From assembly GCF_011682065.1 (NCBI RefSeq), contig NZ_VUYU01000011.1, positions 62,001 to 126,000 on the forward strand: 64,000 nucleotides of DNA, written 5' to 3'. Of this stretch, positions 1 to 64,000 are shown piece by piece; the stretch's first letter is position 1; each line of letters opens with the position of its first letter. Under the pieces are notes generated by a model. It was not told where the DNA came from. It made no database searches and saw only the letters and a list, made by a program, of their open reading frames with translations. A program made the translations under genes and the position numbers. The DNA is from Massilia rubra (GTDB lineage: Bacteria > Pseudomonadota > Gammaproteobacteria > Burkholderiales > Burkholderiaceae_D).

Positions 1-553
1 CGTCGATGCCGTTGGCGGTGCCGAGCTGGTCGGCCGCGAGCGTCACTTTGCCGTCGCGCTCGATGCGCCACACGCGTCCGCTGTTTTTCTTCCAGTCCGG
101 GTCGCTCGCATAGATGACCCCGGCGGCCGTGATGGCCAGGTCGTTCGGCTGGCTCATGGCGCTCTCGCGCGCGTGGATGGCAATCGCGCCGCTGGCCGGA
201 TCGATCCGGTAGATCGTGTGTTCGACGTAATCGGCCACGTACATGGCGCCGTCCGGCCCGAAGCGGATGCCGTTGGCCACGCTGGCGCCGGGCAGGGTCA
301 CGAACACCTCGGCCTCGCCGTTCGGCTTGACCTTGCCGATGGTTTGCTGACGCGCAAAATTGACCGCATACACATTACCTGCGGCATCGACGGCAGGTCC
401 TTCCACCCCGAAGGTGAACGACTGCGGCGCGGTCAGGGCGCTGGCCACGTGCAAGCGCTCCAGGGTGGCCGGGGGCGCGCCGGCGGCCAGGGCGGTTCCC
501 GCCTGGCAGGCGGCCAGGGCCAGCGCGCACGCCAGCCGGTTCGAGCTCATCAT
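1..553 (-). CDS. SMP-30/gluconolactonase-like exported beta-propeller protein (C-terminus outside window)
   Basis: The frame is open from an ATG at 553 to the left edge, so only the first ~184 residues are visible. The N-terminus has a short basic stretch, a hydrophobic run (ACALALAACQAGTALAAG) and an AxA-like site, indicating export; a Cys in the run leaves a lipoprotein possible. The mature part has propeller-type repeats such as GVEGPAVDAAGNVYAVNF and RFGPDGAMYVADY, typical of the SMP-30/LRE family of sugar lactonases and related hydrolases. It is divergent from the next gene, another beta-propeller protein, across an ~80 bp gap. Substrate unknown; family confident, precise function not. 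Confidence 0.75.
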   Translation of the reverse strand, partial: MMSSNRLACALALAACQAGTALAAGAPPATLERLHVASALTAPQSFTFGVEGPAVDAAGNVYAVNFARQQTIGKVKPNGEAEVFVTLPGASVANGIRFGPDGAMYVADYVEHTIYRIDPASGAIAIHARESAMSQPNDLAITAAGVIYASDPDWKKNSGRVWRIERDGKVTLAADQLGTANGID

Positions 554-634
554 GAAAACTCCGATCGTGAAATCGCCGGTCATCCGGCCGGCAACTAGTG
601 TACTTGATGATGAGGTAAGCTTCGTGTTTTGATA

Positions 635-2857
635 ATGCTGAGCCAGGTGACAAGTTTGAACGGAAAATACACGAAGCCGCTGCTGATCGCGGCGGCCATC
701 GGCGCCATAGGCGCGGGCGGTGCCTGGTACGCGCTGCAACGCGGCGCGCCGCCCTCGGTGGCCGGGGTGGCGGCCATGGTCGGCATCAAACCGCAGCCGA
801 CCGTGCTGGGCTGGCCGGTGAGCATCGGCACCGTGGCCGGCAACGGCAGCGCCGGCTTTGCCGATGGCGGCGCGGCGCAGGCGCGCTTTTCCGACCCCTT
901 CGGCATGGTGATCGACCGCGACGGCAACCTGTTCGTGGCCGACGCCGGCGAGAACAACCGCATCCGCAAAATCACGCCCGAGGGAGTGGTGTCCACCCTG
1001 GCCGGCGGCAAGGAAGGCTTTGCCGACGGCAGCGGCGCGACGGCCGCGTTCCACACCCCGTCCGGCATGGCCATCGACGGCGCCGGCAACCTGTATGTCG
1101 CCGATACCGGCAACAACGCGATCCGCAAAGTCACCCCGCAAGGCGTGGTCAGCACGCTCGCCGGCGGCGGCGTGGCCGGCTACCTGGACGGCAAGGCGGA
1201 CGTCGCCATCTTCAACGGGCCGGTTGGCGTGGCGGTCGACAAGGCCGGCGTGGTGTACGTGGCCGACACCTACAACGACCGCATCCGCGCGATCGCACCG
1301 GACGGCATGGTCACCACGCTTGCCGGCGGCGCGCCCGGCTACGTGGACGGGCCGCTCGCCAGCGCGCGGTTCGATACGCCCACCTCGGTCGTGGTCGACG
1401 CCAAAGGCACGCTGTACGTGGCCGACACCAGCAACGGCGCGGTGCGCAAGCTGACGCCGGACGGGCAGGTCAGCACCCTGGCGAAGGCGCCGGAAGACGC
1501 CGAAAAACCGCTGCTGCGGCGCCCGGTCGCTCTGGCGCTCACGCATGACGGCTTTCTGTACGTGGGCGACATCTGGCGCGGGCGCATCCTGCAAGTCAGC
1601 CCCGATGGCCTCTTGCAGGGCCTGACCGGAATCGGCGTCGACATCGAGGTCGGTGACGATCGGGCGCTGCGCCTGAGCCGCCCCAGTGCCATCGCGCTCG
1701 ACCGCGCGGGCGGGCTGTATGTCAGCGACGCCGTCAAGCGCACCGTGCACCGGGTCTCGCCGCGGCGCGAGGGCGCCAGCGCGGTGCTCGCGCCCAAGGC
1801 CGCGCCACCGGTTGCCACGGCCGCGCCGGCCGCTGCGCCGTCTGGCGTGCCCGCATCCGGGCCGGCGCCGGCGGCGGCCGGGCGGTTTCCATGGCCGTTC
1901 AAGCCGCAGGACCAGCGCCACGAAGTGGTCGGCACCATCGGCGAAGTGCGCGGCAGCTACAACGGCGAAAGCCGCCACCACTTCCACAGCGGCCTCGACG
2001 TACAGGCCGACATGGGCGTGCCGGTGCTGGCGGTGGCCGACGAAAAGGTCAGCAGCCCCGTGCCCAACTGGGCCTTCGGGGAGGTGGGCGAAGGCATGAG
2101 CATCGACGGCATGGCCTACATCCACATGCGGGTCGGGCGCACGGGGAAGGATGCGCCGCTCGATCCGGCGCGCTTCATCATGCTCAATAACGAGAAAGGC
2201 AAGCCGGAGCGCATGCGCGTGCGGCGCGGCACGCGCTTTCACGTCGGCGACGCACTGGGCACGGTCAACCGCATGTACCACGTGCACCTGGTGTACCAGC
2301 CGGGCGGGGTGGAAGCCAATCCGATGGTGCTGCCGTTCACTGGCTTTTCCGACCAGGTGGCGCCGCGCATCGACAAGATCCAGTTGGTCGACGCGGCCGG
2401 CACGGCGCTGGCGCGCAAGCCAGGCAAGCGCGTGATGGTGGCGCGCGGCGCCGGGCCGCTGGGGATCGTGGTCGACGCCTACGACCAGGCCGACGGCAAC
2501 GCCGCGCGGCGCAAGCTCGGTTTGTACAAGGTGGGTTACCAGGTCTTGCAGGCCGATGGTACGCCGCTGGCAGGCTTTGGCAAGCCGCTGGTCAATATCG
2601 AATTCAACAAGCTGCCGCCGGACCCGGAAAGCGTCAAGCTGGCGTACGCCGACAATAGCGGCATCACCGTGTATGGCAGCGCGACGACGCGCTTCTTGTA
2701 CGTGGTGACCAACACCGTGCGCGACGGCGTGGCCAAAACCGGCGGCTGGGATCCGGCCGCGCTGGCGCCGGGCGACTACCTGATCCGCATCTTCGCCGCC
2801 GACTATGTCGGCAACGAAGCGCTGAGCGGACGCGACCTGCCGATCACGGTGGAATGA
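635..2857 (+). CDS. NHL-repeat beta-propeller fused to M23-type (LytM-like) peptidase domain
   Basis: About 740 residues. An N-terminal hydrophobic segment (KPLLIAAAIGAIGAGGAWYAL) is a signal anchor or signal peptide. Residues ~50-370 are NHL repeats (FADGGAAQARFSDPFGMVIDRDGNLFVADA and similar, five or more blades). An Ala/Pro linker follows, then a C-terminal domain with HSGLD (His451, Asp455) and HVH (His549, His551), matching the HxxxD and HxH zinc/catalytic signature of M23 endopeptidases. Inferred to be a periplasmic or surface protein that may cut or bind peptidoglycan. ATG 635 is chosen; an in-frame TTG at 629 and GTG at 648 are alternatives because no Shine-Dalgarno sequence is decisive. 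Confidence 0.7.
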   Translation: MLSQVTSLNGKYTKPLLIAAAIGAIGAGGAWYALQRGAPPSVAGVAAMVGIKPQPTVLGWPVSIGTVAGNGSAGFADGGAAQARFSDPFGMVIDRDGNLFVADAGENNRIRKITPEGVVSTLAGGKEGFADGSGATAAFHTPSGMAIDGAGNLYVADTGNNAIRKVTPQGVVSTLAGGGVAGYLDGKADVAIFNGPVGVAVDKAGVVYVADTYNDRIRAIAPDGMVTTLAGGAPGYVDGPLASARFDTPTSVVVDAKGTLYVADTSNGAVRKLTPDGQVSTLAKAPEDAEKPLLRRPVALALTHDGFLYVGDIWRGRILQVSPDGLLQGLTGIGVDIEVGDDRALRLSRPSAIALDRAGGLYVSDAVKRTVHRVSPRREGASAVLAPKAAPPVATAAPAAAPSGVPASGPAPAAAGRFPWPFKPQDQRHEVVGTIGEVRGSYNGESRHHFHSGLDVQADMGVPVLAVADEKVSSPVPNWAFGEVGEGMSIDGMAYIHMRVGRTGKDAPLDPARFIMLNNEKGKPERMRVRRGTRFHVGDALGTVNRMYHVHLVYQPGGVEANPMVLPFTGFSDQVAPRIDKIQLVDAAGTALARKPGKRVMVARGAGPLGIVVDAYDQADGNAARRKLGLYKVGYQVLQADGTPLAGFGKPLVNIEFNKLPPDPESVKLAYADNSGITVYGSATTRFLYVVTNTVRDGVAKTGGWDPAALAPGDYLIRIFAADYVGNEALSGRDLPITVE

Positions 2858-2896
2858 CGAGGGCAGGCCGGCGTGGCGCGGCCTACCCGGCATGCT

Positions 2897-3559
2897 TTAA
2901 GCGTTGACGCTGGCCGGCCGCTGGCGGCGGTGCGCCAGAAAGCCCAGCATGGCCAGGCCGGTCAGGAACATGGCATAGGTTTCCGGTTCCGGGACGGCGC
3001 TGACCAGCTGATCCGAATTGCTGAAGCTGGTGAACGTGCCGGCGGGCGCCATGAATTGTGCCTGCTGGCCGCCATCGCAGCAGCCCTCGAAGCCATAGAT
3101 GGTCAGGGTATGGTTGCCCGCGCCCAGATTGACTGCCGCGTTGAAGTACTGCGATGCATTGTTGTACTGGCCGGCCCACCACATATCATGGCTTTTCACG
3201 TCGAGCGCCACATCGTTGAGGAACAGCGCGCCGCCGAAGCCGAAATCGACGCCTGCGCGGAACTGCCAGAGGCCGGCGTTCGCTTGCGTGACGCCGAAAT
3301 TGATGGTCGACTTCAGCGCAAAGTTACTGCTCCCGCCGAACAGGCTGGCGTGGGTGATGTTGTTGTACGACTCGACGCTGGTCTTGGTGTAGGCCGCGCC
3401 CAGCAGAGAAGCGTTGACGGCGTTCTGGTAGGCGCCGGCATCGGCCAGCGTGCCCGATGGCGTGGCGGAAGCCGATTCGATCGTGATCGTGCTGGCGCAG
3501 GCACTGCCGGCGACGGTCAGGGCAGCGGCGGCCAAAACCCACGAGAGATTCTTTTTCAT
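2897..3559 (-). CDS. PEP-CTERM sorted exported protein with CCDG motif
   Basis: 220 residues. It starts at ATG 3559 with AGGAAA 5-6 bases upstream. The protein has a signal peptide (MKKNLSWVLAAAALTVAGSACA), a beta-rich middle with a conspicuous FEGCCDGG motif, and a C-terminal sorting signal: VPEPETYAMF, a hydrophobic helix, then HRRQR. This is the classic PEP-CTERM tripartite tail recognised by exosortase/EpsH, so the protein is probably processed at the inner membrane and exported or attached to exopolysaccharide. No exosortase gene is present in the window. It converges with the propeller/M23 gene, and a long perfect hairpin lies ~250 bp upstream. Confidence 0.88.
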   Translation of the reverse strand: MKKNLSWVLAAAALTVAGSACASTITIESASATPSGTLADAGAYQNAVNASLLGAAYTKTSVESYNNITHASLFGGSSNFALKSTINFGVTQANAGLWQFRAGVDFGFGGALFLNDVALDVKSHDMWWAGQYNNASQYFNAAVNLGAGNHTLTIYGFEGCCDGGQQAQFMAPAGTFTSFSNSDQLVSAVPEPETYAMFLTGLAMLGFLAHRRQRPASVNA

Positions 3560-3810
3560 ATAGTTTCCTGGACGAGGACCGTGCGCGCAATGGCGGCGCG
3601 GTCGGGATAAAAGAAATTTTCGCTCTGCACGAGCGTCCAAGGCATGCGATGGACGATCAGTCTGGGTGCTGGCGCTGAATCACGGTGCATCGGAGATGTG
3701 TCGGATGCACGAACAGTATCCAAAGAGTAACATGAATTCGCCTCAACCAACTTTCTTCCTCAGCGCTGTCCACCTTTTACAACGTCCATTTCCTACCCAG
3801 CCGTCAAAAC

Positions 3811-3884
3811 GCCTACAACCGGGGTCAGAGCTTTAATTAGCAACAAAAACGTTGCTAATTAAAGCTCTGACCCCGGTTGTAGGC
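3811..3884. repeat. Near-palindromic dispersed repeat (GGGGTCAGAGC family), copy 1
   Basis: Two 34-base arms (3811-3844 and 3851-3884) are exact reverse complements around a six-base loop. The core GGGGTCAGAGCTTTAATTAG recurs at 28126-28250 and 61167-61222. It lies between the start of a PEP-CTERM gene and the 3' end of dadA. Neither side has a U-tract of terminator type. Read as protein the right arm yields MLIKALTPV-like frames, which are artefacts of the repeat. Possible REP/MITE relic; no transposase is adjacent. Confidence 0.9.
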
Positions 3885-3914
3885 GGGTTTGGTGTGGGGG
3901 TAGGAGTTTTGGTG

Positions 3915-5204
3915 TCAGGCGTTGGCGAGGTCGAGGCGGGCGTCGCTGCCGCGGCCGTGGTAGCGAGCGGCCGACAGGTCGTCGAAGCGGATCGCCGGGC
4001 GCTTGGCCGACATCAGGTCGGCCAGCATCTGCGCCGAGCCGCATGACATGGTCCAGCCCAGGGTGCCGTGACCGGTGTTGAGGAACAGGTTGCCGAGCGC
4101 GGTGCGGCCGACGATCGGGGTGCCATCCGGCGTCATCGGGCGCAGTCCGGTCCAGAACGTGGCCCGCGCGCTGTCGCCAGCCCCAGGGAACAGGTCGCCC
4201 ACCACCATCTCGAGCGTGGCGCGGCGGCGCGGGTTGAGCCGGTGGTCGAAGCCGGCAATCTCGGCCATGCCGCCCACCCGGATGCGGTCCTCGAAACGGG
4301 TCACGGCAATCTTGTAGCTCTCGTCCAGGATGGTCGAGACCGGCGCTTTGCTGGCATCGGTGATCGGCACGGTGATCGAGTAACCTTTCATCGGGTACAC
4401 GGGAATGTCGACGATCGATGCCAATAAGGCCGTCGAGTGCGCGCCAAGCGCGACCACGTAGGCGTCGCCTTGCACCAGCTCGTCGCCGCAATGCACGCCG
4501 GCGATCGCGTTGCCGCTCACCGCCAGGCGGTCGATCGCGACGTTGTAGCGAAAGCGCACGCCCAGCGCTTCGGCCATGCCGGCCAGGCGCGTGGTGAACA
4601 GATGGCAGTCGCCGGTCTCGTCATTGGGCAGGCGCAGGGCGCCGACCAGCTTGTCCTTGACCAGCGCCAGCGCCGGTTCGGCCTGGCCCAGCTGGTCGCG
4701 CGTGAGCAGCTCGTACGGCACGCCCGAATCGCGCAGCACCTTGATGTCTTTTTCCGCGCTGGCAAACTGTTGTTCGGTGCGGAACAGTTGCATGGTGCCT
4801 TGCTGCCGGCTTTCATAGCTGATGCCAGCTTCTTCGCGCAGGGTCTTGAAGCAGTCGCGACTATACTCGGCCAGGCGCACCATGCGTTCCTTGTTCACCG
4901 CGTAACGGTCGGCGGTGCAGTTGCGCAGCATGTCCCACATCCATTTGAGCTGGAAGGTGGTGCCGTCGGGCGTGATCGAGAGCGGGGCGTGGCGCTGCAG
5001 CATCCATTTCATCGCCTTCAGGGGAATCCCGGGTGCGGCCCACGGCGAGGCGTAGCCGGGCGAAATCTGGCCGGCGTTGGCGAAGCTCGTTTCGAGCGCG
5101 GGACCGGGTTGGCGGTCGAGCACGGTGACGTCGTGGCCGGCCTTGGCCAGGTAGTAAGCCGTGGTGACGCCGATAACGCCGCTGCCCAAAATGACGACAC
5201 GCAT
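3915..5204 (-). CDS. dadA: D-amino acid dehydrogenase, small subunit type
   Basis: 429 residues; start at ATG 5204 behind GGAGAG. The flavoprotein opens with the Rossmann dinucleotide motif [20 protein letters not shown] and the acidic end of beta-2 (VLDRQ), then [22 protein letters not shown], characteristic of DadA. The C-terminal FAD-contact segment [11 protein letters not shown] and [15 protein letters not shown] is intact. DadA oxidatively deaminates D-amino acids, chiefly D-alanine, to 2-oxo acids at the inner membrane, passing electrons to quinone. The divergent Lrp-type gene is the likely regulator. An alanine racemase (dadX) is not beside it. Confidence 0.93.
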
Positions 5205-5306
5205 GGTCTCTCCGAAGATTAAATGTGGATGCAAGAATTTCCGCTATATTATTGGGTTTCAACCAGTCTTTGTTCACGTATAACTGCACTTATTTAGTGG
5301 AATTTC
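5205..5306. promoter_or_regulatory. Divergent promoter region between dadA and the Lrp-type regulator
   Basis: A 102 bp gap between divergent start codons with an AT-rich middle (around 5243-5300, including CTATATTATTGGG and ATAACTGCACTTATTTAG) in otherwise GC-rich DNA. Lrp/AsnC proteins bind AT-rich degenerate sites, and dadA operons are commonly controlled by such a divergent regulator. No exact operator can be fixed by eye. Confidence 0.5.
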
Positions 5307-5810
5307 ATGCGCATCGTTAAAGAATCGACCCGCAGCCTCGACAAGCTCGACCGCCACATCCTGCGCATCCTGCAACTCGAAGGGCGCATCTCGATGAAGG
5401 ACCTGGGCGAGCGGGTCGGCTTGTCGGTCACGCCCTGCATCGAGCGCGTCAAGCGCATGGAGCGCGACGGCGTCATCAGCGGGTATTACGCGCGCGTCGA
5501 TCCGGCCGCGCTGGGCGCGAAGTTGCTGGTGTTTGTGGAAATTACCCTGAACCAGAAGTCGGCCTCGGCCTTCGAACAGTTCCGGCGCGAGGTGCTGCGC
5601 ATTCCCGAGGTGCAGGAATGCCATCTGGTGTCGGGCGACTTCGATTACCTGATCAAGGCGCGCATCCACGAGATGGCCGAGTACCGCAAGCTGCTCGGCG
5701 ACATGCTGCTGCAGTTGCCCGGCGCGGCGCAGTCGAAAAGCTATGTGGTGATGGAGGAGATCAAGGAGACGCTGGTGCTGTCGACCGAGGCGCTCCTCTC
5801 GCAGGGTTGA
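5307..5810 (+). CDS. Lrp/AsnC-family transcriptional regulator
   Basis: 167 residues. An N-terminal winged helix-turn-helix (LDKLDRHILRILQLEGRISMKDLGERVGLSVTPCIERVKRMERDGVISGY) is followed by a C-terminal RAM/AsnC ligand-binding domain ending in KSYVVMEEIKET. Architecture and length are standard for Lrp. The gene is divergent from dadA with ~100 bp between starts, so it probably controls D-/L-alanine catabolism in response to amino acids, as DadR/BkdR-type proteins do, and itself. Family assignment is firm; the ligand is inferred. Confidence 0.9.
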   Translation: MRIVKESTRSLDKLDRHILRILQLEGRISMKDLGERVGLSVTPCIERVKRMERDGVISGYYARVDPAALGAKLLVFVEITLNQKSASAFEQFRREVLRIPEVQECHLVSGDFDYLIKARIHEMAEYRKLLGDMLLQLPGAAQSKSYVVMEEIKETLVLSTEALLSQG

Positions 5811-5817
5811 TGCGGCC

Positions 5818-6674
5818 TTAACGCAAGCGCTGAAAACGCCCGGCCTCGAAGTCGGCAATGGCGGCTTCGATTTCCTCGCGCGTGTTCATCACGAACGGTC
5901 CGTGCGACACCACCGGCTCGTTCAGCGGCGCGGCGTGGCCGAAGATCAGCAACGCGTCGGTCTCGGCGGTAATCGTCAGGGCGACGCCTTCCTCGCTCAG
6001 TTCGGCCAGGTGGAAGGCGTCGGCGCGGTCGCCGTTCACTTCCACGGCGCCGCGCACGACATACAGGAACACATTGCGCGCGCAGGTCCGGCACGTGCAA
6101 CTGGCCGCCGGCGCGCATCGCAACAGTGCTCATGAATACACCGGTCAGCGATTGCAGCGGGCCTTCGCTGCCATCCCATGCGCCGGCGATCAGGTGCAGG
6201 TCGACCTTGCCGCCATCGAGTTGCAGCGTCGGAATGTCGCCCCGCTGCAGCCCGGTGTAGGCCGGCGCCGTCATCTTCAGGCGTCCCGGCAGGTTGATCC
6301 AGAGTTGCAGGATTTCGAGCTGGCCGCCCTGTTCGCGAAACGCCGGCGGCGATACTTCGGCATGCACGATGCCGCTGCCGGCCGTCATCCATTGCACGCC
6401 GCCGGCGCCGATGACGCTCTCGTGCCCGGCGCTATCCTTGTGCATCAGGGCGCCGTCGATGATGAAGGTCACGGTGTCGAAGCCGCGGTGCGGATGCGGC
6501 CCGAACGGCAAGCCACGGTTGCCCGGAGGGTAGTGCTGCGGACCATGGTGATTGAGAAACAGGAAGGGATCGATCTGCTCGACGTACGGTCCCGGTAGCG
6601 GGCGCTGGGTCATCAGCTCGCCAATGTCGTCGCGCTGCGCGGGATGCAGGCGCTTGATGCTCTTTTCGCTCATG
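5818..6674 (-). pseudogene. Pirin-family cupin protein, split by a frameshift
   Basis: It starts at ATG 6674 behind AAGGAG and reads MSEKSIKRLHPAQRDDIGEL. Pirin metal-ligand motifs are present (FGPHPHRGFDTVTFIIDG, with HxH; GIVHAE). At about 6072-6085, in a CGCGCGC run, the frame is lost. The remainder of the pirin C-terminal cupin ([16 protein letters not shown], then [21 protein letters not shown], ending at the stop at 5818) continues in the neighbouring frame. One extra base, or two missing, would explain it. The C-terminal half is otherwise intact, so the shift is recent or a base-call error. Pirins act as quercetinase-like enzymes or regulators; the role here is unknown. Confidence 0.8.
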
Positions 6675-6822
6675 GGCGAACTCCTTGGATGGGTGGACTC
6701 GTCCCTCACCATACCCGAAGCGCGGCGCGCGCGTCGGCCTGCACGATCGCGCAAACTTTATGCCCCGCTGTGCTGTCCTAGAGGGACGCCACCGCTCTGG
6801 TGGAGACCACAAGGAGGCAGTA

Positions 6823-7110
6823 ATGGCAACAATGAACGCACCCGCAAACGAACGCCGCCACATTCCCGAACGGCGCAATTCCGGCAGCATCTTGCACGCA
6901 ACGCATTTTTCAGCCCTCGACTGGGCCGCGATGGTGCTGATGATTGTCGGCGGTATCAACTGGGGCCTGGTCGGGGCCTTCGAGCTCGACCTGGTGGCCG
7001 CGCTGTTCGGCGAGCGCAGCACCTGGTCGCGCCTGGTGTATGTGGTCGTCGGCATCGCGTCGCTGTATGGTATTTACGTGCTGAGCAAGATGGCCGCGCG
7101 CAGCCGCTAG
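6823..7110 (+). CDS. DUF378-family small membrane protein
   Basis: 95 residues; ATG 6823 has an excellent Shine-Dalgarno AAGGAGG six bases upstream. An N-terminal ~35-residue polar extension (RRHIPERRNSGS) is followed by two transmembrane helices. The motif LDWAAMVLMIVGGINWGLVGAFELDLVAALFG, with invariant GGINWGL, defines the DUF378 family, and the second helix is VYVVVGIASLYGIYVL. Inner-membrane protein of unknown function. The start is ~150 bp from the divergent pirin gene. Confidence 0.88.
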   Translation: MATMNAPANERRHIPERRNSGSILHATHFSALDWAAMVLMIVGGINWGLVGAFELDLVAALFGERSTWSRLVYVVVGIASLYGIYVLSKMAARSR

Positions 7111-7180
7111 GAGTCTGCGCGGCGCGGCTGGCGGTGATAGACTTTGAGGTTCATCAAACACAAGGTCGGGGATTGTCATC

Positions 7181-8695
7181 ATGCGCCATTCGTTCCTCAT
7201 CGCCAGCCTGCTGTGCTGCCTGGGCGCGGCCGCCGGCGCCGCTCCCCCGCCACCGGGGGACGCGGCCTTGCGCGCGGCCGCCCATGCGGCGGCGACCTAT
7301 CGCACCGAGCTGATCAACAGCCTGGGCAAGATGGTCAGCTTCAATACCGTCGCCGACAAGGCGATTCCCTTCGAACGCAATGCGCAGCATCTCGGCTTCA
7401 AGCAGTACCTCAAGGACGAGGCCGAGCGGCTCGGGCTCGATTACACCGACCACGGCTATGTGATGGTCATCGGCCTGGGCAGCGGCAGCGAGCGGGTCGG
7501 CATCATCACGCACGGCGACATCCAGCCGGTCGATCCCTCCAAATGGAAAAAGTCGCCGTTCGAGCTGGACAAGACCAGCGAGGCCGGGCGCCTGATCGGG
7601 CGCGGCACCGAGGATGACAAGGGACCGATCGCGACCGCCATGTACGCCATGAAGGCGATCAAGGACAGCAAGCTGGCGCTGTCGAAACGGCTGGAACTGT
7701 ATGTCTACATGGCCGAGGAATCGGACTGGGGACCGCTGACCGAGTTTCTCAAGACGCACCAGGCGCCGCAGGTGAATATCACCCTCGACGCCGAGTATCC
7801 GGTGGTGACGGCCGAGAAGGGTTACGGCACCATCAGCGTGACGGTGCCGCCGCAGGCGCCGGCAACGGCGGCGGCGCCGGGCACGCCATCGCTGTCCGCC
7901 TTCGGGGGCGGCTTTTTCGGCAGCCAGATTCCGGAAGACGCCACAGCCACCATCGACAACGCCACGCCGGAGCTGGAAGCGCGCATCCGCCAGCGCGCCA
8001 CCGCCCAGGGCGGCATGCGCTACACCTTCACCCGCCAGGGCCCGCAGTTGCTGGTCAAGGCGCAGGGGCTCGCGGCGCACTCGTCCAAGCCGGAAGACGG
8101 CGTCAATGCGATCAGCATGCTGGCCGATGCGCTCAGCGTGCAGGCGTGGCCGAACACCACGGCCGGCGCCATGGTCCATTTTCTCAACGAGCTGATCGGG
8201 ACCGGCATGTATGGTGACAAGTTCGGCGCCATCGCTTACCGCGATAAATTCATGGGCCCGCTGACCGTGGCGCCAACCGTCATCAAGCAGGGCGAGGCCG
8301 GCATCTCCCTGCATGTGAACCTGCGCCGCCCGCAAGGCAAGAGCACCGAACAGCTTACGCGCGAGGTGAACGCGGCGCTGGCGCAGTGGCAGGCGCAGCG
8401 CGTCGCGCTGGCCGATGTGAAGGTCGAGATCACCGAACCGTGGCTGCAGAAAAGCGCGCCCCAGGTGCCGACCTTGCTGTCCGTGTTTTCCTACTACACC
8501 GGGATCAAGAATCCGCGCCCGATCTCGATTGGCGGCGGCACCAATTCGCGCCTGTTCCCGAACGCGGTCAGCTTCGGTCCGGCCATGCCGGGCACGGTGT
8601 ACTCGGGCCACTCCGAGCACGAATTCATCACCGTCAAGCAGCTGATGCTGAACCTGCAAATGTACACGGCCGTCATGGTCGAACTCGCAAAGTAG
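7181..8695 (+). CDS. Exported M20-family dipeptidase/carboxypeptidase
   Basis: 504 residues with a signal peptide (MRHSFLIASLLCCLGAAAGA), placing it in the periplasm. M20 metallopeptidase signatures: HGD (His111-Asp113) in GIITHGDIQPVDPSKW; the bridging Asp in GRGTEDDKGP; the catalytic Glu pair in YMAEESDWGP; LDAEYPVV; and the C-terminal zinc histidine in YSGHSEHEF. This order matches PepV/carnosinase-like dipeptidases. Between the Glu pair and the dimerisation domain sits an Ala/Pro/Gly-rich insert (~residues 225-255). Probable role is hydrolysis of dipeptides or short peptides for nutrition. It stands alone, with no transporter beside it. Confidence 0.88.
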   Translation: MRHSFLIASLLCCLGAAAGAAPPPPGDAALRAAAHAAATYRTELINSLGKMVSFNTVADKAIPFERNAQHLGFKQYLKDEAERLGLDYTDHGYVMVIGLGSGSERVGIITHGDIQPVDPSKWKKSPFELDKTSEAGRLIGRGTEDDKGPIATAMYAMKAIKDSKLALSKRLELYVYMAEESDWGPLTEFLKTHQAPQVNITLDAEYPVVTAEKGYGTISVTVPPQAPATAAAPGTPSLSAFGGGFFGSQIPEDATATIDNATPELEARIRQRATAQGGMRYTFTRQGPQLLVKAQGLAAHSSKPEDGVNAISMLADALSVQAWPNTTAGAMVHFLNELIGTGMYGDKFGAIAYRDKFMGPLTVAPTVIKQGEAGISLHVNLRRPQGKSTEQLTREVNAALAQWQAQRVALADVKVEITEPWLQKSAPQVPTLLSVFSYYTGIKNPRPISIGGGTNSRLFPNAVSFGPAMPGTVYSGHSEHEFITVKQLMLNLQMYTAVMVELAK

Positions 8696-9152
8696 ACGCA
8701 CGCGGGGCGCTGCGGCTGCGCTCCTGCGCGGCCGCACCTCGCCGGCCCCACCTCGCCGGCCACACACGTCCACGTGTCCGCTTCGATCGCACCCGTAAGA
8801 ACACCGATCCGTGATGTAGGCACCAGCCTACTTTATGTAACCAGTTGCGCCGCTCAGAGGTCAAGCCCGCGCCTTCTCTCGCTCTGGCCAATCACGGCGC
8901 CCTCGCGCCGGTGAAGTACAGGCGGTTACAAGCCATTTTTCCCTAGAAATCTTGCCTTGTGCGTGAGTGAAAATGCGCAAAATTGGCGTGCTAGCATCCA
9001 TTCCCTGTCCGCGATCAACTGGTCTTGCGCGGCATGGAGCTTGCCCGTTTGCCGCGCCCGCTGGCGGCATGGCGCGGCGCATGTGCGGCACCCGCGCAGC
9101 CTGAAAAAGATCAGCGGCCACGGCCGTTTCCGGCCCACCACGAGGAGCATCG
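8696..9152. other. Intergenic region, no gene recognised
   Basis: 457 bp between the M20 peptidase and the GH2 gene. Open frames here lack convincing codon bias and are overlaps with the flanking genes. No clear terminator, repeat or RNA gene was seen. The last 20 bases contain GAGGAG ahead of the GH2 start. It probably holds the GH2 promoter. Confidence 0.5.
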
Positions 9153-10940
9153 ATGAGTCAATTCGAATACCCGCGGCCCCAGCTCGTGCGCGAGCAATGG
9201 ATCAGCCTGAACGGCCTGTGGAAATTCATGTTCGACGACGAGCGGCGCTGCCGCATGCCCGATGGCGCAACCGAATGGACGCACCAGATCGAAGTGCCGT
9301 TCGCGCCCGAAGCGCGCGCCAGCGGCCTGGGCGACACCGGCTTTCATTCAATATGCTGGTACGAGCGCAGCTTCGAGCTGCAGCCGCACGCCGGCCGCAC
9401 CATCCTGCATTTCGGCGCGGTCGACTACCGCGCCCGGGTCTGGGTCAACCAGCACCTGGTGGCCGAGCACGAGGGCGGGCACACGCCGTTTTCGGCCGAC
9501 ATCAGCGGCACCCTCAAGGAGGAGGGCGCGCAGGTCGTGACCGTGTACGTCGAAGACGACCCGCACGACCTGGCCAAGCCGCGCGGCAAGCAGGACTGGC
9601 TGCTCGAAGCGCACTCGATCTGGTATCCGCGCACCACCGGCATCTGGCAGACGGTGTGGATCGAACGGGTGGCCTCGACCTACATCCAGAGCCTGCGCTG
9701 GACGCCGATTTTCGAGACCTACGAAATCGGCTGCGAAATCGTTGCCACCGGCGATATTTCCGAAGAACTGTTCGTTGAAGTCAAGATCTGGCATGGCGAG
9801 AACCTGCTGGCCGACGACCACTACAAGCTGCTCGGGCACGAGGCCAACCGCAAGATTTCCCTGTCCGACCCCGGGATCGACGATTCGCGCAACGAACTGC
9901 TGTGGAGCCCCGAGCGTCCCACCCTGCTCAATGCCGAAGTGACGCTGCACCATCGCGGCCAGGTGCTCGACGTGGTGCGTTCGTACACGGCGCTGCGTTC
10001 GGTGGCGATCAACCGCGACCGCTTCATGTTGAACGGGCGCGCCTACGCGCTGCGGCTGGTGCTCGACCAGGGTTACTGGCCCGAGTCGCTGCTGACGGCG
10101 CCGTCCGACGCGGCCCTGAAACGCGACGTCGAGCTGGCCAGGGAGATGGGCTTTAACGGCGTGCGCAAGCACCAGAAAATCGAAGACCCGCGCTATCTGT
10201 ACTGGGCCGACCGGCTCGGCCTGCTGGTGTGGGAAGAAATGCCCTCGGCCTACCGCTTCAGTCCCAAGGCCATCACGCGCATGGTGCGCGAATGGACCGA
10301 GGCGATCGAGCGCGACTACAGCCACCCGTGCATCATCGTCTGGGTCGCCTTCAATGAATCGTGGGGCGTGCCGAACCTGACCCTGACCCAGGCCCACCGC
10401 AACGCGGTCGAGGCCCTGTACCACCTCACCCGCACGCTCGACGCCACGCGCCCGGTGATCGGCAACGATGGCTGGGAGGCGTCGGCCACCGACATCCTCG
10501 GCATCCACGACTACGATTGCAATCCCGACCGGCTGGCGGCGCGCTACACCACCAGCGAGCCGACCCGCACCCTGTTCGACCAGCGCCGCCCGGGCGGACG
10601 TATCCTGACGCTGGACGGCTTTCCGCATCGCGGCCAGCCGATCGTGCTGACCGAGTTCGGCGGCGTGGCCTTCGACAAGCAGGGCGCCGGCGCGCACATC
10701 TGGGGCTATTCGCGCGCCCACACCGAAGAGAGCTTCCTCGCCCTGTACCGGCGCCTGCTGGCGGTGGTCAACACCACCACCATGTTCAGCGGCTTTTGCT
10801 ACACCCAGTTCAGCGACACCTTCCAGGAAGCGAACGGCCTGCTGTGCGCCGACCGCACGCCCAAGGTCCCGCTCGAACTGATCCGCGCCGCCACGCGCAA
10901 CGACCACGAGAAGGAGGATTGCTATCCCGGAATTGCCTGA
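9153..10940 (+). CDS. Glycoside hydrolase family 2 protein (beta-glucuronidase/galactosidase-like)
   Basis: 595 residues, no signal peptide, start preceded by GAGGAG. Domain order is a GH2 sugar-binding jelly roll (~1-190; [42 protein letters not shown]), an Ig-like domain (~190-290) and a TIM barrel (~290-590). The acid/base Glu402 lies in WVAFNESWG and the nucleophile is Glu501 in VLTEFGGVA, so the active site is intact. It cleaves a terminal beta-linked sugar; uronide versus galactoside cannot be told. The downstream glycosyltransferase/mutase fusion starts 94 bp later and may share a transcript, suggesting a joint role in a cell-associated glycan. Confidence 0.88.
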
Positions 10941-11034
10941 GCAGCCGCCTACCTCACCGGTGCGGGACCGCGCCGCCGGTCCGCAAGACACAACACCAGC
11001 CAACATACGCCCGCGACGGGCGAAAGGAGATTAC

Positions 11035-13716
11035 ATGTCGACCATCATCGTTTTTTGCCACTTGCGCTGGGACTCTGTCTACCAGCGGCCGCAGCAGTTG
11101 TTATCGCGGCTGGCGCACCATTTCCGCATCCTCTTCGTAGAGGAGCCCGTTCACGATGATGGCGACAGCTTCATGGAACAATCGCGCCCTGTCCCGAACG
11201 TGACCGTGTTGCGGCCGCACACGCCGGTACATGCGCCGGGCTTTCACGACGACCAGATCCGCCTGCTGCAACCGATGCTGGCCGGCCTGGCGCCGCCCGG
11301 CGAGCGGCCCATCGTGTGGTTCTATACGCCGATGGCCCTGCCGCTGCTGCAGGAACTGCACGCCAGCCTGGTGGTGTACGACTGCATGGACGAACTGGCT
11401 GCGTTCAAAAACCCGCCGCGCCAGCTCCTGCAGCGCGAAACCGCCTTGCTGAACCTGGCCGACCTGGTGTTTGCCGGCGGGCCGAGCCTGTACCAGGCCA
11501 AGCGCGAACGCCATCCGAACGCGCATTGCTTTCCCAGCAGCGTGGACGTGCGCCATTTCGAGCGCGCGCTCGAACGCGACCGCAATCATCCGCTCCAGGC
11601 CGGCATCGACACGCCGCGCCTGGGCTTTTATGGCGTGATTGACGAGCGCTTCGACGCACCCCTGATCGGCGCGCTGGCCGATGCGCATCCCGACTGGCAA
11701 CTGGTCATGGTGGGCCCGGTCATGAAAATCGACCCGGCCAGCCTGCCGCGGCTCCCCAACATCCACTACCTGGGGCAGCAATCGTACGAGGCGCTGCCCG
11801 GCCTGCTGGCCGGCTGGGATGTGTGCCTGCTGCCGTTCTTGCTGAACGAGGCGACGCGCTTCATCAGCCCGACCAAGGTGCTCGAATACATGGCCGCCGA
11901 ACTGCCGATCGTCAGCACCGCGATCGCCGACGTCGCCCGGCCGTACGGCCATGTGGTGGCGGTCGCGCACGACCCCGCCGACTTCATCGCGGCGTGCGAA
12001 GCGGCCCTGTCGATGACGCCCGAACGGCGCGCCGCCATGTGCGCCACCATGCGCGATATCGTGGCCGGCACCTCGTGGGACGTCACCGTCGATGCGATGC
12101 GCCGCCTGCTGGCCGAGACCGCGCCGGGACGCAGCACGGCGCGCTTTGGCGGCGCCGGCTATGCGGGTGCCGGCTATGCGGGCGCCGGCTATGCGGGCGC
12201 CGCCAATGCGGGCGCCGGCGCCACCGCCAGCGGCAGCGGCGCCACGGTCAACCCGCTGCGCTCGCAGACAGGCGCGCAGAACGTGCAGACCGTCATCGTC
12301 GGCGCCGGCCCGACCGGCTTGTCTGCCGCCTACCATCTGGGCGAGGGAGCGGTGCTGCTCGACAAGAACAGCAGTGTCGGCGGCTGGTGCCGCTCGATCC
12401 ACGACCAGGGCTTCACGTTCGACCATGCCGGGCACATCATGTTCTCGAACGATCCCTACGTGCTGTCGCTGTACGAGATGCTGCTCGGCCCCAACCTGCA
12501 CTGGCAGGATCGTGAAGCCTGGGTTTACAGCAAGCAGGTGTACACGCGCTACCCCTTCCAGGGCGCGCTGTATGGCTTGCCGCCCAAAGTGATCACCGAA
12601 TGCATCATCGGCGCGGTGGAAGCGCGCTTCGGCAGCATCGACGGGGCCGCGGCGGCGGCGGCGCCGTGCGCGGTCAGGCCGGTGGAAGACTGCTGCGCCG
12701 ATGGGACGGTCGAGCTCGCCAACGGCACGGCCAGCATCGCTCCGCGCAAGCGCGAAAGCCAGAATTTCGAAGAATTCATCTACAAGGTCTGGGGCCGCGG
12801 CATCGCCAAGCACTTTGCCATTCCCTACAACAAAAAGCTGTGGACGGTGCCGCTTTCCGAGATGGAAACTTCCTGGCTCGGGGGCAGGGTGCCGTTGCCG
12901 GACCTGGAAGACATCATCGAAGGCGCGCTGGAACCGGTCGCCAGGCCGATGGGGCCGAATGCCCGCTTCGGCTATCCGCTCTCGGGCGGCTTCCAGGCGC
13001 TGATGTCCGGTTTCCTGCCGCATATCAAGGGCAAGATCGAGATGAACGCCGAAGCGGCCCAGCTGCTGCCGCGCGAACACGTGCTGGTGATGGCCGACGG
13101 CAGCCGCTACCGTTACGACCACCTGATCAGCACCATGCCCTTGCCCGAATTGATCAAGCTGACCGGCAGCGAAGCGCCACCCGAGGTGCGGGCGGCGGCC
13201 GAGGGGTTGCGTCACCTGTCGGTCCGCTGCGTCAACCTCGGCGTGGCGCGCGAAAACATCACCGACAAGCACTGGGTCTACTATCCGGAAGACACGATTT
13301 TCCACCGCATTTTTGTGCAGGGGAACGCCAGCCCGCACTGCAATCCGCCCGGTGGGTTCGGGCTGACCTGCGAGATTTCGTATTCCCCCTGGAAGCCGTT
13401 GCCGCTCGACGGCCAGGCGCTGATCGAGCGCTGCATCGAGGACTGCGTCAAGGTCACCATGCTCAGGCCCGATGATCGCATCATCACCGCCAACCTGGTC
13501 GACATGCCGTACGCGTATGTCGTGTACGACCACGCGCGTGCGGCCAATGTGGCGCTGGTCAAGGCATGGCTGGCGCGTTACGACATCGTGCTGGCGGGGC
13601 GTTACAGCGAATGGGAGTACTACAATTCCGACCATGCCTTCATCGCCGGCAAGAAGGCGGCGGAAGCGGTGCTGCGCCAGCGCGCCGATGCGGCGCAGAA
13701 CGTCGGGTCGGAGTGA
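11035..13716 (+). CDS. Bifunctional glycosyltransferase / UDP-galactopyranose-mutase-like flavoprotein
   Basis: 893 residues. ATG 11035 is chosen because AAAGGAGA lies just upstream; an in-frame ATG at 10933 overlaps the GH2 gene and is rejected. Residues 1-~370 are a GT-B glycosyltransferase (IIVFCHLRWDSVYQRPQQLL, LGFYGVIDERFD, EATRFISPTKVLEYMA). A Gly/Ala/Tyr tandem-repeat linker (~373-392) follows. From ~418 there is an FAD-binding Rossmann domain (TVIVGAGPTGLSAAYHLG, GGWCRS) with DHAGHIMFSNDPYV and KKLWTVPLSEM, resembling UDP-galactopyranose mutase or protoporphyrinogen-oxidase-like amine oxidases. The two activities would act on the same nucleotide sugar or glycan. Fusion seen directly; substrate inferred. 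Confidence 0.8.
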   Translation: MSTIIVFCHLRWDSVYQRPQQLLSRLAHHFRILFVEEPVHDDGDSFMEQSRPVPNVTVLRPHTPVHAPGFHDDQIRLLQPMLAGLAPPGERPIVWFYTPMALPLLQELHASLVVYDCMDELAAFKNPPRQLLQRETALLNLADLVFAGGPSLYQAKRERHPNAHCFPSSVDVRHFERALERDRNHPLQAGIDTPRLGFYGVIDERFDAPLIGALADAHPDWQLVMVGPVMKIDPASLPRLPNIHYLGQQSYEALPGLLAGWDVCLLPFLLNEATRFISPTKVLEYMAAELPIVSTAIADVARPYGHVVAVAHDPADFIAACEAALSMTPERRAAMCATMRDIVAGTSWDVTVDAMRRLLAETAPGRSTARFGGAGYAGAGYAGAGYAGAANAGAGATASGSGATVNPLRSQTGAQNVQTVIVGAGPTGLSAAYHLGEGAVLLDKNSSVGGWCRSIHDQGFTFDHAGHIMFSNDPYVLSLYEMLLGPNLHWQDREAWVYSKQVYTRYPFQGALYGLPPKVITECIIGAVEARFGSIDGAAAAAAPCAVRPVEDCCADGTVELANGTASIAPRKRESQNFEEFIYKVWGRGIAKHFAIPYNKKLWTVPLSEMETSWLGGRVPLPDLEDIIEGALEPVARPMGPNARFGYPLSGGFQALMSGFLPHIKGKIEMNAEAAQLLPREHVLVMADGSRYRYDHLISTMPLPELIKLTGSEAPPEVRAAAEGLRHLSVRCVNLGVARENITDKHWVYYPEDTIFHRIFVQGNASPHCNPPGGFGLTCEISYSPWKPLPLDGQALIERCIEDCVKVTMLRPDDRIITANLVDMPYAYVVYDHARAANVALVKAWLARYDIVLAGRYSEWEYYNSDHAFIAGKKAAEAVLRQRADAAQNVGSE
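12151..12210 (+). repeat. In-frame 15 bp tandem repeat encoding the GAGYA linker
   Basis: Four consecutive 15 bp units (GGCGCCGGCTATGCG and close variants) encode GAGYA three times and then GAANA, between the two enzymatic halves of the fusion protein. A flexible, probably length-variable linker. Confidence 0.9.
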
Positions 13717-13856
13717 GCAAGCGTTGACAGCGCGTGCCGTCGTGCCTGCCATCGGCAGACACGGCGGTTCTGACCGTGGTCGTGGTAGCGAGCTGTCCTT
13801 CCCTTTCGCGACAAGCTCCACGTGGGAACGCAAGCCGGTTCCGCCTCACGGCGGCG

Positions 13857-13926
13857 CGGCGTGCGCCTTGCAAGGCACCCGCTTCTGTTCGCCAGAAACC
13901 CACCGTCATTTCTGCATGCTTACTTA
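13857..13926 (-). repeat. Half copy of the TAAGTAAG palindromic element
   Basis: Read on the minus strand from 13926, the sequence TAAGTAAG, CAGAAAT, GGCGAACAGAAGCGG, TGCCTTGCAAGGCGCACGCC matches the right-hand complete copy starting at 63718 over ~70 bases with scattered differences. The other half of the element is not recognisable further left. The outer end coincides with the stop codon of the lipoprotein gene. Confidence 0.8.
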
Positions 13927-14676
13927 GCGCTGGATCGCGCCCCCCGACATGCGCACGCGGTCGCCGGTGGCGAACGATGGCGCCGTTTCCTGTGTGACCA
14001 CCTGGGTCGCACCGTCGTCCATTTTCAGCGTGATGCGGTAGACGCGTTCGCCGCTCATGGTGCCGCCGCTGGTGCCCGTGCTGCCGGCGCTGCCGGTGGA
14101 GCCAACCGACCCTCCGGTTCCTGCAGTTCCGCTGGTCTGACGCGGTACCACTTCGATCTTGCTGACGGTACTGTTGGGCGTGCCTCCCGACGCGCCCGAC
14201 GGGCTCGTTCCACTGGCCATGCTGCCGCCCGACTGGGCGCTGCCGGTCGCAGTCGAACTACCCGCGCCCGCCATGGAACTATCCATGCCGGTGCCGGTGG
14301 CGCTGCCCGAACTACCCGAACCCGCCATGCTGCCGCTGCTTCCGGTCGACGTGGAACCGCCGCTGCCCGTGGTGCTTCCGGCCCCGGTCGACGTCGAGCC
14401 GCCCGTGCCCGCGCTGCTGCCCGTGCCGGTGCCCGCGATGCTGCCGCCGCCGGTGGCGTCGCCGGACTGGCCGCTGCCGCCCGTTCCGGCGCTACCGCTG
14501 GCGCCGCTTCCCGCCGCGCCGCCGCTGTCCGTCGTGCCGCTGCCTGTCGCCGAGGTGCTCGCCGAGGTGTCCCCGCTGGTCCCGCTGGCCGTGTCGCTGC
14601 CGTTCATGCCGGTGGAACTGCAGGCCGCCAGGGCCAGCAAGCCCGCCAGGAGCACGCTTTGTTCGATACGCTTCAT
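13924..14676 (-). CDS. Ser/Gly/Thr-rich low-complexity lipoprotein
   Basis: 250 residues; start at ATG 14676 behind AAGGAG. The signal peptide MKRIEQSVLLAGLLALAAC carries a lipobox (LAAC), so it is a lipoprotein with Cys19 as the acylated residue. Roughly residues 20-175 are almost only Ser, Gly, Thr and Ala (SGSSGSATGTG-like runs) and probably form an unstructured stalk. A short folded C-terminus follows (STVSKIEVVPRQ; ERVYRITLKMDDGATQVVTQETAPSFATGDRVRMSGGAIQ) that resembles the small SH3-like domain of outer-membrane lipoproteins in this group. Likely outer-membrane anchored. An FNR-type dyad lies upstream. Function unknown. Confidence 0.8.
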   Translation of the reverse strand: MKRIEQSVLLAGLLALAACSSTGMNGSDTASGTSGDTSASTSATGSGTTDSGGAAGSGASGSAGTGGSGQSGDATGGGSIAGTGTGSSAGTGGSTSTGAGSTTGSGGSTSTGSSGSMAGSGSSGSATGTGMDSSMAGAGSSTATGSAQSGGSMASGTSPSGASGGTPNSTVSKIEVVPRQTSGTAGTGGSVGSTGSAGSTGTSGGTMSGERVYRITLKMDDGATQVVTQETAPSFATGDRVRMSGGAIQR

Positions 14677-14782
14677 GATCAACTCCTTTGGTTGGTGTCT
14701 TCCTTGTGTGCGTGACAATGCCGCGTGCCACACCGGTAAGAGCCAACGATTCGACTAACGTTCCCATGCATTCATCTGCCTT

Positions 14783-14796
14783 TTGACACAGGTCAA
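14783..14796. promoter_or_regulatory. FNR/CRP-type dyad TTGAC-N4-GTCAA
   Basis: TTGACACAGGTCAA is a perfect five-base inverted repeat with four-base spacing, one base per arm away from the FNR/ANR consensus TTGAT-N4-ATCAA. It lies 107 bp upstream of the lipoprotein start (minus strand) and ~140 bp upstream of a small plus-strand frame. Suggests oxygen or cAMP-type control; position relative to a transcription start is unknown. Confidence 0.45.
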
Positions 14797-14935
14797 ACAA
14801 TGCGTAGATCGTCTTGATTTTTTCGGAAGGTACAGTGATAGCGCAAAGACAGCACTTCGCGCGCTTGATACAGCGCAAATACCCGCTGCTTTGAACGGGT
14901 AATAATTTTCCTACTGAAATTTTTGAGAGCGCGCC

Positions 14936-15220
14936 ATGCCTGCCACTTCACTTTCCAGCCTGATCGTCGAGCTGGTCGCTTCGATGGAGTCGAGCGTCGC
15001 CAGCCTGTGCGCGCATCATTACTCCGAACAGGCCGCGTGTCGCCTGGTGCGCGCGGCGCAATCGCACCAGCCTGGCGCTGGCGTTGGCGATACCGCGCCC
15101 GGCGCGCCAGCGCTAGCGGGAGCGCGTTTGCGGCAGAAATGCCCAGAGCAGGCCGGCGGTGACGAGCGCGGCGTTGCAATCGACCATCCAGTCGCCGATT
15201 GCGCCTGTGCGGTACGGTAA
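14936..15220 (+). CDS. Possible small protein of unknown function
   Basis: A 94-residue frame (MPATSLSSLIVELVASMESSV...) with GAGAG before the ATG. The first ~45 residues look protein-like (amphipathic, YSEQAACRLVRAAQ), but the last ~35 lie antisense over the 3' end of the vanZ-like gene and look like noise. It may be a real short gene that has lost its original end, or a chance frame. The rest of the 14677-14935 gap holds only the dyad at 14783. Confidence 0.25.
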   Translation: MPATSLSSLIVELVASMESSVASLCAHHYSEQAACRLVRAAQSHQPGAGVGDTAPGAPALAGARLRQKCPEQAGGDERGVAIDHPVADCACAVR

Positions 15221-15505
15221 AAAACTCTGCACCAGTTCGTCCAGCGCGCCCATGACCATCACGGTCAGCACCGATTTGATGGCGCGTTCGCGCGCACTGC
15301 CCAGGCTGCCGGTGAACAAGAGGAAGGTGATGATGCCGTAGGCCAGCGAGTGCAGCACAATGCCGGACGCCACGGTGCCAATCTCGGCGCGCGCACCGGG
15401 CAGGGAACCCATGACGAGAATGGCGGCGTAGATCGCCAGCGCGGTACGGTAGCGCAATTTGCGCAGGCGTTCATCAAGAACAAGCAGGGAAAGCAGGGCG
15501 GACAT
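15113..15505 (-). CDS. VanZ-like membrane protein
   Basis: About 130 residues from the preferred ATG 15505; an upstream in-frame ATG at 15559 would add 18 residues. Four predicted membrane helices (ALAIYAAILVMGSLPG, IVLHSLAYGIITFLLFTG, SVLTVMVMGALDELVQSFLPYR, MVDCNAALVTAGLLWAFL). The combination of HSLAYG, DELVQSFLPYRTG and GDWMVDCNAA is the VanZ-like family signature. Function in non-resistance settings is unknown. It is not next to any vancomycin-resistance gene. Confidence 0.8.
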   Translation of the reverse strand: MSALLSLLVLDERLRKLRYRTALAIYAAILVMGSLPGARAEIGTVASGIVLHSLAYGIITFLLFTGSLGSARERAIKSVLTVMVMGALDELVQSFLPYRTGAIGDWMVDCNAALVTAGLLWAFLPQTRSR

Positions 15506-15589
15506 GTCGGGGGGGGCGTGAGGGAAAACCGCCACCTTACCATGCCGGCCGTCGCGCATGCGCGACCGGCATGTTGTTTGCCCAGGGGA

Positions 15590-15916
15590 TCAGATGCTCA
15601 GTGCGGGCGCGCCATTGGGGTAGCGCGCGTCGAAACAGCCGTGGCATTCGGCGCAGAACAGATGGGCGACGCGGACGGCGCGCTGGCGCAGGACCAGCTT
15701 GAGGTGGGTATGGTTGCACTTCGGGCAAGTCTCCCGCACCGTGCCGAAAGTGATCAGTTCGACCGGGGCGTTATCGCTGTCGAGGTGGTCGACAACCGTG
15801 CTGGGATTGAGTTCGGTAAGGACGAGCGTGTCGTCCGGCGTATGGCGCTGGCGGCGGCTGGCGTTTGCCTGTTGATAAAGTGGCTCGGATAGTGCATCAA
15901 GGACATATTCGCTCAT
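15590..15916 (-). CDS. Small zinc-ribbon-like protein of unknown function
   Basis: 108 residues; ATG 15916 with GGAG nine bases upstream. The N-terminal half is polar. The C-terminal half has CPKCNHTHLKL and, ~25 residues on, CAECHGCFDARYPNG, a four-cysteine zinc-ribbon arrangement (CxxC...CxxC). Cytoplasmic. No homologous family name is recognised. It could be a DNA- or RNA-binding accessory protein. It ends ~85 bp from the vanZ-like start and is transcribed the same way. Confidence 0.65.
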   Translation of the reverse strand: MSEYVLDALSEPLYQQANASRRQRHTPDDTLVLTELNPSTVVDHLDSDNAPVELITFGTVRETCPKCNHTHLKLVLRQRAVRVAHLFCAECHGCFDARYPNGAPALSI

Positions 15917-16056
15917 TCTTATCGCTCCGCTTGGCTGGCCAATGGTTATGAAAAAAGCTCGAGGAACTTCATGATAGATGAATAAGCGCCAGCTTCAAGC
16001 CTTTGTGTCATCTTTTCGCCTGCCCTAGTCAAAGGAACAGGGAAAAGTGTTGCGCC

Positions 16057-16085
16057 AAAAAAAAGCCCGCTTGTGGGAGCGGGCT
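16057..16085 (-). terminator. Rho-independent terminator, minus strand
   Basis: The stem AGCCCGCT/AGCGGGCT (16064-16071 with 16078-16085) and six-base loop are followed on the minus strand by eight U residues (16064-16057). Confidence 0.85.
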
Positions 16086-16191
16086 AAACCCAAGATCGGG
16101 CCAAGAGATCGTCAATTCGGAGTGGTGTGCCGCCCTCCGGGTCGACACACCTGGCTGCCAGTCACGCATATCGGTTACGTGTACAGCAGAT
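16057..16191 (-). ncRNA. Candidate small RNA between two minus-strand terminators
   Basis: No credible reading frame exists between the terminators at 16307-16336 and 16057-16085. A minus-strand -10-like TATACT (16203-16198) would start an RNA near 16191 that ends at the strong terminator, giving ~135 nt. The body contains GGAGGGCGGCAC and could fold. The -35 is weak, and no known RNA family is recognised. Confidence 0.3.
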
Positions 16192-16306
16192 GAAGCAAGT
16201 ATAGGCAGGAAATGTTACCCACTTATGACACTGCGCAACAATGTGGGAAAGCGCCGAAAAGAATGTCCGCCGGCATGCGCCCTGGCCGCGCACTGCCGGC
16301 ACAGGC

Positions 16307-16336
16307 AAAAAAAAGCCCGCTGATGAAAGCGGGCTT
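16307..16336 (-). terminator. Rho-independent terminator, minus strand, downstream of ohr
   Basis: The stem AAGCCCGCT/AGCGGGCTT is followed on the minus strand by a run of eight U. It lies ~120 bp past the ohr stop codon and is nearly the same hairpin as at 16057-16085. The 16337-16457 stretch contains no gene. Confidence 0.85.
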
Positions 16337-16457
16337 AAACTATTTTCTTGGAGGAAGATAGTGGAGACAGGTGCAATTATGCGGTCCGGGCACTTATATG
16401 TCTAATTGCCATTTTGGATACCAGACATGCGCCTCACTTATATCTTCCCGGGTCGCC

Positions 16458-16880
16458 TCAAACGGTGACGCTCAGGTCGACGTCGATGTTGCCGCGTGTC
16501 GCGTTCGAGTACGGGCACACTTCATGCGCCTTGTTCACAGCCGCCTGGGCCGTCGCCAGGTCCATGCCGGGGGTCTTCACGACCAGCTTGATGGTCAGGC
16601 CGAAGCCGCCTTTGTCGTTCGGGCCCACGCCGACCGACGCGTCGATGCTGGTGTCGGCAGGAATCGGGGTCTTGAGGGCGCCGCTGACCAGTTTCAGGGC
16701 CGACAGGAAACACGCCGCGTAGCCGGCCGCAAACAGCTGCTCCGGATTGGTGCCATCGCCACCTGCGCCGCCCAGCGACGTCGGGGTCGACAGTTTGACG
16801 TCCAGGACTTTGTCATCGGAAACGGCGCGGCCATCGCGACCACCGGTTGCTGTTGCGTGTGCTGTGTAGAGAACTTGCAT
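16458..16880 (-). CDS. ohr: Organic hydroperoxide resistance protein (OsmC/Ohr family)
   Basis: 140 residues; ATG 16880 with AAGGAG six bases upstream. The family motif TSLGGAGGDGTNPEQLFAAGYAACFLSAL holds the peroxidatic Cys, and AHEVCPYSNATRGN holds the resolving Cys. VLYTAHATATGGRDGR at the start is typical Ohr. The enzyme is a lipoyl-dependent thiol peroxidase reducing organic (fatty acid) hydroperoxides in the cytoplasm. An OhrR-type operator overlaps its promoter and the ohrR-like gene lies just upstream, the classic arrangement. Confidence 0.95.
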   Translation of the reverse strand: MQVLYTAHATATGGRDGRAVSDDKVLDVKLSTPTSLGGAGGDGTNPEQLFAAGYAACFLSALKLVSGALKTPIPADTSIDASVGVGPNDKGGFGLTIKLVVKTPGMDLATAQAAVNKAHEVCPYSNATRGNIDVDLSVTV

Positions 16881-16928
16881 GGTGACTCCTTGCTTGGGTT
16901 GGGGCGGCAACGCTGTGCCGATGGAAGA

Positions 16929-16957
16929 ACTATAGCGAACAATTCAATTGTGTGCAA
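16929..16957 (-). promoter_or_regulatory. ohr promoter with OhrR operator
   Basis: On the minus strand TTGCAC (16957-16952), a 17 bp spacer and TATAGT (16934-16929) form a near-consensus sigma-70 promoter 50-77 bp upstream of ohr. The spacer contains the palindrome ACAATT-C-AATTGT (16939-16951), matching the known OhrR-binding sequence. Binding there would block RNA polymerase directly until organic peroxide oxidises OhrR. Confidence 0.75.
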
Positions 16958-17012
16958 TCAATTTGATGAAATTCTTTTCCGGCGCTGGCGGGGGCCGCCC
17001 CCCGCCGCCAAT

Positions 17013-17489
17013 TCAGTCGTGCTCTTCCATCGCCTTGAACAAGTCGTCGCGCACGCCCGACAGCTCCTTGCGCATGCGTCCCAGTGCGGCCAGTTCCTGC
17101 CCGCTGGCGCACAGCACCTGTTCCGGAATCGCTTCGGCCTGCGCGCGCAGCGCCTTGCCTTGCGCGGTCAGCACGATGCGCACCTGGCGCTCGTCATGCG
17201 GATCGCGGTTGCGCGAGAGCAAGCCGTTCGCTTCCAGGCGCTTGAGCAGCGGCGTGAGCGTGCCCGAATCGAGAAACAGGCGCGCCCCGATATCCTTGAC
17301 CAGGATTGCGTCCTGTTCCCAGAGCACCAGCATCACCAGGTATTGCGGGTAGGTCAGGCCGAGCCGGTCGAGCATCGGCTTGTAGGTCTTGGTCATCGCA
17401 TGCGAGGCCGAATACAGCGCGAAGCAAAACTGGTTTTCCAGCGCCAGCATGTTGATCCCCGCCGGCAGCGGCTGTTTGGTTTGGCTCAT
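17013..17489 (-). CDS. ohrR: MarR-family organic peroxide sensor OhrR
   Basis: 158 residues. Start at ATG 17489, overlapping the SDR stop codon by four bases (ATGA). The N-terminal [18 protein letters not shown] contains the reactive sensing cysteine at the position conserved in OhrR, and PYL-like [14 protein letters not shown] follows. The winged helix is [29 protein letters not shown] with wing [13 protein letters not shown]. Lacking further cysteines near the N-terminus; a second Cys at VLCASGQ in the C-terminal helix could form the 2-Cys type disulfide. Represses ohr through the operator at 16939-16951. Confidence 0.9.
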
Positions 17490-18250
17490 TCCTTCACCGG
17501 CACGGTGTAGTTGAGGGCAAGCCGGCCACCGTCGACATACATGGTCTGGCCGGTCATATAGGAAGCGTCGTCGCTGGCCAGGAACACCACCACGGAGGCG
17601 ATTTCGTCCGGCTCGCCGCAGCGTCCCATCGGCGTGCGCGACAGGATCGTGTTGCGCGCTTCCGGGCTGCCCAGCACGGCTTTCTTGGCCAGTTCGGTCA
17701 GGATGGTGCCGGGGCCGATGCCGTTGACGCGGATGCCGTAGCCGGCCAGGTTCAGCGCCATCACCTTGGTCAGCTGGTTGATGCCGCCCTTGGAGACCAC
17801 GTACGGCACCTGGTTGGCGATCGCCACTTCCGAATTGACGCTCGACATGTTGATGATGCAGCCGTGTTGCTGGCTCACCATGTGGCGCGCCGCCGCCTGG
17901 CCGCACAGGAACATCGACTTGAGGTTGATCCGCATGACGCGGTCGAAATCGTCTTCCGTCAGGTCGAGGAAATCGGCGGCGTGCGTTACGCCGGCGTTGT
18001 TGACCAGCACATCGATACGTCCGAAGGCGGCCACGGTGGCGGCGATCATGGCGTCAACATCGGCCTTCTGGCTGACGTCGGCGGCGAAGAAGCGGGCGTT
18101 CTCGCCGAGCGCTTCGGCCGCGGCGGCGCCGTCGGCTTTGATATCGACCAGCATCACGCGCGCGCCTTCCTTCACCAGGCGCTGGGCGCAGGCCAGGCCA
18201 ATGCCTTGGGTGGCGCCGGTGACGATCGCTACTTTTTGCTCAAGTCTCAT
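17486..18250 (-). CDS. Short-chain dehydrogenase/reductase (SDR)
   Basis: 254 residues, classical SDR. The cofactor motif TGATQGIG is present, followed by VDIKADG, DVLVNNAGVTH, the catalytic Ser in MSSVNSEVA and YVVSK (YxxxK). It ends in ASYMTGQTMYVDGG. An Asp at the end of beta-2 (LVDI) favours NAD over NADP. Substrate unknown; 3-oxoacyl-ACP reductase-like or sugar/alcohol dehydrogenases are equally possible. It overlaps ohrR, so the two are translationally coupled, perhaps linking peroxide response to removal of lipid-derived alcohols or ketones (inference). Confidence 0.85.
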   Translation of the reverse strand: MRLEQKVAIVTGATQGIGLACAQRLVKEGARVMLVDIKADGAAAAEALGENARFFAADVSQKADVDAMIAATVAAFGRIDVLVNNAGVTHAADFLDLTEDDFDRVMRINLKSMFLCGQAAARHMVSQQHGCIINMSSVNSEVAIANQVPYVVSKGGINQLTKVMALNLAGYGIRVNGIGPGTILTELAKKAVLGSPEARNTILSRTPMGRCGEPDEIASVVVFLASDDASYMTGQTMYVDGGRLALNYTVPVKE

Positions 18251-18327
18251 GTAGTGCTTTCAATGTGATACGGACATAGCGAATTTTAACCACACAGCGC
18301 GCCCGGCGTTGAGTTTTTTGCGCTGCG

Positions 18328-18855
18328 TCATAACATGATGGGGCGATCCGGCAACTCATTGGCGCGCGCGCCCTCGGCTGGAAAGTGTTCGGCCAGCAAA
18401 GCGTTGACTTGTTCCAATGCAGCCAGGGTGGCGGCGTGGAATTGACCCTGCGCAAAACCCTGCGTCATCAAGGCGCACAAGCGTTTCCAGACGATATTGT
18501 CGATCTTGCGTCCGACGTTGCGGTCGGTCACGATTTCGATTTGATGCTCGGCCAGGTTCACGTAGATCAGCACGCCGCAATTGTCTTCCGTATCCCAGAT
18601 GCCATATTCCGCAAACAAGGCAATCGCGCGTTCGCGAATCCCCATGCCGGCCCACAAGGCGTCGAACGGCATGCCGTGCTCGACGATCAGGCGCAGCTCG
18701 CTGCGGTGGGTTTGCTCGCCGGCCGTGATGGCCTTGCCGATCGCGTCCAGCGTTTCCGGCGGAAACGCACGCCGGCCTTTGGCGGCCGTGCTGCGCCAGT
18801 GGTGCCAGATCCGCGCAAGGCGCGAACCGCTTGTTGATGTGGCGGACTGACTCAT
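18328..18855 (-). CDS. TPM-domain protein
   Basis: 175 residues from ATG 18855, whose A is shared with the upstream stop (TAATG). A single TPM/phosphatase-like domain: FPPETLDAIGKAITAGEQTHRSELRLIVE, ERAIALFAEYGIWDTEDNCGVLIYVNLAEHQIEIVTDRNVGRKI. Positively charged N-terminus and no convincing membrane segment. It is the third gene of a lemA-TPM-TPM operon often seen in proteobacteria. The domain is proposed to act as an acid phosphatase-like or protein-quality module; the role is not established. Confidence 0.85.
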   Translation of the reverse strand: MSQSATSTSGSRLARIWHHWRSTAAKGRRAFPPETLDAIGKAITAGEQTHRSELRLIVEHGMPFDALWAGMGIRERAIALFAEYGIWDTEDNCGVLIYVNLAEHQIEIVTDRNVGRKIDNIVWKRLCALMTQGFAQGQFHAATLAALEQVNALLAEHFPAEGARANELPDRPIML

Positions 18856-19655
18856 TACCAATCTCCCGAGGCGCCGCCGCCGTCAAAACTGCCGCCGCCG
18901 CCGGAAAACCCGCCGCCGGAAAAACTGCCGCCACCACCGCCGCCGCCACGGCCAAGGCCGCCAAGGGCGCTGCCGATGATGAAGCCGGTCGCGCCGCTGC
19001 TCCAGCCGCCGCTGCCGAGACGCGAGCGGCGTGGCCGGAACATCGATGCCAGCGCGAAGGCGCCGAACAGGATCAGCGGCACCAGCATGCCGCCACCGCC
19101 CGACTCCTGCGCCTGGCGCTGTTGTTGCGGCGGGGCGGGGAACTGTTCCGCGTTGAGCAGCGTGGCAATCGCGCCCACGCCGGCCACCAGGCCGTCATAA
19201 AACTGCTTCTGCTGGAAATGCGGTGCGATCACATCCTGCAAGATGCGCTTCGATTGCGCATCGGTCAGCACGCCTTGCACGCCGCGCCCGGCTTCGATGC
19301 GCAAGCGCCGCAGGGCGGCCGGATTGTCCGGCGCCACCACCAGCAGCACCCCGTCGTCGACGCCCTTGCGGCCGAGCTTCCAGGCATCGGTCACGCGGAT
19401 GCTGTACTGCTCGATCTGTTCCGGCGCCGTGCTCTTGACCAGCAACACCGCGATCTGGCTGCCGGTCTTGCTTTCGTAATCGGTCAGCACGGCTTCCAGC
19501 TTGGCGCGCTGTTCTTCGCTCAGCATGCCGGCCTGGTCGGTGACATGGGAGCTCAAGGTCGGCACCGGCGCCAATTGCGCGTGCGCGGCCGTGCCGAAGC
19601 CGAGGCCGAGGGCCAGGGCCAGGGCCAGCATCCGGAGATAACGCAGCAGCTTCAT
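18855..19655 (-). CDS. TPM-domain (YgcG-like) membrane protein with Gly-rich tail
   Basis: 266 residues; ATG 19655 lies four bases after the lemA stop. Signal peptide (LRMLALALALGLGFGTAAHA), then a periplasmic TPM domain (HVTDQAGMLSEEQRAKLEAVLTDYESKTGSQIAVLLV, GVDDGVLLVVAPDN, RIEAGRGVQGVLTD), a membrane helix (MLVPLILFGAFALASMF) and a glycine-rich tail ending in SGGGGSFDGGGASGDW. This is the usual YgcG layout. Its pairing with LemA is strongly conserved. Function probably concerns envelope stress or photosystem-II-like repair chemistry by analogy with the plant homologue; unproven in bacteria. Confidence 0.88.
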   Translation of the reverse strand: MKLLRYLRMLALALALGLGFGTAAHAQLAPVPTLSSHVTDQAGMLSEEQRAKLEAVLTDYESKTGSQIAVLLVKSTAPEQIEQYSIRVTDAWKLGRKGVDDGVLLVVAPDNPAALRRLRIEAGRGVQGVLTDAQSKRILQDVIAPHFQQKQFYDGLVAGVGAIATLLNAEQFPAPPQQQRQAQESGGGGMLVPLILFGAFALASMFRPRRSRLGSGGWSSGATGFIIGSALGGLGRGGGGGGGSFSGGGFSGGGGSFDGGGASGDW

Positions 19656-19659
19656 CGGC

Positions 19660-20271
19660 TTACTTGCCAAAGTTCACAGCCGGGGCGGTCGAAATCGCTT
19701 TTTCGTTTTCGACGGTGAACGACGGCTTGGTGTCATAGCCGAACATTTTCGCCGTCAGGTTGGTCGGGAACTTACGCACCTGGACGTTGTAATCCTGCAC
19801 CGTGACGATGTAACGCTGGCGCGCGACCGTGATGCGGTTCTCGGTGCCTTCGAGTTGCGATTGCAGGTCGCGGAAGCTGGCGTCGGCCTTCAGGTCGGGA
19901 TATTTTTCGGCCACCACCATCAGGCGCGACAAGGCGCCGGTCAGCTGGCCCTGCGCCTCCTGGAATTTCTTGAACGCTTCCGGATTGTTCAGCACCTCGG
20001 GCGTGACCTGGATGCTGGTGGCGGCGGCGCGCGCGCGCGTGACCGACTCCAGCGTTTCTTTTTCGTGGGTGGCGTAACCCTTGACCGTATTGACCAGGTT
20101 CGGAATCAGGTCGGCGCGGCGCTGGTACTGGTTGACGACTTCGCCCCAGGCGGCCTTGGTGGCTTCATCCTTGGTCTGGAACTCGTTGTAGCCGCAGCCG
20201 GACAGCAGGGTTCCTGTCAGTGCCAGGGTCAGCAGCACCCGTGCGCAGCGTGCGAATGCAGTGTTTGTCAT
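19660..20271 (-). CDS. lemA: LemA-family lipoprotein
   Basis: 203 residues; ATG 20271 with GGAC/GGAA upstream. The signal peptide ends in LLSGCGYNEFQ, a lipobox with Cys at ~26. The LemA core is clear: AWGEVVNQYQRRADLIPNLVNTVKGYATHEKETLESVTRARA, LSRLMVVAEKYPDLKADASFRDLQSQLEGTENRI and ITVARQRYIVTVQDYNVQVRKFPTNL. It is the first gene of a three-gene operon with two TPM-domain genes. LemA proteins are helical membrane-associated proteins of unknown biochemical role. Confidence 0.92.
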   Translation of the reverse strand: MTNTAFARCARVLLTLALTGTLLSGCGYNEFQTKDEATKAAWGEVVNQYQRRADLIPNLVNTVKGYATHEKETLESVTRARAAATSIQVTPEVLNNPEAFKKFQEAQGQLTGALSRLMVVAEKYPDLKADASFRDLQSQLEGTENRITVARQRYIVTVQDYNVQVRKFPTNLTAKMFGYDTKPSFTVENEKAISTAPAVNFGK

Positions 20272-20420
20272 GGTATTTCCGTCCGTAGCAAGTTGTCGAA
20301 TGGTCAAAAATATACCCTAAATGCCAACAAGATGACTTTTCAAACGTGCGTGCCGGCGAGCGGGGAGGGGCGGGGGACGCGCTACAATGGCGGGTTTGTA
20401 ATTGACTACGAGGCTGTCCT

Positions 20421-21239
20421 GTGAACTTTATCAACAAGCTGTCCGCCGCCTGGACCACCAACAACTCCCTGCTGTGCGTCGGTCTCGACCCCGACCTGGC
20501 CCGTTTCCCGGCCCAACTGGCCAAGGAGCCTGACGCGATTTTCCTGTTTTGCAAGGAGATCATCGACGCCACGGCGGACCTGGCCTGTTCGTTCAAGCCG
20601 CAGATCGCTTACTTTGCAGCGCTGGGCGCGGAGGGGCAGCTGGAGCGCATTTGCGCGTATGCGCGCCAGCATTATCCGCATATTCCCCTCATTCTCGACG
20701 CCAAGCGCGGCGACATCGGCGCCACCGCGCGCCAGTACGCGCGCGAAGCGTTCGACCGCTACGGGGCCGATGCGGTCACGGTCAACCCGTACATGGGTTT
20801 CGATTCGGTCGAGCCGTACATGGAGTGGACCGATCGCGGCGCCATTGTGCTGTGCCGCACGTCCAATCCGGGCGGATCGGATTTGCAGTTCCTGATGGCC
20901 GATGGCAAGCCGCTGTACCAGCATGTGGCGCGCATGGTGGCGGAGAAGTGGAACAAGAATGGGCAGTGCGCGCTGGTGGTGGGGGCGACTTTTCCGGACG
21001 AGTTGGCGCAGGTGCGGGCGATCGTGGGCGAGATGCCGCTGCTGGTGCCGGGTGTGGGTGCGCAGGGTGGCGATGTGGAAGCGACCGTCAAGTCGGGCCG
21101 CACGGCCGGCGGCGCCGGCATGATGATTAACTCCTCGCGCGCGATTTTGTACGCGACGGCGCAGGGGAGCGAGGATTTCGCGGCGGCCGCGCGCCGGGTG
21201 GCGCTGGAAACAAGGGACGCGATTAATTTGTATCGCTAA
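20421..21239 (+). CDS. pyrF: Orotidine 5'-phosphate decarboxylase (type 2)
   Basis: 272 residues from a GTG start. Sequence [28 protein letters not shown] and the catalytic [10 protein letters not shown] (Lys95, Asp98), then [13 protein letters not shown] and [13 protein letters not shown], identify the type 2 OMP decarboxylase subfamily, longer than the E. coli enzyme. It makes UMP from OMP, the last step of de novo pyrimidine synthesis, in the cytoplasm. It is monocistronic, divergent from lemA across 149 bp, and followed by a paired hairpin repeat. Confidence 0.95.
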
Positions 21240-21264
21240 CTTGTCGTTCCCGCTAGCTCCCAAA

Positions 21265-21350
21265 CCGTCATTCCCGCCGAGGGCCGCCTTGGCGCGGGAA
21301 TGACGGTAATAGACGGTGCCTTGGATTCCCGCCTTCGCGGGAATGACGGT
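21265..21350. repeat. Paired CCGTCATTCCCGC hairpins, copy 1
   Basis: Two adjacent hairpins, each with arms of the form CCGTCATTCCCGC / GCGGGAATGACGG (21266-21307, with a longer, diverged loop; and 21314-21350). It lies between pyrF and sbcB, which converge, and could also stop transcription. Same family as 22905, 37098 and 39988. Confidence 0.85.
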
Positions 21351-21376
21351 AACAGTCAGAACGGGAACGACAGAGA

Positions 21377-22825
21377 CTAATACCTGCTCGGCGCAATCGC
21401 CTCCGCATAATCGTACAAGGTCCCCAAAATCTCTTCGGCACGCTCGTCCGCGTCTTCCGACAAGGTATCGATCTCGGCAAACAGCTGCTCGATCGTGCGC
21501 GCCCCGCCTTGCCCGTCGAACAGCTTGGCCGCGCGGTGTTCTTCCCACTGCTGCGCTTCCGCCTCACTGAGCAAGTCCGGGAAATTGCGCGCGCGATACC
21601 TGAACACCAGTTCCACCAGCCGCTGATCTTCAAACGATGGCTTGGCCTTGGCCAGCTTCTCGGGGGTCTCGGCCCGTAAGGACTCCAGCTTGCGCCGGTC
21701 GCCGTTGCCGATAAACCCGCCATACAAATCCTCGTCCACATCCACGGCCTCTTGCGCGCCCGGCCGCTGGTACACCTGCGCCCACAAGGCCCCCATATCC
21801 GGTCCCGCCGCCGCCACGGCCGCGAACGCGCGCGCCTGCTCGATATCGATGCCCCACTTCTGCGCCATGTCTGTCGTGAGTGTCTTGAGATTGCCTACCA
21901 GCATAGGCGACTTGTTCAAATGGATGCTCTTGATCGGCAAGCGCGTCACGCCTTCCGGCAGATCGGCCGAACGCGTGAACATGCGCAGGCGGATCGTATC
22001 CGCATCGAGCCCGAACAGCTCGGCCGGGTCATGGCTGCAATCCCACACCAGCACTTCATTCTTGTTGGTCGGATGCGTCGCCAGCGGCCATACCAGGCCA
22101 ATGCAGCCGCGCTCGGTCGGGAACATGCCCGACACGTGCAGGAACGGCTGGCGCTGGGCCGCCGCCAGGTGCATGCCCATTTCCGAGGCGACCTTGTCTT
22201 TCTTGTGCAAGGCCAGGCAAAAATCGAACAGCTTGGGCTGCTTGTCGCGGATCAGGCGCGCCAGGGCGATGGTGGCGCGCACGTCCGACAGCGCATCGTG
22301 CGCCGACTCGTGCAACAAGCCATTGGCCTTGGCCAGGTGCTCCAGCTTGAAACTTGGCTTGCCATCCTCGCGCACCGGCCATTCGATGCCTTCCGGGCGC
22401 AGCGCGTAGGTCATGCGCACCACGTCGAGCAAGTCCCAGCGCCCGCAATTGTGCTGCCACTCGCGCGCGTACGGGTCGATCAGGTTGCGCCAGAACAAAA
22501 AGCGCGTGATCTCGTCATCGAAACGGATGGTGTTGTAGCCGACCCCGATGGTGCCGGCCTGGCTGAAAGCCGCTTCGATGGTGGCCGCGAACTGGTGCTC
22601 GGGCACGCCCAGCTCCAGGCATTGCTGCGGCGTGATGCCGGTGATCAGGCACGATTGCGGATCGGGCAGGAAATCCGGCGCCGGCTGGCAGTACAGCATG
22701 ATCGGCTCGCCGATTTCGTTCAGGGCGGCATCGGTGCGGATCGCGGCGAACTGCGCCGGACGATCACGGCGCGGCTGGGCGCCGAAGGTTTCGTAGTCGT
22801 GCCAGAGAAAGGTATGGGTGGTCAT
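21377..22825 (-). CDS. sbcB: Exodeoxyribonuclease I
   Basis: 482 residues from ATG 22825. DnaQ-like exonuclease domain: FLWHDYETFGAQPRRDRPAQFAAIRTD (DYET gives the first Asp and Glu), GYNTIRFDDEITRFLFWRNLIDPYAREW and SAHDALSDVRATIALARLI (final His and Asp). The middle SH3-like and C-terminal helical regions (ENINLN equivalents HLNKSPMLVG, LVELVFRYRARNFPDLLS) match ExoI. The enzyme degrades single-stranded DNA 3' to 5' and works in recombination and mismatch repair. It converges with pyrF across a hairpin repeat. Confidence 0.93.
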   Translation of the reverse strand: MTTHTFLWHDYETFGAQPRRDRPAQFAAIRTDAALNEIGEPIMLYCQPAPDFLPDPQSCLITGITPQQCLELGVPEHQFAATIEAAFSQAGTIGVGYNTIRFDDEITRFLFWRNLIDPYAREWQHNCGRWDLLDVVRMTYALRPEGIEWPVREDGKPSFKLEHLAKANGLLHESAHDALSDVRATIALARLIRDKQPKLFDFCLALHKKDKVASEMGMHLAAAQRQPFLHVSGMFPTERGCIGLVWPLATHPTNKNEVLVWDCSHDPAELFGLDADTIRLRMFTRSADLPEGVTRLPIKSIHLNKSPMLVGNLKTLTTDMAQKWGIDIEQARAFAAVAAAGPDMGALWAQVYQRPGAQEAVDVDEDLYGGFIGNGDRRKLESLRAETPEKLAKAKPSFEDQRLVELVFRYRARNFPDLLSEAEAQQWEEHRAAKLFDGQGGARTIEQLFAEIDTLSEDADERAEEILGTLYDYAEAIAPSRY

Positions 22826-22904
22826 GGAACTTTGATCAATAAGTTGCAGCCAGGAGGACGTGCGCCCCTGGGGCGGACCCTGCAACTATCCATTAGCCTC
22901 AGTT

Positions 22905-22987
22905 CCGTCATTCCCGCGAAGGCGGGAATCCAAGGCATGTACGCTGAGCGGCGGTGCCTTGGATTCCCGCCTTCGCGGGAATGACGG
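22905..22987. repeat. Paired CCGTCATTCCCGC hairpin, copy 2
   Basis: CCGTCATTCCCGCGAAGGCGGGAATCCA... and its reverse complement (ending GCGGGAATGACGG) face each other around a ~25 bp centre. It sits between the sbcB start and the GGDEF gene end. Confidence 0.88.
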
Positions 22988-23058
22988 CAGGGCGCAGACG
23001 TCAGTGGCAGGGGCGGACCCATATGGTACACAGATTGGCGCCGCCCTGGGGCGTGCTT

Positions 23059-24027
23059 TCAGCGTGCGACCCGGTTGCGTCCACCATCCTTGGCGCGGTA
23101 CAAGGCGGCGTCGGCCGCTGCGATCAGCGCGCTGTCATCCATGCCCGCTTCCAGCATGGCCACCCCGAACGAGGCCGTGATGTGCGGCAGCGGAACCCGC
23201 ATATCGCGGAAAATCGCCGCTTCGCGCATGCGCGCGCACAGCCGGTCGGCCACCATCATGGCCAGCGGTTCGGCCGTTTCGGGCAGGATGACCATCAATT
23301 CCTCGCCGCCGTAGCGCAGTGCAAAATCGGATGGGCGCAGCGCCATCGAAATCACATCGGCCGCCGCGCGCAGGGCGTCGTCGCCGGCCAGGTGGCCGTG
23401 GGTATCGTTGAACAACTTAAAGTGATCGAGGTCGAGCATCACCAGCGCCAGCGGCGTGCCGGCGCGGTGCGCGGTGGCGATCAGCTTGGGCAGCATGTCG
23501 TTCATCCAGGCGCGGTTGTAGAGCCCGGTCAAGCCATCGTTCATCGACAACTGGCGGTAGAATTCGCCCAGCTTCTGGCGCCGCCGCAGCAGCGCGTTGG
23601 CGGCCCGGATGCGGAACGACAGCAGCCGCAACAGGTTGCGCGCCAGGCCGTTCGACTGGTCGATCAGCTTCCACACCAGTTCGCCCTCGATGACGAGCAG
23701 TTCCGATTCTTCCAGCGCGCTGATCGAGGCCAGGTTGGCCGCTTCGTCCAGCACCGATTGCTCGCCCACGCTCTCGCCCGGCAAAATCTTGCTGACGGTG
23801 CCGTCGGCCATGCCGTTGCGGGTGTCGGCTTCGACCGCCAGGGCGCCGCGCAGCACGATGTACAGGCGCGCGCGGTTGCTGTCTTCGACCTTGGCGCCGG
23901 TGTCGAGCCGTACGACGGCGCACCCGGCCAGCGCTTGCGCGATCTGCTGGTCGTCGATGTCGCGGAACAAATGCAAGTCGCGGATGGTGTAGCTCGATGC
24001 TGCGAAGGTGCCGATCTGTTCCAACAT
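23059..24027 (-). CDS. Diguanylate cyclase with N-terminal cyclic-nucleotide-binding-like domain
   Basis: 322 residues; ATG 24027 behind GGAGAG. Residues ~15-130 form a CRP-like cNMP-binding fold (LHLFRDIDDQQIAQALAGC, ARLYIVLRGALAVEAD, LPGESVGEQSVLDEAANLASISALEESELLVI). A helix follows, then a GGDEF domain (~165-322): DGLTGLYNRAWM, LDLDHFKLFNDTHGHLAGDDALR, RYGGEELMVILPET. The active-site variant GGEEL is catalytic in many enzymes, and an RPSD (RxxD) I-site lies five residues before it. Predicted to make c-di-GMP under control of a small ligand or partner, with product inhibition. Confidence 0.9.
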   Translation of the reverse strand: MLEQIGTFAASSYTIRDLHLFRDIDDQQIAQALAGCAVVRLDTGAKVEDSNRARLYIVLRGALAVEADTRNGMADGTVSKILPGESVGEQSVLDEAANLASISALEESELLVIEGELVWKLIDQSNGLARNLLRLLSFRIRAANALLRRRQKLGEFYRQLSMNDGLTGLYNRAWMNDMLPKLIATAHRAGTPLALVMLDLDHFKLFNDTHGHLAGDDALRAAADVISMALRPSDFALRYGGEELMVILPETAEPLAMMVADRLCARMREAAIFRDMRVPLPHITASFGVAMLEAGMDDSALIAAADAALYRAKDGGRNRVAR

Positions 24028-24120
24028 AGTCTCTCCGGTCAAATGTGCGCCGCTATAACCATTGGCGTTTGCATCATATCAGTGTTCCAATAGCGTCATT
24101 CGAATTGAACCGTTCATTCC

Positions 24121-24927
24121 ATGTACTTCACCGACGCCCTTGGCACCCCATTTCAGCCCGACCCGGCGGCACGGATCGTGTCGCTGGTGCCCTCGATTAC
24201 CGAATTGCTGTGCGACCTCGGCCTGGCCGGGCAAGTGGTCGGGCGCACCGGCTTTTGCATCCATCCGGCCGCGCAGGTGGCCTCGATTGCCAAGATCGGC
24301 GGCACCAAGGATGTGAACCTGGAAAAAATCCGCAAGCTCGCGCCCACCCATCTGGTGGTCAACATCGACGAAAACGAAAAGCCGACCGTCGACGCGCTGG
24401 CCGCATTCGTGCCGCATATCGTCGTCACCCATCCGGTGGCGCCGCGCGACAACCTTGCACTGGCGCGCCTGATGGGCGGGATTTTTTGCGCCGGCGAGAA
24501 GGCCGAAGCGTGGTGCGCGGACTTCGAAGCGGAGTACGCGGCGCTGCAAGCCTTGCCCAGGGGACGCCCGGCGACCGTGCTGTACTGCATCTGGCAGGAT
24601 CCATGGATGAGCATTTCGGCCGATACCTACATCGCCCGCATGATGGCCGAGATTGGCTGGAGCGTGCCGCAACTGGGCGACCCGGCGCGCGATGCCACCC
24701 GTTACCCGTGTTTTACCTGGTCCGAGGACTTGGTGGCGCGCATCGACGGGGTGCTGCTGTCGACCGAACCGTATCGCTTCACGGACGTGCACGCGGACGC
24801 GCTGGAAAAGCAGATCGGCAAGCCGGTCCATTTGATCGATGGGGAAATGATGTCGTGGTACGGCAGCCGTTCGCTGGCTGGTTTGCGCTACCTGCGCGCG
24901 ATGGCGGAGTCGGCGTCGATGTTCTGA
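24121..24927 (+). CDS. Cobalamin-binding (BtuF-like) helical-backbone metal receptor protein
   Basis: 268 residues. The class III periplasmic-binding fold is visible: RIVSLVPSITELLCDLGLAGQVVGRTGFCIHPA, VASIAKIGGTKDVNLEKIRKLAPTHLVVNIDENEK, then a C-terminal lobe (TVLYCIWQDPWMSISADTYIARMMAEIGW, VDGVLLSTEPYRFTDVH-like). This is the BtuF/TroA-like family. No signal peptide is visible at the N-terminus (MYFTDALGTPFQPD), so it is probably cytoplasmic, unlike transport BtuF. It may scavenge a corrinoid or similar ligand. No btuCD genes nearby. Confidence 0.78.
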   Translation: MYFTDALGTPFQPDPAARIVSLVPSITELLCDLGLAGQVVGRTGFCIHPAAQVASIAKIGGTKDVNLEKIRKLAPTHLVVNIDENEKPTVDALAAFVPHIVVTHPVAPRDNLALARLMGGIFCAGEKAEAWCADFEAEYAALQALPRGRPATVLYCIWQDPWMSISADTYIARMMAEIGWSVPQLGDPARDATRYPCFTWSEDLVARIDGVLLSTEPYRFTDVHADALEKQIGKPVHLIDGEMMSWYGSRSLAGLRYLRAMAESASMF

Positions 24928-25005
24928 GCGGGGCAGCGGATGTGCCATGCTGGTGCTGCCTCGCGCCGACGCAGGACAGCCTGCCGTGAAGCAGGCGCTG
25001 GCGGA

Positions 25006-25065
25006 GACCTCGAAAAACCTGCTGCGCGGCGCAATCTGCGCCGCTCGCTACGGTTTTTCGAGGTC
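25006..25065. repeat. 60 bp two-tier hairpin
   Basis: The outer arms GACCTCGAAAAACC (25006-25019) and GGTTTTTCGAGGTC (25052-25065) are exact complements. An inner stem GCGGCGCA/TGCGCCGC (25026-25033 with 25037-25044) closes a three-base loop. It lies in the gap between two convergent genes. No U-tract follows immediately, so it could be a REP-like unit or a bidirectional terminator. Confidence 0.75.
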
Positions 25066-25089
25066 CCCGGTTGACGCTTGACAGAAAAA

Positions 25090-25455
25090 TTACTCGTTCA
25101 CTTCGTCCGGCTCGGGCACCAGTTTCGGCGTGGCGTGCAGCTGCTTGTCGTGCAGGCGACCCAGGGCGCTTTCGATGGCGCGCTTGAGTTTGTCGGCGGC
25201 GCCGGTGATGGCCTGGTGCAGGTGTACCGAGTGGTCGCTGACGGCGATTGGCTGGTAGCCGGTTACGCGTGCTTCGAGCAGGCAGCGGTTGCCGCCGTCG
25301 GAGGATTTCTGGCTGTTATCGTCGCTGAGGTGGACTTCAACACGGGTAATGTGTTCGCTAAAACGGGAAACGGCGGCGGAGACCACGGATTGCACATGAT
25401 CGTCGAGGCCTTGATGACGTTCGATCGTTTTATCTGTATTGATGTTGATTTGCAT
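25090..25455 (-). CDS. HPF/RaiA-like ribosome-associated protein
   Basis: 121 residues; ATG 25455 behind GGGAG. MQININTDKTIERHQGLDDHVQSVVSAAVSRFSEHITRVEVHLSDDNS resembles the beta-alpha-beta fold of the hibernation-promoting factor/sigma-54 modulation family. Then RCLLEARVTGYQPIAVSDHSVHLHQAITGAADKLKRAIESALGRLHD, with an acidic tail. Short form without the dimerising C-terminal domain. Expected to bind ribosomes or modulate them in stationary phase or stress; the basic-residue pattern is weaker than in HPF, so the ribosome role is inferred. Confidence 0.8.
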   Translation of the reverse strand: MQININTDKTIERHQGLDDHVQSVVSAAVSRFSEHITRVEVHLSDDNSQKSSDGGNRCLLEARVTGYQPIAVSDHSVHLHQAITGAADKLKRAIESALGRLHDKQLHATPKLVPEPDEVNE

Positions 25456-25616
25456 AAGCTCACTCCCGGCTGTTCATAAAGGTACTGGCGCAACCCTTTT
25501 CTACCTGCATGTGCGGCTTGCGCGCATTGCTGCGCCTCGCCAGGGTTGGCACTTCGTTAAGCACACGACCTATATTACACCTTTCGTTGATATTGCTCAG
25601 TGCAAATGAAATCGGG

Positions 25617-26108
25617 TCATGCCGGCGGCCAGCGCAGGGCGTCCGCAAGGGCGTCGGCGCGCTCGATGCCGAAGCCCATGTTCAGGTATAAACGGCGCGC
25701 TTGCGGATTGCCGCGATGCACAGACAAGGTCAGCGGCAGGCGATGCCTGGCTGCCCATTGCTGGAGTGCGCGCAGCACGGCGCTGCCGATCCCGCGTCCG
25801 CGCGCATGCGGTAGCAGGGCGATATCGACCAGGCGCACGGCTAGCGGCCCATGGTCGACCACGATGCGCGCCACCGCTTCTTGGCCCTCGTGCAAGATCA
25901 GATACAGGGCATCGGGAAAGCGCTCGCGGTAATCGGCACCTTGCAGGCGCTGCTGCATCGATATCAGCGAAGCGGCCAGGGTCGGATCGGCCCCGCCGCT
26001 GCCCAACAAGTCCTGGCGCGTGGAGGCGTACAGGCGCGCCAGGAACGGCGCATCGCCCGGCGCCGGGGCACGCGCCCCGAACGCGTGCAGATGGGTGGCC
26101 AGCGTCAT
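25617..26108 (-). CDS. GNAT-family N-acetyltransferase
   Basis: 163 residues. ATG 26108 overlaps the MFS stop codon (ATGA), so translation is coupled. GNAT core: ARIVVDHGPLAVRLVDIALLPHARGRGIGSAVLRALQQWAARHRLPLTLSVHRGNPQARRLYLNMGFGIE, with the acetyl-CoA pyrophosphate loop RGRGIG and the catalytic-region motif NPQARRLYLNMGF. The substrate is not predictable. Its coupling to an exporter may mean it modifies the exported compound, which is inference only. Confidence 0.87.
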   Translation of the reverse strand: MTLATHLHAFGARAPAPGDAPFLARLYASTRQDLLGSGGADPTLAASLISMQQRLQGADYRERFPDALYLILHEGQEAVARIVVDHGPLAVRLVDIALLPHARGRGIGSAVLRALQQWAARHRLPLTLSVHRGNPQARRLYLNMGFGIERADALADALRWPPA

Positions 26109-27385
26109 GGCAGGGCCTTGGCGTCGCGCGCGGCGGCCTCTTCTGCTTCCTCTTTGTCGTGATGGGGAAAGCGGTCCATGCGCGAGAGCACCGGGAACTT
26201 GAAGATCCAGATCGCCGTGACCGCCAGGGTGGCGGCGCCGCCGAACAAGATGGCGCGGGTCAGGCCGAACCAGCCGGCGGTCAGGCCCGACTCGAATTCG
26301 CCGAGCTCGTTGGATGCGCCGATGAACACCGCATTGACCGCGCTCACGCGGCCGCGGATCTCGTCCGGCGTTTCGAACTGCACCAGCAGATGGCGCACGT
26401 AGACGCTGACCATATCGCCCGCGCCGAGCAGGAACAGGGCCGCCAGCGCGACCGGAAAACTCGTACTCCAGCCCAGCACCAGGGTGGCCAGGCCGAACAC
26501 GGCCACGCCGCCGAACATCCACGCGCCGACGCGGCGGCGGATCGGATAAAACGCCAGCAACACCGAGCACAGCGCGGCGCCGACGCCGGGCGCGGTGCGC
26601 AGCAAGCCGAGGCCCGCCGAGTCCACCTGCAGCACATCGTGCGCATACGCCGGCAACAGCGCCGTGGCGCCGCCGAACAGCACCGCGAACAAGTCGAGCG
26701 AAATGGCCCCCAGCATGATCGGGCGCGACCACACGAAACGCAAGCCTTCCAGCACCGTGTGCCAGGTCGCCGGATCCTTGTTGACCGCCTGCGGCGCGCT
26801 GGTGGTGAGCGCCATCAGGATCACCGACAGCACCAGCAGCGCGGCGGCGGCCAGGTACACGGTGGACGGCCCGGCGATGTACAGCAAGCCGCCCAGCACG
26901 GGTCCGACAATGACGGCGACGTGAAAGGCCGAGGAACTGAGGGCGACGGCCTGGCTGAAGCTATCGTTCGGCACCATGTTGCGCAGCACCGCCAGGGTGG
27001 CCGGCATCATGAACGCGCGTGCACTGCCGAACAGCACCAGGACCGCAAACACCGGCCACACGACCCCGATCCCGCTCACGGTGAAGGCCAGCAACAGCAA
27101 ACCGCACAGCAACTGCGTGAGGAGGCAGATGATGATGATCAGGCGCCGGTTGTAGCGGTCGGCAGTGTGACCGGCCAGCAAGATCAATACCAGGAAAGGG
27201 GCGAACTGGGCCAGGCCGATCAAGCCCAGGTCGAACAGGCTGCCGGTCATCTGATACACCTGCCAGCCGATGGCCACGCTTTGCATCTGTACCGCCAGGG
27301 TGCCCAACACGCGCGCCGCGAGGTAAAACGAGAAATTTCGATTGCGCAAAACGCTGAAACCGTTGGACGGTGACATCACTGACAT
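26105..27385 (-). CDS. MFS transporter, EntS-like (MFS_3)
   Basis: 426 residues with 10-12 hydrophobic helices. It opens FSVLRNRNFSFYLAARVLGTLAVQMQSVAIGWQVYQMTGSLFDLGLIGLAQFAPFLVLILLAGHTADRYNRR, the typical start and A-motif (GHTADRYNRR) of the EntS/MFS_3 subfamily, and has the second-half LVQFETPDEIRGRVSAVNAVFIGASNELGEFESG. Such proteins export siderophores or drugs; the substrate is unknown. It is the first gene of a pair with the GNAT gene and divergent from the acyltransferase gene across a palindrome-bearing gap. Confidence 0.88.
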   Translation of the reverse strand: MSVMSPSNGFSVLRNRNFSFYLAARVLGTLAVQMQSVAIGWQVYQMTGSLFDLGLIGLAQFAPFLVLILLAGHTADRYNRRLIIIICLLTQLLCGLLLLAFTVSGIGVVWPVFAVLVLFGSARAFMMPATLAVLRNMVPNDSFSQAVALSSSAFHVAVIVGPVLGGLLYIAGPSTVYLAAAALLVLSVILMALTTSAPQAVNKDPATWHTVLEGLRFVWSRPIMLGAISLDLFAVLFGGATALLPAYAHDVLQVDSAGLGLLRTAPGVGAALCSVLLAFYPIRRRVGAWMFGGVAVFGLATLVLGWSTSFPVALAALFLLGAGDMVSVYVRHLLVQFETPDEIRGRVSAVNAVFIGASNELGEFESGLTAGWFGLTRAILFGGAATLAVTAIWIFKFPVLSRMDRFPHHDKEEAEEAAARDAKALP

Positions 27386-27421
27386 AGGAACTTTCGGGAC
27401 TGGCTACGCGGGTAGGGTAAA

Positions 27422-27441
27422 ATGATTCTTTCTAGAATCAT
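27422..27441. promoter_or_regulatory. Palindrome ATGATTCT-N4-AGAATCAT in divergent gap
   Basis: An exact eight-base inverted repeat around TTCT, 37 bp from the MFS start and ~69 bp from the acyltransferase start. TAAAAT immediately beside it could be a -10 element for the rightward gene. Typical size and position for a dimeric repressor site; the regulator is not in the neighbourhood. Confidence 0.5.
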
Positions 27442-27509
27442 CAACATGGCATTGTGCCCGATGTTTCCCGACCCTGCTGGCTGTGCCCCTTCCTTGTCGT
27501 TATCGTTTT

Positions 27510-28121
27510 ATGCAGAACACCATATTTGACACCCCTGTCGTCAACACCCTGATGAGAGGCTTTTCGCTGCTGACCCTGCGCCTGCTGGGATGGCGCACCG
27601 AAGGATTGACGCCGGAGCAGATTGCCGGCTATTCCCGGTACGTCCTCATTGCCGCGCCACACACCAGCAACTGGGATTTCCCGATGACGCTGATGGTGTG
27701 TTTCGCCTTGCGGCTGCGGGTGTACTGGATGGCCAAGTCGAGCCTGTTCAAATGGCCGATCGGCTGGCTGTCGCGTTGGCTGGGCGGGATTGCGATCGAC
27801 CGCACCGCATCGAACAACACGGTCCAGAACACGATTGACGCGTTCGCCAAGCGCGAGCGGCTGGCGGTGATTGTCGCGCCGGAAGGCACGCGCGGCAAGG
27901 TAACGCACTGGAAGACGGGTTTTTATCACATTGCGCACGGCGCCAACGTACCGATCGCGCTGGCCTACCTGGACTTCAAGCGCAAGACCGGCGGCATCGG
28001 GCGCATGTTCCAGACCACGGGCGACATCACCCTCGACATGGCCGAGATCCAGCAGTTCTACAGCGGCGTGACCGGCAAAAACAGCGACCAGTTCGACGCC
28101 AGCTCGGTCAAGCGAAAATAA
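27510..28121 (+). CDS. Lysophospholipid acyltransferase-family protein (PlsC-like)
   Basis: About 203 residues from ATG 27510; a GTG at 27483 would add nine residues, and no strong Shine-Dalgarno decides. Acyltransferase motif I is AAPHTSNWDFPM (HX4D with His and Asp), motif II-like GGIAIDRTASNNTV and motif III VIVAPEGTRGK. A short hydrophobic region near the N-terminus suggests peripheral membrane association. It transfers acyl chains to a phospholipid precursor or lipid-linked substrate. A cluster of long hairpin repeats directly follows the stop. Confidence 0.87.
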   Translation: MQNTIFDTPVVNTLMRGFSLLTLRLLGWRTEGLTPEQIAGYSRYVLIAAPHTSNWDFPMTLMVCFALRLRVYWMAKSSLFKWPIGWLSRWLGGIAIDRTASNNTVQNTIDAFAKRERLAVIVAPEGTRGKVTHWKTGFYHIAHGANVPIALAYLDFKRKTGGIGRMFQTTGDITLDMAEIQQFYSGVTGKNSDQFDASSVKRK

Positions 28122-28125
28122 TCCA

Positions 28126-28250
28126 CTAACCGGGGTCAGAGCTTTAATTAGCAATAAATTGCTAATTAAAGCTCTGACCCCGGTTAGGAAACGTTTCTAG
28201 TTAAAGCTCTGACCCCGGATTTGATTGCTAATCAGAGGTCAGACCCCGGT
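28126..28250. repeat. GGGGTCAGAGC repeat cluster, copy 2 (one full palindrome plus two partial arms)
   Basis: 28126-28155 and 28158-28187 are exact 30-base complementary arms with a two-base loop. A further right-type arm (28197-28219, TAGTTAAAGCTCTGACCCCGG) and a diverged one (28226-28250, GCTAATC...GGTCAGACCCCGG) follow. It lies between the acyltransferase and reductase genes, which converge. The partial arms suggest repeated insertion or slippage at one site. Confidence 0.88.
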
Positions 28251-28278
28251 GCGGGGTTTGTGGCGGAGCCATGCCCAG

Positions 28279-29301
28279 TTAGGCCAGGTCGGCTTCGCTG
28301 GTGAAGGCGTCGGCGTAGAATTCCTCGGCCGGCAAGCCGCATTGCTCGACGTACTCGCGGCGCGCCGCTTCGACCACCACCGGCGCGCCGCAGGCGTACA
28401 CCTGGTGGCCGGACAGGTCGGGGAAGTCGTGCATCACGGCGGCGTGGACGTAGCCGGTGCGCCCGCTCCAATGGTCTTCCGGGAAGGCGTGCGATACCAC
28501 CGGCACGTACTTGAACTGGGGCAGGGTGGCCGCCCATTCTTCGCACAGCGCATTCATGTACAGGTCGCTTGGCCGGCGTCCGCCCCAGTACAGGCTGACC
28601 GGACGGGTGGAACCGAGGTGGATCAGGTGCTCGACCAGCGCCTTGACCGGCGCGAAACCAGTGCCGGAGGCCAGCAGCACGATCGGCTTGTCGCTGTCTT
28701 CGCGCAGGTAAAAGGTGCCGAACGGCCCTTCGAAGCGCAAAATGTCACGCTCTTTCATGGTGTTGAACACTTGTTCCGTGAACAGGCCTCCCGCCATGTA
28801 GCGAATGTGCAAGGTCAGCGGACCGCCCTGGCTGGGCGCGCTTGCCATGCTGTAGCTGCGCCGCTTGCCGTCGCGTAGCATGAACTCGATATACTGCCCC
28901 GGACGGTAGGCCAGCGCTTCATTGGCCGGCAGTTGCAGGGTGACGATGGCCACGTCCGGCGCCGGTTTTTCGATGCTGGCCACGCGCGATGGCATCTTGC
29001 GCACCGGATAATCGGTGCTGCCGCCCACTTCGCGCGCTTCGATCACCAGATCGGCCGCCGTGGTGGCGCAGCAGAACAGCGAATAGCCCTGGGCTTTTTC
29101 TTCGTCGCTCAGCGCGCGCTGCTGGTGCGCCTTGTGCGTCACCGTGCCGGAGACAACCTTGCCCTTGCAGGAACCGCAGGCGCCATTTTTGCAGCCGTAG
29201 GGCAGGCCGATGCCGGCGCGGATCGCCGCCGCCAGTACGGTTTCGTCCGCTTCACAGGCAAACTGGTGGCCGCTCGGCTGGACAGTAATCTGAAACGTCA
29301 T
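28279..29301 (-). CDS. 2Fe-2S ferredoxin-type NAD(P)H reductase (CDP-6-deoxy-glucoseen reductase-like)
   Basis: 340 residues from ATG 29301. The N-terminal plant-type ferredoxin has the ligand set in LPYGCKNGACGSCKGKV and, later, LFCCA (CX4CX2C...C). A flavin domain follows (RPGQYIEFMLRDGKRRSYSMASAP, RxYS FAD motif), then an NAD(P) domain (IVLLASGTGFAPVKALVEHL, HQVYACGAPVVVEAA). This is the phenol hydroxylase reductase/AscD-type arrangement. It passes electrons from NAD(P)H to a partner oxygenase or sugar dehydratase; no partner is adjacent. Alternatively a general ferredoxin reductase. Confidence 0.85.
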   Translation of the reverse strand: MTFQITVQPSGHQFACEADETVLAAAIRAGIGLPYGCKNGACGSCKGKVVSGTVTHKAHQQRALSDEEKAQGYSLFCCATTAADLVIEAREVGGSTDYPVRKMPSRVASIEKPAPDVAIVTLQLPANEALAYRPGQYIEFMLRDGKRRSYSMASAPSQGGPLTLHIRYMAGGLFTEQVFNTMKERDILRFEGPFGTFYLREDSDKPIVLLASGTGFAPVKALVEHLIHLGSTRPVSLYWGGRRPSDLYMNALCEEWAATLPQFKYVPVVSHAFPEDHWSGRTGYVHAAVMHDFPDLSGHQVYACGAPVVVEAARREYVEQCGLPAEEFYADAFTSEADLA

Positions 29302-29350
29302 ATCGTCATCATCAATAAGAACTACATGGTCGGGGTCGATCGTGCCGGTG

Positions 29351-29518
29351 TTACTAAGTACCCGCCCATAAATAACTGTGATTTTTGTCTTCCATAGCCG
29401 GCGCGCTGCGGCGTTGCCCTCCGCTTGCAGTGCTCGCACTGCAAGCGGAGGGCGCCTTGCATCGCATCCGGCTATGTTCGCCAAAATCTCACATTTATTT
29501 CTGCGCGGGTACTTACTT
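29351..29518. repeat. ~168 bp imperfect palindromic element (TTACTAAGTA family), full copy
   Basis: The ends TTACTAAGTACCCGC and GCGCGGGTACTTACTT mirror each other, as do CATAAATAACTGTGATTTT and its counterpart AAAATCTCACATTTATTTC, and CATAGCCGG with CCGGCTATG. The centre is a strong hairpin around CCTCCGCTTGCAGTGC / GCACTGCAAGCGGAGG. The same element is found at 63718-63880, with a half copy at 13857-13926. The 29302-29662 gap contains this element plus the upstream regions of the two divergent genes. Confidence 0.8.
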
Positions 29519-29662
29519 CTGCCGCGACGACCGACGGTTGCGGGTATTTTACATGCACTCCCGCCGGCGCCGCGTGCAACAGCCCGCCAGCCCGGCCCCG
29601 CCACCGGCGCTGTCTTTATCTTGTATATTGTCCGGCTACGCCATCGATAACCTTCCATTCAC

Positions 29663-30550
29663 ATGATGACCTCTTCACCATTCAAACGGCCGCGTCTCCT
29701 GATTCTCGGCTGCGGCGACGTCGGCATGCGCCTGTTGCCGCTGGTGCGCGCGCGCTTTCGCGTCTTCGCCGTCACCAGCAATGCCGAACGCTGCGCCGAG
29801 TTGCGCGCGGCCGGCGCGATTCCCATCATTGCCGACCTGGACCAACCGGCCAGCCTGAAACGCCTGGCCGGCCTGGCCGACTGGGTGGTGCACATGGCGC
29901 CGCCGCCAGGCGAAGGCGCCATCGATTCGCGCACGCGCAACTTGTGCGCGGTGCTGCCGCCTGGCGCGCGCATGGTGTATATCAGTACCACCGGGGTGTA
30001 CGGCGACTGCGGCGGCGCGCTGATCGATGAAACCCGCACCGTGGCCCCGCGCAATGCGCGTGCCCAGCGCCGGGTCGATGCCGAACGGGTGCTGCGCGCC
30101 TGGGCCAGTCGCAGCGGCGCGCGCCTGGCGATCCTGCGCGTGCCCGGCATCTACGCGCGCGAGCGCTTGCCGCTGCGCCGCCTGGAGCAGGGCACGCCCG
30201 CACTGCTGGCGTCGGAGGACGTGTTCACCAACCATATCCACGCCGACGACCTGGCGCGGATTGTCGCATTGGCCTTGTACAGGACATTGCCCGGGCGTAT
30301 CTATCATGCCGTCGACGATACCCATATGAAAATGGCGGATTATTTCGATACCGTGGCCGACGCCTTTGGCATGGCGCGTCCGCCTCGCGTTGCGCGATCG
30401 CAACTAGTTGCTTCGGTATCTCCCATGTTGCTGTCGTTCATGTCCGAGTCGCGGCGCATGAGCAACCAGCGCATCAAGCAGGAACTGGGCGTGCGCCTGC
30501 GTTATCCGCAAGTGGCGCCGGCGGTGGCGGCGATGGCGCTGGTAAAATGA
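29663..30550 (+). CDS. NAD-dependent epimerase/dehydratase-family (extended SDR) protein, YeeZ-like
   Basis: 295 residues. RPRLLILGCGDVGMRLLPLV is an N-terminal Rossmann motif of the GxGxxG type, followed by RMVYISTTGVYGDCGGALIDETRTVAPRN, a YxxxK-less SDR active-site region as in YeeZ-like proteins, then RLAILRVPGIYARERLPL and FTNHIHADDLARIVALAL. Cytoplasmic. The missing Lys of YxxxK (Arg/Ala-rich segment instead) suggests altered or no classical catalysis. Two in-frame ATGs open it (29663, 29666). Confidence 0.8.
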   Translation: MMTSSPFKRPRLLILGCGDVGMRLLPLVRARFRVFAVTSNAERCAELRAAGAIPIIADLDQPASLKRLAGLADWVVHMAPPPGEGAIDSRTRNLCAVLPPGARMVYISTTGVYGDCGGALIDETRTVAPRNARAQRRVDAERVLRAWASRSGARLAILRVPGIYARERLPLRRLEQGTPALLASEDVFTNHIHADDLARIVALALYRTLPGRIYHAVDDTHMKMADYFDTVADAFGMARPPRVARSQLVASVSPMLLSFMSESRRMSNQRIKQELGVRLRYPQVAPAVAAMALVK

Positions 30551-30572
30551 CGGTCCTCACTAAGGAAGCGCG

Positions 30573-30776
30573 ATGACCTACGAAGAATATCTTGATGAAG
30601 TAACCACCCTGATCACCGAAAAGTACAACCTGAGCGACGCTGCCGCGATCAAGCTGGTCGTGAAAGCGCAGGACGCCGAATTTTTCGTCGAGCATGACGA
30701 GAAGGAAGCTATGCGCACCGTGGACCGCGCGCACCAGGATGCCAAGGCTTTGTACCTGGCAAGCCAGAAGAAATAG
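30573..30776 (+). CDS. Small acidic conserved protein of unknown function
   Basis: 67 residues; AAGGAAG just before ATG 30573. MTYEEYLDEVTTLITEKYNLSDAAAIKLVVKAQDAEFFVEHDEKEAMRTVDRAHQDAKALYLASQ is predicted to be all-helical, cytoplasmic and without cysteines. It follows the epimerase gene by 22 bp and is probably co-transcribed. Good codon use and ribosome site argue for a real gene. No family recognised with certainty. Confidence 0.75.
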   Translation: MTYEEYLDEVTTLITEKYNLSDAAAIKLVVKAQDAEFFVEHDEKEAMRTVDRAHQDAKALYLASQKK

Positions 30777-30862
30777 GCAGAAACCCGGCTGTCAATGGGC
30801 GAACTCCCGCGCTCGTTTGACGGCCATCAAGTTCTGGGCGCGGCTTGGTCGTATTGTGTGCG

Positions 30863-31207
30863 ATGTCGTCTCTCAATTGCTCACTTGTGCTCACCGCCAT
30901 GCCTACCGCCGTGCCTACCGCCGTGCCTACCGCCGTGCCACACCAGATCATCCAGCCGTCCAAAGAACAAGTACGCGCCTACATGGCCCGGCGCGAGGGC
31001 GCGCGGCGCCCGCCGCCGCCGCCCGACGAGATCCGCCGCCAGCTCGGCTGGCGTCTTGCCCACCCCGATAGTGAGCGCTTGCTCATCGAATTCTATCTGA
31101 TTCCCACCAACTACAGCTGTTTGGCCACTCAGATTGCCCTGTACTGGCTGTTTGCGCCCGCGCGGCGCGCCGCACGCCGGTCACAATCTCACCAAATATT
31201 GCCTTAA
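30863..31207 (+). CDS. Hypothetical protein with tandem-repeat N-terminus
   Basis: 114 residues from ATG 30863; ATG 30899 is an alternative that would drop 12 residues. The N-terminus contains a PTAVPTAVPTAV repeat produced by a 12 bp tandem repeat. The middle (QIIQPSKEQVRAYMARREGARRPPPPPDEIRRQLGWRL) looks like a conserved helical motif, and a hydrophobic stretch lies near the end (SCLATQIALYWLFAPARR). No confident Shine-Dalgarno. The middle motif makes a real gene more likely than not; function unknown. Confidence 0.45.
   Translation: MSSLNCSLVLTAMPTAVPTAVPTAVPHQIIQPSKEQVRAYMARREGARRPPPPPDEIRRQLGWRLAHPDSERLLIEFYLIPTNYSCLATQIALYWLFAPARRAARRSQSHQILP
30897..30939 (+). repeat. 12 bp tandem repeat
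   Basis: About 3.5 copies of GCCGTGCCTACC (first unit GCCATGCCTACC). It sits within the 5' end of the hypothetical gene and keeps the frame, so copy number could vary without breaking it. Confidence 0.9.
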
Positions 31208-31284
31208 ACACAAAGTGTATTGAGTTTAAGTTCCGTTGGTTGAGCGAATGTCAACACTTAGGTGTATGATGCAAGCCCATGCCT

Positions 31285-31310
31285 AAACAGCCGCATATTC
31301 AGGCTGTTTT
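31285..31310 (+). terminator. Hairpin followed by U-run
   Basis: AAACAGCC / GGCTGTTT with an eight- to nine-base loop, followed by TTT. It lies 84 bp before the next gene, so it could end the preceding transcript or attenuate the next. A 16-codon frame (ATG at 31279, MPKQPHIQAVFAITAY) overlaps the hairpin, as a leader peptide would. Confidence 0.55.
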
Positions 31311-31393
31311 TGCCATCACCGCTTACTAATCGACTGTAAAGACAGTGCCCTGGCGAATATGCCACGGGCGCGAATTTCGAGAGACTTAAATTC

Positions 31394-31660
31394 ATGACCA
31401 ATCGCAGATTTCCTGAAGAACCGACTTACGATCCGAACAAGGTGCTCGACGCCATCATCGAACGCTTGCAGCTCAAGAACGATGCGGCCCTGTCGCGCGC
31501 GCTCGAAGTTGCGCCACCCGTGATCAGTAAAATCCGCCACCGCACCTTGCCGATCGGCGCGACCATCCTGTTGCGCATGCATGAGATCAGCGATTTCAGT
31601 ATCCGGGAATTGCGCGCCATGATGGGTGTGCCGGCGGTGAGCATCAATCTCAACGCCTGA
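31394..31660 (+). CDS. Small HTH-like conserved protein
   Basis: 88 residues. The segment DAALSRALEVAPPVISKIRHRTLPIGATILLRMHEISDFSIRELRAMMGV resembles an XRE/Cro-type helix-turn-helix (LSRALEVAPPVISKIR as the HTH, with a following helix), suggesting a DNA-binding regulator. It is preceded by a long untranslated leader that contains a hairpin. It converges with the AWCTR repeat gene, from which it is separated by a minus-strand terminator-like hairpin. No partner identified. Confidence 0.7.
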   Translation: MTNRRFPEEPTYDPNKVLDAIIERLQLKNDAALSRALEVAPPVISKIRHRTLPIGATILLRMHEISDFSIRELRAMMGVPAVSINLNA

Positions 31661-31675
31661 GGGGCGCCAAAAGAA

Positions 31676-31696
31676 AAGGGGCACCACGTGCCCCTT
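31676..31696 (-). terminator. Terminator-like hairpin, minus strand
   Basis: Perfect nine-base stem AAGGGGCAC/GTGCCCCTT with a three-base loop; on the minus strand it is followed by TTTTCTTTT. It lies ~170 bp beyond the AWCTR repeat gene and probably ends its transcript. Confidence 0.75.
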
Positions 31697-31862
31697 GGGA
31701 TGGCAATGCCGGTCCGCATTGCAGCGCGTCGGCCTTACCTTTCTGGTTTAGTGCCCTTGGGTGGACCGTGGCGCCGCCACCCATGCTTGACCATGGCGTT
31801 GCGCAGGCTGCGCGTGCGGCCAGGCATTACTCATTGCCGGCGTCCGGCGTGGCCTGACTTGT

Positions 31863-32900
31863 TCAAGCCGACTGCGCCACGCCCTTGCTGATCGATAGCA
31901 GCAGGTCCGATGTGGCGGCGGTTACAACCATGGGCTCGCTCGAGACCCTCGTGCACCAGGCCGATTGCACAGCCGCTGGCATGGCCCTGGTGCACCATGC
32001 CGATTTCACTGCCTCTGCGCTGGTGCGTGTGCACCAGGCCGATTTTGCTTCAGGCGTCGCAGTGCGCGTGCACCAGGCCGATTTTGCTTGCGGCGTTGCA
32101 GTGCGCGTGCACCAGGCCGATTTTGCTTCCGGCGTTGCAGTGCGTGTGCACCAGGCCGATTTGGCGCTGTCGGTGGCAGCACGCGTGCACCACGCGGCTT
32201 TCGCTTGCGGCGTTGCAGTGCGCGTGCACCATGCGGATTTTGCGCTATCGGTGGTAGTACGGGTACACCATGCGGCTTTGGTGTCGGCCGATACGGTGCG
32301 CGTGCACCAAGCCGAGGTAGCGCTGTCGGTGGTAGTGCGGGTGCACCATGCGGCTTTGGCTGCTTCGGCATTGGTCCGGGTGCACCATGCGGCTTTGGCG
32401 CCGGCCGATACCGCCGTTTCACCTTCCGCAGTGCGGGTGCACCATGCCGATTGCGCGCCAGCTGTCTCTACCGGCGCCTCTTCCACGGCACGCGTGCACC
32501 AGGCGGCGGCGCGGGCGCCATATACTTCGCCGAAGGTGCTTTCATACAGGTCGCGCATGCGGTTGCCGCAGTCCTGCAGGTGCTGCGTATCTTCTGCTTC
32601 GCCGCTCATGCCCACATACGGATAGTGATGCAGGAAATAGCCGAACGCGTGCTCGCAATCCTTCGCGTACTTCATCGTGTCCAGAATATGGTAGTGCCAG
32701 AAGATGTCGACTTCGATCATCGGCGCGGTTTCGTCTTCCGGGAATGCCTTCATCAGATACAGGAAACGGCGATATTCCACTTCCACCGCATCCGCTTTTT
32801 CCTGCGACCAGCCTTCGCCGGATTCGGCATGCGTGAGCTTGAATTTGATCGGGTCCAGATCGAGTTCCGAAATTGCTTTGATTGCGTCGTTGGTCATCAT
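31863..32900 (-). CDS. His/Cys-rich N-terminal domain with 14 AWCTR repeats
   Basis: 345 residues; ATG 32900 has AGAGG seven bases upstream (ATG 32897 adjoins). Residues ~1-128 form a domain with EVDIFWHYH (65-71), DCEH (81-84) and FLHHYPY, resembling the GRDP-like domain (glycine-rich domain-containing protein-like). From 131 to 318 the motif [SA]AWCTR occurs 14 times, with Trp at 134, 153, 172, 185 and then every 13 residues to 315. Variable spacers are Thr/Ala/Ser/Lys-rich (TATPEAK, TTDSAK). A hydrophobic tail ends in LLLSISKGVAQSA. No signal peptide. The repeats suggest a multi-core peptide precursor, metal/thiol array or binding scaffold; none is proven and no modifying enzyme is adjacent. 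Confidence 0.85.
   Translation of the reverse strand: MMTNDAIKAISELDLDPIKFKLTHAESGEGWSQEKADAVEVEYRRFLYLMKAFPEDETAPMIEVDIFWHYHILDTMKYAKDCEHAFGYFLHHYPYVGMSGEAEDTQHLQDCGNRMRDLYESTFGEVYGARAAAWCTRAVEEAPVETAGAQSAWCTRTAEGETAVSAGAKAAWCTRTNAEAAKAAWCTRTTTDSATSAWCTRTVSADTKAAWCTRTTTDSAKSAWCTRTATPQAKAAWCTRAATDSAKSAWCTRTATPEAKSAWCTRTATPQAKSAWCTRTATPEAKSAWCTRTSAEAVKSAWCTRAMPAAVQSAWCTRVSSEPMVVTAATSDLLLSISKGVAQSA
31947..32504 (-). repeat. DNA tandem array encoding AWCTR units (39 bp period)
   Basis: The minus-strand core GCCTGGTGCACGCGC (and GCATGGTGCACCCGC-like variants) recurs 14 times; the last 12 units are exactly 39 bp apart, the first two intervals are 57 bp. The core is better conserved than the spacers at both DNA and protein level, which indicates selection on the AWCTR motif rather than recent duplication alone. 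Confidence 0.9.
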
Positions 32901-33189
32901 GATTAAGCCTCTTTTGTAGAGTTGTGATTGGTTTATGTGACTACATTCCCTGTTTGGACTTGCGGGTGTTACCGGTACTGCAAGCTGCCTGTCTCCTTTC
33001 TTTCTTACGGTCAATCAATTGCCCGATTACATTGATTTCCGTTACTGTTTGAGGATGTTGCGCCGGTCCGCTTCCGACTTATTGACTTTGCTCAAGCATT
33101 ACTCGGGGATATTCCTAGTGCACTGCGGATGCACTGACTGTGCCGCAAGCCATCGAGGAGGAATCTGTTTAGGACAATGCCCGTCGTCA

Positions 33190-35037
33190 TCAGACAAACG
33201 CTGCATGCGCTTCATTTTTGCTGGACGTACCGCTGGCGTGGCCACGCGCGGGCTCATTGTGCAAAGGGACGCTCACGCAGACCGTGGTCCCTTCGCCGCT
33301 ATCGCTGGTGATGGAAAACGAGCCGCCGAGGATGCTGATGCGTTCCTCGATGCCGACCAGGCCGAAGGAGCCGACCTTGGCCCGTTCGCCCGCCTGCAAA
33401 CCGATGCCGTTGTCGCTGACGGTCATCGACAGGCGGTTGCCGCCCAGCTTGAGTTCGACCCTGACCCGGCTGGCCTGCGCATGGCGCACGATGTTGCTCA
33501 GCGATTCTTGCAGGATGCGGAAAAAAGCCGTGGCCGCATGGTCGCTGAGCGCCACTTCCTTCGGCTCGTCGATCAGTTCGCAGGCAATGCCGGTGCGGCG
33601 CTTGAATTCGGCGATCTGCCACTCGACCGCCGCCGACAGCCCCAGGTCGAGCACGTTCGGACGCAGGTCGTTGATGATCTGGCGCACGCTCTTGATGGTG
33701 GCGTCGATCTGCTGCAAGGTGGAGCGCGCGCGCGCGTGCAGGCGCGGATGGCGCTCGCGCGTGCGCGAACTGAGCATGTCCGCCTCGATGCGCAGCGCCA
33801 GCAGGTTCTGGCCGAGGTCGTCGTGGATTTCGCGCGCGATGCGCTTGCGCTCGCCTTCCTTGATCTGGTCGGCGTGGGCCGCCAGGCGGCGCAGGTTCTG
33901 GTGCGACAGTTGCAGCTTGGCCTGGCTGTCGCGCAGTTCGCGCGTCATGCCCTTGGCCATCTTGATGGCGCGCCGTCGTGACGAGGTCAGCGCATGGAAC
34001 AGGGCGTACAACAGCATCGAGCTGACCGAGCCGGCCATCATCGCCAGCCACGGCGCGAATTCCTCGAAGCCCGTGTACAGCTCGGTGGCGGCGACGCTGA
34101 AGGTGGCGTCCCACTGGCGGCCGTTGAAGTCGATCGGCAAGGTCGCGTAGAAGCGTTCCGGCGCCAGCGCGGCGGGCAGGGATGTTTCGTCGTTTCCGCC
34201 GCTGTCGAACAACACGCGCCCGCGCAGCATGTCCGGGCCGAGGGCGTTATCGACCAGCATCATGCGCACATTCTTGATCGGCACTTCGTCGATCACGCCC
34301 TGCACCAGCTTCTGCACGCTGAAAGCGATTCCGACCGTGCCCAGATAAGCGGCGCGCCGCTGCGCCACGGTCGCGGTCGGCGCATGCGGCCGGTAGACCG
34401 GCAGGCGCATGCCGAGCCCGGTGCGGCCCGGTCCCGAAATGAAGGAAATCGGCAAGCCCGAGGTGAACAGCTTGCCGGTGTCGCGCAGCTCGCCGAGCGT
34501 GTCGACGATCAGCGGATTGGTGAACAGGTCGTAGCCGAGCGTGGCGGCCCAGCGTACTTCCGGCTCCACGAAGGTGACCACCGTGTAGGAAGGACGGCGC
34601 CCGGGTGGCTTGATGGTGAACTCCTCCGCCTCGCCGGCGCCGTCGGCCGCGCGTTCCTTGCGCACGCGCTGCAGGAAGGCATCGCGGTCGGCGTCCTGCA
34701 GCATCTGGGCGAAATTGATGTTTTCGATGGCCGGGAAATTACGCGCCAGTCCCAGTCCGTTGACGTAGCCGTGGAACTGGCGGCGCGTGAGCGGCTCGCT
34801 GATCTGGAATACGCTGACCGTGCCGCGCAACACGTCGGTATACGACTTGATGCGGGCGTTGATGGTGTTGCGGGCATTTTGCGCCAGGCCGGCAAAACGG
34901 GCGCGCGAATCGGTTTGAATAGAATTGGCGGTGGCAAGGTAAAGCACCAAACCCACCGCCAGCGAGAAGGGCAAGCCGACCCAAAGGGCGGGACGAGCCA
35001 TCGAAAATGTTTTTATAGTTGTCTTCAGAGTAAGCAT
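33190..35037 (-). CDS. CHASE-domain sensor histidine kinase (NarL-type partner expected)
   Basis: About 615 residues from ATG 35037; upstream in-frame starts at 35049, 35079 and GTG 35091 are possible. Membrane helix (LWVGLPFSLAVGLVLYLATA), a periplasmic CHASE sensor (~50-300; ENINFAQMLQDADRDAFLQRVR, WAATLGYDLFTNP), second helix (WLAMMAGSVSSMLLYALF), then a HisKA_3 dimerisation domain with the phospho-acceptor in REIHDDLGQNLLALR and an HATPase_c (SDNGIGL, FGLVGIEERI). Such kinases normally pair with a NarL/FixJ regulator; none is next to it. Ligand unknown. The 32901-33189 gap downstream is the upstream region of the AWCTR gene. Confidence 0.88.
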   Translation of the reverse strand: MLTLKTTIKTFSMARPALWVGLPFSLAVGLVLYLATANSIQTDSRARFAGLAQNARNTINARIKSYTDVLRGTVSVFQISEPLTRRQFHGYVNGLGLARNFPAIENINFAQMLQDADRDAFLQRVRKERAADGAGEAEEFTIKPPGRRPSYTVVTFVEPEVRWAATLGYDLFTNPLIVDTLGELRDTGKLFTSGLPISFISGPGRTGLGMRLPVYRPHAPTATVAQRRAAYLGTVGIAFSVQKLVQGVIDEVPIKNVRMMLVDNALGPDMLRGRVLFDSGGNDETSLPAALAPERFYATLPIDFNGRQWDATFSVAATELYTGFEEFAPWLAMMAGSVSSMLLYALFHALTSSRRRAIKMAKGMTRELRDSQAKLQLSHQNLRRLAAHADQIKEGERKRIAREIHDDLGQNLLALRIEADMLSSRTRERHPRLHARARSTLQQIDATIKSVRQIINDLRPNVLDLGLSAAVEWQIAEFKRRTGIACELIDEPKEVALSDHAATAFFRILQESLSNIVRHAQASRVRVELKLGGNRLSMTVSDNGIGLQAGERAKVGSFGLVGIEERISILGGSFSITSDSGEGTTVCVSVPLHNEPARGHASGTSSKNEAHAAFV

Positions 35038-35167
35038 GGTGCGTTGCATTCCTTTCGGTAGCCCCAAATGGCGATGCATTGTTTGATCCACATTAACCGG
35101 AAGTTAGTTGTCATAATACCTATTGATCCTGCTAGGTATGGAGATCGGAAAAGTCTGAATATAGAAA

Positions 35168-35200
35168 GAACCCCGCCGCGGCAGTGCCGGGGCGGGGTTC
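35168..35200 (-). terminator. Terminator downstream of glnS
   Basis: The stem GAACCCCGCC / GGCGGGGTTC with a ~12-base loop is followed on the minus strand by TTTCTAT. It lies 34 bp beyond the glnS stop codon. Confidence 0.75.
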
Positions 35201-35233
35201 GGTGGGGACGAAAGCGTCGCGTTTCGGCAACGT

Positions 35234-36991
<1,758 letters not shown>

Positions 36992-37027
36992 GGAGGAATG
37001 CTTTGCGAATGATAGGGTTGTGTCATT

Positions 37028-37055
37028 CTAACGCAATGCGTATATATTGCGTTAG
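37028..37055. promoter_or_regulatory. Palindrome CTAACGCAA-N10-TTGCGTTAG upstream of glnS
   Basis: Exact nine-base arms around TGCGTATATA. It lies 37 bp before the glnS start codon, where a promoter would be, in the 373 bp gap shared with the J-domain gene (which also holds the repeat at 37098). Could be an operator, or a hairpin in the leader. Confidence 0.5.
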
Positions 37056-37097
37056 TGGGCGGGGTGTCGCTACACTTCCGCCGTTGCCGCCACACAT

Positions 37098-37187
37098 AAA
37101 ACCGTCTTTCCCGCGAAGGCGGGAATCCAATTTCGTCGCTCATCGCAGGTGCCTTGGATTCCCGCCTTCGCGGGAAAGACGGTTTTG
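37098..37187. repeat. Paired CCGTCTTTCCCGC hairpin, copy 3
   Basis: AAAACCGTCTTTCCCGCGAAGG... is mirrored by CCTTCGCGGGAAAGACGGTTTT. Relative to copy 2 the A of CATTCC is T here and the opposite arm carries the compensating change (AAAGACGG), so the pairing is kept. Confidence 0.88.
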
Positions 37188-37364
37188 AGGGTAGAGGGGC
37201 AAAACGAATTGGTCGAAGCTTGTAGTTTGTGACAAAACGACCAAGCCGACGCCACTACACGTCACTCCAGTCGGGCGGCCTTCACTCCCGGCATCCCATT
37301 CCGCCCCGCCGCCGCCGTTCTATAGGATAATCTCGCTTTACAGTTTCGGCAGCAGGAGTTTCCC

Positions 37365-37655
37365 GTGGACAATTTATACACCACCCTCGGCGTGGCGCCG
37401 AATGCGACCGACGACGAGATCAAGAAGGTTTACCGCTCGCTGGCGATGCGTTTCCATCCGGACCGCAACGATGCGCCCGGTGCGGAAGTGCGTTTCAAGA
37501 GCATCGTCAAGGCTTACGAAATCCTGTCCGACCCGGCCAGGCGCGAGGAATACAACCAGAGCGTCAACCACCGCATCATCATCGATGCGGAAGAAGAGGC
37601 GTTCGCCTTGTGGCGTTCGCTGTTCAGTCTGAATGGCGTGACCTTGCCGGTGTAA
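37365..37655 (+). CDS. J-domain (DnaJ-like) co-chaperone, minimal
   Basis: 96 residues from GTG 37365 with AGGAG seven bases upstream. [65 protein letters not shown] is a complete J domain with the HPD motif (HPDRN), which stimulates DnaK ATPase. The ~28-residue C-terminal tail carries no zinc-finger or CTD I/II. It begins a run of four same-strand genes with three uncharacterised acidic proteins, for which it could act as a dedicated co-chaperone (inference). Confidence 0.9.
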
Positions 37656-37756
37656 GCATCGCCCCCAACTTCCGGACATGGCACGCGCTTGCCCAAGGCG
37701 CCGTGCGTCCGCGCTTCGCTTCAACAGTCGATACGCATTACCAACAGGATCAGAAA

Positions 37757-38260
37757 ATGACAAAAGTACATCCCGAATTTGCCTACCAGTCGCGTGAACT
37801 CGGCGGCCAGATCGACGGCATTTTGGGCGACCCGCCGAACCGCAAGAACTACGCCATGATGGTCAATGCCCTGGTGAGCGAATACACCAGCGGCGGCGGC
37901 ATCGAAGACGTCAACATGATGAGCTTCGCGCTGGTCGATCACATCACCTTCAGCAATCCCAAGGGCTTGCTGGCCGAAGCGGGCGAGTACGAAGGCGGCA
38001 GCCCCGAAAAAGTCTTCGCCATGGCCGCCTGCGAGGGCGACGCCGAAGCCATGTACGCCGCCATGACCGACAACCACCCGGACCTGGCGCGCCAGGCCAT
38101 CATCACCGCGTTCCTGTTCAAGCACCCGCGCCTGTGGGACGAGGACGACGAATCGCTCGAACAGCTCTCGCGCGACGATGACGGCGACGACCGCTACGAC
38201 GACGAAGACGACGGCGTCACCGACGACTTCGCCCAGATGTTCGATAAGGAAGGAGATTGA
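37757..38260 (+). CDS. Conserved acidic protein of unknown function (J-domain operon, gene 2)
   Basis: 167 residues from ATG 37757 (AGGA upstream). MTKVHPEFAYQSRELGGQIDGILGDPPNRKNYAMMVNALVSEYTSGGGIEDVNMMSFALVDHITFSNPKGLLAEAGEYEGGSPEKVFAMAACEGDAEAMYAAMTDNHPDLARQAIITAFLFKHP is predicted helical and cytoplasmic. It ends with a strongly acidic tail (DDDGDDRYDDEDDGVTDDFAQMFDKEGD). The gene overlaps no neighbour but ends 2 bp before the next start region. No family recognised. Confidence 0.8.
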   Translation: MTKVHPEFAYQSRELGGQIDGILGDPPNRKNYAMMVNALVSEYTSGGGIEDVNMMSFALVDHITFSNPKGLLAEAGEYEGGSPEKVFAMAACEGDAEAMYAAMTDNHPDLARQAIITAFLFKHPRLWDEDDESLEQLSRDDDGDDRYDDEDDGVTDDFAQMFDKEGD

Positions 38261-38262
38261 GC

Positions 38263-39042
38263 ATGAGCGAAAACAGCAATCTGCCCGCGCTGTCGAAACA
38301 GATCAGCGAACTGGTACTGGCCGGTTCGCTGTCGCATGCCGAGCAGGCGTTTTCCGAAGCGGTCGAGACGCATGGCGACCTGGCCGTGGTCGAGGTGCTC
38401 TCCACCCTCGCGCCGCAGGTCACGGCCCTGCACTTGTCCGGTTTCGACGGCGGCAAGACCTCGCTGGCGACCTTGCTGGTGCCGCCCAAGGCCTGGGCCG
38501 ACAGCCTGGCGTTTTTCGCCGCCACCTGGTCGGACGACATGATCGAAGACGACCCTGAGCGGGTCGCCGAAACCCTGTTCGCGCACGTGCACGGCATCGT
38601 GTTTTCGGCCGACGACCCGGAGCGCCGCGCCGAGCTGCTGATGGAGGCGTCGGCCACCGATCATGGCGCGACCGTGTTCGCGATCCTGTTCTCGATGGCG
38701 CCGAAAGAGATGCTGGAACTGGCCGGCGAAGTGCTGGCCAAGGGCCCGTACATCACCAGCCAGACCTCGTCCGACAGCGACGTGGCGCCGTTGGCGATCG
38801 AACTGGCCAAGGCCAGCGAAGATGGCTGGGACCGCGCCCTGTTCGAACTGTTCCCCGACTTCCGCCACAGCGGCGACATTGCCGACGCCGAGTACACTGA
38901 CGATCCGGACGAAGAGCAGCAGTTCCTGATGCGCAGCACCAAGGAACTGCTGTACCGCTTGCGCAAGCAGGTGCCGTCCTCGCGCAGCAATGTGCCCAAG
39001 CGCGGCGTGCGCAAGAGCATCGGCACGGGAATCTTCTCGTGA
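38263..39042 (+). CDS. Conserved acidic protein of unknown function (J-domain operon, gene 3)
   Basis: 259 residues; ATG 38263 behind AAGGAGAT. Predicted helical: ALSKQISELVLAGSLSHAEQAFSEAVETHGDLAVVEVLSTLAPQVTALHLSGFDGGKTSLATLLVPPKAWADSLAFFAATW, a DDPERVAETLFAHVHGIVFSADDPERRAELLMEASATDHGATVFAILFSMAPKEMLELAGEVL repeat-like region, an acidic patch (DADEEQQFL) and a basic tail (SNVPKRGVRKSIGTGIFS). Its stop overlaps the next ATG (TGATG), showing coupling. Function unknown. Confidence 0.8.
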   Translation: MSENSNLPALSKQISELVLAGSLSHAEQAFSEAVETHGDLAVVEVLSTLAPQVTALHLSGFDGGKTSLATLLVPPKAWADSLAFFAATWSDDMIEDDPERVAETLFAHVHGIVFSADDPERRAELLMEASATDHGATVFAILFSMAPKEMLELAGEVLAKGPYITSQTSSDSDVAPLAIELAKASEDGWDRALFELFPDFRHSGDIADAEYTDDPDEEQQFLMRSTKELLYRLRKQVPSSRSNVPKRGVRKSIGTGIFS

Positions 39043-39932
39043 TGGAGGCGGCGCCAAACACGCTGCCGGCCATCGTCATCGAGCGCCTGCCACGGCTGGT
39101 GCGGGCGATCCGCTGCCTGTCCGCGCGCGAAATCGGCGACGAGTCGGTGATCCTGGCCGACGAACTGGCCGGCATCACCGCCATGGTGGCCGAAAAGTTC
39201 ACCAACGACCGCACCGCCGAAGGCATCCAGAAGGCCTTGCTGCTGACGGTGGGCTGCGTGTCGCTGGGGCTCGAGCATGAACTGGGCGAAGAAGACGACG
39301 ATGCCACGCTCGATTTCCTGATCGAAGAAGGCGCCGAGCATGCGTTCCAGGCGGGTTTTCGCATGGTGCGCGACCTGGCCGCCTTGCCGGAAGATTCGCT
39401 GGTGGGCGAGTACGACCAGGACCCGGTGTACGCGCAGCGGCGCCTGAAGGATTTGTTCGTCGACATCTGCAGCGCCGATCCGTACCAGAACTGGGCCGGG
39501 TTCGAAAAATTCGAGGTCCAGTACAAGCAGCGCAAGGCGGTGCAGGCGATCGTGCGCGCGGCCGGCTGGCTGCGCCGCCATCACTACGCGGGGCCGATCA
39601 ACGACGCCGACCTCAATGCCGAAGGGGTGATTGCGGTCGCGATCATTTTTGCGATCGAAGGAGGCGGGCGGATCGTGGCGCGCACCGGGCAGGCCGACTT
39701 TGAGCGATTGGTGAAATCGGTCCGCAAGAACAAGCCCGATTATGAAGAGGGCTGGGCGGCGCTGATGAAGCAGGTCCCGGCGCAGCACCAGCCGGTGATC
39801 GCGGAGCGGATTGAATCGTACCGCACCAACTGCACCGTGATCCAGAAAATCCGCACGCGCACGGCGATGAAAACCTTGTTCGCCGAGTTCGAGAACTATG
39901 CGGGTTCGGAGCTCGATGCGGATTATGGTTGA
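39042..39932 (+). CDS. Conserved protein of unknown function (J-domain operon, gene 4)
   Basis: 296 residues from ATG 39042, sharing TGATG with gene 3. Helical throughout: VIERLPRLVRAIRCLSAREIGDESVILADELAGITAMVAEKFTNDRTAEGIQKALLLTVGCVSLGLEHELGEEDDDATLDFLIEEGAEHAFQAGFRMVRDLAAL. A middle part reads FVDICSADPYQNWAGFEKFEVQYKQRKAVQAIVRAAGWLRRHHY. No signal peptide, metal motif or nucleotide-binding loop was seen. Final gene of the four-gene run; a hairpin repeat follows. Confidence 0.8.
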   Translation: MEAAPNTLPAIVIERLPRLVRAIRCLSAREIGDESVILADELAGITAMVAEKFTNDRTAEGIQKALLLTVGCVSLGLEHELGEEDDDATLDFLIEEGAEHAFQAGFRMVRDLAALPEDSLVGEYDQDPVYAQRRLKDLFVDICSADPYQNWAGFEKFEVQYKQRKAVQAIVRAAGWLRRHHYAGPINDADLNAEGVIAVAIIFAIEGGGRIVARTGQADFERLVKSVRKNKPDYEEGWAALMKQVPAQHQPVIAERIESYRTNCTVIQKIRTRTAMKTLFAEFENYAGSELDADYG

Positions 39933-39987
39933 TGTCCCTGCAAGTCGTTGTTAGCAGGACCGTGGCGCTGTAAGCACGTTTGGTCTC

Positions 39988-40075
39988 AAAACCGTCGTTC
40001 CCGCGCAGGCGGGAATCCATAGCACGTGTGAGCAAGGGTGCTATGGATTCCCGCCTGCCCGGGAACGACGGTTTT
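39988..40075. repeat. Paired CCGTCGTTCCCGC hairpin, copy 4
   Basis: AAAACCGTCGTTCCCGCGCAGG... mirrored by ...CCCGGGAACGACGGTTTT. Again the variable base (G for A) is matched by the partner arm. It lies between two convergent genes. Confidence 0.88.
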
Positions 40076-40107
40076 GCAGTTAACGAAGTCTGCGACGGTC
40101 GCAGCGG

Positions 40108-40998
40108 CTAAACCGCCGCCTCACTCGCCAACGCCAAAAATGCCTGCACCAGCGGCGCATGCTCGCCCTTCCTCTGCGCCAGCAGCAAGGTGGTGGTCGC
40201 TCCCGCATCGAGCAAGGGCCGATAACACACCCCGTCCATCCTGATCCGCTCAAACGACCCTGGCAGCACCGACACCCCGCATCCCGCCGCCACCAGCCCG
40301 ATAATGGTCGACGCTTCCCCCGCCGTCTGCGCCACCCTCGGCACGAACCCCGCATCCCGGCACAACCTGAAAATCTGCGGATAAATCCCGGTCCCCGCGC
40401 TGTGCGGATACATCACGAACGGCAGCTCGGCCATCTCGCTGAGCGCGACCGCTTTCTTGCGCGCCAGGGCCAGCCCGGTCGGCAGCACCGCCACCAGCGG
40501 ATCTTCGCGCAGCGCCGTCAAGCCGATATTGTCCGGCAGCGTATCTTCCGGCGGGCGCACGAATCCCAGGTCGAGTTCGCGCCGCGCCAGCATCTCGATC
40601 TGCGGCACGGTGGCCATTTCGTGCAGGGTCAGGGTCACCGCCGGATACTGCTGGCGATAGCGGTTGATCACGTTCGCAAACAGGGGCGTGAGCGGCGTCG
40701 AGAAGGTGAACCCGATGCGCAGTTCGCCCGCCTCGCCGCGTTCGGCCCGGCGCGCGGTGCTGGCCGCCTGCTCCGACAAGGCCACGATGCGGCGCGCATC
40801 GTCCAGGAACAGTTTACCGGCCTCGGTCAGCCTCACCCAGCGCTTGGTGCGCTCGAACAGCTGCGCCCCGACGTCCGCTTCGAGCATCTGGATCGCGTGG
40901 CTCAGTGGTGGCTGGCCGATGTGCAGGCGCTCGGCGGCGCGCGTGAAATGCAGTTCCTCGGCCACGGCGATGAAGTAGCGAAGCTGGCGAAATTCCAT
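40108..40998 (-). CDS. LysR-family transcriptional regulator
   Basis: 296 residues from ATG 40998. Winged HTH at the N-terminus (MEFRQLRYFIAVAEELHFTRAAERLHIGQPPLSHAIQMLEADVGAQLFERTKRWVRLTEAG), LysR linker helix, then the substrate-binding domain (ELRIGFTFSTPLTPLFANVINRYRQQYPAVTLTLHEM, ELDLGFVRPPE, AGCGVSVLPGSF). Length is standard. It is divergent from the MFS gene by 105 bp and so probably controls it in response to the transported compound. Confidence 0.93.
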   Translation of the reverse strand: MEFRQLRYFIAVAEELHFTRAAERLHIGQPPLSHAIQMLEADVGAQLFERTKRWVRLTEAGKLFLDDARRIVALSEQAASTARRAERGEAGELRIGFTFSTPLTPLFANVINRYRQQYPAVTLTLHEMATVPQIEMLARRELDLGFVRPPEDTLPDNIGLTALREDPLVAVLPTGLALARKKAVALSEMAELPFVMYPHSAGTGIYPQIFRLCRDAGFVPRVAQTAGEASTIIGLVAAGCGVSVLPGSFERIRMDGVCYRPLLDAGATTTLLLAQRKGEHAPLVQAFLALASEAAV

Positions 40999-41103
40999 GT
41001 CTGTAATCGATTCAGTGTATGAGAAACGACTCAAATATATATTGGACAGTATAAAAGCGCAAACCTAAGATAACTCCAGTCTATTCACTTCGGGTTGTCC
41101 ATC
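40999..41103. promoter_or_regulatory. Divergent promoter region between lysR and MFS gene
   Basis: 105 bp with an AT-rich core (CTCAAATATATATTGGACAGTATAAAA at about 41031-41057). A T-N11-A LysR-type site is likely but cannot be fixed without comparison. The TATAAAA-like sequence may be the -10 element for one side. Confidence 0.45.
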
Positions 41104-42318
41104 ATGCCTTCCAGCGCCGTTACCGCCGCTTCCCCCGCTTTCAAGCGCATCAACCGCGCCATGCTGTGCGGCGGCTTTTCCGCTTTCGCGCTCCTGTATT
41201 GCGTGCAGCCGCTCATGCCGCTGCTGGCGCACCAGTTCGCGCTCACGCCGGCGCAAAGCAGTTGGTCGCTGTCGATCGCCACTTTGGCACTAGCGGTGTC
41301 GCTGGTGATCAGCGGCGCGCTGTCGGACCGCATCGGCCGTAAAAAACTCATGACCTTCGCGCTGGTCGGCGCCGCCGTGTTCACGCTGCTGACCGCCGTC
41401 GCCCAGAACTACGCACAACTGCTGGTGCTGCGCGCCTTGCTCGGGTTTTCGCTGGGCGGCATGCCGGCGGTGGCTATGGCCTACCTGAGCGAAGAAATCG
41501 AAGGGCCGTCGCTCGGGCTGTCGATGGGCCTCTACATCAGCGGCACCGCGCTCGGTGGCATGGCGGGCCGGGTGATCGCCTCGTTTGTGAGCGACCATTA
41601 TTCATGGCGCCTGGCGCTCGGCGCGATGGGCGCCGCCGGCTTGTACGCGGCCTGGGAGTTTGCGCGCAGCTTGCCCGAGTCGCACAATTTCAGGGGCGGC
41701 AAGCCGGGAGTGCGCGGCTTGCTGGAAGGCGCCCGCACGCATCTGCGCGACGACGGCATGCCGTGGCTGTTCGCGCTGGGTTTCCTGGTGATGGGCGTGT
41801 TCGTGAGCCTGTATAACTACATCGGCTACCGCATGCTGGCCGCGCCGTTTAACCTGAGCCAGAGCGCGGTGGGGGCCATGTCGGTGCTGTATCTGATCGG
41901 GATGTTCAGTTCCGTGTGGGCCGGCCGGCTGGCCGACCGCATCGGCCGGCGCAATGTGCTGTGGATGGTGACGGTGATCATGCTGGCCGGTCTGCTGCTC
42001 ACCTTGTCCAGCCATCTGCTGTTGATTCTGGCGGGGATGAGTATGTTTACGTTCGGGTTTTTCGGGACCCACTCGGTGACCAGCAGCTGGGTCGGCCGGC
42101 GGGCGAGGGCGCCGCAGGCGCTGGCGTCGGCCATGTACCTGTTCTTCTACTATATCGGATCGAGCGTCATCGGCTCGGTATCGGGGATCGTGTGGAGCGC
42201 GGCCGGCTGGAATGGTGTGGTGGCGATGCTGGCGCTGGCCCTCGGCCTGGCCCTGGCGATGGCGCTGCGGCTGCGCGGACTGGCGCCGATCGAGGCGGCC
42301 GGTCTGAAGGCAGCGTAA
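41104..42318 (+). CDS. MFS transporter, YnfM-like
   Basis: 404 residues from ATG 41104. Twelve hydrophobic segments; the first half contains LLYCVQPLMPLLAHQFALTPAQSSWSLSIATLALAVSLVISGALSDRIGRKKLMT with the A-motif (GALSDRIGRKK), and the repeat half has WAGRLADRIGRRNVLW. Such E. coli YnfM/YajR-type proteins export unknown small molecules. The adjacent LysR gene suggests inducible efflux or uptake of a specific compound. Substrate unknown. Confidence 0.88.
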   Translation: MPSSAVTAASPAFKRINRAMLCGGFSAFALLYCVQPLMPLLAHQFALTPAQSSWSLSIATLALAVSLVISGALSDRIGRKKLMTFALVGAAVFTLLTAVAQNYAQLLVLRALLGFSLGGMPAVAMAYLSEEIEGPSLGLSMGLYISGTALGGMAGRVIASFVSDHYSWRLALGAMGAAGLYAAWEFARSLPESHNFRGGKPGVRGLLEGARTHLRDDGMPWLFALGFLVMGVFVSLYNYIGYRMLAAPFNLSQSAVGAMSVLYLIGMFSSVWAGRLADRIGRRNVLWMVTVIMLAGLLLTLSSHLLLILAGMSMFTFGFFGTHSVTSSWVGRRARAPQALASAMYLFFYYIGSSVIGSVSGIVWSAAGWNGVVAMLALALGLALAMALRLRGLAPIEAAGLKAA

Positions 42319-42345
42319 GCGCGCCGATGGTGGGTAGGCAGGTGC

Positions 42346-43143
42346 TTACCTCTCCCAGATTTTCCATATCGGTTTGAGCAAGGGGAGCTTGGGCGTTGGT
42401 GTTGGCTCCACGGCGTCGCCGGCGGCGCGGGGCTGCACCGGCACTGGCACCGGTTCCTCCTTGGCCTGAAGCTGTTCCAACTGCCACCTTGCATTTTCGT
42501 CGGGCGGCTGTGCAATCGACCTGCCGCCACGGTGCGCCTGCTGTACGTAGTTGTGATGCGGCGTGGGCAAGGACTCCGAGCACTGCCTGGAACAGGAGTT
42601 GACCAGCATCGGAAACACGTCGGTGCCGACTTTTAAGCTGATCCAGAGCTGCAGGATGTTGTCGTAGCCGGTTTCGGTCCCGCACACACTGCACTTGACC
42701 GTGTCGCCGTGATAGCGGACCGGATTGCCGTTCAGTTGCGGAAAATGCAGGCGGTGCTTGTAGTTCCCATACAGGGCACGAGTGCTGACCCGGCTGTTGA
42801 CCAGGTTTTTGCAGCGCGTCAGTTCATACGGAAACCACTGCAAGCCATACGAGGTGTAGACGTCGAAGTGCGTCAACGCCGTCATGTCGCCGATTTCCGG
42901 TGGAATGCGCTTGAGCTTGCTACCGTAGAGATGCACCTTGGTGACGCGCTTTAACTTGCCGATCGATTCCGGCAGCGTAAAAATGCCGGCGTACAGTTCG
43001 GGCCCGAGTGCCTCGCGCGGCGCGAATTCGTCCGCACCGCTCGCGTCGATTTCATCGATATAGCGGCACAGCGCCTTCCAGGCATCGGAAGACCGGTCTT
43101 GGACCTCATTGTCGATCCGGGAGATGTAGCGGTTGAATTTCAT
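42346..43143 (-). CDS. Leucine-rich-repeat-like protein with CxxC motif
   Basis: 265 residues from ATG 43143; weak ribosome site. Residues ~15-110 contain LRR-like phrases: GIFTLPESIGKLKRVTKVHLYGSKLKRIPPEIGDMTALTHFDVYTSYGLQWFPYELTRCKNLVNSRVS, about three repeats. A later segment, VKCSVCGTETGYDNILQLWISLKVGTDVFPMLVNSCSRQC, has CxxC and a further SCSRQC, possibly a zinc knuckle. The C-terminus is Pro-rich and ends with a basic helix. Function unknown; LRRs generally bind proteins. Confidence 0.7.
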   Translation of the reverse strand: MKFNRYISRIDNEVQDRSSDAWKALCRYIDEIDASGADEFAPREALGPELYAGIFTLPESIGKLKRVTKVHLYGSKLKRIPPEIGDMTALTHFDVYTSYGLQWFPYELTRCKNLVNSRVSTRALYGNYKHRLHFPQLNGNPVRYHGDTVKCSVCGTETGYDNILQLWISLKVGTDVFPMLVNSCSRQCSESLPTPHHNYVQQAHRGGRSIAQPPDENARWQLEQLQAKEEPVPVPVQPRAAGDAVEPTPTPKLPLLKPIWKIWER

Positions 43144-43183
43144 GGCATGTGCTTTCGGGGTTGAACAACAGGGCGACAGCGAA

Positions 43184-44428
43184 TCAGATTGCGCCTTTTG
43201 CCCGCAAGGCCGCAATCTCTTCTTCGCTGCGCCCCAGCAGATCGCGCAGCACTTCATCGGTATGCTGCCCCAGCATCGGCGGCGGCAAGTCGGCCTGCGC
43301 GGGTGTGAGCGACATTTTCATCGGGCTGCGCACCAACTTCACCTTGCCCGCCGCCGGATGATCCATCTCGATGGCCACGCCGCGCGCTTTCACCTGCTCG
43401 TTCTCGAACACTTCGCCGACATCGTTGATCGGCCCGCACGGCACTCCAACCGCCTCCAGCTGCGCAATCCACTCGTCGCGCGTGCGCGTTTTGACCATCT
43501 GCGCCAGCAGCGGCACCAGCACATCGCGGTGCTGCACGCGCAGCGGATTGGTGGCAAAGCGCGGGTCGGTCAGCAAATCATCACGTCCGCCCGCTTCCAC
43601 GAACTTGCGGTACTGCCCGTCGTTCCCGGTCGCGACGATGATATGTCCGTCCGCGCAGGCAAACGTCTGGTACGGCACGATGTTGGCATGCGCATTGCCC
43701 CAGCGCTTGGGCGCCTTGCCGCTGTTAAGGTAATTGCTGCCCACATTGGCCAGCATCGCCACCTGGGTATCGAGCAGCGCCATGTCGATGTACTGGCCTT
43801 GCCCCGTGCGGTCGCGGTGCGTCAGCGCGGCCAGTACCGCCACGGTGGCGTACATGCCGGTCATCAGGTCGGTCAGCGCCACGCCGGCTTTTTGCGGCCC
43901 GCCGCCGGGCAGGTCGTCACGCTCGCCGGTGACCGACATCAGCCCGCCCATGCCCTGGATCAGGAAGTCGTAGCCGGCCCGGTGCGCATACGGCCCGTCC
44001 TGCCCGAAGCCGGTCACCGAGCAGTACACCAGGTCCGGCTTGATGTCTTTCAGGCTGTCGTAATCGAGCCCGTAGCGTTTCAGCTGGCCGACCTTGTAGT
44101 TTTCCAGCACCACGTCGGCTTCGCGCGCCAGGTCGCGAATCAGTGTCTGGCCCTCGGGCGTGGCAATATCGACCGTGACGGAACGCTTGCCCCGGTTCGC
44201 AGTCAGGAAGTAGGCGGCCTCGCTGGTGTCGTTGCCGTCGGCGTCGCGCGCGTACGGTGGCCCCCAGGCGCGCGTGTCGTCGCCCACGCCGGGTCGTTCG
44301 ATCTTGATCACATCGGCGCCGAGATCGGCCAGGTTCTGGGAGCACCAGGGACCGGCCAGCACGCGCGACAGATCGAGTACGCGGATGTGGCCGAGCGCCT
44401 TGGGCATGCCCGAAAATGCTTGAGTCAT
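43184..44428 (-). CDS. Family III (CaiB/BaiF-type) CoA transferase
   Basis: 414 residues. LGHIRVLDLSRVLAGPWCSQNLADLGADVIKIERPGVGDDTR is the diagnostic CoA-transferase III start, with DLAREADVVLENYKVGQLKRYGLDYDSL and the catalytic-Asp region KAGVALTDLMTGMYATVAVLAAL. The C-terminal GHHT-type region MLGQHTDEVL is present. These enzymes transfer CoA between carboxylates through a mixed-anhydride intermediate in the cytoplasm. Divergent from the garD operon by ~240 bp; whether it works in the same pathway is unknown. Confidence 0.92.
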   Translation of the reverse strand: MTQAFSGMPKALGHIRVLDLSRVLAGPWCSQNLADLGADVIKIERPGVGDDTRAWGPPYARDADGNDTSEAAYFLTANRGKRSVTVDIATPEGQTLIRDLAREADVVLENYKVGQLKRYGLDYDSLKDIKPDLVYCSVTGFGQDGPYAHRAGYDFLIQGMGGLMSVTGERDDLPGGGPQKAGVALTDLMTGMYATVAVLAALTHRDRTGQGQYIDMALLDTQVAMLANVGSNYLNSGKAPKRWGNAHANIVPYQTFACADGHIIVATGNDGQYRKFVEAGGRDDLLTDPRFATNPLRVQHRDVLVPLLAQMVKTRTRDEWIAQLEAVGVPCGPINDVGEVFENEQVKARGVAIEMDHPAAGKVKLVRSPMKMSLTPAQADLPPPMLGQHTDEVLRDLLGRSEEEIAALRAKGAI

Positions 44429-44668
44429 TGTGTCTGCCTTGTTGCAAATCAGGCAGCAATTATATCGGCTTGCGCGCCGCTGCGGCCAAGCGTGGAACGC
44501 GGCCGGACCGCCCTGGCCATTTTGTGATGAAAAGTTAAATTGGTCAGACCAATAACTTGAATTGGACTAGCCGATTTTGGAGTTTGCTGGCATACTTAGC
44601 GAAACCGACCGCAATGGCGCCCGCAATTTCCGGGCTCATGCGGGTACGGGCAGACAAGGCGACCAAAA

Positions 44669-46219
44669 ATGACGACACCGGAAAAAACCCCGCTCCATAT
44701 TCGCATGCACGCGGCCGACAACGTGGCCATCGTGGTCAACGATGGCGGCTTGCCGGCGGGGACGGTGTTTCCCGACGGGCTGGTGCTGGTCGACGCGGTG
44801 CCGCAGGGGCACAAGGTCGCCCTGGGCGATTTCGCCGAGGGCGACCCGGTGACGCGCTATAACGTGACGATCGGCTTTGCCGCCCGCGCGCTGCCGAAAG
44901 GCAGCTGGATTTCGGAAGCGGTGCTGCGCATGCCGGCCGCGCGCGAACTCGAAGGCTTGCCGATCGCCACCCGCGCCGCCCCCGTCATGGAGCCCCTGGA
45001 AGGCTACACCTTCCAGGGCTTCAAGAATGCCGACGGCTCGGTGGGAACACGCAATATCCTGGCCATTACCACCACCGTGCAATGCGTCTCCGGCGTGGTC
45101 GAACACGCGGTCAAGCGCATCAAGAGCGAACTGCTGCCGCACTACCCGAACGTGGACGACGTGGTCGGACTCGAACACACCTATGGCTGCGGCGTGGCGA
45201 TCGATGCGCCGGGCGCCGAGATCCCGATCCGCACCTTGCGCAACATCACCCAGAACCCGAACTTCGGCGGTCAGGCGATGGTGGTCAGCCTGGGCTGCGA
45301 AAAACTGCAGCCGGCGCGCCTGTTCCCGAAAGGCTCGATCCCGATCCTGAGTGGCGCCGACCCCGCGCACGTGTGCCTGCAGGACGACGGCCACGTGGGC
45401 TTTCAGTCGATGATCGATTCGATCATGCGCACCGCGGAAGTGCAGCTCAAGGCGCTCAACCTGCGCCGGCGCGAAACCTGCCCGGCATCCGACCTGGTGG
45501 TCGGCGTGCAGTGCGGCGGCAGCGATGCGTTTTCGGGCGTGACGGCCAATCCGGCGGTCGGCTACGCAACCGATTTGCTGGTGCGCGCCGGCGCCAGCGT
45601 GATGTTTTCGGAAGTGACGGAAGTGCGCGACGGGATCGATCAACTGACCTCGCGCGCCGCCAACGCCGACGTGGCCGAGGCCATGATCCGCGAAATGGCC
45701 TGGTACGATGCCTACCTGACGCGCGGCGGCGTCGACCGCAGCGCCAACACCACGCCGGGTAACAAGAAGGGCGGGCTGTCGAACATCGTCGAAAAGGCGA
45801 TGGGGTCGATCGTCAAGTCGGGGTCGTCCGCGATCACCGGCGTGCTCTCGCCCGGCGAAAAACTCAAACAGAAAGGGCTGATCTACGCAGCCACCCCCGC
45901 CAGTGACTTCATCTGCGGCACCTTGCAGCTGGCGGCGGGAATGAATATCCATGTGTTTACCACGGGGCGCGGCACGCCGTACGGCCTGGCCGAATGCCCG
46001 GTGATCAAAGTGGCCACGCGCAACGACCTGGCGCGCCGCTGGCACGACCTGATGGACGTGAACGCGGGCCGTATCGCCAGCGGCGAAGCGAGCATCGAAG
46101 ACGTCGGCTGGGAGTTGTTCAAGCTGATGCTCGACGTGGCCAGCGGCAGCAAGACCTGGGCCGAACACTGGAAGCTGCATAACGCCCTGACCCTTTTCAA
46201 TCCTGCACCGGTGACCTGA
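44669..46219 (+). CDS. garD: Galactarate dehydratase
   Basis: 516 residues, UxaA family, AAGG upstream of ATG 44669. N-terminal SAF-like domain (~1-90), then [67 protein letters not shown] and [73 protein letters not shown]. It removes water from galactarate to give 5-keto-4-deoxy-glucarate. Together with the following uronate dehydrogenase it forms an oxidative galacturonate/glucuronate route. Confidence 0.92.
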
Positions 46220-46221
46220 TT

Positions 46222-47028
46222 ATGAGCAAACCCTTCAAACGCATTTTGCTGACCGGCGCCGCCGGCGGCCTCGGACGCCAGCTGCGCGAGCGCATCAAAC
46301 CGTGGGCCGACATCGTGCGCCTGTCCGACCTGGCCGATGTCGGCCCGGCCGGCGAAGGCGAAGAAGTCGTGCAGTGCGACCTGGCCGACAAAGCCGCCGT
46401 GCTGGCGCTGATGGAAGGCGTGGACGCGGTACTGCACTTCGGCGGGATTTCGACCGAAGCGCCATTCGACGCGATCATGCAGGCCAATATCCTCGGCACG
46501 GCCAACCTGTACGAAGCGATCCACAAGTGCGGCGTCAAGCGGGTGGTGTTCGCCAGCTCGAACCACACGATGGGCTACTACAAGACCACCGACCTGGTCG
46601 ACGCCGACATGCCGCCGCGCCCTGACGGCATGTACGGCGTGAGCAAGGTGTTCGGCGAATCGCTGTCGCGCTACTACTTCGACCGCTTCGGCATCGAAAC
46701 CGTATGCCTGCGCATCGGTTCGTGCTTCCCGGAGCCGGCCAACCCGCGCATGATGATTACCTACCTGAGCCTGGACGACCTGGTCGAAGCGCTGCGCTGC
46801 TCGCTGTTTGCCGCGCGCGTGGGCCACACCATTGCGTTCGGCGTGTCGGACAACAAGGCAAAATGGTGGGACGACCGTCATTCGCGCCATCTCGGATTCG
46901 TGGCCAAGGACAGCTCGACCCAGTTCGAACACAAGTTCCCCTTCGGCGGCAGCTACGCGCCGGCCGACGACATCACCATCACCTACCAGGGTGGCGGCTT
47001 CTTGCTGACCGGGCCGCAGTATAACTAG
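46222..47028 (+). CDS. udh: NAD-dependent uronate dehydrogenase
   Basis: 268 residues, two bases after garD. Extended SDR: RILLTGAAGGLGRQLRERIK, DAVLHFGGISTEAPFDAIMQANILGTANLYEAI, VFASSNHTMGYYKTTDLVDADMPPRPDGMYGVSKVFGESL, with YGVSK as YxxxK. The SNHTMG and PRPDGMYGVSK strings are those of uronate dehydrogenase. It oxidises D-galacturonate or D-glucuronate to the aldarolactone, which GarD-type dehydration then handles after hydrolysis. The pair strongly suggests pectin or glucuronan use. Confidence 0.9.
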   Translation: MSKPFKRILLTGAAGGLGRQLRERIKPWADIVRLSDLADVGPAGEGEEVVQCDLADKAAVLALMEGVDAVLHFGGISTEAPFDAIMQANILGTANLYEAIHKCGVKRVVFASSNHTMGYYKTTDLVDADMPPRPDGMYGVSKVFGESLSRYYFDRFGIETVCLRIGSCFPEPANPRMMITYLSLDDLVEALRCSLFAARVGHTIAFGVSDNKAKWWDDRHSRHLGFVAKDSSTQFEHKFPFGGSYAPADDITITYQGGGFLLTGPQYN

Positions 47029-47041
47029 CCTGGCCCCGCTG

Positions 47042-47905
47042 GTGCTGCGCAGCGCGCAGCTCTCCGCCGAGATCCTTCCGGGTGTCGGCGGCGCCTTGTC
47101 GCGCCTGGACTGGATCGGCGCTGGCGCGCCGGTGCCGGTGCTGCGCCCGTACGCCGGCGGCGCGGGCGGCGGCGCGCCGCGACCGAACCAGCTGGCCTGC
47201 TTTCCGCTGGTGCCATGGTCGAACCGCATGGCCGGTGGTTTTTCGTATGGCGGCGAGCGTTACGACATCGCGCCGAACCGCGAGGGCGATCCGTTTCCGA
47301 TTCATGGCGAAGGCTGGCAGCGGCCGTGGACGGTGGCGTTCCAGTCGGCCAGCCAGGTGCTGCTGATGCTCGAGCGCCGCGACGGCCTGCCGTTTTCGTA
47401 CCGCGCCTCGCTCGACTACGCCTTGCGCGGCAATGCGCTGGTGGTGACGCTGGAGGTCACCAACACCGGCGTGCTGGCGCTGCCGTTCGGTTTGGGTTTG
47501 CATCCGTGGATGCCGCGCAGTCCCGGCACCACCTTGCAGGCGGTTGCGCGCAGCGTGTGGATGGCCGGCGCGGATAAACTGCCGTCGCATGCGCAGGCGA
47601 TGCCGGATGCGTGGTCGTTCGCGGTTGAGCGCGCGCTCCCGCAAGGCCCGGTCGACAATGTCTTCGAAGGCTGGGATGGCAAGGCGCGCATTCGCTGGCC
47701 GGAGAATGGCCTGACGCTGTCGATAGCGGCAGACTGCGGGTATTACATTGTGTACGCACCGGCCGGTGGGGATTTTTTCTGCTTCGAGCCGGTCGACCAC
47801 CTGATCGACGCGCACAACATGGCGGGCGGGCCTGCCAGGCATGGCTTGACGATCCTGGCGCCGGGGCAGCGGCTGCGCCGCACCTTCAGCTTTACGGTAA
47901 CTTGA
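47042..47905 (+). CDS. Aldose 1-epimerase (mutarotase-like)
   Basis: 287 residues from GTG 47042, 13 bp after udh. Galactose-mutarotase fold: LSAEILPGVGGALSRLDW, NQLACFPLVPWSNRMAGGFSYGGERYDIAPN, PIHGEGWQRPWTV (the catalytic His region), LPFGLGLHPWMPR and FFCFEPVDHLIDAHNM (the conserved Glu). It interconverts sugar anomers and would feed the right anomer to uronate dehydrogenase. Third gene of the uronate operon; its 3' end overlaps the convergent speD by 14 bp. Confidence 0.85.
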   Translation: MLRSAQLSAEILPGVGGALSRLDWIGAGAPVPVLRPYAGGAGGGAPRPNQLACFPLVPWSNRMAGGFSYGGERYDIAPNREGDPFPIHGEGWQRPWTVAFQSASQVLLMLERRDGLPFSYRASLDYALRGNALVVTLEVTNTGVLALPFGLGLHPWMPRSPGTTLQAVARSVWMAGADKLPSHAQAMPDAWSFAVERALPQGPVDNVFEGWDGKARIRWPENGLTLSIAADCGYYIVYAPAGGDFFCFEPVDHLIDAHNMAGGPARHGLTILAPGQRLRRTFSFTVT

Positions 47906-48275
47906 TTGCCACTTGCGCCACGCCGCGTTCGATGGTCTGCACCACGCGCGACGCGGGCTTTAACGCCAGCTCGATCACCCGCAAGGCCAGCTGCGGCTGC
48001 GCGTCCCCGCACATGAAAATATCGGCCGCCGCAAAGCCGTACTCCGGCCAGGTATGGATCGAGATGTGCGACTCGGCCAGCAGCAGCACGCCGGTCACCC
48101 CCATCGCCTCGCCAAAACTATGAAAATGGCTGTGCAAGATGCGCGCCCCGGCCGCTTGCGCGCCGGCGCGCAGCAGCGCATCGATATCGGCGCTGGTCGT
48201 CAACAGCGCCGGATCAACGCCATGGAAATCGGCCAGCAGATGAATGCCAGCCGGGCGATGTGCGGCCATCGTCAT
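47892..48275 (-). CDS. speD: S-adenosylmethionine decarboxylase proenzyme, short (SpeH/SpeD class)
   Basis: 127 residues; ATG 48275 overlaps the upstream stop (ATGA). LLLAESHISIHTWPEYGFAAADIFMCG contains the self-cleavage pair Glu68-Ser69 (Ser69 becomes the pyruvoyl group), the conserved His and Cys catalytic residues (HTWPE, FMCG). ADFHGVDPALL and LHSHFHSFG also match. It makes decarboxylated SAM, the aminopropyl donor. Last gene of the SPFH/DUF4178/DUF350 operon; the cognate aminopropyltransferase gene is divergent at 51505, so the cluster could run its own polyamine pathway. Confidence 0.9.
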   Translation of the reverse strand: MTMAAHRPAGIHLLADFHGVDPALLTTSADIDALLRAGAQAAGARILHSHFHSFGEAMGVTGVLLLAESHISIHTWPEYGFAAADIFMCGDAQPQLALRVIELALKPASRVVQTIERGVAQVAIKLP

Positions 48276-48460
48276 TTGTGCCCGCCGCCGGAACCGCCGC
48301 CGGAACTGCCGCTGTTCGAACTCCAGCTGCTGCCGCTGCTACCGCGATTGCCGCCGTGACCGGAGTGCGTGTTGGACATGGAATCGAACATCGCGACCCA
48401 GATGATGATGGTCGTGAGCACCGTCACCGCGATCGCGTACAGTAAATAGCGTTCGTTCAT
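48272..48460 (-). CDS. Small membrane protein with Gly/Ser-rich tail
   Basis: 62 residues: a single N-terminal helix (LLYAIAVTVLTTIIIWVAMF) followed by SGHGGNRGSSGSSWSSNSGSSGGGSGGGHK. Overlaps both neighbours by four bases (ATGA on each side), so it is translated with them. Probably a type I or II single-pass inner-membrane protein, with unknown role. The tight embedding in the operon supports it being a real gene. Confidence 0.75.
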   Translation of the reverse strand: MNERYLLYAIAVTVLTTIIIWVAMFDSMSNTHSGHGGNRGSSGSSWSSNSGSSGGGSGGGHK

Positions 48461-49956
48461 TGCTCATCCTTGTTGGCGATGCGGGTAAATGCCGCCGGCA
48501 GGAAAATGGCCGCCAGCCCCACCAGCAGGAACAGCGCCGACGTGCCGAAGTTGACCAGCAGCGGAATCAGGTTCAATCCGAGCAGCCACAAGAAAAACTT
48601 GAACAGGATGTTCGACAGCGGCGCCCCGCGCGCGGGTGGCGCGTTCCTGGGCGTGGCGGGGACCCGCGGCGCGCCGGGCGGCCTGGCTTTCTTGACCGGG
48701 TCGTCGAACCAGGCCATCACCTGGTCGGTAGCCAGGGGCTTGGAGCGCGACCAGGTCATCTCCTCGTCGGTGACCTCGGCCGCCAGGGTGGTTTTGCCGT
48801 ATTTGAATTCCATCGTGCGGGTCCGGTCGCCGGCCTGCACGCGCCAGTTGAAGGCGCCCGCGGCGGCCACTACCCGCGCCATGTAATCGGCCGACTTGTT
48901 GTACTCGACCTTGTCGGCCAGGGCCACATCGGGTTGGTCCGCATGCCACGCCGGCCAATGGCTCATGACGTCGGCCCGATGCCAGCCATCGACGCTTTCG
49001 ACCAGCCAGAAAAAACTGGCGCGCGTGCTGTAGAGCAGATACTGGGTCCAGCTTTCCCCATCGTCCGCCTCGCAGGTCATGGCGCCGATCACGGTGCACT
49101 GGCTGCCGCCGATGTTGGCCTTCGCGCCGATCTCGATCGTGGTGCGCATGCGCGCGACTTTGTCGCCGGCCGCCAGCACCCGCGCTTCGGGTCCGGCGGC
49201 GTCGAGCTGCGCCTTGCAGGCCGGGCAAACCAGGTTGGTCGCCACCCCCGGCAGGTAGCTGATGGTGCTGCCGCACGAAGGGCAGTCGAGGGCGTCGACC
49301 TTGCCGCGGTATTTGCCGGCGCTGGCGCGGATCTGTTCATCGTCGCGCAGCAGCTGGCAGCGCATCTCGGCCAAGGTGACCGCGACCCCGGTGTACACCA
49401 CCGGCACGTCGCCATCGGTGTAGTCGAGCGTGAGAAAGCGCGGGCCGCTGCGAAAGTCGGCCACCCTGATGCGCCAGCCTTCGCCAACCCGGAACGGCAG
49501 CTCGCCCTGGCCGGCGATGCATTCGCCGCTGCGTTTTTCCGACGCCAGCCAGCGCTCCCCGTCGATCTGGCAGGTTTGGGCCACGCCGATGGCGTTGAAT
49601 CCGGGCAGGGCGAGCGTGACCGCGCGCACGCTGGTGAGGGTGAACAGGCCCGAAAAGTCGCCCAGCCAGGCGTTGCTGCCGTCGTCGTACAGCACGTACC
49701 ACTCGTTCCACAAGCCCCTGGCATAGCGCAGCTGGATGCGCCCGACCACCGTGAAATGGCGCCCGCCGGCGACGCCGCTGGTGCCGACCTGGATCGGCGA
49801 ATAGTCTTCCAGCACGGACGACATGGTGCCCAGGTTCTTGACGGCGTCGGCATCCTTGAGCAGGGTGGCGCGACAAAACTCGCACACCGCCATGACGGCG
49901 GCGTGCGATTTGAACCGGACTTCGGCGCCGCAGCTGGGGCAGGAGACAATGTGCAT
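48457..49956 (-). CDS. DUF4178-domain membrane protein with zinc ribbons
   Basis: 499 residues. N-terminal zinc ribbon ([28 protein letters not shown]), a DUF4178 domain (~50-190; SPIQVGTSGVAGGRHFTVVGRIQLRYARGLWNEWYVLYDDGSNAWLGDFSG), a second ribbon (CPSCGSTISYLPGVATNLVCPACKAQL) and a second DUF4178 (GSQCTVIGAMTCEADDGESWTQYLLYSTRASFFWLVESVDGWHRADV). A Pro-rich linker leads to two C-terminal helices (LFKFFLWLLGLNLIPLLV, SALFLLVGLAAIFLPAAF). Starts immediately after the SPFH stop codon. DUF4178 is linked to membrane stress and flotillin systems; the biochemical role is unknown. Confidence 0.85.
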   Translation of the reverse strand: MHIVSCPSCGAEVRFKSHAAVMAVCEFCRATLLKDADAVKNLGTMSSVLEDYSPIQVGTSGVAGGRHFTVVGRIQLRYARGLWNEWYVLYDDGSNAWLGDFSGLFTLTSVRAVTLALPGFNAIGVAQTCQIDGERWLASEKRSGECIAGQGELPFRVGEGWRIRVADFRSGPRFLTLDYTDGDVPVVYTGVAVTLAEMRCQLLRDDEQIRASAGKYRGKVDALDCPSCGSTISYLPGVATNLVCPACKAQLDAAGPEARVLAAGDKVARMRTTIEIGAKANIGGSQCTVIGAMTCEADDGESWTQYLLYSTRASFFWLVESVDGWHRADVMSHWPAWHADQPDVALADKVEYNKSADYMARVVAAAGAFNWRVQAGDRTRTMEFKYGKTTLAAEVTDEEMTWSRSKPLATDQVMAWFDDPVKKARPPGAPRVPATPRNAPPARGAPLSNILFKFFLWLLGLNLIPLLVNFGTSALFLLVGLAAIFLPAAFTRIANKDEQ

Positions 49957-51003
49957 TTAGCCGAGCAGTTGTTTGAGCAGCTCCGTCTTGGTGCCGTTGT
50001 AGTCGTCTTGCGAGATCAGCCCCTTGTCGAGCAATCCCTTCAGTTTCGTCAGGCGCTCTTCGATCGGGTCGACCTGCGGCACGGGCGCCTGCAAGGGCGC
50101 GGTCGGCGCCGGCGGCACCTGCGGGATCAGCGAGCCGCTCATGCCTTGCGCCATGGCGTGGCCCAGCATCGCGCCGGCGCCCAGGCCCGCGCCGAGGCCG
50201 GCCAGGCCGCCTTCGTTCTGCGCCGCCAGCGGAATGCTGGTGGCCACCTGGAATTGCGTGAACCCGCCCATCTTCTCGCCCGACAGGCCACCCTTCATGC
50301 CGGCCGAGATGCGTTCGTCGAGCGCGGCCTGCAGTTCTTCCGGCAGGCTGACGCTGGCGACGTTGAATTCGTCGAGCACCACGCCGTAGCGCGCGAAGGC
50401 GATGTACAGGTCGCCCTTGACCTGCTGCGCCATCAGCGCCTGGTTGGCGGCCATGTCGAGGAAGGCGACTTTGGCGCTGCCGAGCGAACTGGCCATGCTG
50501 GCCATCAGGATGCCGCGCAACTGGTCTTCGACCTCGTCGCGCGTGTAGACTTCGCGCGTGCCGCTGATTTCGGTGAAGAACAGGCGCGGGTCGGCCACGC
50601 GGTACGAGTACATGCCGAAGGCGCGCACGCGGATCATGTCGAAGTCGGCGTCGCGGATCGTGATCGGCTGCGGCGTGCCCCATTTGCGGCCGGTCTGCAC
50701 GCGCGTGCTGAAGAAATACACGTCCGACTTGAAGGGCGAATCGAAGAACTTGTCCCAGTTTTTCAGGTTGGTCAGCAGCGGCAGCGTATTGGTGGTCAGC
50801 GTGTGGGTGCCGGGACCGAAGACGTCGGCGATCTTGCCTTCGTTGACGAACAGCGCCATCTGCGACTCGCGCACGTTGAGGATGGCGCCGTTCTGGATTT
50901 CGAAGTCTTGCATGGGAAAGCGCCATGCCAGCACGCCATCGTTCTCTTCGTTCCATTGCAGGACGTCGATGAACTGTTTTCTGATGAATGAGCCAAGGGA
51001 CAT
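49957..51003 (-). CDS. SPFH-domain (YdjI/virion-core-like) protein with SHOCT tail
   Basis: 348 residues; GGAG before ATG 51003. The SPFH/band 7-like core (DVLQWNEENDGVLAWRFPMQDFEIQNGAILNVRESQMALFVNEGKIADVFGPGTHTLTTNTLPLL) and the later FARYGVVLDEFNVASVSLPEELQAALDERISAGM match the bacterial flotillin-related YdjI group. A Gly/Ala-rich hydrophobic stretch (GGLAGLGAGLGAGAMLGHAMAQG) could insert in the membrane, and a SHOCT-like tail closes it (LTKLKGLLDKGLISQDDYNGTKTELLKQLLG). Likely oligomeric membrane scaffold. Adjacent to DUF4178 and DUF350 partners. Confidence 0.88.
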   Translation of the reverse strand: MSLGSFIRKQFIDVLQWNEENDGVLAWRFPMQDFEIQNGAILNVRESQMALFVNEGKIADVFGPGTHTLTTNTLPLLTNLKNWDKFFDSPFKSDVYFFSTRVQTGRKWGTPQPITIRDADFDMIRVRAFGMYSYRVADPRLFFTEISGTREVYTRDEVEDQLRGILMASMASSLGSAKVAFLDMAANQALMAQQVKGDLYIAFARYGVVLDEFNVASVSLPEELQAALDERISAGMKGGLSGEKMGGFTQFQVATSIPLAAQNEGGLAGLGAGLGAGAMLGHAMAQGMSGSLIPQVPPAPTAPLQAPVPQVDPIEERLTKLKGLLDKGLISQDDYNGTKTELLKQLLG

Positions 51004-51052
51004 GTCGGTCTCCGGTAGGAATGCGTTGTTAAGCGGGGGCGGGGAGGGCGGG

Positions 51053-51439
51053 TCAGGACACGGCGCCGGCGTTGACCAGGCCCACCGAGATCGCGATGGC
51101 GCCGAGCAGGCCGCCGAAGGCTGAATTGTCGGCTTCGATCTGTTCGGAGGCCATTTTCAGCAGGCGCGTGGTGACGTAGTACACCAGCACCTGGACCAGC
51201 ATGGCGCCGGCCGCCCAGGCCAGGAACTGATAGTAGTCGCGGGTATGCAGCATGGCCGAGCAGATCGTCAGCGAAAAACCGATCAGGGCGCCGCCCAGCG
51301 CCAGCGCGGCGGCGTGGTTGCCGCCGCGGATCAGGGCCACTTCGTCGTAAGGCGTCATGCGCGTGTAGATGACAAAAAACGCCATCACCAGCGCAACCGC
51401 TGTTGCAAGGTAGAGCAGATAGTTTAGGATGGCGGGCAC
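51053..51439 (-). CDS. DUF350 (YjfL-like) membrane protein
   Basis: 128 residues from GTG 51439, which has AGGGGG about nine bases upstream; an ATG at 51478 is an unlikely alternative. Four helices (AILNYLLYLATAVALVMAFFVIYT, AALALGGALIGFSLTICSAMLHT, FLAWAAGAMLVQVLVYYVTTRLL, NSAFGGLLGAIAISVGLVNAGAVS) and the sequence RMTPYDEVALIRGGNHAAALALGGALIGF define DUF350, known from E. coli YjfL next to a PspA-family gene. First gene of the minus-strand operon. Confidence 0.87.
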   Translation of the reverse strand: MPAILNYLLYLATAVALVMAFFVIYTRMTPYDEVALIRGGNHAAALALGGALIGFSLTICSAMLHTRDYYQFLAWAAGAMLVQVLVYYVTTRLLKMASEQIEADNSAFGGLLGAIAISVGLVNAGAVS

Positions 51440-51504
51440 GAAGTTTCCCCCTGAAAGATGGTCGTATTGGCAGCGCACGACGATCTTAGAGCAAAAAAGA
51501 CCAG
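51440..51504. promoter_or_regulatory. Short bidirectional promoter region of the polyamine/flotillin cluster
   Basis: Only 65 bp separate the DUF350 start (minus) from the aminopropyltransferase start (plus), so both operons must share control elements. Visible: TTGGCAG near 51468 and TTAGAGC near 51486 but no clean promoter for either strand. Confidence 0.55.
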
Positions 51505-53016
51505 ATGACCAAAAGAATTTTGATACTGTCCGTGTTTGTGGTGGCCTCCTGCGGGCTGGCCTACGAACTCATTGCCGGCGCCTTGTCGAGCTATTTGCTG
51601 GGCGATTCGATCCTCCAGTTCTCCACCATCATCGGTTGCTACCTGTTCGCGATGGGCGTGGGGGCGCACTTTTCCAAGTACGTGGCCGAAGAGGATGTGC
51701 TGTCGCGCTTTATCGACATCGAGCTGGCCGTGGGCCTGGTCGGCGGCGTCTCGGCGGCGCTGCTGTTCATGACGTTTTCGTGGATGACGGCGCCCTTTCG
51801 CACCCTCTTGTATGTGCTGGTGTTCATGGTCGGCGCCCTGGTCGGGATGGAAGTGCCGCTGGTGATGCGCGCCCTGAACGCGCGCGACACCGCCTTCAAT
51901 GACCTGGTCAGCCGCGTGCTGACGTTCGACTACCTGGGCGCGCTGGCGGTGTCGCTGCTGTTCCCGCTGGTGCTGGCGCCCTACGTGGGGCTGGTGCGCA
52001 CCGGCTTCTTGTTCGGCATGCTCAATGTCGGCGTCGCCTTCTGGACCCTGTACGCGTTCCGCGCCGAACTGAGCGACGTCGGCGGGCGCGTGCTGCGCGC
52101 CTCGTTCGTCATGTTCGCGCTGGTGATCGGCTTTGCCCTGTCGGACCGCATGGTGCAGTGGGGCGAGCATGGCCTGTTCGGCGACCAGATCCTGTACTCC
52201 ACCAACACCCCGTACCAGCGCCTGGTGATCACGCGCTGGAAGGACGACACGCGCCTGTACATCAACGGCAACCTGCAGTTTTCTTCGCGCGACGAATACC
52301 GCTACCACGAAGCGCTGGTCCATCCGGCGCTGCAAGCCTTGCCGTGGGCGCGCAAGGTGCTGGTGCTCGGCGGCGGCGACGGCCTGGCGCTGCGCGAAGT
52401 GCTGCGCTACCCGAACGTCAGGCAGGTCACCGTGGTCGACCTGGACCCGGCCATGACGCAGGCCTTCACCACCCGCCCGGAGCTGGTCAAGCTTAATGGC
52501 GGCGCGTTCTCCGACCCGCGCGTGAAGGTCATCAACGCCGACGCCGCGATCTGGCTGCAAAACACGGACGAGATGTTCGACGCGGCCATCGTCGACTTCC
52601 CCGATCCGTCCAGCTTCGCGCTCGGCAAGCTGTATTCGGTGCCGTTCTACGGCATGCTGCAAAAACACGTGGCGGCCAAGGGGCTGATGGTGGTGCAATC
52701 GACCTCGCCCTTCTTTGCGCCGCACGCCTACTGGACCATCGACGCCACCCTGCGCGAGGTCGGCATGCGCACCTGGCCGTACCATGCCTACGTGCCCTCG
52801 TTCGGCGAATGGGGCTTCATCATGGCCTCGCCCGAGCATGACTATGTGCCGCCGACCAGCTACCGGCTGCCGATGCGCTACCTGAACGAAGCGACCACGC
52901 GCGAGATGTTCGCCTTCCCGCCCGACATGCAGCGCCTGGACATGGCGCCGAACCGGCTCAATACGCAGTCGCTGGTGCACGAATTCGGCCAGGACTGGCG
53001 CCGGGTGATCCGCTGA
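51505..53016 (+). CDS. Membrane-anchored polyamine aminopropyltransferase (SpeE-like)
   Basis: 503 residues. About seven N-terminal helices (ILILSVFVVASCGLAYELIAGALSSYLLGDSILQFSTIIGCYLFAMGVGAHFS ... VGALVGMEVPLVMRAL) precede a cytoplasmic spermidine-synthase domain from ~230: STNTPYQRLVITRW, LYINGNLQFSSRDEYRYHEALVHPAL, KVLVLGGGDGLALREVLRYP (SAM motif GGGDG), VDLDPAM and AIVDFPDPSSFALGKLYSVPFYGML, with the catalytic Asp in VDFPDP. It would transfer an aminopropyl group from decarboxylated SAM to an amine, possibly a membrane-associated acceptor. Its stop overlaps the next start. Confidence 0.9.
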   Translation: MTKRILILSVFVVASCGLAYELIAGALSSYLLGDSILQFSTIIGCYLFAMGVGAHFSKYVAEEDVLSRFIDIELAVGLVGGVSAALLFMTFSWMTAPFRTLLYVLVFMVGALVGMEVPLVMRALNARDTAFNDLVSRVLTFDYLGALAVSLLFPLVLAPYVGLVRTGFLFGMLNVGVAFWTLYAFRAELSDVGGRVLRASFVMFALVIGFALSDRMVQWGEHGLFGDQILYSTNTPYQRLVITRWKDDTRLYINGNLQFSSRDEYRYHEALVHPALQALPWARKVLVLGGGDGLALREVLRYPNVRQVTVVDLDPAMTQAFTTRPELVKLNGGAFSDPRVKVINADAAIWLQNTDEMFDAAIVDFPDPSSFALGKLYSVPFYGMLQKHVAAKGLMVVQSTSPFFAPHAYWTIDATLREVGMRTWPYHAYVPSFGEWGFIMASPEHDYVPPTSYRLPMRYLNEATTREMFAFPPDMQRLDMAPNRLNTQSLVHEFGQDWRRVIR

Positions 53017-54632
53017 TGGACCGGCGCACCTTTTTGGCGCTGGCCGGCGGCGCGGGAGCCGCGGCGGCCAGCGCGGGGTTGTTCCGGCAATGGCTGGAAA
53101 TGACGCCGGCCGTGCATTCTCCGGGCCGCGCCGAAGGCCATTTCTTGCGCGAGGGCGGCGCGCTGCCGGCGCCAGGCCAGGTGATCGAGACTGACATCGT
53201 CATCCTCGGCTCGGGCATCGCCGGCCTGAGCGCGGCCTGGAAGCTCGGGCGCGAAGGCCAGCGCAAGGTCCTGATGATCGACGGTCCGCAGCCGTTCGGC
53301 AACGCCGCCGGCGGCCATTTTGGCGAACTGGCGTATCCGACCGGGGGCTATTACCTGCCGCTGCCGTCGCCCGAATCGGTGCATGTGCGCGACATCCTGT
53401 TCGACCTCGGGATCATTGCGCGCGACCCGTACGGCGAAAAGCCTTACTACGACGAGCGCGTCATCCTGCATGGTCCCGCGGAGCGCGTGTTGTTCAACGG
53501 CCGCTGGCAGGAAGGCTTGATTCCGACCGACGGCGTGAGCGCGCAAGAGCGCGCCGAGCACGCACGTTTTTTCGCCGAGGTCGAGCGCCTGCGCACACTG
53601 CGCGGCAGCGACGGACAGCGCGCGTTCGTGTTCCCGAGCGTGTCCTCGTCGCGCGACCCGGCCTTCGACCCGCTCGACCGCATCACGTTCAAGGCGTGGC
53701 TGGACCAGCAGGGCTACCGCTCGCCGACCCTGCTCTGGTACCTGAACTACTGCTGCCGCGACGACTACGGCACCCGTTACGACCAGGTGTCGGCATGGGC
53801 CGGGCTGCATTATTTTGCCAGCCGCGGCGGACAGGCGGCCAACGCCGGCAACGGCGCCTGGCTGACCTGGCCGGGCGGGATGCAGGCCGTCGCCGACAAG
53901 CTGGCCGCCGCGTCGGGCGTGCGGCGCCGCCCCGGCAGCGCCGTCTCGCTCAAGCGCAGCGGGGCGGGCGGGGTTGGCGTAGAAGCGCTGTGCTTCACGC
54001 TCGACGGCGGCGTGGCGCGCAGCTATCTGGTACGGGCGCGCAAGGCGATTTGCGCGATGCCGCTGTACGTGGCAGCGCGCGTGGTCGAGGACATCGGCGC
54101 CTATGGCTTCGACCCGAAACGCCACACCCCATCGTACGCGCCATGGCTGGTGGCGAACTTCCTCATGAAGGATTTCCCGCGCGAGCTGCCGCACGCGCCG
54201 CTGGCCTGGGACAACGTGGTGTGCCAGGAGCCGGGCCTGGGCTACGTGGTCTCTACCCACCAGGATATCCGCGTCACGCCGCCCGGGAAGACCGTGTTTT
54301 CGGCCTACGTGGCGCTGTCGGACCGCACGCCCGCGGCGGCGCGTAAATGGATGATGAGCGCCAGCGGCGCCGAACTGGTGGCGCTGGCCGGCGCCGACCT
54401 GGCCAGCGCCTACGGCTGGAAGTTCGCGGCCTGCGTCGAGCGGGTCGAGATTACCCTGCGCGGGCATGCGATGGCGGCGCCGCTGCCCGGCTTTCGCAGC
54501 AATGCGGGCCTGGCGGCGTTGCGCGAAGCGGATGGACCGATCGTGTTCGCGCACGCCGACCTGTCGGGCTTTTCGGTGTTCGAGGAGGCCGCGTGGTGGG
54601 GCGTGCAAGCCGCGCTGAAGGTGTTGAAATAG
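53016..54632 (+). CDS. Tat-exported FAD-dependent amine-oxidase-like oxidoreductase
   Basis: 538 residues; ATG 53016 shares TGATG with the aminopropyltransferase. The N-terminus MDRRTFLALAGGAGAAAASAG is a twin-arginine signal, implying export of a folded cofactor-loaded protein. The FAD motif is TDIVILGSGIAGLSAAWKLGREG with IDGPQPFGN following. The middle (GNGAWLTWPGGMQAVADKLAAASG) and C-terminus (FAHADLSGFSVFEEAAWWGVQAAL) fit the NAD(P)/FAD amine oxidase fold. Coupling to a polyamine enzyme suggests oxidation of the polyamine product outside the membrane, an inference. Confidence 0.87.
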   Translation: MDRRTFLALAGGAGAAAASAGLFRQWLEMTPAVHSPGRAEGHFLREGGALPAPGQVIETDIVILGSGIAGLSAAWKLGREGQRKVLMIDGPQPFGNAAGGHFGELAYPTGGYYLPLPSPESVHVRDILFDLGIIARDPYGEKPYYDERVILHGPAERVLFNGRWQEGLIPTDGVSAQERAEHARFFAEVERLRTLRGSDGQRAFVFPSVSSSRDPAFDPLDRITFKAWLDQQGYRSPTLLWYLNYCCRDDYGTRYDQVSAWAGLHYFASRGGQAANAGNGAWLTWPGGMQAVADKLAAASGVRRRPGSAVSLKRSGAGGVGVEALCFTLDGGVARSYLVRARKAICAMPLYVAARVVEDIGAYGFDPKRHTPSYAPWLVANFLMKDFPRELPHAPLAWDNVVCQEPGLGYVVSTHQDIRVTPPGKTVFSAYVALSDRTPAAARKWMMSASGAELVALAGADLASAYGWKFAACVERVEITLRGHAMAAPLPGFRSNAGLAALREADGPIVFAHADLSGFSVFEEAAWWGVQAALKVLK

Positions 54633-54650
54633 GCGCTTACTGCTCGCTGT

Positions 54651-55391
54651 TTACTGATAAGTGGCGACGATGCGCTGCCAGGCCGGATCGTTCTTGAGTT
54701 TCTTGAGCACCGGCGCGACTTTGTCGAAAGCGGCGGCCTGGCTGCGCGGCGCCAGCATGCGCCGTTCGGTGGGCGCGCTGGCCAGGGTGACCAGGTGCAG
54801 CCTGGCCGTCATGCCGTTCGCGCGCATGAAGTAGCGCGCCATCGATTCTGCCACGACGACGCAGTCGAGCCGGCCAAGCAGCAGCTTTTCGAGGTTTTTC
54901 TCGTCGCTCGGCCCTTCGCTGCGCAGCATGCGCGAGCTGTCCAGCCAGGCGTCGATGCCGGGATAGTGGTAGCCGCGCGTGATGCCGACCGAGGCGCCCA
55001 CCAGGCCGGCCGGCGCGTCCGGGCTGACCGGCTTTGCCGCCAGCGACACCAGCGCGTAACGGTCGGTGGCGAAGGGTACCGACCACAGGTATTTTTTCTG
55101 CTCCACGTCGTCGAACCATTCCGGCATCATGCCGATCACCATGCCGTCGATGCTGCCGTCTTCCAGCTTGACCTGCAGGCGCTTGCGCGGCATGTAGCGC
55201 AGCCGGAAAGTGAAGGTGCCCAGCTTGCGCTCGTTCAGGTAGTCGATCAGGTCCGGATACATGCCGCGCCCGTCGGCCAGCATCAGCGGCGCGAAACTGG
55301 CGCTGGTGTAGACGGTGACCTCCTGGGCCGGCGCGCTGTTTGCCAGCAGCAGCGCGCACAGGACCGCCAGCGCCGCGACCGGGTTTTTCAT
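54651..55391 (-). CDS. Periplasmic solute-binding protein (SBP family 3-like)
   Basis: 246 residues with a cleavable signal peptide (MKNPVAALAVLCALLLANSAPA). EVTVYTSASFAPLMLADGRGMYPDLIDYLNER, LEDGSIDGMVIGMMPEWF and RLDCVVVAESMARYFMRANG are in the type 2 periplasmic-binding fold, like amino-acid-binding proteins. The gene overlaps the antiporter stop (ATGA), and no ABC permease or ATPase lies nearby. It may therefore sense or present a ligand rather than feed a transporter. Confidence 0.82.
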   Translation of the reverse strand: MKNPVAALAVLCALLLANSAPAQEVTVYTSASFAPLMLADGRGMYPDLIDYLNERKLGTFTFRLRYMPRKRLQVKLEDGSIDGMVIGMMPEWFDDVEQKKYLWSVPFATDRYALVSLAAKPVSPDAPAGLVGASVGITRGYHYPGIDAWLDSSRMLRSEGPSDEKNLEKLLLGRLDCVVVAESMARYFMRANGMTARLHLVTLASAPTERRMLAPRSQAAAFDKVAPVLKKLKNDPAWQRIVATYQ

Positions 55392-57169
55392 GATGTCGAT
55401 ACCGTCTGGTCGCGCTTGAGGGCGTGCACTTCGGCGTCGAGCGTGGCCAGGAACAGGTCGCGTTCACCGTCGACGATGCGGTCGACCCGCTCTTCGTCCA
55501 TGCCGAGCGCTTCGAGCACGAAGGCGGACAGTTGCAGGCTCGCCTCCAGCGTTTCGGGCACGACGATGGTGGCGCCGGCGCGTTTGAGCGCGCGCGCATG
55601 CTGTTCGTCGCGCGAGCGCACCAGGAGCGGCACGTCGGGAAATTCGCGCCGGATGCCGCGCACCGCGTGCAGGGCCGACGCCGGATGGTCCATCGTGAGC
55701 ACGATCGCGGGCGACTCGCCGGCGTTCACGTGGCGCAGCAGCTCGGCGCGCGCGGCATTGCCGAAGTAGACCGGCAAGCCCTGGCCGTGCATCTTGGTGG
55801 CCAGGCGCGCATCGTTTTCAAACGCGATGTAGCCGATGCCTTCGGCGGTGAGCAGCTTGGCCAGTTGCTGGCCGACGCGCCCGAAACCGGCGATGATGAT
55901 GTGGCCGCGCGCGGCGCTAAGGGCCGCCTGGTCGGGCGTGGCCGCTTGCTCGTCGCCGCGCGGCTCCCAGCGCGTGCCGATTTCGCGCCCGAGGCGCGCC
56001 AGCATGGGCGTGACGAACAGGGACAGGCCCACGGCGAGCATGACGCGCGCGCCCAGGTCGGCGTCGACCAGTTTGCTGGCAGTGGCGTAGCCGATCACGA
56101 TGAAGGCGAATTCGCCGCCCTGGCCGAGCAGCAGGCCGCCTTCGAGCGCGCGTCCCCAGCTCAAGCCGCCGATGCGGAACAGCACGGCGATCACCAGCGC
56201 CTTGATGGCGATCAGGCCGAACACGGCGGCGGCCAGCCACAGCGGCGCATCGATGACCTGGCGCGCGTCCATGCCCATGCCGACCGTCATGAAGAACAGG
56301 CCCATCAACAAGCCCTTGAAAGGCTCGACCATCAGCTCGACTTCGTGCTTGAATTCGGTTTCGGCCAGCAGCAGGCCGGCGATCAGGGCGCCGAGCGCCA
56401 TCGACAGGCCGGCCGCCGCGCTCAGGCCGGCGATGCCGAGGGTCGTGAGCAGCACCAGCGCCATGAACACGTCGGGCTGGCGATGGCGCGTGAAGATGCG
56501 GAACAAGGGATGGATCAGGCGCCCGCCGACCAGGTAGATCAGGGCGATGGCGGCGGCCGCCTTGACCATGGTGATGGCCACCAGCGAGACGATGCCGTCG
56601 GACTCGCCCTTGGCCATGACGCCGATCAGGATCAGCAGCGGCACCACGGCCAGGTCTTGCAGCATGAGGATGGAAAAACCGGCCTGGCCGAGCGGGGTGT
56701 TGGTGCTGTGCTGCTCGTTCATCAGTTGCATGACCACGGCGGTCGAGGAGAGCGAGAGCACCATGCCGAGGATGACAGCGCTCTCCGTGCGGTAGCCGAG
56801 CAGCCAGATGGCCGTGCCGAGCAGGCCGGCGCTGATGCAGACCTGGGCCGTGCCGGCGCCGAACACCCAGCGCCGCAGCGACCACAGGCGGGCGGCTGAC
56901 AGTTCCAGGCCGATCATGAACATCAGGAACATGACGCCCAGCTCGGCCAGCGCGACCACGCCTTCGGCGCGCGGGAAGGTGAGGTAGGCCAGCCAGGGAT
57001 GGGTGTCGGCGAACAGGCCGAGGCCGAACGGGCCGAGCAGGGCGCCCACGGCCAGGAATCCGAGCACCTGGTTGATGCGCAGGCGTTGCAGGGTGGGAAT
57101 CAGGATGCCCGCCAACGAGAGGAACAGGAGGATTTCCCGCAGGAAGGGGAAGGCGTGTTGCTCTTGCAC
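55388..57169 (-). CDS. CPA2-family monovalent cation:proton antiporter with RCK-N domain (KefB/C-like)
   Basis: 593 residues from GTG 57169. Twelve or so helices (~1-385), with LEGVVALAELGVMFLMFMIGLELS-type motifs (VALAELGVMFLMFMIGLELSAARLW), ILMLQDLAVVPLLILIGVMA, GALIAGLLLAETEFKHEVELMVEPFKGLLMGLFFMTVGMGMD. A C-terminal RCK-N NAD-binding domain (~415-535): GHIIIAGFGRVGQQLAKLLTAEGIGYIAFENDARLA. Such proteins exchange K+ or Na+ for protons, and Kef types are gated by glutathione adducts of electrophiles. Translationally coupled to the binding protein downstream. Confidence 0.9.
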   Translation of the reverse strand: MQEQHAFPFLREILLFLSLAGILIPTLQRLRINQVLGFLAVGALLGPFGLGLFADTHPWLAYLTFPRAEGVVALAELGVMFLMFMIGLELSAARLWSLRRWVFGAGTAQVCISAGLLGTAIWLLGYRTESAVILGMVLSLSSTAVVMQLMNEQHSTNTPLGQAGFSILMLQDLAVVPLLILIGVMAKGESDGIVSLVAITMVKAAAAIALIYLVGGRLIHPLFRIFTRHRQPDVFMALVLLTTLGIAGLSAAAGLSMALGALIAGLLLAETEFKHEVELMVEPFKGLLMGLFFMTVGMGMDARQVIDAPLWLAAAVFGLIAIKALVIAVLFRIGGLSWGRALEGGLLLGQGGEFAFIVIGYATASKLVDADLGARVMLAVGLSLFVTPMLARLGREIGTRWEPRGDEQAATPDQAALSAARGHIIIAGFGRVGQQLAKLLTAEGIGYIAFENDARLATKMHGQGLPVYFGNAARAELLRHVNAGESPAIVLTMDHPASALHAVRGIRREFPDVPLLVRSRDEQHARALKRAGATIVVPETLEASLQLSAFVLEALGMDEERVDRIVDGERDLFLATLDAEVHALKRDQTVSTS

Positions 57170-57402
57170 GGGGTGGGGCCTGTCGTGTGGTTGGTCGCGC
57201 TTGCCATTTTATAACAGGGGGTGCGGCGTGGCGGGCGTTTATGCCTGTGGCCGGCCGAAAGATGGGCCGCCGCGCACGGTCGCCCTTGGCGCGGCTGCGC
57301 CGCATGCCGGTCAGCGGCTTGGCTTTGCCTTGCGACCGCGCAATAGCTTGATTGTATCCGCGAGGCAAGATGATGGACCTGCCGCCTGATCGGAGTGTCT
57401 GT

Positions 57403-57885
57403 ATGAAGCCTTCGTTTTTTGCCGTCCGCACCAATTACCCCAGCCGCGCGTCCAGCGACCGCAGCGCGCTGTACAAGGCGATCGGCTGGGATGCCCTGAT
57501 CGGCGTGACGGCGTACCAGAATACCTGCGCCACCCGGATCAGCCTGGCGCTGGTGCGCGCGGGCATGCGCCTGCCGGGTCGCCTGGCCATTCTCAAGGGC
57601 GAGTACAAGGGCAGCCTGGTCGAACCCGGCCATGCGCGCCTGTCGATCCTGCTGCAACGCCGTAACCTGCTCGGCCTGCCGGAAATTTATCGCGGCGGCC
57701 AGGCGCGCCAGGCCATCGGCAAGCGCAGCGGGATCGTGTCGTTCTGGCGCATCCAGGACGGCGACGGGCCGGACGAAGGCCATATCGATATCGTTTATCC
57801 GGACCCGAACGCGGACGGCAGCCCGGCCTGCGGCACCGAATGCTACTGGCAAGCCCAGGAAATCTGGTTCTGGCCGCTCGATTAG
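57403..57885 (+). CDS. Tae4-like T6SS peptidoglycan amidase effector
   Basis: 160 residues from ATG 57403 behind GGAG, the usual Tae4 length. MKPSFFAVRTNYPSR and NTCATRISLALVRAGM (Cys42 catalytic) open the fold. GHIDIVYPD supplies catalytic His127, and the end ACGTECYWQAQEIWFWPL is typical of the family, with Cys143 and Cys147 placed to form a disulfide. Tae4 enzymes cut the gamma-D-glutamyl-mDAP bond in rival cells after delivery by a type VI secretion system. No tai4 immunity gene, VgrG, Hcp or T6SS component lies beside it. Assignment by recognition only. Confidence 0.75.
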   Translation: MKPSFFAVRTNYPSRASSDRSALYKAIGWDALIGVTAYQNTCATRISLALVRAGMRLPGRLAILKGEYKGSLVEPGHARLSILLQRRNLLGLPEIYRGGQARQAIGKRSGIVSFWRIQDGDGPDEGHIDIVYPDPNADGSPACGTECYWQAQEIWFWPLD

Positions 57886-57889
57886 CCGG

Positions 57890-57932
57890 CCTGGCCCGGC
57901 CCGGACAGGCCCGGACAGGCCCGGCCAGGCCA
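57890..57932. repeat. 10 bp tandem repeat between convergent genes
   Basis: About three units of GGCCCGGACA/GGCCCGGCCA, flanked by GGCCTGG and CCAGGCC, giving an imperfect hairpin in the 67 bp between two convergent stop codons. Could act as a terminator structure. Confidence 0.75.
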
Positions 57933-57952
57933 AGCCCAGCCTTGCGCTTTGT

Positions 57953-60265
57953 TCAGCTCGCTTGCTGGCGCCTCCCGGTCTCGGCTTGCCGGCGCGTATC
58001 GGTGCAGTGAATCGGCTGCGCCAGTTCGATATTGTCGCCGCGCGCCTGTTCGCCACGCAGCTGCAAAAAGCGGGTGAGCGCGTCGTCCAGGCCCGGCATG
58101 AGCATGCCGCGCTCGGTGTGCAGCGCGCTGTAGGCCGGGCGCGGGGCCAGGTAGCGGCAGGCGGCCCCCGGCTGCGCTTCGAGCCGGCTGGCGTCGACCC
58201 CGGCCTGGCGCGCCGCCTTGCCGGCCAGCTCGGCCCAGGTGAGCGGGTCGCCGTTGGTCAGGTGCCACAGCCCGCTTTCCTTGTCGATGGCCAGGTCGAG
58301 GCAGGCGTTGACCAGGTCGGGCACGTAGGTCGGCGTGACCGTGATGTCGCTGGCGGCCGCGAACGGGGCGCCGCTTTCCAGGCTGGCCAGCGCCTGGGTC
58401 ACGAAATTGTGGCTGTCCCAGGGGCCGAAGAAGGAGCTGGTGCGCACCACCAGCGCCCCCGGTTGCCGCTCGAGGACGGCGCGCTCGGCGGCGGCCTTGC
58501 TTTTGCCGTAGATATTGATCGGCGTGACGTTGTCGCTTTCCACGTACGGGCATTGCTGGCGGCCGTCGAACACCAGGTCGCTGGAAAAGGTGGTCAGGTG
58601 CACCCGGTGGCGCGCGCAGGCGGCGGCAAGCACCGCCGGGCCGGCCACGTTGTCGCGAAAGCAGCGTTCGACATCGTTCTCGGCTTCGTCCACCCGCACG
58701 TAGCCGCTGGCGTTGATGACGGCCCAGGGCTGGTAGCGCTGCATGGCGCGCTCCACCGAGACGGGGTCGGCGATGTCCATTTGCTGGCGGCTGAGCAACC
58801 GGTAAGCCAGGTTGCGGCGCGCGCAGATGCGGGCGAAGGCGCGCCCCAGGGTGCCGGTGGCGCCGGCGATCAGGATCGGGGCGGACGCCGTGCCGACCAG
58901 GCTGTGCCCGTCGGCCGTGATCGAGGTCGGCGCTTCGGGCGTGGCCACGGGCGGGCACAGGCAGCGCCCGGCGCGCCGCCACCAGCCCTGGCCGCGCAGC
59001 ACCGGATGGGTGGGCGCGAGCCCGGCGGCCAGTTCGCGCATCATGGCCGCCAGCGCGGTGGGACGCGGCAGCGGCGAGCGCACGTCGAACGGCCCCGGTT
59101 CGTAGTAGCCACGGCAGGCGGTCACCAGGCAGTTCCAGTCGAACGAGCCGAGCAAGGCCCAAACGGTGACGGCGCGCAGGTCGACTCCGTTGCGCCGCGC
59201 TTGTTGCCCGGCTTCCCATACTTCCAGCAGCCAGCGCAGCTGGTCTTCGCGGTTGGCGTCGATGTGCGCTTCGGTCACCGCCAGCGCAATGCCGTAGCGG
59301 TCCCAGATTTCTTGCAGGAGCGGGCCGATGCCGGGCGTGGGCGTGGCCAGGGCGCGCGCGGTTTCGATGTCGGCGCAGGGCACGCCATTGGCGTCGCCGC
59401 GAAAATGCGCCGGGTAGCGCTCGACCCGGTGGTCGAGCCAGCGCTCGCTGGTGACGTAGTAATTGACGCCGATGATGTCGGGCGGACAGGGATTGTCGCG
59501 GAACCAGAGCAGCCCGGCCGGATCGGCCCCGTGGCCGGTCAGGTAGCCCCACAAGGCGTGTCCGGGGTCGACTTTGCCGCACAGCAGGTCCCAGGCCAGC
59601 CAGCGCCGCTCGTTGTAGAAGGTGGCGCAGCGGGCCATGGCGGGGGTGCTGTAGGTTTTGCCGAGGTCGTCGGTCTGGATCAGGCGGGCCTGCGGGTTGA
59701 CCCGCCGGATGGCGCGCATCGCCAGCACGGTGGCGCGGCACTGGATCAGCAGCGCGCGCAGGAAACTGCAGTCGTCGCGGCCGTGCGGGTACCACAGCCC
59801 GTACAGGCCGGAAAAACGCGCCGTGGTCAGCGGTTCGTTGACCGGGGTGTAGTCGGTGATCCACGGGTAGCGCGCGGCCACGGCGCCGGCGTATTCCGCC
59901 AGCCCGGTGGCGAAGGCCGGGTCGGTCAGGCAAGTATGGCGCGGGCCGCTGCCGTGGTGTACCAGCCCGGCGATGGGGGTGACGCCGGCCTCGCGCAAGG
60001 CTTGCAGGCGCTGGTCGCACCAGCGCCAGTCGGCGCTGGCCAGGCCGTCGGGCGCCACCCGCTCCCACAGCAGCGGGTAGCGGATCTGGCTGATCCCCAG
60101 TGAGGCAAAGCGGGCCACGTCGTCGGCGCGGCCGTGATGTCCATTCCTTTCCAACTGGCTGAAGTAGTTTTCGCGCACGCGGTTGAGCGTGCATTCGAGC
60201 CCGCCCCAGAGGGCAAGCGGCTGGCATGCTGCATCGCTGTCAGTTGTTTGCATAGGGTCACTCAT
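57953..60265 (-). CDS. Fusion: GH1-family glycosidase-like domain + RmlD-like sugar reductase
   Basis: 770 residues. Residues ~15-400 form a GH1-like TIM barrel (LALWGGLECTLNRVRENYFSQLERNGHH; TPVNEPLTTARFSG with acid/base Glu144; IIGVNYYVTSERWLD; LAVTEAHIDANRED with candidate nucleophile Glu, TEAHID rather than TENG). A short linker leads to an SDR from ~460: ILIAGATGTLGRAFARICAR, INASGYVRVDEAENDVERCFRDNVAG, FSSDLVFDGRQQCPYVESDNVTPINIYGKSKAAAERAVL (YxxxK). This matches RmlD/dTDP-4-dehydrorhamnose-reductase-like proteins. The pairing is unusual and implies handling of an unusual deoxy sugar or glycoside. Confidence 0.8.
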   Translation of the reverse strand: MSDPMQTTDSDAACQPLALWGGLECTLNRVRENYFSQLERNGHHGRADDVARFASLGISQIRYPLLWERVAPDGLASADWRWCDQRLQALREAGVTPIAGLVHHGSGPRHTCLTDPAFATGLAEYAGAVAARYPWITDYTPVNEPLTTARFSGLYGLWYPHGRDDCSFLRALLIQCRATVLAMRAIRRVNPQARLIQTDDLGKTYSTPAMARCATFYNERRWLAWDLLCGKVDPGHALWGYLTGHGADPAGLLWFRDNPCPPDIIGVNYYVTSERWLDHRVERYPAHFRGDANGVPCADIETARALATPTPGIGPLLQEIWDRYGIALAVTEAHIDANREDQLRWLLEVWEAGQQARRNGVDLRAVTVWALLGSFDWNCLVTACRGYYEPGPFDVRSPLPRPTALAAMMRELAAGLAPTHPVLRGQGWWRRAGRCLCPPVATPEAPTSITADGHSLVGTASAPILIAGATGTLGRAFARICARRNLAYRLLSRQQMDIADPVSVERAMQRYQPWAVINASGYVRVDEAENDVERCFRDNVAGPAVLAAACARHRVHLTTFSSDLVFDGRQQCPYVESDNVTPINIYGKSKAAAERAVLERQPGALVVRTSSFFGPWDSHNFVTQALASLESGAPFAAASDITVTPTYVPDLVNACLDLAIDKESGLWHLTNGDPLTWAELAGKAARQAGVDASRLEAQPGAACRYLAPRPAYSALHTERGMLMPGLDDALTRFLQLRGEQARGDNIELAQPIHCTDTRRQAETGRRQQAS

Positions 60266-60481
60266 AACATTTAAGCAATCTGGAAAATTAGATATCCGGC
60301 GCCGTGGAAAAGTTCAGTTTGTTGATGCGCGAGCCTGGCCGCGATGGCAAAAAACAACGCGAAATTGCTGGCGGATAGGAAATTTTTGTTAACGGTGTAC
60401 AAAGATGATATGGATCAATGATATGATTCGCTATCAATTACGTAACAACAGTTACTCTTAATCCAACAATTCAGGATATTC

Positions 60482-61129
60482 ATGAAATTCACAACACTTC
60501 TGAGCGGCTTGTTCGCCGCCGCCATGCTCGTCAGCGGCGCAGCCCGCGCTGAACTCGTTACCAATGGCAGCTTCGAAATCAACAAGTCGTCCGGTTCGTG
60601 GCAGCAATTCAACGCAGTCAACGGCTGGACCTCGAGCAACGGCGTTTTCGAAATCCAAAAAGGCGCCAAGCAGGGCGGCGAGTCCGGTTTCAATCCGTAC
60701 GCAGCCAATGGCCGCCAGTACCTGGAACTGAACAGCACCGGCCTGAGCTCGGTGTGGCAAATGATCGACACCTCGACAGCCGGCCTGTACTCGGTCTCGT
60801 TCGCCTACTCGGGTCGTCCGGACACCGCCGGCGGCGCCAACAGCGCGATGAATGTGTACTGGGGCGACACCAAGTTGAACGATTCGCTGCTGATGGGCGG
60901 CACCAATGGCCAGTGGAACTTCTTCAACATCACCGACCTGGTCGCCACCAGCGCGCTGACCAAGCTGCGTTTTGAATCGGTTGGCCCGAGCTCGTCGCCG
61001 ACCTACGGTTCCTACCTCGATGCCGTGTCGGTCGAAGTGACCCCGGTACCGGAGCCGGAAACCTACGCCCTGTTCCTGTTGGGCCTGGCAGTAGTCGGTT
61101 TCACCACCCGCCGCAACAAAAAAGCGTAA
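60482..61129 (+). CDS. PEP-CTERM sorted exported protein, DUF642-like
   Basis: 215 residues; AGGA nine bases before ATG 60482. Signal peptide MKFTTLLSGLFAAAMLVSGAARA, then NGSFEINKSSGSWQQFNAVNGWTSSNGVFEIQKG and a jelly-roll-like domain (SVSFAYSGRPDTAGGANSAMNVYWGDTKL, AVSVEVTPV). It resembles DUF642/carbohydrate-binding folds. The tail is VPEPETYALF, hydrophobic helix, RRNKK, the PEP-CTERM signal. Likely exported and processed by an exosortase located elsewhere. A long hairpin repeat lies ~40 bp after the stop, as near the other PEP-CTERM gene. Confidence 0.88.
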   Translation: MKFTTLLSGLFAAAMLVSGAARAELVTNGSFEINKSSGSWQQFNAVNGWTSSNGVFEIQKGAKQGGESGFNPYAANGRQYLELNSTGLSSVWQMIDTSTAGLYSVSFAYSGRPDTAGGANSAMNVYWGDTKLNDSLLMGGTNGQWNFFNITDLVATSALTKLRFESVGPSSSPTYGSYLDAVSVEVTPVPEPETYALFLLGLAVVGFTTRRNKKA

Positions 61130-61166
61130 CTCACGCCTCCAAGGTTTCCGGCGCTCAACAGCGCCA

Positions 61167-61222
61167 AACCGGGGTCAGAGCTTTAATTAGAAATGTTTCT
61201 AATTAAAGCTCTGACCCCGGTT
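61167..61222. repeat. GGGGTCAGAGC repeat, copy 3
   Basis: Exact 27-base arms (61167-61193 and 61196-61222) around a two-base loop; shares the core GGGGTCAGAGCTTTAATTAG with copies at 3811 and 28126. It sits between a PEP-CTERM gene and ycaO. Confidence 0.92.
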
Positions 61223-61310
61223 GTCGTTCGCTTGTCGTTTTTGTTGCTGTATGATGCGTACCGACTTCCTCCGCCTTTTTCGCAGTGCCCCCACCTAACA
61301 GAGAATTCGC

Positions 61311-63017
61311 ATGAAAACCTTCATTCCAGGCAAAGACGCCGCCCTCGAATCCACCATCGACACCATGCAGGCCAAGCTGGCCGCGCGCGGTTTTAATCTG
61401 AACGAGTCGTCGTTGCTGCATGAGGTCGACGGCATCTGGTCGACCCATATGAAGGATAACGATTGTCCGATGCTGTTTTCGAACGGTAAGGGCGCGACCG
61501 AGCTGGCCGCGCGCGCCAGTGCCTACGGTGAATTCTTCGAACGCCTCGGCACCCACTATTTCTGGACCCACTTTCACCTCGGCGAAACACGTGCCAATCG
61601 TCCTTTCGTGCATTATCCGCAGGAGCGCTGGTTCAAGCCGGGGCCGGACGGCGCCTGGCCGGCCGAGATGCTTAATCCGGAACTGCACGCCTTTTATAAT
61701 CCCGACAGCGAAATCGATGCCGAGGTGCTGGTCGACTTGAACTCGGGTAACGTCGAACGCGGTATCTGCGCGCTGCCATACAAGCGCTTGCGTGACGATA
61801 GCGAAACTTTTATTCCGGTTAATATCATCGGCAACCTGTATGTCAGCAACGGCATGGCCGCTGGCAATACGATGATGGAAGCGCGCAGCCAGGCGTTGTC
61901 CGAAATTTTCGAGCGCCAGATCAAGTACCGCATCATCAGCGAAGGCTTGTGCCTGCCGGAAGTGCCGGACGAGGTGTTGGCGCGCTTTCCGAACATCAAG
62001 GCCGGCATCGATGGCTTGCGCCGCGCCGGTTTCGGCATCCTGGTCAAGGATGCTTCGCTCGGCGGCAAGTATCCGGTGATGAATGTGACCCTGGTGCATC
62101 CGAAAGACCAGGGCGTGTTCTCCAGCTACGGCGCGCACCCGCGCTTCGAGATCGCGCTGGAACGCGCCATGACCGAATTGCTGCAGGGCCGCGCGCTCGA
62201 TTCGCTGGAAGGCTTCCCGGAACCCGGTTTCGACATGAGCGAGATCAACGCCGTGGCTAACCTGGAAATCCATTTCGTCGATTCGAGCGGTGTGATCAGC
62301 TGGAATTTCATGGGCGACACGCCGGATTACCCGTTTGTCGACTGGAACTTCAGCACCACCACGGAAGAAGATTACAACTGGCTGGTCGATTGCATCCATG
62401 GCGAAGGCAAGGATATCTACGTGGCCGATTTCAGCGAGCAGGGCGCGTACAGCTGCCGCATCCTGGTGCCGGGCTTCTCCGAAATTTATCCGGTGGAAGA
62501 CCTGGAGTGGGAAAACAACAGTATCGGCAACCTGATCCGTCCAAAGCTGGTGCGCCTCGATACCCTGAGCGCGGAAGAATGCGCAGCCTTGCTGGAAGAC
62601 TTGCAGACCATGAACGTGAACGACGAGCGTCCGCTGTGGGAAATCCTGGGCCTGGCCATTCCGCTCGGCACGCCGTGGAAGCAGTTGCGCATCGGCGAAC
62701 TGAAAACGCTGCTGGCGCTGGCGGTGGGCGATCAGGACGGCATCCTCGAAGGTTGCGACTGGATCCACCACTTCAAGGACCTGGCCCCGGCGCGCCGCCT
62801 CGTGTACCGCTGCATCGAGAGCATGCTCAACGTGGAAGACGTGGATAACTACCGCCGTTCGATGGTCTTGCTGTACGGCGAAGACACCGTGCGCCAGGCC
62901 GCGGCCTTGCTCGACCGTAGCGAGCGTTTCTTCGGGCTGGACACGCTCGGCGCCGACATGCAGGGCAGCGCCATGCACCAGACTTTGCTGGCCGCCTACG
63001 ACAAGCTGTTCGTGTAA
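61311..63017 (+). CDS. ycaO: YcaO-family protein, ribosomal protein S12 methylthiolation-associated type
   Basis: 568 residues; GAGA upstream of ATG 61311. MKTFIPGKDAALESTIDTMQAKLAARGFNLNESSLLHEVDGIWSTHMKDNDCPMLFSNGKGATELAARASAYGEFFERLGTHYFW is the ATP-binding YcaO start, matching E. coli YcaO rather than azole-forming cyclodehydratases (standalone, no E1-like partner, C-terminus DKLFV). Other ATP-site segments are NGMAAGNTMMEARSQALSEIFERQIKY and RFEIALERAMTELLQGRALDS. E. coli YcaO assists RimO-linked methylthiolation of S12. A strong terminator follows at once. Confidence 0.9.
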   Translation: MKTFIPGKDAALESTIDTMQAKLAARGFNLNESSLLHEVDGIWSTHMKDNDCPMLFSNGKGATELAARASAYGEFFERLGTHYFWTHFHLGETRANRPFVHYPQERWFKPGPDGAWPAEMLNPELHAFYNPDSEIDAEVLVDLNSGNVERGICALPYKRLRDDSETFIPVNIIGNLYVSNGMAAGNTMMEARSQALSEIFERQIKYRIISEGLCLPEVPDEVLARFPNIKAGIDGLRRAGFGILVKDASLGGKYPVMNVTLVHPKDQGVFSSYGAHPRFEIALERAMTELLQGRALDSLEGFPEPGFDMSEINAVANLEIHFVDSSGVISWNFMGDTPDYPFVDWNFSTTTEEDYNWLVDCIHGEGKDIYVADFSEQGAYSCRILVPGFSEIYPVEDLEWENNSIGNLIRPKLVRLDTLSAEECAALLEDLQTMNVNDERPLWEILGLAIPLGTPWKQLRIGELKTLLALAVGDQDGILEGCDWIHHFKDLAPARRLVYRCIESMLNVEDVDNYRRSMVLLYGEDTVRQAAALLDRSERFFGLDTLGADMQGSAMHQTLLAAYDKLFV

Positions 63018-63033
63018 ATCGTCAGCGCCAACG

Positions 63034-63073
63034 AAAAACGCCGCCGGGTTGATCGCCCGGCGGCGTTTTTTTT
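63034..63073 (+). terminator. Strong Rho-independent terminator after ycaO
   Basis: AAAAACGCCGCCGGG / CCCGGCGGCGTTTTTTTT, loop of ~7 bases, with an eight-U tract. It begins 17 bp after the ycaO stop; the A-run on the other side makes it work for the opposite strand too. Confidence 0.95.
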
Positions 63074-63107
63074 CGTCCTGGGATGAGCGGGACCGCAGTC
63101 CCGTCTG

Positions 63108-63269
63108 GCAGCCTGTCGGACTTGGGGAGTCGAAGCGAAAAAAGAGCTGGGCGAGGCAAGATTTTGACAATTTCGCAGTGCCAATAGCGAGCTATTGGCC
63201 GAGAAAGTGGCGAAATATGGACCGTCCCAGGTATTTTTGCAGCCGACGATCCCAAGTTCGACAGGCTGC
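63108..63269. mobile_element. MITE-like element with 19-20 bp terminal inverted repeats
   Basis: The ends GCAGCCTGTCGGACTTGGG (63108-63126) and its near-perfect complement CCCAAGTTCGACAGGCTGC (63251-63269; one mismatch) bound ~124 bp without a gene. Inside lies a second palindrome, GCCAATAGC-G/GCTATTGGC, nested in AATTTCGC...GCGAAAT. No transposase and no clear target duplication. Could be a MITE or an old insertion remnant. Confidence 0.6.
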
Positions 63270-63275
63270 TAGTCA

Positions 63276-63677
63276 TCAGTCCTTCAGGTCGGCCGGCACC
63301 TTGCCGCCGTTAGCCGCCAGCTTGTTCATGACCTGGCGGTGCAGCCAGATATTCATCGACGCCGAATCGCTGGTGTCGCCGGTGAAGTGGAGCTCGGCCG
63401 CCAGTTGCTTGCGCGACTGCAGGCTGCTGTCCAGGTTCAACAGTTTCAGCAGGTCGACGATGGAGGTGCGCCAGTTCAGGCTCTGGCTCTGTGGCATGCC
63501 GTTGAGAATGGCTTCCACATCGACCTGGTCCAATGCCGCCGCCGGTGCGGCAGCTGGCGCCGCTGCGGGTGCGGCCGGGGCCGCGCCTGCGGCTGGTGCC
63601 GCCGGGTTGGCGCCAGGCTGGACGGCCGGGTGCGACGAAGGGAAGATTTTGTGGAAAATATTGCTGAGAATGCCCAT
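63276..63677 (-). CDS. DUF3597-domain protein
   Basis: 133 residues from ATG 63677 with AGAGG 6-7 bases upstream. MGILSNIFHKIFPSSHPAV, an Ala/Pro-rich linker (AAGAAPAAPAAAPAAAPAAAL), then a helical domain, VDVEAILNGMPQSQSLNWRTSIVDLLKLLNLDSSLQSRKQLAAELHFTGDTSDSASMNIWLHRQVMNKLAANGGKVPADL. This is the DUF3597 arrangement, a short conserved protein with an N-terminal MGIFSxIFxKIF-like motif. Cytoplasmic; function unknown. Confidence 0.88.
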   Translation of the reverse strand: MGILSNIFHKIFPSSHPAVQPGANPAAPAAGAAPAAPAAAPAAAPAAALDQVDVEAILNGMPQSQSLNWRTSIVDLLKLLNLDSSLQSRKQLAAELHFTGDTSDSASMNIWLHRQVMNKLAANGGKVPADLKD

Positions 63678-63717
63678 GTAATACCTCTTTTTTTGTTGGT
63701 GAATGAATCGAAACGGA

Positions 63718-63880
63718 TTAAGTAAGTGTGCAGAAATTATTGTGATTTATAGCGAACAGAAGCGGATGCCTTGCAAGGCGCACGCCGCGACGCAGTGCGA
63801 GCACTGCTAGCGGTGGGCAACACAGCAAGGCGCCGCTTGTGGAAGCTGGAAATGACAAGAATTTATGCGCACTTACTAAT
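63718..63880. repeat. ~160 bp imperfect palindromic element, second full copy
   Basis: The ends TTAAGTAAGTGTGCAGAAAT and ATTTATGCGCACTTACTAA mirror each other; the inner part matches 29351-29518 (GCGAACA..., CTTGCAAGGC..., GCAGTGCGAGCACTGC). The right end coincides with the TAG stop of the next minus-strand gene. Confidence 0.82.
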
Positions 63881-64000
63881 GCTTCATGCCTTCGGCCATG
63901 CGGCCGAGCACGATTGCCAGCGCCGCGCCGCCGATGGTCTTGACCAGGGTCGGATGCTCGGCGTAAAAGTCGCCCATGCGGTCGACGATGCTTGGGTTGT
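63876..64000 (-). CDS. C-terminal fragment of a small protein (start outside window)
   Basis: Only the last 41 residues are inside the window: NPSIVDRMGDFYAEHPTLVKTIGGAALAIVLGRMAEGMKH, then TAG. The hydrophobic stretch TIGGAALAIVLGRM could be a membrane segment. Protein family not recognised. Its stop codon falls in the palindromic element's terminus, as at the lipoprotein gene near 13924. Confidence 0.7.
   Translation of the reverse strand, partial: NPSIVDRMGDFYAEHPTLVKTIGGAALAIVLGRMAEGMKH

Follow-up and report, generated by a model that had tools for sequence, protein, structure and literature searches.

A GRDP-like domain followed by repeated AWCTR units in Massilia rubra: a possible fused multicore peptide precursor linked to a CHASE sensor

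A gene in the genome of Massilia rubra encodes a GRDP-like domain followed by 14 AWCTR units, and homologues repeat short cores of the same general format behind the same domain, almost always beside a gene for a CHASE sensor. On sequence grounds, we give a little less than an even chance to the reading that this array gene encodes a fused multicore peptide precursor, in which the GRDP-like domain would handle the cores and to which the CHASE sensor would be linked. GRDP-like (formerly DUF1399) domains are widespread, and no stated biochemical function was found for them; the selected units, together with relatives that carry a single core or look split, make the function testable. The DNA analyzed here (the window) is a stretch of 64,000 nucleotides (assembly GCF_011682065.1, contig NZ_VUYU01000011.1, positions 62,001 to 126,000).

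The array protein and its homologues

The array gene occupies positions 31863 to 32900 on the minus strand and has 345 codons, from an ATG at 32900 to a stop at 31863 to 31865. On the same strand, residues 1 to 130 (32511 to 32900) form the GRDP-like domain, supported by Pfam PF07173, an alignment of 37 sequences, and an all-helical model; residues 133 to 318 (31947 to 32504, coordinates derived from residue numbers) carry the 14 AWCTR units; and residues 319 to 345 (31866 to 31946) form a C-terminal tail without the RPx[LF] motif of many relatives. The first-pass annotation had placed the Trp residues of 14 units at 134, 153, 172, and 185 and from there at intervals of 13 residues up to 315, which we confirmed; 14 Cys residues lie beyond residue 125. 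Its statement that Trp-Cys-Thr-Arg does not vary holds for the protein and not for the DNA, in which codons differ among the 14 units (Ala GCC, GCA, GCT, or GCG; Cys TGC or TGT; Thr ACG, ACC, or ACA; Arg CGC, CGT, AGG, or CGG). Likewise, the Lys that it put before [SA]A at each unit was counted in 10 of the 14 units and is lacking in the remainder. Reading the protein by eye revealed neither an evident hydrophobic N terminus or signal peptide nor dibasic pairs at the units. Across the 7.57-Mb genome, a degenerate AWCTR codon pattern had 38 matches, 14 in the array gene and 24 scattered, and the reversed pattern, used as a control, had 12.

A whole-protein search matched 70 of 195 genomes of the family at an E value of ≤0.001, 62 of them below 1e-15 and 8 weakly. 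When GTDB contigs were scanned with the domain alignment, 296 encoding stretches were recovered, and 78 loci from these were kept, mainly of Massilia, Janthinobacterium, Duganella, Pseudoduganella, Rugamonas, and Telluria. With other loci chosen by place, these made 127 loci yielding 144 distinct proteins with an FWHxH motif, and leaving out 5 (contig edges or ambiguous bases) gave 139 complete homologues, in a sample that is mostly Oxalobacteraceae and whose genes were called by a simple script. One contig of a metagenome-assembled genome labeled Streptosporangiaceae carries a typical Oxalobacteraceae-type array locus, and its label is probably a binning error. Searches of NCBIfam, PHROGs, and PDB sequences gave no match, and no published account of GRDP-array proteins was found in literature searches on the core motifs, the domain, RiPP, and CHASE plus Massilia.

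At least three units of the form A-[Y/F/W/H]-[S/C]-small are present in 136 of the 139 complete homologues. By array weight, the first core residue is A in 96%; the aromatic position is Y in 51%, F in 28%, W in 19%, and H in 2% (His arrays, AHSG, occur in two genomes); the third residue is S (57%) or C (43%); and the fourth is G in 51%, A in 29%, S in 9%, and T in 5%. Within arrays, C or S follows 1,309 of 1,374 W, Y, and F residues and 22 of 81 His residues, most of which sit in spacers, and 568 of 569 Cys residues come directly after W, Y, F, or H. The spacers are rich in Ala, Thr, Val, Pro, Gln, and Lys and almost without aromatics. Unit number ranges from 1 to 19 per protein (median, 9) and spacing from 3 to 36. 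A single aromatic is used throughout 104 of 131 arrays and a single Cys/Ser choice throughout 121; Ser is used by 70 of the 131, and many arrays have no Cys at all. The RPx[LF] motif is present in the last 25 residues of 69 of 76 Ser-type proteins versus 7 of 60 Cys-type proteins. An RP[SR][LFI]-like motif, possibly a recognition element, lies near the C terminus of array proteins, of two tail-bearing relatives (L140 and L141), and of a Stanieria peptide (L198, positions 3446 to 3577).

When adjacent units were compared over all arrays, pN/pS was 0.055, 0.03, and 0.021 at positions -1, 0, and +1, which the unit-finding motif fixes and where it therefore conditions the ratio (at position 0, both the ratio and the pS of 1.19 are unreliable because synonymous sites are few, with none for Trp). 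The ratio was 0.12, 0.31, and 0.19 at positions +2, +3, and +4, which are free of the motif, and 0.5 to 0.8 in the spacers; pS was 0.41 to 0.56 at -1, +1, and +2. The cores are under strong purifying selection, and the spacers change freely. Units do duplicate, since in 40% of 1,238 units the core DNA exactly matches that of another unit of the same array; uniformity within an array is therefore due in part to turnover and in part to selection.

On a tree of 131 domains, of which 61 of 128 inner branches are open, the aromatic changed at least 34 times (mean with shuffled labels, 52.7), Tyr/non-Tyr 26 times, and Ser/Cys 5 times (shuffled mean, 44.0). The aromatic follows the domain tree in part. 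In 45 pairs, the two domains are at least 97% identical; the aromatic differs in 20% of these pairs, and Ser/Cys and the next residue differ in none. Several of the pairs are tandem paralogues from a single locus, and conversion may have made their domains alike. For example, tandem paralogues of Telluria antibiotica carry 17 AYCA and 18 AFCA units, respectively. Arrays of Y, F, and W thus occur behind the same type of domain, and specificity of the domain for the aromatic was rejected on the basis of the near-identical pairs. Tandem paralogues showed no tendency to choose different aromatics (23 of 35 pairs, with 21.8 expected; P = 0.40). Close kinase sensors mostly share the array aromatic, and such kinases come from close species.

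The GRDP-like domain and its distant relatives

The GRDP-like assignment made in the first-pass annotation is upheld by a PF07173 match of 24.3 bits (cutoff, 22.7), and three array homologues scanned scored 24.0, above the cutoff, and 22.5 and 20.5, slightly below it. The same Pfam scan of the window protein otherwise gave only a subthreshold Albumin_I_a match, with no BURP domain found. Invariant residues in the alignment of 37 sequences include W68, H69, H71, D74, T75, Y78, D81, C82, H91, and H92. In 15 relatives, some with and some without arrays and one of them cyanobacterial, no change was seen in WHxH, in the D-T-Y-D series, or in the second His of HH, and C82 is kept in at least 90%. 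These residues may form a metal site; because relatives lacking arrays retain it too, such a site need not have the array as its target. The AlphaFold2 model of the domain is all helical with a mean pLDDT of 92. No PDB structure matched the domain or the whole protein at an E value of ≤0.001, although a known fold may still exist, and the best VIA-align Z score against known folds was 2.7.

The likeness to the plant proteins AtGRDP1 and AtGRDP2 consists of the N-terminal domain, which passes the curated cutoff in the window protein. Both plant proteins have a glycine-rich region besides the domain, and AtGRDP2 is termed a protein of unknown function (PMC4299439, in the excerpt available). The plant GRDP proteins, which have a putative RNA motif and have been studied in development and stress, are without a core array, unlike the window protein.

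We compared 48 distant GRDP ORFs, one of them clearly spurious and a few truncated. Their C-terminal parts contain other Cys residues (14 ORFs), are Gly/Cys rich (12), are missing (12), contain no Cys (5), or bear an A-Phi-C core (5), the last group including single cores at the very C terminus (PAMCIS and SAICSR). One member of this last group carries an array of AMCGG units, with Met in the aromatic's place. Absence of the repeats from homologues that keep the domain had been named beforehand as evidence against the proposal, and the outcome is split: among close homologues the array persists (136 of 139), and most distant ones lack it (1 array among 48 ORFs).

In Stanieria, a tail-less GRDP gene is followed by an annotated 43-residue ORF with AAFCF, AGFCF, and an RPSI stretch and then by a methyltransferase gene, apparently a split form of domain and core peptide; the A-Phi-C filter of the small-ORF scan also passed spurious ORFs. 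In Halomonas, a 42-residue ORF ending in GGGHCQGGGSW, a GRDP gene, and a MatE-like gene (20.2 bits, under the cutoff of 24.9) lie beside genes for AHL synthesis. A TauD/TfdA dioxygenase gene is found downstream of the GRDP gene in Azospirillum, after a methyltransferase gene, and in one further genome; of two other GRDP loci, one has an MFS protein and a methyltransferase, and the other has an ABC transporter. Some standalone GRDP loci resemble small biosynthetic clusters, as judged from a few dozen read by eye with no matched control. A second GRDP branch (L149, L150, L152, L203 to L207, L235, L237, and L238) has a C-terminal Gly/Cys tail, e.g., GCGGCGG, often with a hydrophobic stretch, seen by eye, between domain and tail. 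A 595-kb uncultured phage record (L214, positions 2995 to 3600) encodes a GRDP-like protein with a His/Cys/Gly-rich tail.

The CHASE sensor partner and the upstream dyad

The array gene adjoins a gene for a sensor histidine kinase with CHASE, HisKA_3, and HATPase_c domains (33190 to 35091, minus strand; Pfam). The earlier survey of neighbors overlooked this conserved kinase; its report that no maturase or protease gene lies beside the array gene agrees with our neighbor clustering and reading by eye. Of the 106 loci giving a distinct protein, 104 have a kinase match no more than 0.5 kb from the array gene (upstream on the same strand in 93, divergent in 7, and downstream in 4); the other two are a locus at a contig edge (L123) and a second copy of the gene (L044). 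Plasmids of Cupriavidus and Variovorax have AYCAR- or AWCSL-type units behind a CHASE-GGDEF-EAL protein. Because CHASE is kept when the output is GGDEF-EAL, the constant element is the CHASE sensor. The kinase occurs without the array gene in three genomes of one genus (L166 to L168), and a fourth kinase is located at the edge of its contig.

No third gene common to all rearranged array loci was found by clustering or by eye, and no response regulator adjoining the kinase was seen in nine rearranged or odd loci read by eye. MNIO enzymes are encoded in 19 of 22 array-bearing genomes and YcaO in 21 of 22; as array-bearing genomes without each exist, both were rejected as obligatory maturases. 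A YcaO-domain match lies at 61482 to 62480, about 29 kb from the array gene in the window, and a second genome (G003) has one about 17 kb from its array gene. Downstream of the array gene, at 31394 to 31660, a small conserved gene of 88 amino acids with no Pfam match, present in 24 of 40 loci, resembles a helix-turn-helix protein by eye.

FNR-type regulators bind the consensus TTGAT-N4-ATCAA. A dyad of this type, TTGAGCAAAGTCAA, with 8 of 10 consensus bases, lies between the array gene and the kinase (33082 to 33095, minus strand). TTGA-N6-TCAA occurs upstream of 78 of 122 nonredundant array genes, and the perfect box occurs upstream of 32 of the 122. For comparison, the dyad was present in 22 of 366 stretches of 300 bp placed at random in these loci, where overlap with the true site can occur, in 1 of 288 upstream regions of 13 other neighboring gene groups, and in 7 of 38 regions upstream of the kinase itself; shuffled upstream regions gave no perfect box in 1,220. 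The source genome encodes an FNR-like protein with a CxxCx5C stretch. No such dyad precedes the Cupriavidus and Variovorax genes or those standalone genes that were tested, and a literature search on the FNR box together with Herbaspirillum found no paper. Next to the dyad, about 20 bp upstream, lies a candidate second palindrome, CTAGGAATATCCCCGAG, or palindrome-like element, TAGGAATATCC (33102 to 33118, minus strand), which may be a response-regulator site, and a TAGGAA-like motif is found 20 to 24 bp upstream of the dyad in 11 loci.

Possible functions of the array

The first-pass annotation had offered three interpretations, namely, a precursor with many cores cut at Arg or Lys, a Cys/Trp array for metal or redox chemistry, and a protein-binding scaffold; of these, the multicore precursor is the best-supported reading. 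Handling of the peptide would fall to the conserved GRDP-like domain, acting as a structured leader or, as its invariant His/Cys/Asp cluster could indicate, as a metalloenzyme that modifies the peptide in cis, and the repeats of Ala, an aromatic, Cys or Ser, and a small residue would be the cores. Many identical cores would be made at once, probably at low oxygen as the FNR-type box suggests, modified at the aromatic and/or at Cys/Ser, and then released or displayed, and the linked CHASE sensor would respond to the product or to the same condition. The architecture, per-core selection, within-array uniformity, CHASE linkage, FNR-type dyads, and single-core, multicore, and apparently split relatives are all read from sequence; from there, we infer a metal site, modification, cleavage, export, and sensing.

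Several observations argue for the precursor reading. The cores are selected while the spacers are free, with the core format kept in 136 of 139 homologues; one array carries one core type; the same domain occurs with other core carriers (a single core, the AMCGG array, and the Stanieria peptide); some GRDP loci resemble biosynthetic clusters; the CHASE sensor adjoins 104 of 106 loci; and fused burpitides give a precedent (PMC11253845, as excerpted). Counted against it, the lack of a third common gene means that no maturase, protease, or exporter can be assigned to the unit, and neither a cleavage signature nor a signal peptide was seen. Weighted by array, R occupies position +3 in 27%; in 19 of 131 arrays, K and R are missing from over half of the intercore segments; and no conserved cleavage signature flanking the core was found across the family arrays. 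Because K and R are not conserved at fixed positions, the trypsin-like release proposed earlier was rejected as a family rule and as a conserved feature of the unit; it could apply in the 112 of 131 arrays where half or more of the intercore segments contain K or R.

Known precursors resemble the array protein in part. In proteusins, the leader is a folded enzyme-like domain and the modification enzymes are normally clustered. The GRDP domain is a different one, and the array loci share no modification gene; the accessible part of PMC10858898 describes proteusin-type RiPP precursors as having a large nonstandard leader before a C-terminal core. Fused burpitides hold repeated short aromatic cores and a metal-dependent domain in one polypeptide and occur in fused and split forms, according to the excerpt of PMC11253845. 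They are, however, plant products with a BURP domain for which copper-dependent cross-linking has been shown, whereas the GRDP array is bacterial, has another domain and C-terminal cores, and is read from sequence. Kex2-processed repeat proteins such as the ustiloxin precursor and yeast alpha-factor contain many similar short cores that are highly diverse between species (PMC7329392, in part), but these are fungal and have a signal peptide and Kex2 sites, neither of which is evident in the GRDP-array protein.

A bolder version would make this a new bacterial peptide system in which a GRDP-like metalloenzyme modifies either its own cores (fused) or a small peptide distinct from it (split), the products exit the cell at low oxygen, and they are read by a CHASE receptor coupled to a kinase or to cyclic-di-GMP enzymes; we regard this as rather unlikely. 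If a GRDP-like metalloenzyme does modify the cores, this would be the first biochemical function for GRDP-like/DUF1399, a domain shared with plants. Modified units would constitute a new type of precursor in soil bacteria (Massilia, Janthinobacterium, and Duganella), one missed by mining for adjacent maturases. The linkage would also suggest a ligand for the CHASE sensor class, whose ligands are, to our knowledge, mostly unknown.

The strongest rival to the precursor reading is a multivalent short-motif scaffold, which we consider unlikely on balance but a serious contender. Here the tail would be disordered, each unit would be a short linear motif (sticker) binding a partner or itself, copy number would set avidity, and the CHASE kinase would signal through the assembly. 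Such a scaffold needs no maturase, and it accords with spacers that are nearly free of aromatics, with the use of different aromatics by different arrays, and with irregular copy number (1 to 19) and spacing (3 to 36). In FG-type and other sticker-and-spacer repeat proteins, short aromatic motifs likewise lie in aromatic-poor spacer; the GRDP array adds exact unit uniformity and linkage to a bacterial sensor. This uniformity is what tells against the scaffold suggested in the first-pass annotation, as a generic sticker should drift among W, Y, and F, yet 104 of 131 arrays keep one of them, in part because of duplication. The 5 Ser/Cys changes on the domain tree, versus 26 for Tyr/non-Tyr, also count against it, and single-core and split-looking relatives do not fit avidity.

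Quite improbable, in our judgment, is an ordered beta array or amyloid-like stack with one strand per unit and like residues in register. It would explain uniformity inside an array together with freedom between arrays, and the AlphaFold2 model has strands at 12 of the 14 units (residues 171 to 319), but at low confidence (block pLDDT, about 35 to 66). We discount these strands because the program invents beta-solenoids for near-perfect repeats (PMC11795689, in excerpt); moreover, no PDB match was found at an E value of ≤0.001, and spacing is irregular over the family.

We hold a metal-binding or redox array of Cys and aromatics to be very improbable. The nearly invariable placement of array Cys after an aromatic (568 of 569) speaks for it, as do the distant GRDP ORFs with other tail Cys residues (14 of 48) or Gly/Cys-rich tails (12). 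However, 70 of 131 homologous arrays use Ser, many of them Cys free, with the format otherwise the same. The Ser-type arrays thus rule out the general metal or redox role put forward for the Cys/Trp array, a role that at most Cys-type arrays could retain. With Ser in place of Cys in those 70 arrays, the family also does not have the conserved Cys array expected of a metallothionein-like protein.

Finally, neutral tandem-repeat expansion, in which the repeats would have no function, deserves next to no credence: units do duplicate, as the 40% with DNA-identical cores indicate, but core pN/pS is 0.02 to 0.12 with a pS of about 0.4 to 0.6 (positions -1, 0, and +1 being conditioned by the motif), and the core is kept across genera.
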